Of a stretch of 23,439 nt of DNA, positions 1 through 23,439 are shown one piece after another. The stretch lies in IMG/VR virus record IMGVR_UViG_3300021087_000082, positions 1-23,439 of that record; one strand, given 5' to 3'. The translations under genes and the position numbers were made by a program. The notes below the pieces were generated by a model, which worked only from the letters and a program-made list of their open reading frames with translations, was not told the DNA's origin and ran no database searches. Positions within the stretch are counted from its first letter, which is position 1. Every line of letters begins with the position of its first letter. The stretch is from a virus.

Positions 1-42
1 TGCCTTATCAGCTTGTATTACTCTACCATTATGTGTATACAT
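1..42 (-). CDS. Start of an unidentified gene, cut by the window edge
   Basis: The first 14 codons, beginning MYTHNGRVIQ, run off the left edge. The ATG at 42-40 is chosen because an excellent ribosome binding site (AAGAGG, minus strand of 51-56) sits 8 bases before it and a late-promoter-like GATAAATA lies at 71-78. It follows the stop of the large tail-fibre gene by 36 bases. Too little is visible to name a product; given the context it is probably another late gene. Confidence 0.75.
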   Translation of the reverse strand, partial: MYTHNGRVIQADKA

Positions 43-50
43 TATTTTTT

Positions 51-56
51 CCTCTT
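51..56 (-). promoter_or_regulatory. Shine-Dalgarno site of the left-edge gene
   Basis: The minus strand reads AAGAGG here, followed by 8 mostly A bases and then ATG. It is one of the clearest ribosome binding sites in the window and decides the start of the partial gene at 1-42. Confidence 0.7.
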
Positions 57-70
57 AAATTGCATTTAAG

Positions 71-78
71 TATTTATC
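71..78 (-). promoter_or_regulatory. Possible late promoter, one-base variant (GATAAATA)
   Basis: The minus strand reads GATAAATA, one base from the T4 late consensus TATAAATA. It lies 29 bases before the ATG at 42, the same spacing as the exact matches elsewhere in this window, and immediately after the stop codon of the tail-fibre gene. Spacing and location support it; the first-base mismatch weakens it. Confidence 0.45.
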
Positions 79-642
79 TTAAACTGCGTTTGCGTATTTA
101 AATCCCGTTCCTGAACTAATAGCCATGAATAGATAGGTTCCGTCATTTGCATTTGAATCTACATCTGTATCCCTCATTTTAAATCCATTGGATAAAAAAT
201 CTATATTACGACTGCCTGAATCTGCCTCAGTATCACTAGCATTAATTTTAAAACCTGGAGCAGAATTATCATTGTATGTTTGTCTTGTATTATCAATCAT
301 TCTCCAATTATCAGTACTATCTGACCGTTTTGTAATTAGCATAGCTGGACGAAATCCACAATGAACAAATGGCCCCTCTGCTGAACCGTTTCCAATATAC
401 ATACCGATTTTACTATATCCCTCTACTGAGTGCCAACACCAAGCTATAAAAGTTTCAGTATTATCATTTGTACTATTTGCATCTTTTACTGAAAATACTG
501 TTGATGTTGGGGCCGTATCATTCCAATAAGCATCTCCATCATATCTAGCATTGGTATTATCCATATCCATTTGATAATCTTCTGGAGAAGTAGTGTCCAT
601 AAAACTATGAAAAATGTCTGCCCCTTGTGATTGTGTTCTATT
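79..642 (-). CDS. C-terminal part of the large tail fibre/adhesin, separated by a frameshift
   Basis: This reading frame continues the fibre gene at 486-4781 after a one-base shift in the A5 run at 641-645. Its open frame extends upstream to an ATG at 753, but the roughly 37 residues before position 642 (MQSKHRCGLFYRVLYW...) are low-quality, Tyr/Trp/Arg-rich translation that is plainly the wrong frame. From 642 the protein is the expected continuation: KNRTQSQGADIF, then WCWHSVEGYSKIGMYIGNG, GFRPAMLITKRSDSTDNW, IDFLSNGFK and a closing GFKYANAV. This series is typical of the C-terminal domain (DUF7483-type, from memory) of marine phage tail fibres, which probably binds the host. The piece supplies 187 residues and is unlikely to be an independent gene. 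I see no good ribosome binding site for the ATG at 753. Confidence 0.85.
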   Translation of the reverse strand, partial: NRTQSQGADIFHSFMDTTSPEDYQMDMDNTNARYDGDAYWNDTAPTSTVFSVKDANSTNDNTETFIAWCWHSVEGYSKIGMYIGNGSAEGPFVHCGFRPAMLITKRSDSTDNWRMIDNTRQTYNDNSAPGFKINASDTEADSGSRNIDFLSNGFKMRDTDVDSNANDGTYLFMAISSGTGFKYANAV

Positions 643-3600
643 TTTACAATAATCATATCTGGTGCTTTTGAAAGTCCATGACCAATAGTCCCTGCACTTC
701 CTGTTCCAGTATAAGACACGATAGAAAAGCCCGCATCTGTGTTTCGACTGCAAGTTGATGCAATAGTTCCTTGCGTAAAATCACCTGTTCCTAAAGTAGC
801 ATTACCTGCTAGCCAATTATAGAGAATATATTCTCTGGTAGCGTAATTTATATAACCACCTGTAGTTGCAGTTGCACCATCATTTAGACCAACTGTACCA
901 GCACCTACACTTGTAATATCTCCGTAGTCTGAACTATTAGCACCATTCCAAGTTCCTTCAGCAGTAGCAGAACCTATGTCGTATGCTTTACCACTTGCAA
1001 ATGTTCTAATACTATCCCATGCACCGAAGAATTGTGCAGTACCCGACCTAATCTTTTGCCATACTAAATCGGGTTGAAATCCAATTCCACTTATAGTTCT
1101 TGTTTGTGCGCCATCTCCCGTATAAAGAACGCTTGAAAAATAATCACCTGCTCTTTTATCTTCCTCTTGGCCGATTTCAATTTCGGGAAGGTTCTTTGTG
1201 CAAAGAGCAAGATACCCAGAAGGTGGAGAGTAATAAAAATCTCCGTAACCATTTTCATCAGCATTGTTTTGTTTTGCCTTTACTCCATCGAATGAACTGT
1301 CTTGTCCAAAATTTGCCACATCAATATTTCCACTAGCACCCATTCTTATCATGGGTGTCATGTCATGACCTGCGGTAAATGAAAGAGAGCCTTGACTAGC
1401 ATTATTTTTATAGAAGATTATAGTATTTGCATCTAAATCAACGGCCGCGGCCATGACATCACCTGTAGTCCAAGTTGCTCCATAACTCGCTGTGCCAGTA
1501 CCCTCCACATACTTTAATCCATCATTTCTATAATTTACTCCTTCCAGATAAGTACTTCCCATTTTTGTTGTACATCTCGTTACACCAAACTGTTCATAAC
1601 CACTCGCTAAGTTCTGAAGTAATAACTCAAAGTACCATTTGCCAGTTCGGGGCATCATAGTGCCTGTAGTTTCTTGTCCACCGCCACCTGCAGTAGCTTT
1701 AAGATTGCCATTTGATAAAGTTAAAGAATTAAATGCTAACGCATTAAAAGTGGCAAAATTATTTACAGGAGTATCAGGCATTTGTTTTCCACCCTCTATT
1801 AAATGCCAATCATTATTTTTTCCTGATGAATCATTGCCTGGAGAGGCTGTATAAAAATTTCCTGAATTACCATTACCATCATCATTAATAACAAAATTTT
1901 CAATGCTATTCGTGTTATCTTTTTCTCCTGAACCATAGAAGAATACCATATCAGCAGAAGATGTTACTGAGAATGTATGGTCAAGAGCAAATCCACTACC
2001 GCTATCGTGATAAAATTTAATAGTATCACCACCCTCTCGTGTGAGTTTAAATGTACCAGAAATAGAACCTACTGCTGAATGTGAGTCATCTGCGCCTGCT
2101 TGTGTAGTACATTGGCCAAGATTACCAGCACCAAAAAGTACATGATGATTAGTTGCGGCCGAACCTGTACCATTTGTATGGACCCAAGAGCCTCTAGCAG
2201 TTGCAGGTACAATACCAATTCTCATAGAATCTCCAGATGCATGAGAATTAGAACTATGACACGTCCATTGAAAACTAAAGTTTCCTGTTAATACACGATT
2301 AAAATATGCAGACGAATCATCATTACCAGCATTAGTTCTTGTCAAAGTGCCTGCGACAGGAAGTGTAAATTCTGTTTCTCCACCACGTTCTATACCACCA
2401 CTATTATCAAATGGTAAATAGAAACCATTAGTACCAAAGTCAAAAGTTGTAGGTGTAAAAACTCTTACAATTACAATACCTGAACCACCAACACCACCAA
2501 GAGCCACTTGCGGCTCATCATAATTTCCGCCATGAGCGATAGCACCGCCACCACCACCAGTATTGACTGTTCCAGCATTGGGAGTACGGCCAGTACCTAT
2601 ACCAGCTCCACCACCACCAGAACCACCTGCACCACCGCCACCGCCAAGGGCATAATCAGCACCGCCACCGCCACCTGCATAAGTTACAGATGCACCTGTA
2701 ATTGAAGATGCTAAACCAGCACCACCAGCACCACCTGAGGAACTACTATTACCTGCTCCAACAGCACCAGCACCACCACCACCAGCACCACCTGTTCCTG
2801 ATGAATCGCCACCAGCAAAACCTTGTCCTGCTACTGGATCACCACCATCACCTGCACTACTATAGTTACTAGCACCACCACCAGAACCACCATCTGCACC
2901 ATCATAAAGGGCTTTTGTATCGACAGTAGCACCACCACCACCGCCTCCGCCTACTGATGTGATAGTACTAAAAACTGAATTACCGCCATTACCACCAGAC
3001 ATATTGCTATTGGTATTGGCTGCTCCACCGTCTCCAACAGTAATAGAAATCGAACCTGCGGCAACTTCTAAATATCCTGTACGAAATCCTCCAGCACCAC
3101 CACCGCCAGTACCATTTCGGCCGCCAGTATCAACACCACCACCAGCACCACCACCAGCGACAACGAGGTATTCAACTCCGCCACCAGCACTAACAGTTAA
3201 TGTTCCATTAGCAGTAAATTTGTGTACTTTATAATCGCCATCTGTAGTTACTGTTCCGCCTGATACTGTTGCGGTTGCTGTTCGATTAAAATATCTAATA
3301 TAAACAACTCCTGAACCACCTGCTCCACCAACACCGCCATTTGAGCCTGCGGAACCACCGCCACCGCCTCCGCCAGTATTAACTGTACCTGCTGTTCCTG
3401 TTGAGCCTGTTGTACCACTATCCACGGGAGTACCAGCCGCTCCACCACCACCAGAACCACCTGCACCTGCTGTTCCTCCGTGGTAAACACCACCGCCACC
3501 ACCACCTGCATAAGTTACGGCCGCACCTGATATTGTTGATGTTGTTCCTGCACCACCGACACCACCAGCGGAACCAGAACCACCTGTACCAACAGCACTA

Positions 3601-4781
3601 GCACCGCCACCACCACCAGAGCCATAATTAGATGCAGACGTAGAACCTGTACCACCAGCAAAACCTTGTACTTCTGAATGAAAAGGAGTTGCTGAACCAG
3701 ATGCACTTCCATAACGTGACCCGCCACCTGATGCACCTGGGCCACCTGCTCCTGAATCAGCATCTAATGCCCCACCATAACCACCACCTAGTGCCGTTAT
3801 GGTATGAAATACAGAATTTGCTCCTGCATCACCATTATCTCCTGATGTAGGTGCAATAGCAATGCCACCATCACCACCTTCTCCTATAGTAATACTATAA
3901 CTATCTTTGGGAATATTTAAGAATCCTGTTTGGAATCCTCCAGCACCACCACCGCCACCATAGTTACCACCACCACCGCCGCCGCCACCGACAACGAGAT
4001 ATTCAACTAGACCTGGATTACTAACGGTGAAAGTTCCATTAGAAGTAAATTTGTGAACTCTATATTGTCCTGCGTGTGTAACTAGATTACCACCAGTTGC
4101 CAGAGTCTCGTCTTCTGGAATATCTTCCATAACCCACGCACCAGTATCAACAGAAGGATGTCCGAAAGCAGAGGCCTCTAATTGTTCTCCATCAACAAAA
4201 GTAACTCCTGCAATATACCCATCATAATATTGAGAATCTATTCTTCCGTAATTACCAATATTATGTTCAACAGTATTATTAACAGCAAAGTCTTGATTTA
4301 ATGCAGGATTATTTCTAGTATCAAAATCTGTTATTTCATAACCATTCCAATATACACGTATTCTATTGTCTGCTATAGAATTTGTAGTATCAACAGCTAC
4401 GACAAGATGACCCCAAGCATTAGGGTCTCTAAAACATTGAGTTGTTTCTAATAAGACAGTTGGGCCTGTTTGAATTTGAAGTTGCCCATCAATACCACCA
4501 TTATCAAACTTAACGTTAAACTCACCATCTTCACCAGATAAAGTAGTACCACCACTAAAAACAGTAAATCCTGTAGAATCAAAGTTTTTGCATATTTTAA
4601 GCCAAGCACTAAAGGTAAATGTTTTTCTGTTACCTGCGCCTGCAGGAGTTCGAGTTAGATGTTCGCTTGAAGAAGAATCTAAAAGTAATGACTTACCATC
4701 GGTATAAGTTCCAATGTCAATTCCAGTAGATTGTGCGGCTGACCCTGCCATCATTGTTTGGGAACTGTCAAAGACTGGCAT
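486..4781 (-). CDS. Large multi-domain tail fibre/adhesin, frameshifted near its 3' end
   Basis: A structural fibre protein probably involved in host recognition. Visible parts in order: a LamG/concanavalin-like sandwich at about residues 30-210 (FTFSAWLK, then WGHLVVAV and DGYIAGVTFVDGEQL); two glycine-rich repeats of about 260 residues (about 240-498 and 516-775), each starting VHKFT-NGT-TVS and ending in GGSG(I/V)V; a second beta-rich lectin-like segment at about 785-965; a SPRY-like domain at about 1005-1160 (GKWYFELLLQ, then AVDLDANTIIFYKNN); and a domain starting DYFSSVLYTGDG with GFQPDLVWQK at about 1213-1330. A related domain starts near 1350 (GFSIVSYTGTGS) but the frame breaks after residue 1380, and the last 51 residues here are out-of-frame nonsense. 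The true continuation is at 79-642, giving about 1567 residues. The start is well supported by GAGGTAA upstream of ATG. The preceding fibre gene ends 14 bases upstream. Confidence 0.88.
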   Translation of the reverse strand: MPVFDSSQTMMAGSAAQSTGIDIGTYTDGKSLLLDSSSSEHLTRTPAGAGNRKTFTFSAWLKICKNFDSTGFTVFSGGTTLSGEDGEFNVKFDNGGIDGQLQIQTGPTVLLETTQCFRDPNAWGHLVVAVDTTNSIADNRIRVYWNGYEITDFDTRNNPALNQDFAVNNTVEHNIGNYGRIDSQYYDGYIAGVTFVDGEQLEASAFGHPSVDTGAWVMEDIPEDETLATGGNLVTHAGQYRVHKFTSNGTFTVSNPGLVEYLVVGGGGGGGGNYGGGGGAGGFQTGFLNIPKDSYSITIGEGGDGGIAIAPTSGDNGDAGANSVFHTITALGGGYGGALDADSGAGGPGASGGGSRYGSASGSATPFHSEVQGFAGGTGSTSASNYGSGGGGGASAVGTGGSGSAGGVGGAGTTSTISGAAVTYAGGGGGGVYHGGTAGAGGSGGGGAAGTPVDSGTTGSTGTAGTVNTGGGGGGGSAGSNGGVGGAGGSGVVYIRYFNRTATATVSGGTVTTDGDYKVHKFTANGTLTVSAGGGVEYLVVAGGGAGGGVDTGGRNGTGGGGAGGFRTGYLEVAAGSISITVGDGGAANTNSNMSGGNGGNSVFSTITSVGGGGGGGATVDTKALYDGADGGSGGGASNYSSAGDGGDPVAGQGFAGGDSSGTGGAGGGGAGAVGAGNSSSSGGAGGAGLASSITGASVTYAGGGGGADYALGGGGGAGGSGGGGAGIGTGRTPNAGTVNTGGGGGAIAHGGNYDEPQVALGGVGGSGIVIVRVFTPTTFDFGTNGFYLPFDNSGGIERGGETEFTLPVAGTLTRTNAGNDDSSAYFNRVLTGNFSFQWTCHSSNSHASGDSMRIGIVPATARGSWVHTNGTGSAATNHHVLFGAGNLGQCTTQAGADDSHSAVGSISGTFKLTREGGDTIKFYHDSGSGFALDHTFSVTSSADMVFFYGSGEKDNTNSIENFVINDDGNGNSGNFYTASPGNDSSGKNNDWHLIEGGKQMPDTPVNNFATFNALAFNSLTLSNGNLKATAGGGGQETTGTMMPRTGKWYFELLLQNLASGYEQFGVTRCTTKMGSTYLEGVNYRNDGLKYVEGTGTASYGATWTTGDVMAAAVDLDANTIIFYKNNASQGSLSFTAGHDMTPMIRMGASGNIDVANFGQDSSFDGVKAKQNNADENGYGDFYYSPPSGYLALCTKNLPEIEIGQEEDKRAGDYFSSVLYTGDGAQTRTISGIGFQPDLVWQKIRSGTAQFFGAWDSIRTFASGKAYDIGSATAEGTWNGANSSDYGDITSVGAGTVGLNDGATATTGGYINYATREYILYNWLAGNATLGTGDFTQGTIASTCSRNTDAGFSIVSYTGTGSAGTIGHGLSKAPDMIIVKIEHNHKGQTFFIVLWTLLLQKIIKWIWIIPMLDMMEMLIGMIRPQHQQYFQ
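641..645 (-). other. Frameshift site in the tail-fibre gene (A5 run)
   Basis: The minus strand reads ATT GTA AAA ATA GAA in the upstream frame. One extra A, or a one-base backward slip on AAA, gives GTA AAA AAT AGA, that is V-K-N-R, after which the conserved domain continues. The lysine codon can re-pair perfectly after a -1 slip because the preceding base is also A. The following codon does not fit a standard X-XXY-YYZ slippery heptamer, so a single-base indel (real or sequencing) in the homopolymer is the simpler reading. Confidence 0.85.
2457..3236 (-). repeat. Second copy of the glycine-rich fibre domain
   Basis: Codes for about residues 516-775 of the large fibre. It repeats the layout of 3288-4064: VHKFTANGTLTVS, EYLVVAGGG, GGAGGFRTGYL, SITVGDGG, NSVFSTITSVGGG, QGFAGG, VTYAGGGGG, AGTVNTGGGGG and GGSGIVIVRVF. 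The plus strand is full of CCACCACCA stretches. The pattern resembles the phage/bacterial glycine-rich domain family (Gly_rich_2-like). Confidence 0.85.
3288..4064 (-). repeat. First copy of the glycine-rich fibre domain
   Basis: Codes for about residues 240-498 of the large fibre. Key segments are VHKFTSNGTFTVS, EYLVVGGGGGGGG, GGAGGFQTGFL, SITIGEGG, NSVFHTITALGGG, QGFAGG, VTYAGGGGG, AGTVNTGGGGG and GGSGVVYIRYF, in the same order as in the second copy. It is a tandem duplication within the gene, diverged at protein level. Confidence 0.85.
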
Positions 4782-4795
4782 AGTAAATTACCTCG

Positions 4796-5692
4796 CTATG
4801 CCGTGCCGAGTAAATCTATAGTCGCTACCGAATGAATTGTATTTGATGATTGGACGAAATAATCTACTCTATCAACTTTTCCAGCAGTCGTTGACATTGT
4901 AGGCGCCGCCGCTAATGGAAATCTCCATTGAGAACCCCACGATACTGTAAAGCTACCATTTGAAGTAAATACGATAGCACCGCCTTGTCCTGCTGTTACA
5001 TTGCTCGGATTAGCCATTACTATATTGGCGTTAGATGTTAAACTAAAATAATTTGATGTTGCTAAATCAAGAGTAACTGTATTTGCAGGTGCTGGTGATG
5101 TACGAACTCCTTGGTCAGCAATAGTTCCTCTTTGTGCTACTGTAAAAGATTGCACTCTATCTGTGTGTGCTGTGTTTGCATTTAATTTATTAAACGTTAC
5201 TGCACTATCTGCTACTTTAGCCGCCGTAACTGCACTGGCCGCTATTTCTCCAGTACCAACAGCTAATGCTTTAATTGCCGCACTATCTACTGCCGCGGCC
5301 GCGAATTTTGTATTTGCTATTGCACCAGCCGCTATTTTTGCGGCTACAACAGATGCATCAGCGGGTGTACCTATATTAAAAGCATCGCCCATTACAATGC
5401 CCCAAAATGTTACACTACTAGCAGGTCCAGAACCACCTGTAAAAGTAATATTAGAACCAGATATTGTATAAGCAGTTCCTGGTTCTTGAACAACACCATC
5501 AAGTGCTACAATAGTTTGAAAATGTGTTGCTGGTGATATTGATGCTCCACCAGATTGTAAGGCAAACGTTTGAGTAGAGCCATTAAAGCTACCTGAAATA
5601 TCAGTTATTTCAAAATAACTAGCTGATGCGGGAGCCTTCCCGATATAGCCATGTTGAGCGGCTGTACTCGTTGGTGCACCTAAATATGCCAT
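4796..5692 (-). CDS. Tail-fibre-like virion protein with AKIA-type repeats
   Basis: A 298-residue protein. Residues about 25-105 form a beta-rich module (YFEITDISGSFNGSTQTFAL, then VALDGVVQEPG and ITFTGGSGPAS) often seen near the N terminus of marine T4-like phage fibre proteins. Residues about 110-170 contain short repeats of the form AAKIAAGAI / AAKVADSAV, which probably form a repetitive shaft. The C-terminal part (about 180-298) is beta-rich (VTLDLATSNYFSLTSNANI, WGSQWRFP) and may be a trimerising tip. ACGGAG lies 8 bases before the ATG. It sits between a small structural protein and the large adhesin, so a fibre or fibre-adaptor role is inferred; no enzymatic motif is visible. Confidence 0.75.
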   Translation of the reverse strand: MAYLGAPTSTAAQHGYIGKAPASASYFEITDISGSFNGSTQTFALQSGGASISPATHFQTIVALDGVVQEPGTAYTISGSNITFTGGSGPASSVTFWGIVMGDAFNIGTPADASVVAAKIAAGAIANTKFAAAAVDSAAIKALAVGTGEIAASAVTAAKVADSAVTFNKLNANTAHTDRVQSFTVAQRGTIADQGVRTSPAPANTVTLDLATSNYFSLTSNANIVMANPSNVTAGQGGAIVFTSNGSFTVSWGSQWRFPLAAAPTMSTTAGKVDRVDYFVQSSNTIHSVATIDLLGTA

Positions 5693-5704
5693 ATATTACT
5701 CCGT

Positions 5705-6034
5705 CTATGTTTGTTCTAATACAGAAAGTATAGCATCAACAGAATTAGCAGTATTTGTAGATGCTTTTATTGAAAAACCTGCCTCTAATACTATTTTCTG
5801 TTCACCACCAATAGGAACTAAAGCACCACCTTTAGCGATAGGTGCATTTGCTAATAATCTAGTTGTGCTACCTGCACTATTAAAAATTACTACATTGGCC
5901 TCAATCGCACCACTTGTTACATTTGCTAATGTTAGTCCTATAATTGTTTCGGTTGCACCACCAGCAGCCGTATGAATGTTGGTAACTTCAAATCCTATTG
6001 TATTTGCTGTATATGTTTTAAATGCGTTTGCCAT
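5705..6034 (-). CDS. Small beta-rich putative virion protein
   Basis: A 109-residue protein of Ala/Thr/Asn-rich beta-type sequence (GFEVTNIHTAAGGATETIIG, then ANVVIFNSAGSTTRLLANAP and IVLEAGFSIKAST). There is no signal peptide, membrane segment or catalytic motif. Similar short proteins occur among tail-fibre genes of marine T4-like phages, but I cannot name a function. It starts 6 bases after the stop of the 80-residue gene, with AGGATAA as ribosome binding site overlapping that stop, which suggests coupled translation. Confidence 0.7.
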   Translation of the reverse strand: MANAFKTYTANTIGFEVTNIHTAAGGATETIIGLTLANVTSGAIEANVVIFNSAGSTTRLLANAPIAKGGALVPIGGEQKIVLEAGFSIKASTNTANSVDAILSVLEQT

Positions 6035-6040
6035 TTTTTA

Positions 6041-6283
6041 TTATCCTAATGCTATTGAAAAAGCTAGTGCGTTATCGTCTGGTTCACTACCATTTACTTT
6101 AAGAGTACCATTAATATTAGTATTTGAGGTTACGAGTAAAGTACCGCCTGTTATATTTGTATTCGCCACCGATAATGAACCATCATCAACGGTAAGCGTA
6201 GTCATACGGTCATTCAAATCGTTGAATCTATCAACGAGTGCAGTAACCGTATTTGCCATTACTATATTAACTAAAGCAGCCAT
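6041..6283 (-). CDS. 80-residue protein resembling the N-terminal part of the collar fibre
   Basis: The first gene behind a TATAAATA late-promoter sequence, with AAGAGAGAG as ribosome binding site. Residues about 35-65 (DDGSLSVANTNITGG, then TLLVTSNTNINGTL) resemble residues about 44-80 of the 409-residue collar fibre (SGTLSVIGANAV..., NTDIKGGSLLCTSN). The N-terminal segment VTALVDRFNDLNDRM is probably helical and may trimerise. It could be a small virion-anchoring or adaptor protein, or a remnant of a fibre gene. The function is not known. Confidence 0.65.
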   Translation of the reverse strand: MAALVNIVMANTVTALVDRFNDLNDRMTTLTVDDGSLSVANTNITGGTLLVTSNTNINGTLKVNGSEPDDNALAFSIALG

Positions 6284-6311
6284 ATATCTCTCTCTTAATT
6301 TATATTATTAC

Positions 6312-6319
6312 TATTTATA
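6312..6319 (-). promoter_or_regulatory. Late promoter (TATAAATA)
   Basis: An exact match on the minus strand to the T4 late-promoter octamer, in the 41-base gap between the assembly-chaperone gene and the 80-residue gene, 28 bases before the ATG at 6283. In T4 this motif is read by RNA polymerase carrying gp55 and gp33. Use here is inferred from sequence and position. Confidence 0.75.
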
Positions 6320-6324
6320 ATAAT

Positions 6325-6714
6325 TTATTCAGGCTTTGTAGGCCATGTTACTGTATCTGTCTTTGAGAATGTTGATGTTAAATCACGTAACTCTTGGCGA
6401 TACATTTTCCATTCTTTTTTCTTGCTAGTAGTTAATGGACTATCTACTAATACTGTCCAATCACTACCTTGTAATAATTGATTTCTTGTATGTATTACAT
6501 TTTTCCATTTATTATCTAATATATCTTCTTTAATATCCTTTTTAATCCAAGCACCATTATTCCATATTGCTAATTCATAATTACTTACTGAGGGTGGAGA
6601 CTCAGTTGTTGCATATGCAGGAATAAGATACTCTCCAACAGTTATTGGATTTGGAGTAGCAGTTGTTTCACCAACATATTCTCCTGTATTTCTATTATAA
6701 TTATAAATTTGCAT
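6325..6714 (-). CDS. Tail-fibre assembly chaperone
   Basis: A 129-residue protein. The C-terminal half matches the phage tail assembly chaperone pattern (Phage_tail_APC / Caudo_TAP type): RNQLLQGSDWTVLVDSPLT, then KKKEWKMYRQELRDLT, ending in TWPTKPE. The N-terminal half (QIYNYNRNTGEYVGETTATP, then IPAYATT) is the usual short beta part of these proteins. Family members help fold or attach tail fibres and are usually coded next to the fibre they serve, as here directly after the collar fibre (9-base gap). Length is normal for the family. The ribosome binding site is weak, so translation may depend on the upstream gene. Confidence 0.85.
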   Translation of the reverse strand: MQIYNYNRNTGEYVGETTATPNPITVGEYLIPAYATTESPPSVSNYELAIWNNGAWIKKDIKEDILDNKWKNVIHTRNQLLQGSDWTVLVDSPLTTSKKKEWKMYRQELRDLTSTFSKTDTVTWPTKPE

Positions 6715-6723
6715 ATCTTATAC

Positions 6724-7953
6724 CTAGAATTTAATTAAGTACATCATGTAAACGTTTCGTGGTCTTGTTTCTGCACCTTCACCAGTAGAACCTAGTGTCA
6801 ATGTGTTCATGTTGATGTTTCCGCGTTGAGAGCCGCCAGTATCACTTAAACCTGGAGCACCTTCTGTTTGAAACAACTTATCAGGCATTGTGTGTGTATG
6901 AGATTCAAGTGCATCTGCTTGTGTCGTACCAATACGGTCACCAGTAACACCATCGCCTCTATCAAGTCGTGAGCCCGAGTCTGGGTCATTAGTAGCACCA
7001 TGGTCCCAACCACGAATAAATTCACCACGTAAATCTGGTAAATTAAATGTCGTAGAACCATCACCATTTCCAAAGTCATCAGAAATAATAGCAAATAATG
7101 CTGAGAACGTTGTTCTGTTTATAGCCGCACCATTACATTCCAAATAACCAGAAGGAACAGTATTAGCAGTATATGCAACAATCGAACCAGTTAGGCCACT
7201 TCCTACATTTCCCCAATCTGAACCATCGTGAATTTCTGTACTACTAGTTTCATCATTATAACGTAAAAATCCTTTATCTGGGTCACCAGGTCTTAATGCT
7301 GTATTACCAACAGGAACTCTCATATAAGTATTACCAGTAACTCTTAAAGTATTAATACCAACATTGGCACCCATTGCATGTGTTGTTACAACAGCAGATG
7401 CTAAGTCCGTATTAGCTGAAACGCCACCAACCGCTATCTTACCAGCAGTTACAGCATCACTTGTTAATTGTCCTGGTCCAACACTACTTGAACCCAAATG
7501 TTCCATACCAACAACACTATCTGCTATCTGGAGATTAGCTGAAACGCCACCAGTACCTATCTTGCCAGCAGATACAGCACCGCTTGCTATTTCACCAGCA
7601 GTTACAGCACCTGTTGCAATTTCAGCAGTACCAACAATCGAGTCAGATAATTGGGTATTTGATGTTACAGGTACGTTTGTTAAACTTGCACCCGAACCAC
7701 TATAACTATCTGCCGTTACACTAGCAGTAAATTTTGCATTAGAAGTACATAATAATGAACCACCTTTAATATCAGTATTGGCCGCAGTTATAACTGCGTT
7801 AGCACCAATTACTGATAATGTACCAGAAGTTACTGCATTAGCACTAATACTATTAACGGAAGGCACAATAGTATTAATCAGATTAGCACTCTGATTAGTA
7901 ATTGTTAACCACGTTTGAAACGTATCAGTTAATGCAACGTTTGCTAATGCCAT
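6724..7953 (-). CDS. Short tail fibre-like protein with phage tail collar domain
   Basis: A 409-residue protein. The N-terminal third is Ser/Thr/Asn/Ala-rich. Residues about 100-195 carry tandem repeats of the form AEIATGAVTAGEIASGAVSA, probably a beta-structured shaft. The collar domain lies at about 260-320 (VPSGYLECNGAAINRTTFSA, then FNLPDLRGEFIRGWDHG). A His-rich ESHTHTMP follows at about 348, and the protein ends ETRPRNVYMMYLIKF, the standard end of collar fibres. T4 gp12, the short tail fibre, is the best-known relative by domain; its HxH motif binds metal in the trimer. A host-binding role is inferred. Strong AGAGGA ribosome binding site; the start overlaps the stop of the preceding gene by one base (TAATG). 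Confidence 0.88.
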   Translation of the reverse strand: MALANVALTDTFQTWLTITNQSANLINTIVPSVNSISANAVTSGTLSVIGANAVITAANTDIKGGSLLCTSNAKFTASVTADSYSGSGASLTNVPVTSNTQLSDSIVGTAEIATGAVTAGEIASGAVSAGKIGTGGVSANLQIADSVVGMEHLGSSSVGPGQLTSDAVTAGKIAVGGVSANTDLASAVVTTHAMGANVGINTLRVTGNTYMRVPVGNTALRPGDPDKGFLRYNDETSSTEIHDGSDWGNVGSGLTGSIVAYTANTVPSGYLECNGAAINRTTFSALFAIISDDFGNGDGSTTFNLPDLRGEFIRGWDHGATNDPDSGSRLDRGDGVTGDRIGTTQADALESHTHTMPDKLFQTEGAPGLSDTGGSQRGNINMNTLTLGSTGEGAETRPRNVYMMYLIKF

Positions 7954-8192
7954 TAATCAGTCCTCTTTATTAAATTTTTAAGTAAATCTTTAATTTCTGA
8001 AACATCACTTTTTATATTATCAATTTCGTTTTCCATTCTTTCTTCTTTCTCTAATTGTTTAATTCTATTATTTCTTGCCATTTTATAACTTTTTAATGCA
8101 TTGTTATCAACGTTTAAAATAGCACCATTTCTCTCATCTCGTACTAAATTTTCTTTACCAGTTACTTTTGCATAATATTCTAAATCTTCCAT
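7953..8192 (-). CDS. Small coiled-coil protein, function unknown
   Basis: A 79-residue charged protein. Residues 1-35 (EYYAKVTGKENLVRDERNGA, then ILNVDNNAL) form a short conserved-looking head; residues about 36-79 are a heptad-rich helix (RIKQLEKEERMENEIDNIKS, then DVSEIKDLLKNLI) suited to a coiled coil. Proteins of this build are common between structural genes of T4-like marine phages, but I know no assigned function. It begins 4 bases after the stop of the 2061-residue gene, has no clear ribosome binding site of its own, and overlaps the next start by one base, so it is probably translated by coupling. Confidence 0.7.
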   Translation of the reverse strand: MEDLEYYAKVTGKENLVRDERNGAILNVDNNALKSYKMARNNRIKQLEKEERMENEIDNIKSDVSEIKDLLKNLIKRTD

Positions 8193-8196
8193 GATA

Positions 8197-11100
8197 CTAA
8201 ATCTGCAATGCTATTGCACGTAAATCTTTAACTCTAGGAATACTAGCTGGTGTAGTAGATGTTAATACTATCTTAATCTGATAAAACTTAAATCCAGTAA
8301 ATGTTATTCCTGAACTATTCGTGTACTGTACTTGGTCACTACTTCCTGTTTTATTTGCATCAGGAATAGTAAATTCAAATTCTCTCATATCGTCCCTTTG
8401 CTTAGAGTCAGAAACTTCCGATGCAGAAGTTACTTGTGTCATTTCTACCCAAGAACATTTTGCAAGCGTATCATCATCTTCGTTATTTAATATTTTATAG
8501 AAAAGTGATACTCCTGCTGTTGAAGGTTTATATGCTGTAACGAATACTTTTAAATCTTCAGCATCTTGGCCATCTGCAAGTTCTACTTTTCTAGTAATAT
8601 ATCTTGCAAGAGAATTACCACCAGAAATACCATCTTCATCAGTAGTTGAATTATTAATTAAATTTTCTACACATAACAATGCCGCTCTATCATTATCTAT
8701 TGCAGGAGAATGTCGTTTATTATTAGCATTCTGTATAGTAACTTTAACCTCAGCAGATTTTTGTCCACTCAATCCTGAAGTTTCTTCTGTTAACCCATGT
8801 ACAAAACGTCTTGCATCAAAAGTACTATCTTCTCCATCAGCAACAGTAACATATGAACTATCTCTTGCAGAAGATGATGTTGCAAACTTGCCTGTAAATG
8901 TAGAAGTCGTATCTTGAAGAATCATGTTACTAAGTTGTGTATTAAATGTGTCCATTACAATACTATCTAATGATATAATTCTTGCAGTACCATTATTTGT
9001 TTGTCCTTTTATATATGTATTGGCCGCAAAAGTACCACTAGGTTCTGATAGATGTATAAATGTATTAGATTGTGTTGTTGCATCATACATATACGCTTTA
9101 CCAGAAGGTGTTGATTGACTGCTAATCACAGCAGTTGTAACTGATGGGCCACCACCAGCTAACATGACTGTTATAGTTTCACCATTGGTAAATTTAGTAG
9201 TGGTTACACCTTTAACTCTCATTGCTGTTCCAGAACTATGCGTAACTTCTCCATTAGCACCAGAAGTTCCACCAAGAACTGAAAGTCCTACGTTTGCACT
9301 TGTCGAGCCAGCGAGAACAAAAGTTGTTTCTCCATGAATTGTTTCGCCCATAGTAGACATTATTGTACCATTTTCTTCATCACATTGAAAATATTCTTTA
9401 TCTATATTCTTTAATATTACTGAGCCAGATTGAACTGTACCAAAATTAGCATAGTGCAATCTAAATTTCAAATCTTCTTCTTGAGCAGGTGACCACACTT
9501 TATCGTTTGATGATATGAATAAGTTACCATTATGTGGTTGAACTACTACTCTATTACCTGTTATCTTATCTGTTTGTCCTAATTTAGCTGTCCATAAAAT
9601 TGTATTAGGATTACCATTTGTAGGTTTAACTACAAAAGCATATTCCATGCCTGATTTTAAATATACTGGAGTTTCAAATACAGCAGGTGTTGGTGCAGTT
9701 CCGTCATCACTAGTATTAATATCCGCAGATGCTAGAACCATTCTACCAAAAGGTACTTGATTAGATGTAACAAGTCCACTTGATGGGTCTACTTCTCTAA
9801 TTTCAACAGCAGTACCTACCGTCTTATCTTTTCCTTGGAAGAATAAATCAATCTTAGTTAAATATACTCCAGTTGAGCCTGGTGCATCTTTACCAGCGTC
9901 CATGTTATCAACATAAAACGATTGTGCAATCGGGTCAAAATGACAATGACCCCACCAGCCTCCCCAACCATATCCATAACCACCATAGCCATAGCCGTAA
10001 CCCCAACCATATCCTCTACCATACGTAGATGAGGTACTTGTAGTTTTAGTTTCTGTTACACTATTAACTTTTAAGTTTACATTTCTTGTACTAAGAACTG
10101 TTCCTTGTTTAACTTGATTCATACCTTGAGCATGATATTGTGTTTCTGCCCAAGATGTTAATGATTCTTCACCGTTAGTAATACTATCGGTTAATTTTAA
10201 TGCTTTACTACCAACTCTAAATTTTCTTTTAGCACTATTTGGCAGTCTAAAAGTAGCAAACATATTGCCTGTAGTATCTGAAATTAATTGTGAGGACTCG
10301 CTTGCAGTATTTGAGAATGATGAATTACAAGGTGTCATAAACTCATTAATATCTTCACCATCAAAGAATGCAAAGAATTTAGCATCTGGTTTAAGTCCAG
10401 TAGCAGTAACTTGAATTACACGAGACCTCATAAAAGGTGTTAAACTCGTATCTCTTACTGATTCTCCTAAATCAACATCAGTTTTATATGGCTTACCAAC
10501 ATTTAATTGAGTACCACTTCGGGTTTCTCTCTTAGATGTCGTAACTGTAGTATGACCACGCCAATGAGTACCATAATTCCAACCATAACCCCAAGACCAA
10601 CCACTATGCTTTCGTGTAGTCTTTTGACTTCCTGGTATCGTACTCCAACTTCCCCATTGAGTACCCCATGCATTAGCTAATTGTTCCCATGCTTGAGTAT
10701 TCATATCTAATTCTACATTAACCTGTGGTTTAGTTGTAGTATCAACCCAATAATCAGTATCTGGATTTAATATAATATCTCCAACCCATGCAAAAGCTGA
10801 ACCAGATGCGTTTCTTACGTTTGTAGCAAAAGGCATTTCTTGTACCAAATCATGTGTATATGGTAGTGTAACTAATTTACCATCACTTGGTAATGTTGCT
10901 GTAGCGTATGTTGAAGTTGCCGCAGAACTACTACCAACAACGTTAGCACCACCAGCAGTAAATGCTGTACTGCCAACCTGTTCAACATACAAGAATGTGC
11001 CTACTTGATATGTAACTTTACCAGTTGCAGAACCTGAAGTAACTGTTTCGTTATTACTAAACGCGGCAGATGAAGAACCTAATGTTAATCTAACATCTTT

Positions 11101-14100
11101 CGCGGCTTTAACAACGTTACTTGAGTTTGCACTATTCATTTGTAATTGAACATCATTCAATCTAAATGAAGGCCTTAATTCTTGTGCCTCTATATCCATA
11201 GCAATAGTATAATCATTATCTCTTACATCACCGACTGAGTGTCCAACAAAATTATCTACAAGTATACCATTTTTAAATCTATTATTTCCAGATGCATCAC
11301 TAAGTACTAATTGCTCTGCACTACTTTCTAATAATGAAAGTGATGTATAATATTCAAGATTATCAATTCTATCTTTTAATACGCCAATGTCTCTCATTGT
11401 ATAACGCATTATTCTTTGTGGTGATACTTTAGTACCGAGTTCAGGTCTTCCTAATTCAATAGCATTAATTTTAGGTAAAGAAGGAAAAGGTGGAATACTT
11501 ATCAGACCAATAGTCATTGCATCGCCACGAGGTTGTGGTTCTTTTGGTCGTATAAAATCTGCCGCACCCTTTACAACTTCAAACTGTCCTTCATCACTAC
11601 AAACAACCCTATCTATTCTTCCCATAAAAAATTCTATATCAGTAGTAAGAGATTCATTTGGTGGCATAAAATGTAATCCACCAGATGGTTCTACAAGTGC
11701 TACGGAAACTGCAGGATTTCTTGAAATATTTGTAAGTGTTGTTACACTATTTGCAGTATCAGTAATTCTAGGTCTTAAATCTAAAACGCCTCGTAAGTCA
11801 AATTCATTACCAGTTATTGGTGATGTATACAAAGGAATATCTTTAGTTTGAATAGCATTATTATTTGCACTATCAACATCATCAATAGGATAAGAATCAA
11901 CAGAAAAATATCCAACACCTTGAGAAGTATCATGTGTAAAATAATCCAACTTAACAAGATACACATTACCATTCGCAACAGAATGAGAAGAAGATGACTT
12001 CTTTGCAAGTTTTGCATGATTGTAATAATTATCTGTACCACCATCATCTAATTCAAAATGACTAGTAACATCTGTGCCACCTGAAGTTGAACTAAAGAAA
12101 GCATTGCCAGTTGAAAGTCTTACTTCTTTAAGTTTAAAACCATCAGATAATCCTAATGGCCATGGACCAACTGTATTTCCTAAGGCGGCAGATGCATGTG
12201 CGGCAGATACATTAATTTCTACATATCTATCTTTATTAATTGTTTTGGCTGCCTCTTGTCCATCAATTTTATTAAGTTCACAAAAAACTTGAGCGGCACA
12301 AGTACCGCCAAGAGTTTCTTGAATGTCAAAACTTGTAGATGTTGTAGAACCAACTGTAATAGTTCTTGCACCATCAAGACCAACACCAGACATATTTAAC
12401 ATTTGACCATTTAGTAATGCTTTAGTTGAATTCTTGCCTGATGTTGTTGCATTATGATTTTCTGTTAGTACTAAAGATGTAGCACTGGCAATAGAATTAA
12501 CAGTAACTACATTAGCATAACCTTCAATCTTTAATGTATCGCCTTTATTTAATTGAGTATCAAATGCTGTACCAGAACCCGTTACAGTAGGACTAGCATT
12601 AGTTGTTGACAATGTTCCTGTAATATTAGATGATGTATTTGCATTGCCGTTTAATACAACGTGCATATTTGCTCTTTTCTGACTAGAGTTTAATGCACCT
12701 GCGGTAAATGGATATTGTTCACTAGATGCACCAGTAGCAAGAGTAAATGTTCCGTCTGCGGCAATAGTAACATCAAATACTTTCTGAAATTTATAATCTG
12801 CAACCACAGCACCAGCAGGACTTCTTAATCTCTTAGTAAAAAGATTTGTTAAAGGATAAAGTGCTTTGTTAAAACCACTATCTGTTAATTTTGTTACACC
12901 GCTTGTTTGTACAACGTCTGCATGTGCTTTACTAGTACCATCATTGAAATATATTGCCTGAGTATCTTGAAAAGTATTTGCTGTCATTTTTATATCATAG
13001 AGATATAAATCAAACTTACAGCTTGGGTCACCTTTATCACCCGTATTATATTCTAATGCTCTTACTCTTGCTGTACCAATTTGTGTTCCAACAGGAGAAG
13101 TAGCGCCTAATGTATTATTAGATATTGCTCTTTGTGCAGTATCAAAAAGTTTTACCTCATCTTGGCCATTTATGTCCCAGTTGCCACAAACTTCAGTTGC
13201 AGAAACATAGTTACCATAATTAGCCGCTACACTATAATCTGATATTGCATGAGCATCATTTCCTTTTTCTATTTCAATATTTCTACTATGAATAGTATCT
13301 ATTTCAAAACCTTTTACATATGCTTTACCAGGTGATATATCAATAGATAACTGATTAGTATTACCACCATTAGCTAATGTTTTTAATCCCTGATTACTTT
13401 CGTTATCAAGATGTTCTCTTACAGATATTTCAAGACCATTTACAATATAATCTCCTGATTCATCATAAGTACGTCTTGCAATATAATCATTAATTTTCGC
13501 ATAAGCTGGTTTATCAGATTTAAATTCAGGTGCACCATTCTTAATTCTTAACAATTCAATAAATTTAGTATCTTCCTGAGAATTAACTGTTCTTGAAACA
13601 AGATTAGCAGTTAATTTTAATCTATCAGCACCTGGAGCCGCATAGTTATATGAACCTTGTGCAGGGTCTAATAAAGTAGCATCTCCACCAGATGAAACAA
13701 TTTCTTCTATAATATCATAACCAATTTTTATAGTAGTATTAGCCGAATATCTACCAACGATTAATGATTGTTTATCTGTTCGTATGAAATGGTCTTTTGC
13801 AAATATAATACCTTCATCATACGTTACACGTAATCCTGTATTAGCAACAACTGATGTAGTACCAGTTAAAACATTAGCTGTTGCGGACGCGGGTGATATT
13901 GTATTAGAAACTAATTTTTCAGCACTTAAAAATGACCTTGTACTATTGTTAGAACCTGCAGATGTATACTTAATGTATAATGTTTTTGTATCTGGGTCAG
14001 ATGCCTCAGAGCCAGTTAAACTATCTATAACGTGAGCCTTAACACCTGAAGTTTGACCTGTTAATGTTGAACCTTTAAATACTGTAACATCAACACCTTC

Positions 14101-14382
14101 ACCAGTAGAGTCATTGTCTCTTATTTTAACATATGAAATATCTGATTCGTAAACTAACTCACAACCACGTACAACACTACCTTCTTTAAAAATATGTTCA
14201 CCAAATCTATCAATTTGATTCTGAAGTATAGTTTGTAATTGAGTTAATTCACGTGCCTGAACAGCAAATCCTGGTCTGAATAATAATCTATGAAAGTTTT
14301 GACCTTCATTAAAATCGTCATAATATGGGTCGATATTAAGATTAGTTGCCAGTGATTGAGTATTGGCTAAAATTGTTGCCAT
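8197..14382 (-). CDS. Giant DUF4815-type baseplate/tail structural protein
   Basis: A 2061-residue protein directly after gp8, where T4 has genes 9, 10 and 11. The N-terminal 65 residues (NIDPYYDDFNEGQNFHRLLF, then PGFAVQARELTQLQTILQNQ and FKEGSVV) match the start of DUF4815 family proteins of marine T4-like phages. Two Tyr/Trp/Gly-rich clusters lie at about 1261-1277 and 1452-1478, the second followed by HFDPIAQSFYVDN. Residues about 1684-1757 form a module shared with the gp7-like protein. Many GTSGAT-type beta segments are spread through it. It probably forms the peripheral baseplate or fibre-attachment part of the virion; no enzyme motif is visible. AAAGGA precedes ATG at a good distance. 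The function is inferred from position and family. Confidence 0.8.
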   Translation of the reverse strand: MATILANTQSLATNLNIDPYYDDFNEGQNFHRLLFRPGFAVQARELTQLQTILQNQIDRFGEHIFKEGSVVRGCELVYESDISYVKIRDNDSTGEGVDVTVFKGSTLTGQTSGVKAHVIDSLTGSEASDPDTKTLYIKYTSAGSNNSTRSFLSAEKLVSNTISPASATANVLTGTTSVVANTGLRVTYDEGIIFAKDHFIRTDKQSLIVGRYSANTTIKIGYDIIEEIVSSGGDATLLDPAQGSYNYAAPGADRLKLTANLVSRTVNSQEDTKFIELLRIKNGAPEFKSDKPAYAKINDYIARRTYDESGDYIVNGLEISVREHLDNESNQGLKTLANGGNTNQLSIDISPGKAYVKGFEIDTIHSRNIEIEKGNDAHAISDYSVAANYGNYVSATEVCGNWDINGQDEVKLFDTAQRAISNNTLGATSPVGTQIGTARVRALEYNTGDKGDPSCKFDLYLYDIKMTANTFQDTQAIYFNDGTSKAHADVVQTSGVTKLTDSGFNKALYPLTNLFTKRLRSPAGAVVADYKFQKVFDVTIAADGTFTLATGASSEQYPFTAGALNSSQKRANMHVVLNGNANTSSNITGTLSTTNASPTVTGSGTAFDTQLNKGDTLKIEGYANVVTVNSIASATSLVLTENHNATTSGKNSTKALLNGQMLNMSGVGLDGARTITVGSTTSTSFDIQETLGGTCAAQVFCELNKIDGQEAAKTINKDRYVEINVSAAHASAALGNTVGPWPLGLSDGFKLKEVRLSTGNAFFSSTSGGTDVTSHFELDDGGTDNYYNHAKLAKKSSSSHSVANGNVYLVKLDYFTHDTSQGVGYFSVDSYPIDDVDSANNNAIQTKDIPLYTSPITGNEFDLRGVLDLRPRITDTANSVTTLTNISRNPAVSVALVEPSGGLHFMPPNESLTTDIEFFMGRIDRVVCSDEGQFEVVKGAADFIRPKEPQPRGDAMTIGLISIPPFPSLPKINAIELGRPELGTKVSPQRIMRYTMRDIGVLKDRIDNLEYYTSLSLLESSAEQLVLSDASGNNRFKNGILVDNFVGHSVGDVRDNDYTIAMDIEAQELRPSFRLNDVQLQMNSANSSNVVKAAKDVRLTLGSSSAAFSNNETVTSGSATGKVTYQVGTFLYVEQVGSTAFTAGGANVVGSSSAATSTYATATLPSDGKLVTLPYTHDLVQEMPFATNVRNASGSAFAWVGDIILNPDTDYWVDTTTKPQVNVELDMNTQAWEQLANAWGTQWGSWSTIPGSQKTTRKHSGWSWGYGWNYGTHWRGHTTVTTSKRETRSGTQLNVGKPYKTDVDLGESVRDTSLTPFMRSRVIQVTATGLKPDAKFFAFFDGEDINEFMTPCNSSFSNTASESSQLISDTTGNMFATFRLPNSAKRKFRVGSKALKLTDSITNGEESLTSWAETQYHAQGMNQVKQGTVLSTRNVNLKVNSVTETKTTSTSSTYGRGYGWGYGYGYGGYGYGWGGWWGHCHFDPIAQSFYVDNMDAGKDAPGSTGVYLTKIDLFFQGKDKTVGTAVEIREVDPSSGLVTSNQVPFGRMVLASADINTSDDGTAPTPAVFETPVYLKSGMEYAFVVKPTNGNPNTILWTAKLGQTDKITGNRVVVQPHNGNLFISSNDKVWSPAQEEDLKFRLHYANFGTVQSGSVILKNIDKEYFQCDEENGTIMSTMGETIHGETTFVLAGSTSANVGLSVLGGTSGANGEVTHSSGTAMRVKGVTTTKFTNGETITVMLAGGGPSVTTAVISSQSTPSGKAYMYDATTQSNTFIHLSEPSGTFAANTYIKGQTNNGTARIISLDSIVMDTFNTQLSNMILQDTTSTFTGKFATSSSARDSSYVTVADGEDSTFDARRFVHGLTEETSGLSGQKSAEVKVTIQNANNKRHSPAIDNDRAALLCVENLINNSTTDEDGISGGNSLARYITRKVELADGQDAEDLKVFVTAYKPSTAGVSLFYKILNNEDDDTLAKCSWVEMTQVTSASEVSDSKQRDDMREFEFTIPDANKTGSSDQVQYTNSSGITFTGFKFYQIKIVLTSTTPASIPRVKDLRAIALQI
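9112..9334 (-). repeat. Shared module, copy A (in the DUF4815-type gene)
   Basis: A 223-base stretch similar at DNA level to 16223-16442. The minus strand codes for a segment from TTFVLAGSTSANVGLSVLG to ETITVMLAGGGPSVTTAVIS. Against copy B about 53 of 72 residues agree, with one codon missing in B. The ends nearest 9112 and 9334 are the best preserved. Confidence 0.9.
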
Positions 14383-14398
14383 TAATAAATTCCTTTAA

Positions 14399-15970
14399 TT
14401 AAAATTTTACTACAAGTTTAATATCTTCAATTTGGTCGCTGGCTCTTGATACAGCACTCCTATTTTCGATATACAATAGTTCCCCGTCATAATTCGTTAA
14501 ACTTCCTTCAGCTTGACTTCCTAGCGTTGCTGTAAGACCACTACTTCCACCTGTTAGTGTTTCTGAATTTGTATATGATGCATTAGCACCGAGATTAGAA
14601 ACTCTAAGTGTACCAGTAGTGTTAGCTGAATTAGTATTAGAAAAACTAACTACTCGTCCAGTAGCCGCAGAAGTGCCTCCCGTGATTACTTCATCAACAG
14701 TATATCTACCAGAACCACTCACAGAAGTAAGTGATAATTGTACAGTCTGGTCGTATGATGCACTATTTGCTTGACCACCGTTTGCAGATAATGTTGGATT
14801 CTTTAATATTCCAACTTCACGAAAATCGTTTACAGTTGGAAATGTATCACCTTCTGAACCTGATAATTGAACATTCATAATAATATTATGTGCAGATAAT
14901 TCTTTTACTGCATCATATCCATGTCCGCCAGGTGGTGCTATATATGCCTCTGCTGTTGCACCTGAACCATGTGAACTATTTGCAGTAAGTGTTACGAATG
15001 CTTGAGAATAATTTGCTCCTTCATTAATCATACTAACATAATTAACGGCACCAGATGCTACGTTTGCAAATGCTGTTGCAGTAGTCGTACCATCACCCTT
15101 TACTGTTACTAGTGGTGCTAAAACATATGTTGAAGTTCCATCGGGCGTGGGAGAAAATCCACTCGCTAATGTTACTGTTTTTGAAGAACCAACATAATCA
15201 ACAATCTTTAGAGCGGCCTGGCCTGAACCAGTACCACCTGAAATATATAATGCTGAATCATTATAGATATTATCTGTTGCTGATGCGCCAGATGCAAGTA
15301 CCACAATACTTGAACTTGTTACCGAGGCTAATGTGCCTACGTGTGTTTCATAACTTGAACCACCAGAAGTAATATCAATAATATTTACAGTACCATTCGC
15401 TGCCGCCTCTTGTACAGGCCATTGCGTTGAGCCATTATTTGCAGATAATGTTTGTACAGGTATATAAGAAGTTGTTTGAAACTTTAACGCATCTGCCGCT
15501 GTAATATTATACATATATTTCCAATGATAACCATCAGCAGTTACTAAAGTACTTGTTGCAGTACCAGTTGGTTCAACAGTAGATACGGCATCTTTATTAT
15601 TGAATAAACACTTATATACATTAAAGTCATCTGTCATCACATAATAAGTATTTGAACTCGCAGGAGTATCATAGAGAGATGTATCTGAACTATTAAATTC
15701 GCGATAACGTTTACCAGTTTCCCAGTCATAACGGGCTATTGAATATGATACATCACCTGCTTGAATACGTTTTGCCGCCAACATTGTTCTCCAATAATCA
15801 AAATCAGTTGACTCAACTGAATCTGTTGGAGTTGGTGGTGAACCTTCACTTGGCCAAGGTCTAACTCGTCCAATGAAAAGATATAATCTATCGTTTGCGG
15901 CCTCGTCAAACATTTCTTTGAATTGACTCGCATTATGAATTCTGAATTTGCGTGTTACTATTCCTGGCAT
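14399..15970 (-). CDS. gp8: Baseplate wedge protein gp8
   Basis: Part of the baseplate wedge; T4 gp8 binds gp6, gp7 and gp10 in the assembled wedge. Direct matches to T4 gp8: IVTRKFR near residue 4 (T4 IVTSKFR), LFIGRVRPWPSEG near 31 (T4 ITFGRSEPWS), PPTPTDSV (T4 PPYPTDSV), ARYDWETGKRY (T4 RRDWGDTRY), DGYHWKYMYNI (T4 DGYVWEYLFEI) and the end GELLYIENRSAV...DQIEDIKLVVKF (T4 GEMIYMENRPPI...DQTEEINILFTF). At 523 residues it is about 190 longer than T4 gp8; the extra part lies in the second half and contains GGTSAATGRV- and GGSSGLTATL-type beta modules. It stands 63 bases behind the gp7-like gene with two late-promoter sequences in the gap, and a GAGAG ribosome binding site. Confidence 0.93.
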   Translation of the reverse strand: MPGIVTRKFRIHNASQFKEMFDEAANDRLYLFIGRVRPWPSEGSPPTPTDSVESTDFDYWRTMLAAKRIQAGDVSYSIARYDWETGKRYREFNSSDTSLYDTPASSNTYYVMTDDFNVYKCLFNNKDAVSTVEPTGTATSTLVTADGYHWKYMYNITAADALKFQTTSYIPVQTLSANNGSTQWPVQEAAANGTVNIIDITSGGSSYETHVGTLASVTSSSIVVLASGASATDNIYNDSALYISGGTGSGQAALKIVDYVGSSKTVTLASGFSPTPDGTSTYVLAPLVTVKGDGTTTATAFANVASGAVNYVSMINEGANYSQAFVTLTANSSHGSGATAEAYIAPPGGHGYDAVKELSAHNIIMNVQLSGSEGDTFPTVNDFREVGILKNPTLSANGGQANSASYDQTVQLSLTSVSGSGRYTVDEVITGGTSAATGRVVSFSNTNSANTTGTLRVSNLGANASYTNSETLTGGSSGLTATLGSQAEGSLTNYDGELLYIENRSAVSRASDQIEDIKLVVKF

Positions 15971-15995
15971 CTCTCAAGTCCTAAGTTTATGTGAT

Positions 15996-16003
15996 TATTT
16001 ATA
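15996..16003 (-). promoter_or_regulatory. Late promoter (TATAAATA), proximal of a tandem pair
   Basis: An exact minus-strand match to the T4 late octamer, 26 bases before the gp8 ATG, in the longest gap of the window. The second copy lies 12 bases further upstream. Confidence 0.75.
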
Positions 16004-16007
16004 CTCT

Positions 16008-16015
16008 TATTTATA
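16008..16015 (-). promoter_or_regulatory. Late promoter (TATAAATA), distal of a tandem pair
   Basis: A second exact TATAAATA on the minus strand, 38 bases before the gp8 ATG and 12 bases upstream of the other copy (repeat offset). Either or both could be used. Confidence 0.65.
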
Positions 16016-16033
16016 ACAGTTCTATACATAATT

Positions 16034-18349
16034 TTATGTTGTTATTGTTGTTGTATTTGCAGTTGTGTAGAACTCGCCATTTGACAAGTCTCCGTAACCA
16101 ACTTTCAAGTCCATTGTTGTATCTGTTAATACAGTATTAATATCGTAGGTTCCGTTTGCAGTACTACCTACTTGGTCTACAATCATAATAGTCTGATTAT
16201 TAGCTACCGTGCGTGAAGGACCTGATTGACTACTAATCACAGCAGTTGTAACTGATGGAGCACCACTAGCCAACATAACTGTTATAGTTTCATTAGTAAA
16301 TGGTCCGTTATTTATACCTTTAACTCTCATTGATGTATTTGAATTAAACGTAATTTCTGCATTAGCACCAGAAGAACTGCCGAGAACTGAAAGTCCTACA
16401 TTCGCATTTGGTGAACCAGTGAGAACAAAAGTTGTTTCTCCAGTTGAGAAGACAGTATTGTTGCCTGTTACAAAGGCAGAACTAAAGCTACGTAATTCTC
16501 TGAGGCGTATTGAGTCTAACGTAGATAATCTAATCGTAGATAACTGATTATTAGCGGCTACGAATAAGTTACCAGCAGCCTGAGTAAATACAGTCGTTAC
16601 AGATTCAGTATTAGACGCGGCTGATACACTAAAGTCTGTAACAGCTATAACGTCTGGTAATGATACTGCTGTATTAGATTCTACAATAGTTTGTACTGAA
16701 CTTCCAGATACTATTGCAGGTATATTAATTGTTATAAAACTTTCTTTTGTAATTCGACCTACTGCTGAATCATCAATTTCTGGTGCTGGTAAACCCGTAT
16801 CAATTTCCATACGAAATCTACCAAACATTTTCATTCCAGCAGGGTGTAAAATTGCCTCTACTATTTTTCTATAAGTGTTTATAAATTGATTTGTTTTTAA
16901 TTCATAAGAGAAATCTTGATAATAAAAATTATCTTGTAGTTTATTATTCCAACTAATAAAGCCTTTCGTATCTGTATACCCACCTTCATGTACTTTAACA
17001 CCAGATGTTTGTGGATAAGCAGTGGCGGTTTCTGTATTGGCAGTGGTAAGATTAGTAATAGTCGTTACTTCATTTCTTGTGTATGCTGTTCCTGAATTAT
17101 CAACAACAACATTAGCAATAGCACCCGCAACATATCTTGCTAATATAGATGCATTTTTTCCTTTAATTCCTCCAGTACCATCTGCTAATTGTAATTTAGA
17201 TACTTCTGTATTTTCTACGGCAACTTGTGGTTTTGATAACGTATAGTGATTGCCATAAGAAGTTGTTGTTACAGCATTAACTGAACCCACAGAAAGAGCG
17301 GTAAATGCAAATGCTTTATTTAAAAAAGTACCACTATTAGCAACAGCTAAGTTAGCACTTAATGCAGTTGTATTTGCGCCCGCTGATACAAAAAGAGGTC
17401 CAGTATTAATTACAACATTTGCCACAGGAGTAATAACATCAGTCATTACTCTTATTACTTCGGTATCTTTCAAACTTGCAATAGTAAAAGCCGCACCTAT
17501 ACCATTTCCTGGATTTGTTGTTGATATAATACTATTAGTAGTATAACCAGAACCACTATTTGCCACAAAAAATTCTACTGCATCTGTTCCGCTAGTAGAT
17601 GAAATATAACCATTTGCACCTATACCAGTTATTGCTGATATGAATTTAACTCTATCACCTGGATTATGAAATGCACCACCATCTCTTATCAATCCAGCTT
17701 TCATAGGACCAAATGTACCTAGAATTGTTCCTGATGTAACATTATTTTCTTCTTTTACTATTTCATTGTCTTGAAATACTCCAGTAATATTATCAAGATA
17801 TAATTCTTTTACTGTTTGTCCACCTTCGACTGTTGTTTCTAATTTCTTAACTTGAGCAGTTGCACCTGATGTTACACCGATAATAGTAGCATTGTCAAAG
17901 TCATCAGTATCACCAGTTGTAGGTGTACCAACACGTATAGATGTATCTGCTACCCAACGACCATCTGATGTACGTAACATATCAACAGAAGGATAATAAA
18001 ATTCTATTTCTTCACCAAATAAAATTCTGAATAAAAGTTGATATGATTTTTGAGAACCTCTTGCTCGATATAAGTCTTTGCAATGTTTTATGAATAATTG
18101 TTTATTAGCTAGAGCATCTTCTGGAATTGAAGGTATAACTTCTCTTTGAAGATATTCTAAATACTTAGGAATAGTATCATCAATATCTTGATAGTTTTTT
18201 AAATTCTTAGAAACTTCTAAAGCATTGTTAGCTTGTTCAGCATACTCATAATATGCTTTTATAAATTCAATAAGCTGTGGTCCCTCATCAATAACAAATT
18301 GAGGTAATTGCTGATTTACAAGAGGTGACGTTTTCTCATCTGTTGACAT
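16034..18349 (-). CDS. Baseplate wedge protein in the gp7 position
   Basis: A 771-residue protein between gp6 and gp8, the place of T4 gene 7, whose product forms a heterotrimer with two gp6. The N-terminal 130 residues are helical and distinctive (LPQFVIDEGPQLIEFIKAYY, then LYRARGSQKSYQLLFRILFG and EFYYPSVDMLRTSDGRW), a type found in baseplate proteins of large marine myophages. The rest is beta-rich with GVTSGATAQV- and TSGTILGTF-type segments. Residues about 637-709 are shared with the DUF4815-type protein. It is shorter than T4 gp7 (1032 residues) and I cannot show direct sequence similarity to it, so the gp7 call rests on position; the structural role is safer. ATG follows the gp6 stop by one base (TAAAATG), so translation is probably coupled. 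Confidence 0.65.
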   Translation of the reverse strand: MSTDEKTSPLVNQQLPQFVIDEGPQLIEFIKAYYEYAEQANNALEVSKNLKNYQDIDDTIPKYLEYLQREVIPSIPEDALANKQLFIKHCKDLYRARGSQKSYQLLFRILFGEEIEFYYPSVDMLRTSDGRWVADTSIRVGTPTTGDTDDFDNATIIGVTSGATAQVKKLETTVEGGQTVKELYLDNITGVFQDNEIVKEENNVTSGTILGTFGPMKAGLIRDGGAFHNPGDRVKFISAITGIGANGYISSTSGTDAVEFFVANSGSGYTTNSIISTTNPGNGIGAAFTIASLKDTEVIRVMTDVITPVANVVINTGPLFVSAGANTTALSANLAVANSGTFLNKAFAFTALSVGSVNAVTTTSYGNHYTLSKPQVAVENTEVSKLQLADGTGGIKGKNASILARYVAGAIANVVVDNSGTAYTRNEVTTITNLTTANTETATAYPQTSGVKVHEGGYTDTKGFISWNNKLQDNFYYQDFSYELKTNQFINTYRKIVEAILHPAGMKMFGRFRMEIDTGLPAPEIDDSAVGRITKESFITINIPAIVSGSSVQTIVESNTAVSLPDVIAVTDFSVSAASNTESVTTVFTQAAGNLFVAANNQLSTIRLSTLDSIRLRELRSFSSAFVTGNNTVFSTGETTFVLTGSPNANVGLSVLGSSSGANAEITFNSNTSMRVKGINNGPFTNETITVMLASGAPSVTTAVISSQSGPSRTVANNQTIMIVDQVGSTANGTYDINTVLTDTTMDLKVGYGDLSNGEFYTTANTTTITT
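16223..16442 (-). repeat. Shared module, copy B (in the gp7-like gene)
   Basis: The partner of 9112-9334. It codes for a segment from TTFVLTGSPNANVGLSVLG to ETITVMLASGAPSVTTAVIS. The length differs by exactly three bases and the frame is kept. On the DNA, long runs near both ends are nearly identical while the centre (around the residues INNGP against VTTTK) has diverged. Confidence 0.9.
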
Positions 18350-18350
18350 T

Positions 18351-20177
18351 TTAAATCAATGTTCCGACTGCGGAATCTCTTATCTGTGTTACAGAGCCTG
18401 TTGTATTGACTGTTACCGCACTTGTAGTAGTTGATGTTTTTTCATCAAACATTTCTATTGAAGTATCTTTAAGTAACATTAGTTGATATTTCTCAACAGT
18501 AACATCTCTCTTAGCAGGAGTTACTGTTATCGTTATTTCATTGTTTGTAGCGGCCGTTGGTGAAAAAGAAGTTAATGTTATAACACCAGTATTATAATCT
18601 ATTGTACCAGCCGTACTATCTAAATAATTTTTTGAATCATCTGAACCTACATAATAAATACGAACATTACCAAGACCGTCATCATTCATTTTAGAACTGC
18701 GACCTGAAAAAGTAAACCATGTTGATGCCAAAGAATATGTAGTTATACTTGAATCAAAATCTATTGTATATTTTGTAGATGTGGTAAAATTAGGAGCAAA
18801 TGCTTTCTTAATTGCTATTGTTGTTAGGTTACTTTTTATTGATGTATCACACTCATCTATCACATCTATAAATCTAGAATATCTAAATCTTTCATTTTCA
18901 AAAGTTCCCATATTGGTTGTTTCAAAATTATTAATTGCGGTTACAATTTTATCACGAACTTCACTTGCAGATAGTGTTGTTAATCTACTATCCCAATTAA
19001 CTGTAATAGATGGAGAAACATAAAGATATTTTGCATCTATAAATTCTGGTTCTACTGCAAGAACATTATAATCTTTTAATTGATTGACAATAGAATTTTT
19101 TTGAGTAGAGGTTAATAGAGTACCAGATTTTGGTTTAGCAGATATATAAATTTTTCCATATACAGGTGGTACATTATCTTGTCCACCCCATACTCGAATT
19201 GTCTGAATGTCTGTATTTAATTTTAAAATTATACGTCTATAATCTTCAGCTAGTACTGCCCTATTTTGCACTTCAAAATTCTTAGGTGCATTAAATTTAA
19301 CAGATTCTATTGTTTCTAACTCCTGACCGCCTGATGTGTTTGCATTATAAGTAATTGTATAATTAGTACTTCCGCCTAATGATGATGGTTTTGTAAACGT
19401 ACCAACTCCATTAGTTTTAGTTCCATTAACTATACGATAAGCGATTGTTATTATATTTCCATTATCTGGTGCATTACCAATAATACCATCACCAAAATAA
19501 ACTTCTGTTTCTAAATCTCTAGTCTCTTGTATAAAGAATGAATTTGTATTTGCAGTTACAGCTAATATATCATCAGCTAATGTATAAGTTGTTACTGAAG
19601 TATCAGTAGTTGATGTTTGAACATCTACTGAAATAGATGCTTTCTCTATATTCTTATTTGGTAAAACATACTTAACAGGATTTGTAGTAGATACTGTAAA
19701 CTTATGCGTTACTGGTCTTCCTTCTCTGATTGTAATTTGTCCTGCATATCCATCAGTTGAATTTAATGTATATGCCTCAGGTGTAACCCATAAATATTGT
19801 ATACCATCAATAGTTGAAGACCATTGTGTGTTCTTCGCAATAGAAACAGAATCGGGAGAACCCGTTGGTGTAATTGTAACGTTTGCAGTAGTGAAAGAAC
19901 CTGTTGCAGATGTTGGTATATAGTTTAACATTTTTGCTCTTGATACAACACTATCTCTTAGTATTGCTGAATCAAGAAACATCTCATTGCCTATCATACT
20001 AGAATAAAAAGCATTTTGATATGTATTGTATGCAAGAGTATCTATGAGATGTGATATAGTAGAGCCTTCAAAATCATAATCAGTAAATTCACCTTTAGCA
20101 GAAATGAATGATTTGATGCCTGCTTTAATTTTGTCGAAATCTAATTCTGTTACATTTATTGTAGTATTAGCGGCCAT
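18351..20177 (-). CDS. gp6: Baseplate wedge protein gp6 (baseplate J-like)
   Basis: A core ring protein of the baseplate wedge that joins neighbouring wedges in T4. At 608 residues it is close to T4 gp6 (660). Residues about 35-86 (FEGSTISHLIDTLAYNTYQN, then MIGNEMFLDSAILRDSVVSR) are the typical N-terminal helical part of gp6. Residues 228-240 carry FGDGIIGNAPDNG, the signature of the baseplate J family, and about 305-460 form the J-like C-terminal part (AEDYRRIILKLNTDIQTIRV, then FRYSRFIDVIDECD). Starts one base after the gp25 stop with GAGAGAG upstream, and ends one base before the next ATG. Confidence 0.93.
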   Translation of the reverse strand: MAANTTINVTELDFDKIKAGIKSFISAKGEFTDYDFEGSTISHLIDTLAYNTYQNAFYSSMIGNEMFLDSAILRDSVVSRAKMLNYIPTSATGSFTTANVTITPTGSPDSVSIAKNTQWSSTIDGIQYLWVTPEAYTLNSTDGYAGQITIREGRPVTHKFTVSTTNPVKYVLPNKNIEKASISVDVQTSTTDTSVTTYTLADDILAVTANTNSFFIQETRDLETEVYFGDGIIGNAPDNGNIITIAYRIVNGTKTNGVGTFTKPSSLGGSTNYTITYNANTSGGQELETIESVKFNAPKNFEVQNRAVLAEDYRRIILKLNTDIQTIRVWGGQDNVPPVYGKIYISAKPKSGTLLTSTQKNSIVNQLKDYNVLAVEPEFIDAKYLYVSPSITVNWDSRLTTLSASEVRDKIVTAINNFETTNMGTFENERFRYSRFIDVIDECDTSIKSNLTTIAIKKAFAPNFTTSTKYTIDFDSSITTYSLASTWFTFSGRSSKMNDDGLGNVRIYYVGSDDSKNYLDSTAGTIDYNTGVITLTSFSPTAATNNEITITVTPAKRDVTVEKYQLMLLKDTSIEMFDEKTSTTTSAVTVNTTGSVTQIRDSAVGTLI

Positions 20178-20178
20178 G

Positions 20179-20571
20179 TTATCTTACTCTCTCTACCATT
20201 ACTATTAATTCTATCGGTTTCTTTATATTTCTCATTCTAAAAATTATCTTGACTCTCAATTCATTCAAATCGTCCGTTCTTACTATTACATCATCTACAA
20301 TAGCACGTGGCTCATAGTTTTCTATTGCTAAAGTAACATCTTTAGCAATCTGATAATCAGTAAAAGAATCTGCATTTTCAAAAAGTTGTGTTAAAACATT
20401 TCCGCCATAATTTGGCATATAAGGTCTTTCAAAATGATTACAGAGAACTATATTCTTAACGCTTTGTTTTACTGCCTCAATATTAGTTAGATTACTCAGT
20501 CTGCCAGTTATCGGGTGTTTTGTAAATGACATTTTTAAGTCTGAATGTACTGTAGCTTGTATTTGTGGCAT
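20179..20571 (-). CDS. gp25: Baseplate wedge protein gp25
   Basis: A 130-residue protein of the GPW/gp25 family; T4 gp25 has 132. In T4 it sits at the inner baseplate next to gp6 and gp53 and helps start sheath polymerisation; relatives occur in type VI secretion (TssE). Visible markers: the N-terminal DLKMSFTKHPITG with VKQSVKNIVLCNHFERPYMP, GGNVLTQLFEN, and the family motif EPR in IENYEPRAIVDDVIV at about 85-99. Follows a gap with an exact TATAAATA and leads the gp25-gp6-gp7-like run, with 1-base spacing to gp6. Confidence 0.95.
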   Translation of the reverse strand: MPQIQATVHSDLKMSFTKHPITGRLSNLTNIEAVKQSVKNIVLCNHFERPYMPNYGGNVLTQLFENADSFTDYQIAKDVTLAIENYEPRAIVDDVIVRTDDLNELRVKIIFRMRNIKKPIELIVMVERVR

Positions 20572-20596
20572 TTTTATTCTCTGTTTTGTTAATAAC

Positions 20597-20604
20597 TATT
20601 TATA
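20597..20604 (-). promoter_or_regulatory. Late promoter (TATAAATA)
   Basis: An exact minus-strand match in the 48-base gap between the gp5-like spike gene and gp25, 26 bases before the gp25 ATG. I see no hairpin terminator in this gap, so upstream transcripts probably read through. Confidence 0.75.
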
Positions 20605-20619
20605 CAAGAAGTCATAATT

Positions 20620-21735
20620 TTATGATGCCTTCTCTGGTGTAGTACAATCAATCTCACCTTTTCTTATTGTAGGACAAGTATAATCTGTTGGGCCTGATGC
20701 TTTAACAGTATGAGTATCTCCCCCAATGTATTCCCATCTAGTACCATTATGAGTAAAGTGGGTTTCTCCTGTAACTTCTACTGTATATCTTCCTGCTCTA
20801 ATATCATAATTGTCAGTATCTATTTTTACACTAGGTGCTTTAAGTCGTATAGTAGAATCTGATGTGATATTAACTTCTCCAGCGACATGAATATAATCAT
20901 TACCCGCAACTAAAGTATAATTATTCGCAACTACATGAACTACTTTATTACCACCAGCATCAACCTCATAGAACGTTCCAGTCTTATGATATTCGTGAAT
21001 TCTTTCTGCACCAGGCGAATCATCTATTTCTTTTATATGACCACGTTCAGTTTGATGTACGTGATTATATGGATATGTTGTATCATATCTTGGGTGACTT
21101 TCACCAGTTGAATCATTAAGTAAATCAGTAGACTTAGGTTCATTCCAACCAACAGCACTCAAAGCTACTTGAACAAATTCTTTTGCACGTAAATCTTTTA
21201 TTGCTGGTACTGAATGATTATAATCTATCTCTGTTTCATTTCCTTCGTCATCTGTTCTTGTTATTGTTCCATCATTACGAGCAAGTCGATTCACATCTGG
21301 TTCATCAATTCTTAAAGGATAAAAACTTTGTACTTCGTTATCCCCACCTTCATCTGGACGAAAATCTTTCATTTCACTTCTTTGAGTTTTCTTTGGGTCA
21401 TTAAATCCTTCATCTGGATTGCCATGATAATATGGCATACCTGCAAGTGAACCCAAGATAATAGGTTTCTGCATATCTGAACCATCTAACCAAAATCCAA
21501 CAACCCATGTTCCTTCAACAAGACCAGTTGGAGAATATCCTATATCTCCCATTGCCGCTGACTGAATACTTTGTAATGGTTGGGCCCAAGGTAAACTGTT
21601 AGTAGGCATTTCTTCTTTTACTTTTGTATGTTCACCATAAACTCTTACTCTACATCTACCGAGTTTAAGAGGGTCGTTGCGGTCTTCGACAACACCTATC
21701 CACCATTTAAAATTTTCGCCAAGACTTTCTATCAT
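20620..21735 (-). CDS. gp5: Baseplate central spike protein gp5, without lysozyme domain
   Basis: Forms the trimeric membrane-piercing spike under the tail tube. Residues about 10-100 are the OB fold and match T4 gp5 closely (WWIGVVEDRNDPLKLGRCRV, then AAMGDIGYSPTGLVEGTWVV), followed by GFNDP as in T4. Residues about 205-255 match the segment leading into the T4 spike (YPYNHVHQTERGHIKEIDDS, then PGAERIHEYHKTGTFYEVDA), and about 265-360 are the repetitive beta-helix (NNYTLVAGNDYIHVAGEVNI). The stretch between, about 105-205, is too short for the roughly 165-residue lysozyme domain and shows no lysozyme motif. Total is 371 residues against 575 in T4. The start overlaps the preceding stop as ATGA, with AAGGA 8 bases upstream. 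Confidence 0.94.
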   Translation of the reverse strand: MIESLGENFKWWIGVVEDRNDPLKLGRCRVRVYGEHTKVKEEMPTNSLPWAQPLQSIQSAAMGDIGYSPTGLVEGTWVVGFWLDGSDMQKPIILGSLAGMPYYHGNPDEGFNDPKKTQRSEMKDFRPDEGGDNEVQSFYPLRIDEPDVNRLARNDGTITRTDDEGNETEIDYNHSVPAIKDLRAKEFVQVALSAVGWNEPKSTDLLNDSTGESHPRYDTTYPYNHVHQTERGHIKEIDDSPGAERIHEYHKTGTFYEVDAGGNKVVHVVANNYTLVAGNDYIHVAGEVNITSDSTIRLKAPSVKIDTDNYDIRAGRYTVEVTGETHFTHNGTRWEYIGGDTHTVKASGPTDYTCPTIRKGEIDCTTPEKAS

Positions 21736-23171
21736 GCGGCCTGTCCTTCTGTTGCATTTTCTTTAACGCTATCTTTTGCATACGTATCTTTAACGATTTG
21801 CAAAAGAGTACCAAAATTATTTTGCTCTCTATTAAAAACATGTCTTATAGCAATAACTAAAAATTTACTACCATATAACAAGTTATTTGATTTTTTAAAT
21901 TCTTCATACTCACTCGTTTGTGGTACATGAATTTCTATTATATTTCCAATTTCTACATCTGTATTACCAGATATCGCAATTTCTAAAACTATATTTGTTA
22001 ATTGAGCCATAGATACATTCATATATTTCAAAAAGGTATGTAGTCTTCTTGGATTAGTAATCTGATGGTCTGTATTGGCTGATACTGCTCTTTTTGTAAA
22101 ATCATTAGAGTTCTGATAATCTTCACCAATGTTAGAAGTTATATAATGAGAAACAGGAGTTCCAGCATCACTTGCATACATTGATTCGTCTGTAAATATC
22201 TTGGGGTCATCTTCAATATGTGCCAACTCGGTAAAACTATCAGCCCATGACCAAGCATCTTCAGTATATATTTTCAATAATGGGTCAATAGTTTTTACTA
22301 CGTGAGAATAAAGTCCCATTTCTAAATTCTTTACACAATCTAATTGCTGTTTCACATTTACACTTTGTATAAATTGATGTGGAAAAATTTCATCACCTTC
22401 TCCAGAACCCTCTCCTTCACCTTTTTTAGTTTTAATTCCACCTTGGTCAGCAAAATAAAATTTATCTACTGGGTCTTGTCTTAATAATGAATCTAATGTT
22501 TTAAAAACCCATTTAGTTGGTGTCTGATAAAACATAAAATTCTCAGACTTACTTTTAGGTTCACTTGAAGTATCGTCAGCTTTAAGTACAGCCTCATTAC
22601 ATATTTGATGAATTGCTTTAAAAGGGCTTACATTAGGAAAACATATTGATTGATGAAATTGTGTTTCTTGTAATTCCAATTCAGGTTGTGGGTCTTCTAT
22701 AATACCAAATTCTTCAATAGTTGGTCTTAAATAATTTTCGTATATACTTTCAATTATCTTTTCTGGCTTTAATTGTAAATAAGATGTTTTAAGAGATTTT
22801 CTTCTATCAGAAATAACTTCTTGAGATACTCCATGAAGAACAAATACCTCTGCTCTAGCGGCCTCTTTTGCTCTACTAGTTATTTTATAAATTTTGAATA
22901 CGTAATTAAGTTCTGTATCAAAAGTAGGTGTTCTAAATTTTACTACTAATGTTTCGTCACCGACTATTGGCAACATTTCGATAATGCCATTAGAGTCAAG
23001 AATTCCAACTTCACATTTTGTTCCTTGAGCATATATATCTTGAAAGATATTAAACTCTACCGTTTGACCTGTTAAAACGAGAGATTTTTTTTTAAAATTA
23101 AAAATTTCTATACCAGTTAAAACTATTCCGCCTGGTCTATAAACTTCTTTTTCTGCTGTAGATGTTGCCAT
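21732..23171 (-). CDS. Probable baseplate hub protein, gp27-like
   Basis: A 479-residue protein immediately upstream of and overlapping the spike gene (ATGA). In T4 the gp27 trimer holds gp5 and joins it to the tail tube. Features fitting a hub: a beta-rich N terminus (GGIVLTGIEIFNFKKKSLVL, then VEFNIFQDIYAQGTKCEVGI), the segment VFVLHGVSQEVISDRRKSLK, and ICFPNVSPFKAIHQICNEAV with EAVLKADD, like tail-hub proteins with a gpD/VgrG-type fold. It is longer than T4 gp27 (391). Residues about 248-263 form a Gly/Glu-rich loop (GEGEGSGEGDE). No metal-binding or catalytic motif is visible. The call rests on position and general resemblance. The start ATG lacks a strong ribosome binding site. Confidence 0.75.
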   Translation of the reverse strand: MATSTAEKEVYRPGGIVLTGIEIFNFKKKSLVLTGQTVEFNIFQDIYAQGTKCEVGILDSNGIIEMLPIVGDETLVVKFRTPTFDTELNYVFKIYKITSRAKEAARAEVFVLHGVSQEVISDRRKSLKTSYLQLKPEKIIESIYENYLRPTIEEFGIIEDPQPELELQETQFHQSICFPNVSPFKAIHQICNEAVLKADDTSSEPKSKSENFMFYQTPTKWVFKTLDSLLRQDPVDKFYFADQGGIKTKKGEGEGSGEGDEIFPHQFIQSVNVKQQLDCVKNLEMGLYSHVVKTIDPLLKIYTEDAWSWADSFTELAHIEDDPKIFTDESMYASDAGTPVSHYITSNIGEDYQNSNDFTKRAVSANTDHQITNPRRLHTFLKYMNVSMAQLTNIVLEIAISGNTDVEIGNIIEIHVPQTSEYEEFKKSNNLLYGSKFLVIAIRHVFNREQNNFGTLLQIVKDTYAKDSVKENATEGQAA

Positions 23172-23183
23172 AATTATCCATGA

Positions 23184-23438
23184 TTAATTAAATATGTTTT
23201 TTACACTAGCTAAGACTGAAGGAAGAAATTGTCTTCTAAGTATTTTTATTGTTCTTTTAGAATCGTTTAATTCATCTTCATAAGTCATGCAATCTACTTC
23301 TCTACGTTCCGCATCTATTAATGTATTAAACGTTGTCTCATCAACTATTTGAATTTGTTTAGGTATAATAGTACCATCTGTCAATTTTGTTTGTTCAGCT
23401 AGTATCTGTTCATAATGTTTTACTTTTCCTTGAGCGTT
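23184..23438 (-). CDS. C-terminal end of an unrecognised structural gene, cut by the window edge
   Basis: The frame is open from the right edge to a TAA at 23184-23186, so this is the 3' end of a longer gene. It reads NAQGKVKHYEQILAEQTKLT at the edge and continues with charged helix-forming sequence (TTFNTLIDAERREVDCMTYE, then DSKRTIKILRRQFLPSVLAS), ending VKNIFN. A TTG at 23384 could be read as a start, but the same frame continues 18 codons upstream with sensible protein, so it is not needed. It ends 12 bases before the hub gene and is likely a tail or baseplate assembly component; I do not recognise it. Confidence 0.7.
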   Translation of the reverse strand, partial: NAQGKVKHYEQILAEQTKLTDGTIIPKQIQIVDETTFNTLIDAERREVDCMTYEDELNDSKRTIKILRRQFLPSVLASVKNIFN

Positions 23439-23439
23439 T

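Follow-up and report, generated by a model that had tools for sequence, protein, structure and literature searches.

The question raised by this locus is whether a one-base break in the reading frame of a large phage tail fibre gene is a feature of the virus, that is a mutation or a means of making two fibres from one gene, or a fault of the sequence. The DNA analysed (the window) is a linear virus fragment of 23,439 nucleotides, positions 1 to 23,439 of IMGVR_UViG_3300021087_000082. Its coding share is 97.6% and its recognised genes are all on the minus strand. Among them are genes for T4-like baseplate proteins; next come a collar fibre, genes for short fibres and a single large fibre. The gp6 homolog is nearest to those of the Pelagibacter phage HTVC008M and the Methylophilales Melnitz phages, and the source is a marine T4-like phage.

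Elsewhere in the fragment, a module of about 75 residues is found in two virion proteins of 771 and 2061 residues (window 16215-16442 and 9104-9334), the copies being 81% identical in DNA over 233 bases. In one relative (L014), the counterpart of the 771-residue protein is without the module, while the surrounding DNA is 86-88% identical. The pattern suggests that part of one virion gene was inserted in frame into another, or else that L014 has lost it.

The features needed to follow the fibre locus are these, all on the minus strand:

486..4781, minus, large tail fibre gene, frame 0, 1431 codons (ORF list, Pfam, PHROG)
642..1151, minus, first part of the DUF7483 domain in frame 0, profile positions 2-161 (PF24299, residues 1211-1385)
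637..648, minus, frame-break site, coding strand TGTAAAAATAGA
486..641, minus, out-of-frame tail, frame 0 past the break, 51 codons and a stop (ORF list)
79..642, minus, remainder of DUF7483 and the normal fibre C-terminus in the -1 frame, 187 codons without internal stop (Pfam PF24299, alignment)
637..818, minus, DNA island 85% identical to the intact fibre 2 of the sister virus L178 (BLASTN)
1..42, minus, next gene, start only, beginning MYTHNGRVIQAD and truncated by the contig end

Frame 0 of the large fibre comprises an N-terminal part, two glycine-rich blocks, a SPRY-like domain and the first half of DUF7483, with Pfam matches to Gly_rich_2, SPRY and DUF7483 and PHROG matches to 2295, 19943 and 27411. 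The glycine-rich blocks (3439-4064 and 2605-3233, within window 2605-4064) are related to each other as diverged tandem copies, with a DNA identity of about 66% across 660 columns. The first 1380 codons are in the ancestral frame, and the family sequence is kept through residue 1380 (...KAPDMIIVK), after which frame 0 reads IEHNHKGQTFF.... The expected continuation lies in the -1 frame from 642 to 79: NRTQSQGADIF...WCWHSVEGYSK...GFRPAMLITKR...IDFLSNGFK...YANAV and a stop, 187 residues in all. The codons at the break are GTA AAA ATA in frame 0 and AAA AAT AGA in the -1 frame, the five As lying at 641-645 (Ts on the plus strand).

The two frames share one domain between them. Frame 0 matches positions 2-161 of PF24299 (DUF7483; E 2.7e-35, 122.5 bits) and the -1 frame matches positions 163-327 (E 6.1e-51, 173.9 bits). 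The window thus has a whole-profile match above the curated Pfam cut-off of 27 bits, though one spread over two frames. PHROG 19943 likewise is matched up to position 1052 in one frame and from 1054 to 1226 of its 1227 positions in the other. Since both profiles split at adjacent positions, the only thing that the gene lacks against the family is a single base. The frame break is real in the sequence and far beyond chance. It is where the preliminary description had placed it, the 1431-residue frame departing after residue 1380 with its continuation in the -1 frame, and the length of 1567 residues given there for a long form agrees with 1380 + 187. The meaningful start of the continuation is at 642, as that description had it; the start listed at 753 (TTG) is only the mechanical beginning of the open reading frame.

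As to the 51 residues that follow the break in frame 0, a family match was sought and none was found. The tail is long beside the out-of-frame stretches of the relatives (median 14 codons), but its length is within the chance spread because in 5 of 94 relatives the corresponding frame is open for at least 51 codons.

DUF7483 is built of three homologous modules in tandem, each about 110 residues long (hhalign of thirds, 97-98.5%, with positions 4512-5525 of L094, a relative of window 79-1151). AlphaFold models the domain of a relative at a pLDDT of 90. A search by sequence for solved relatives of the domain gave none that was convincing. The best match among solved folds is the beta-rich domain of the apicomplexan perforin-like protein 1 (E 7.6e-4, TM 0.24-0.28), a weak match and a lead only. 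The break falls in the C-terminal domain, which is probably the one in contact with the host, as had been supposed, and a short product of 1431 residues would end within the second of the three modules.

Is the two-frame arrangement found in other phages? The relatives surveyed, 12 phage records and 80 IMG/VR loci, were retrieved with the C-terminal half of the fibre, and therefore the survey is unbiased for breaks upstream of that half. A split DUF7483 was sought in the other 94 full-length domains of these phage records and IMG/VR contigs and was found in 0 of 94. A single open frame is not part of the Pfam definition, but all 94 have one and the window does not. The remaining partial matches are truncated by contig ends or carry in-frame insertions. 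The residues at the site in relatives are usually hydrophobic-K-N-R. The fibres of pelagiphages and cyanophages such as HTVC031P, HTVC011P, SS120-1 and MEP301 share the C-terminal domain and the M-I-I-V-K-N-R strand with the window, but unlike it all are in a single frame. No second copy of the broken allele was found when viral contigs were queried with the C-terminal 187 residues, the middle of the fibre and its N-terminus, nor by the DNA pattern across the site or in genome contigs, though the records open to these searches may leave out some that are very close to the window. In the records examined, the break is confined to this contig, and what is seen is a fibre gene of the ordinary kind that lacks one base.

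The nearest virus is IMGVR_UViG_3300046467_000082 (L178; 17,679 bases), a sister that is 92.6% identical to the window over the 4.2 kb adjoining the fibre. It encodes two large fibres, fibre 1 (967 residues) and fibre 2 (1637 residues), each ending in an intact DUF7483. Fibre 2, judged by position and N-terminus, is the ortholog of the window fibre, and its 1639 codons are open from stop to stop with no stops inside. BLASTN aligns window 818-637 with L178 12717-12896, and the DNA similarity ends at the break. Downstream of it the window protein is nearer to fibre 1 (101/186 identical, 54%) than to fibre 2 (73/184, 40%), whereas upstream, over the whole domain, it is equally near to both paralogs. 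The gene that starts at 1..42 has its homolog after fibre 1, not fibre 2, in the sister. With the downstream protein nearer to fibre 1 and the next gene a neighbour of fibre 1, fibre modules are, to judge from these alignments, exchanged at the locus.

The sister also has a further fibre cassette, roughly 4 kb long and consisting of the 967-residue fibre and a 185-residue gene, between two 111-base direct repeats (L178 4059-4169 and 8106-8216, 84% identical). The window has one copy of the repeat (5124-5234) and no cassette at that site, as if fibre cassettes were gained or lost via recombination between the 111-base repeats. A 298-residue gene of the window (4796-5692) looks like the start of a 306-residue L178 gene joined to the end of a 169-residue L178 gene.

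The ortholog also bears on which base was lost. The preliminary description took the A5 run as the lesion and A6 as the ancestral state, and here the relatives disagree with it. At the site fibre 2 reads GCA CCA CAG ATG ATT ATT TTT AAA AAT AGA in frame, and the window reads GCACCAGATATGATTATTGTAAAAATAGA, so that five As are present in both. Among the relatives with AAA AAT at the site, A5 outnumbers A6 by 11 to 3. When the window is aligned to ATT ATT TTT AAA AAT AGA of the sister, the gap falls at the codon preceding the As, its exact place being ambiguous. Because A5 is the usual in-frame state in such relatives, the lost base need not have been an A, and from the alignment it cannot be named precisely.

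Another reading is that ribosomes shift by -1 at GTA AAA ATA, by program or at a low level, and so make two fibre forms of 1431 and about 1567 residues. Were tRNA-Lys to slip between the two overlapping AAA codons, the exact K-N-R of the family would indeed result; the downstream frame, too, is intact. Frameshifting of this kind is familiar from gene 10 of T7 and T3 and from the phages A2 of Lactobacillus and A118 and A500 of Listeria, where the short form is functional. C-terminal extensions in another frame of virion and tail genes, made at slippery sites, are documented for lambda gpG/gpGT, the T3 and T7 capsid and Listeria phages (PMC5009743), and in outline the present gene resembles them. 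The likeness ends there. A scan for slippery heptamers X_XXY_YYZ from 486 to 783, which takes in the overlap of the two frames, gave none, the four in-frame heptamers of the gene lying upstream of the overlap. At the break itself only the P-site tRNA could re-pair, since the A-site codon ATA could not in the -1 frame. RNA 3′ of the site is no more stable when folded than shuffled sequences are (z 0.12 and 0.37, folding without pseudoknots). The arrangement occurs in no relative, nor in the L178 ortholog, and the short form would break off midway through the second module and end in a 51-residue tail without a matched family, whereas the known cases use slippery sites and their short form is functional. 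The recoding into two fibre forms that had been entertained at the outset is thus hardly credible. Because every relative examined is whole, an assembly error or a one-off broken copy is to be preferred to a new two-fibre mechanism. A broader version, in which a phage with tandem exchangeable fibre cassettes has the receptor-binding tip of one fibre toggled by frequent one-base slips or rescued by ribosomal slippage at a low level, the population then containing both forms, is very unlikely as well.

A real one-base deletion is a more serious contender, tentative as it is: the phage or strain would have lost the fibre tip, or would turn it off by rare slippage, and would use another fibre. Only the last 12% of the fibre lies beyond the break; the sister has two large fibres, so that one could be spared; and the half beyond the break shows no other damage, as would fit a recent event. 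There is also an equivalent case. In lambda PaPa the side tail fibre gene stf is present as the frameshifted orf401 and orf314, and GP mutants were described later. Real one-base indels arise readily in stf and are selected; nearly all lie at short runs, most of them towards the 3′ end (PMC2762979). As there, a large fibre gene is split by a one-base indel into two open reading frames and close kin are intact, and the lambda fibre has proved disposable. The cases differ in that the lambda mutation was proven in phage with a phenotype, whereas here there is one assembled contig, and in that the A5 run here is equal in length to that of the intact ortholog. A search for homopolymer phase variation did not find a run length that differs between on and off states (A5 here, A5 in the ortholog). 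A run so short, in what is the normal in-frame state of relatives, is unlike a maintained switch. A search by DNA pattern for a second allele of this virus at the site gave none, and the lesion is absent from any second record. A consensus contig, moreover, represents the majority sequence and should rarely be a null fibre allele. The literature on phase-variable or recoded tail fibres yielded nothing closer than lambda stf.

The break could also be a recombination or assembly-chimera junction that joins a fibre-2-like upstream part out of frame to a fibre-1-like downstream part. The island shared with fibre 2 ends at the site, and beyond it both the protein and the next gene point to fibre 1. 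Against this, fibre 1 homology crosses the site without a jump, and upstream of the site the window fibre shows no preference for either paralog. The longest exact match between the L178 paralogs is 20 bases, which leaves little for an assembler to join, and an assembly chimera inside a repeat was for that reason demoted to a weaker rival. We regard such a junction as unlikely. It should be noted that it overlaps with the other explanations, being one route to either an error or a mutation, so the confidence placed in it does not add to theirs.

The single-base loss is most likely an error of assembly or consensus calling, to which we give a probability of about 0.55, and a technical rather than biological origin is what we infer. 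An indel had already been thought the simplest reading of the break, and it still is. Several lines favour the loss of a base in assembly: the domain is split cleanly, the relatives and the ortholog are intact, and signals for recoding are lacking; all genes except the large fibre are open in spite of 82 coding runs of at least 5 bases; and the site is near a contig end, in a rearranged locus. The break, 642 bases inside the contig end, borders the 85% island, and a mosaic fibre locus in such a position may be the kind of place where assemblies break. Indel rates of viral metagenome assemblies have been put at <2 per 100 kb for short reads, 22.8 for polished long reads and 474 for raw long reads (PMC6487183). 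By these rates one indel in 23.4 kb suits a short-read assembly (expectation up to about 0.5) and not a long-read one. Two considerations weaken the case for an assembly error, namely that a five-base run is no hotspot of short-read error, the longer T7 and T9 runs of the same fragment being undamaged, and that real one-base indels do arise in fibre genes (PMC2762979).

If a base was indeed lost in assembly or consensus calling, the gene would be an ordinary fibre gene in a single frame, with one base missing from one contig at the codon before AAA AAT AGA. Related strains at a mosaic locus rich in paralogs may have confused the assembler. In the virus itself the gene would then probably run in one frame for about 1567-1568 codons and make a single fibre. 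The locus is chiefly a warning: a conserved domain that is cleanly split in a single metagenomic contig mimics recoding, and here it is the nearest ortholog that removes the argument from the homopolymer. If reads proved the lesion to be real, however, the gene would be a natural counterpart of lambda's disposable side tail fibre, in a multi-fibre marine myovirus.
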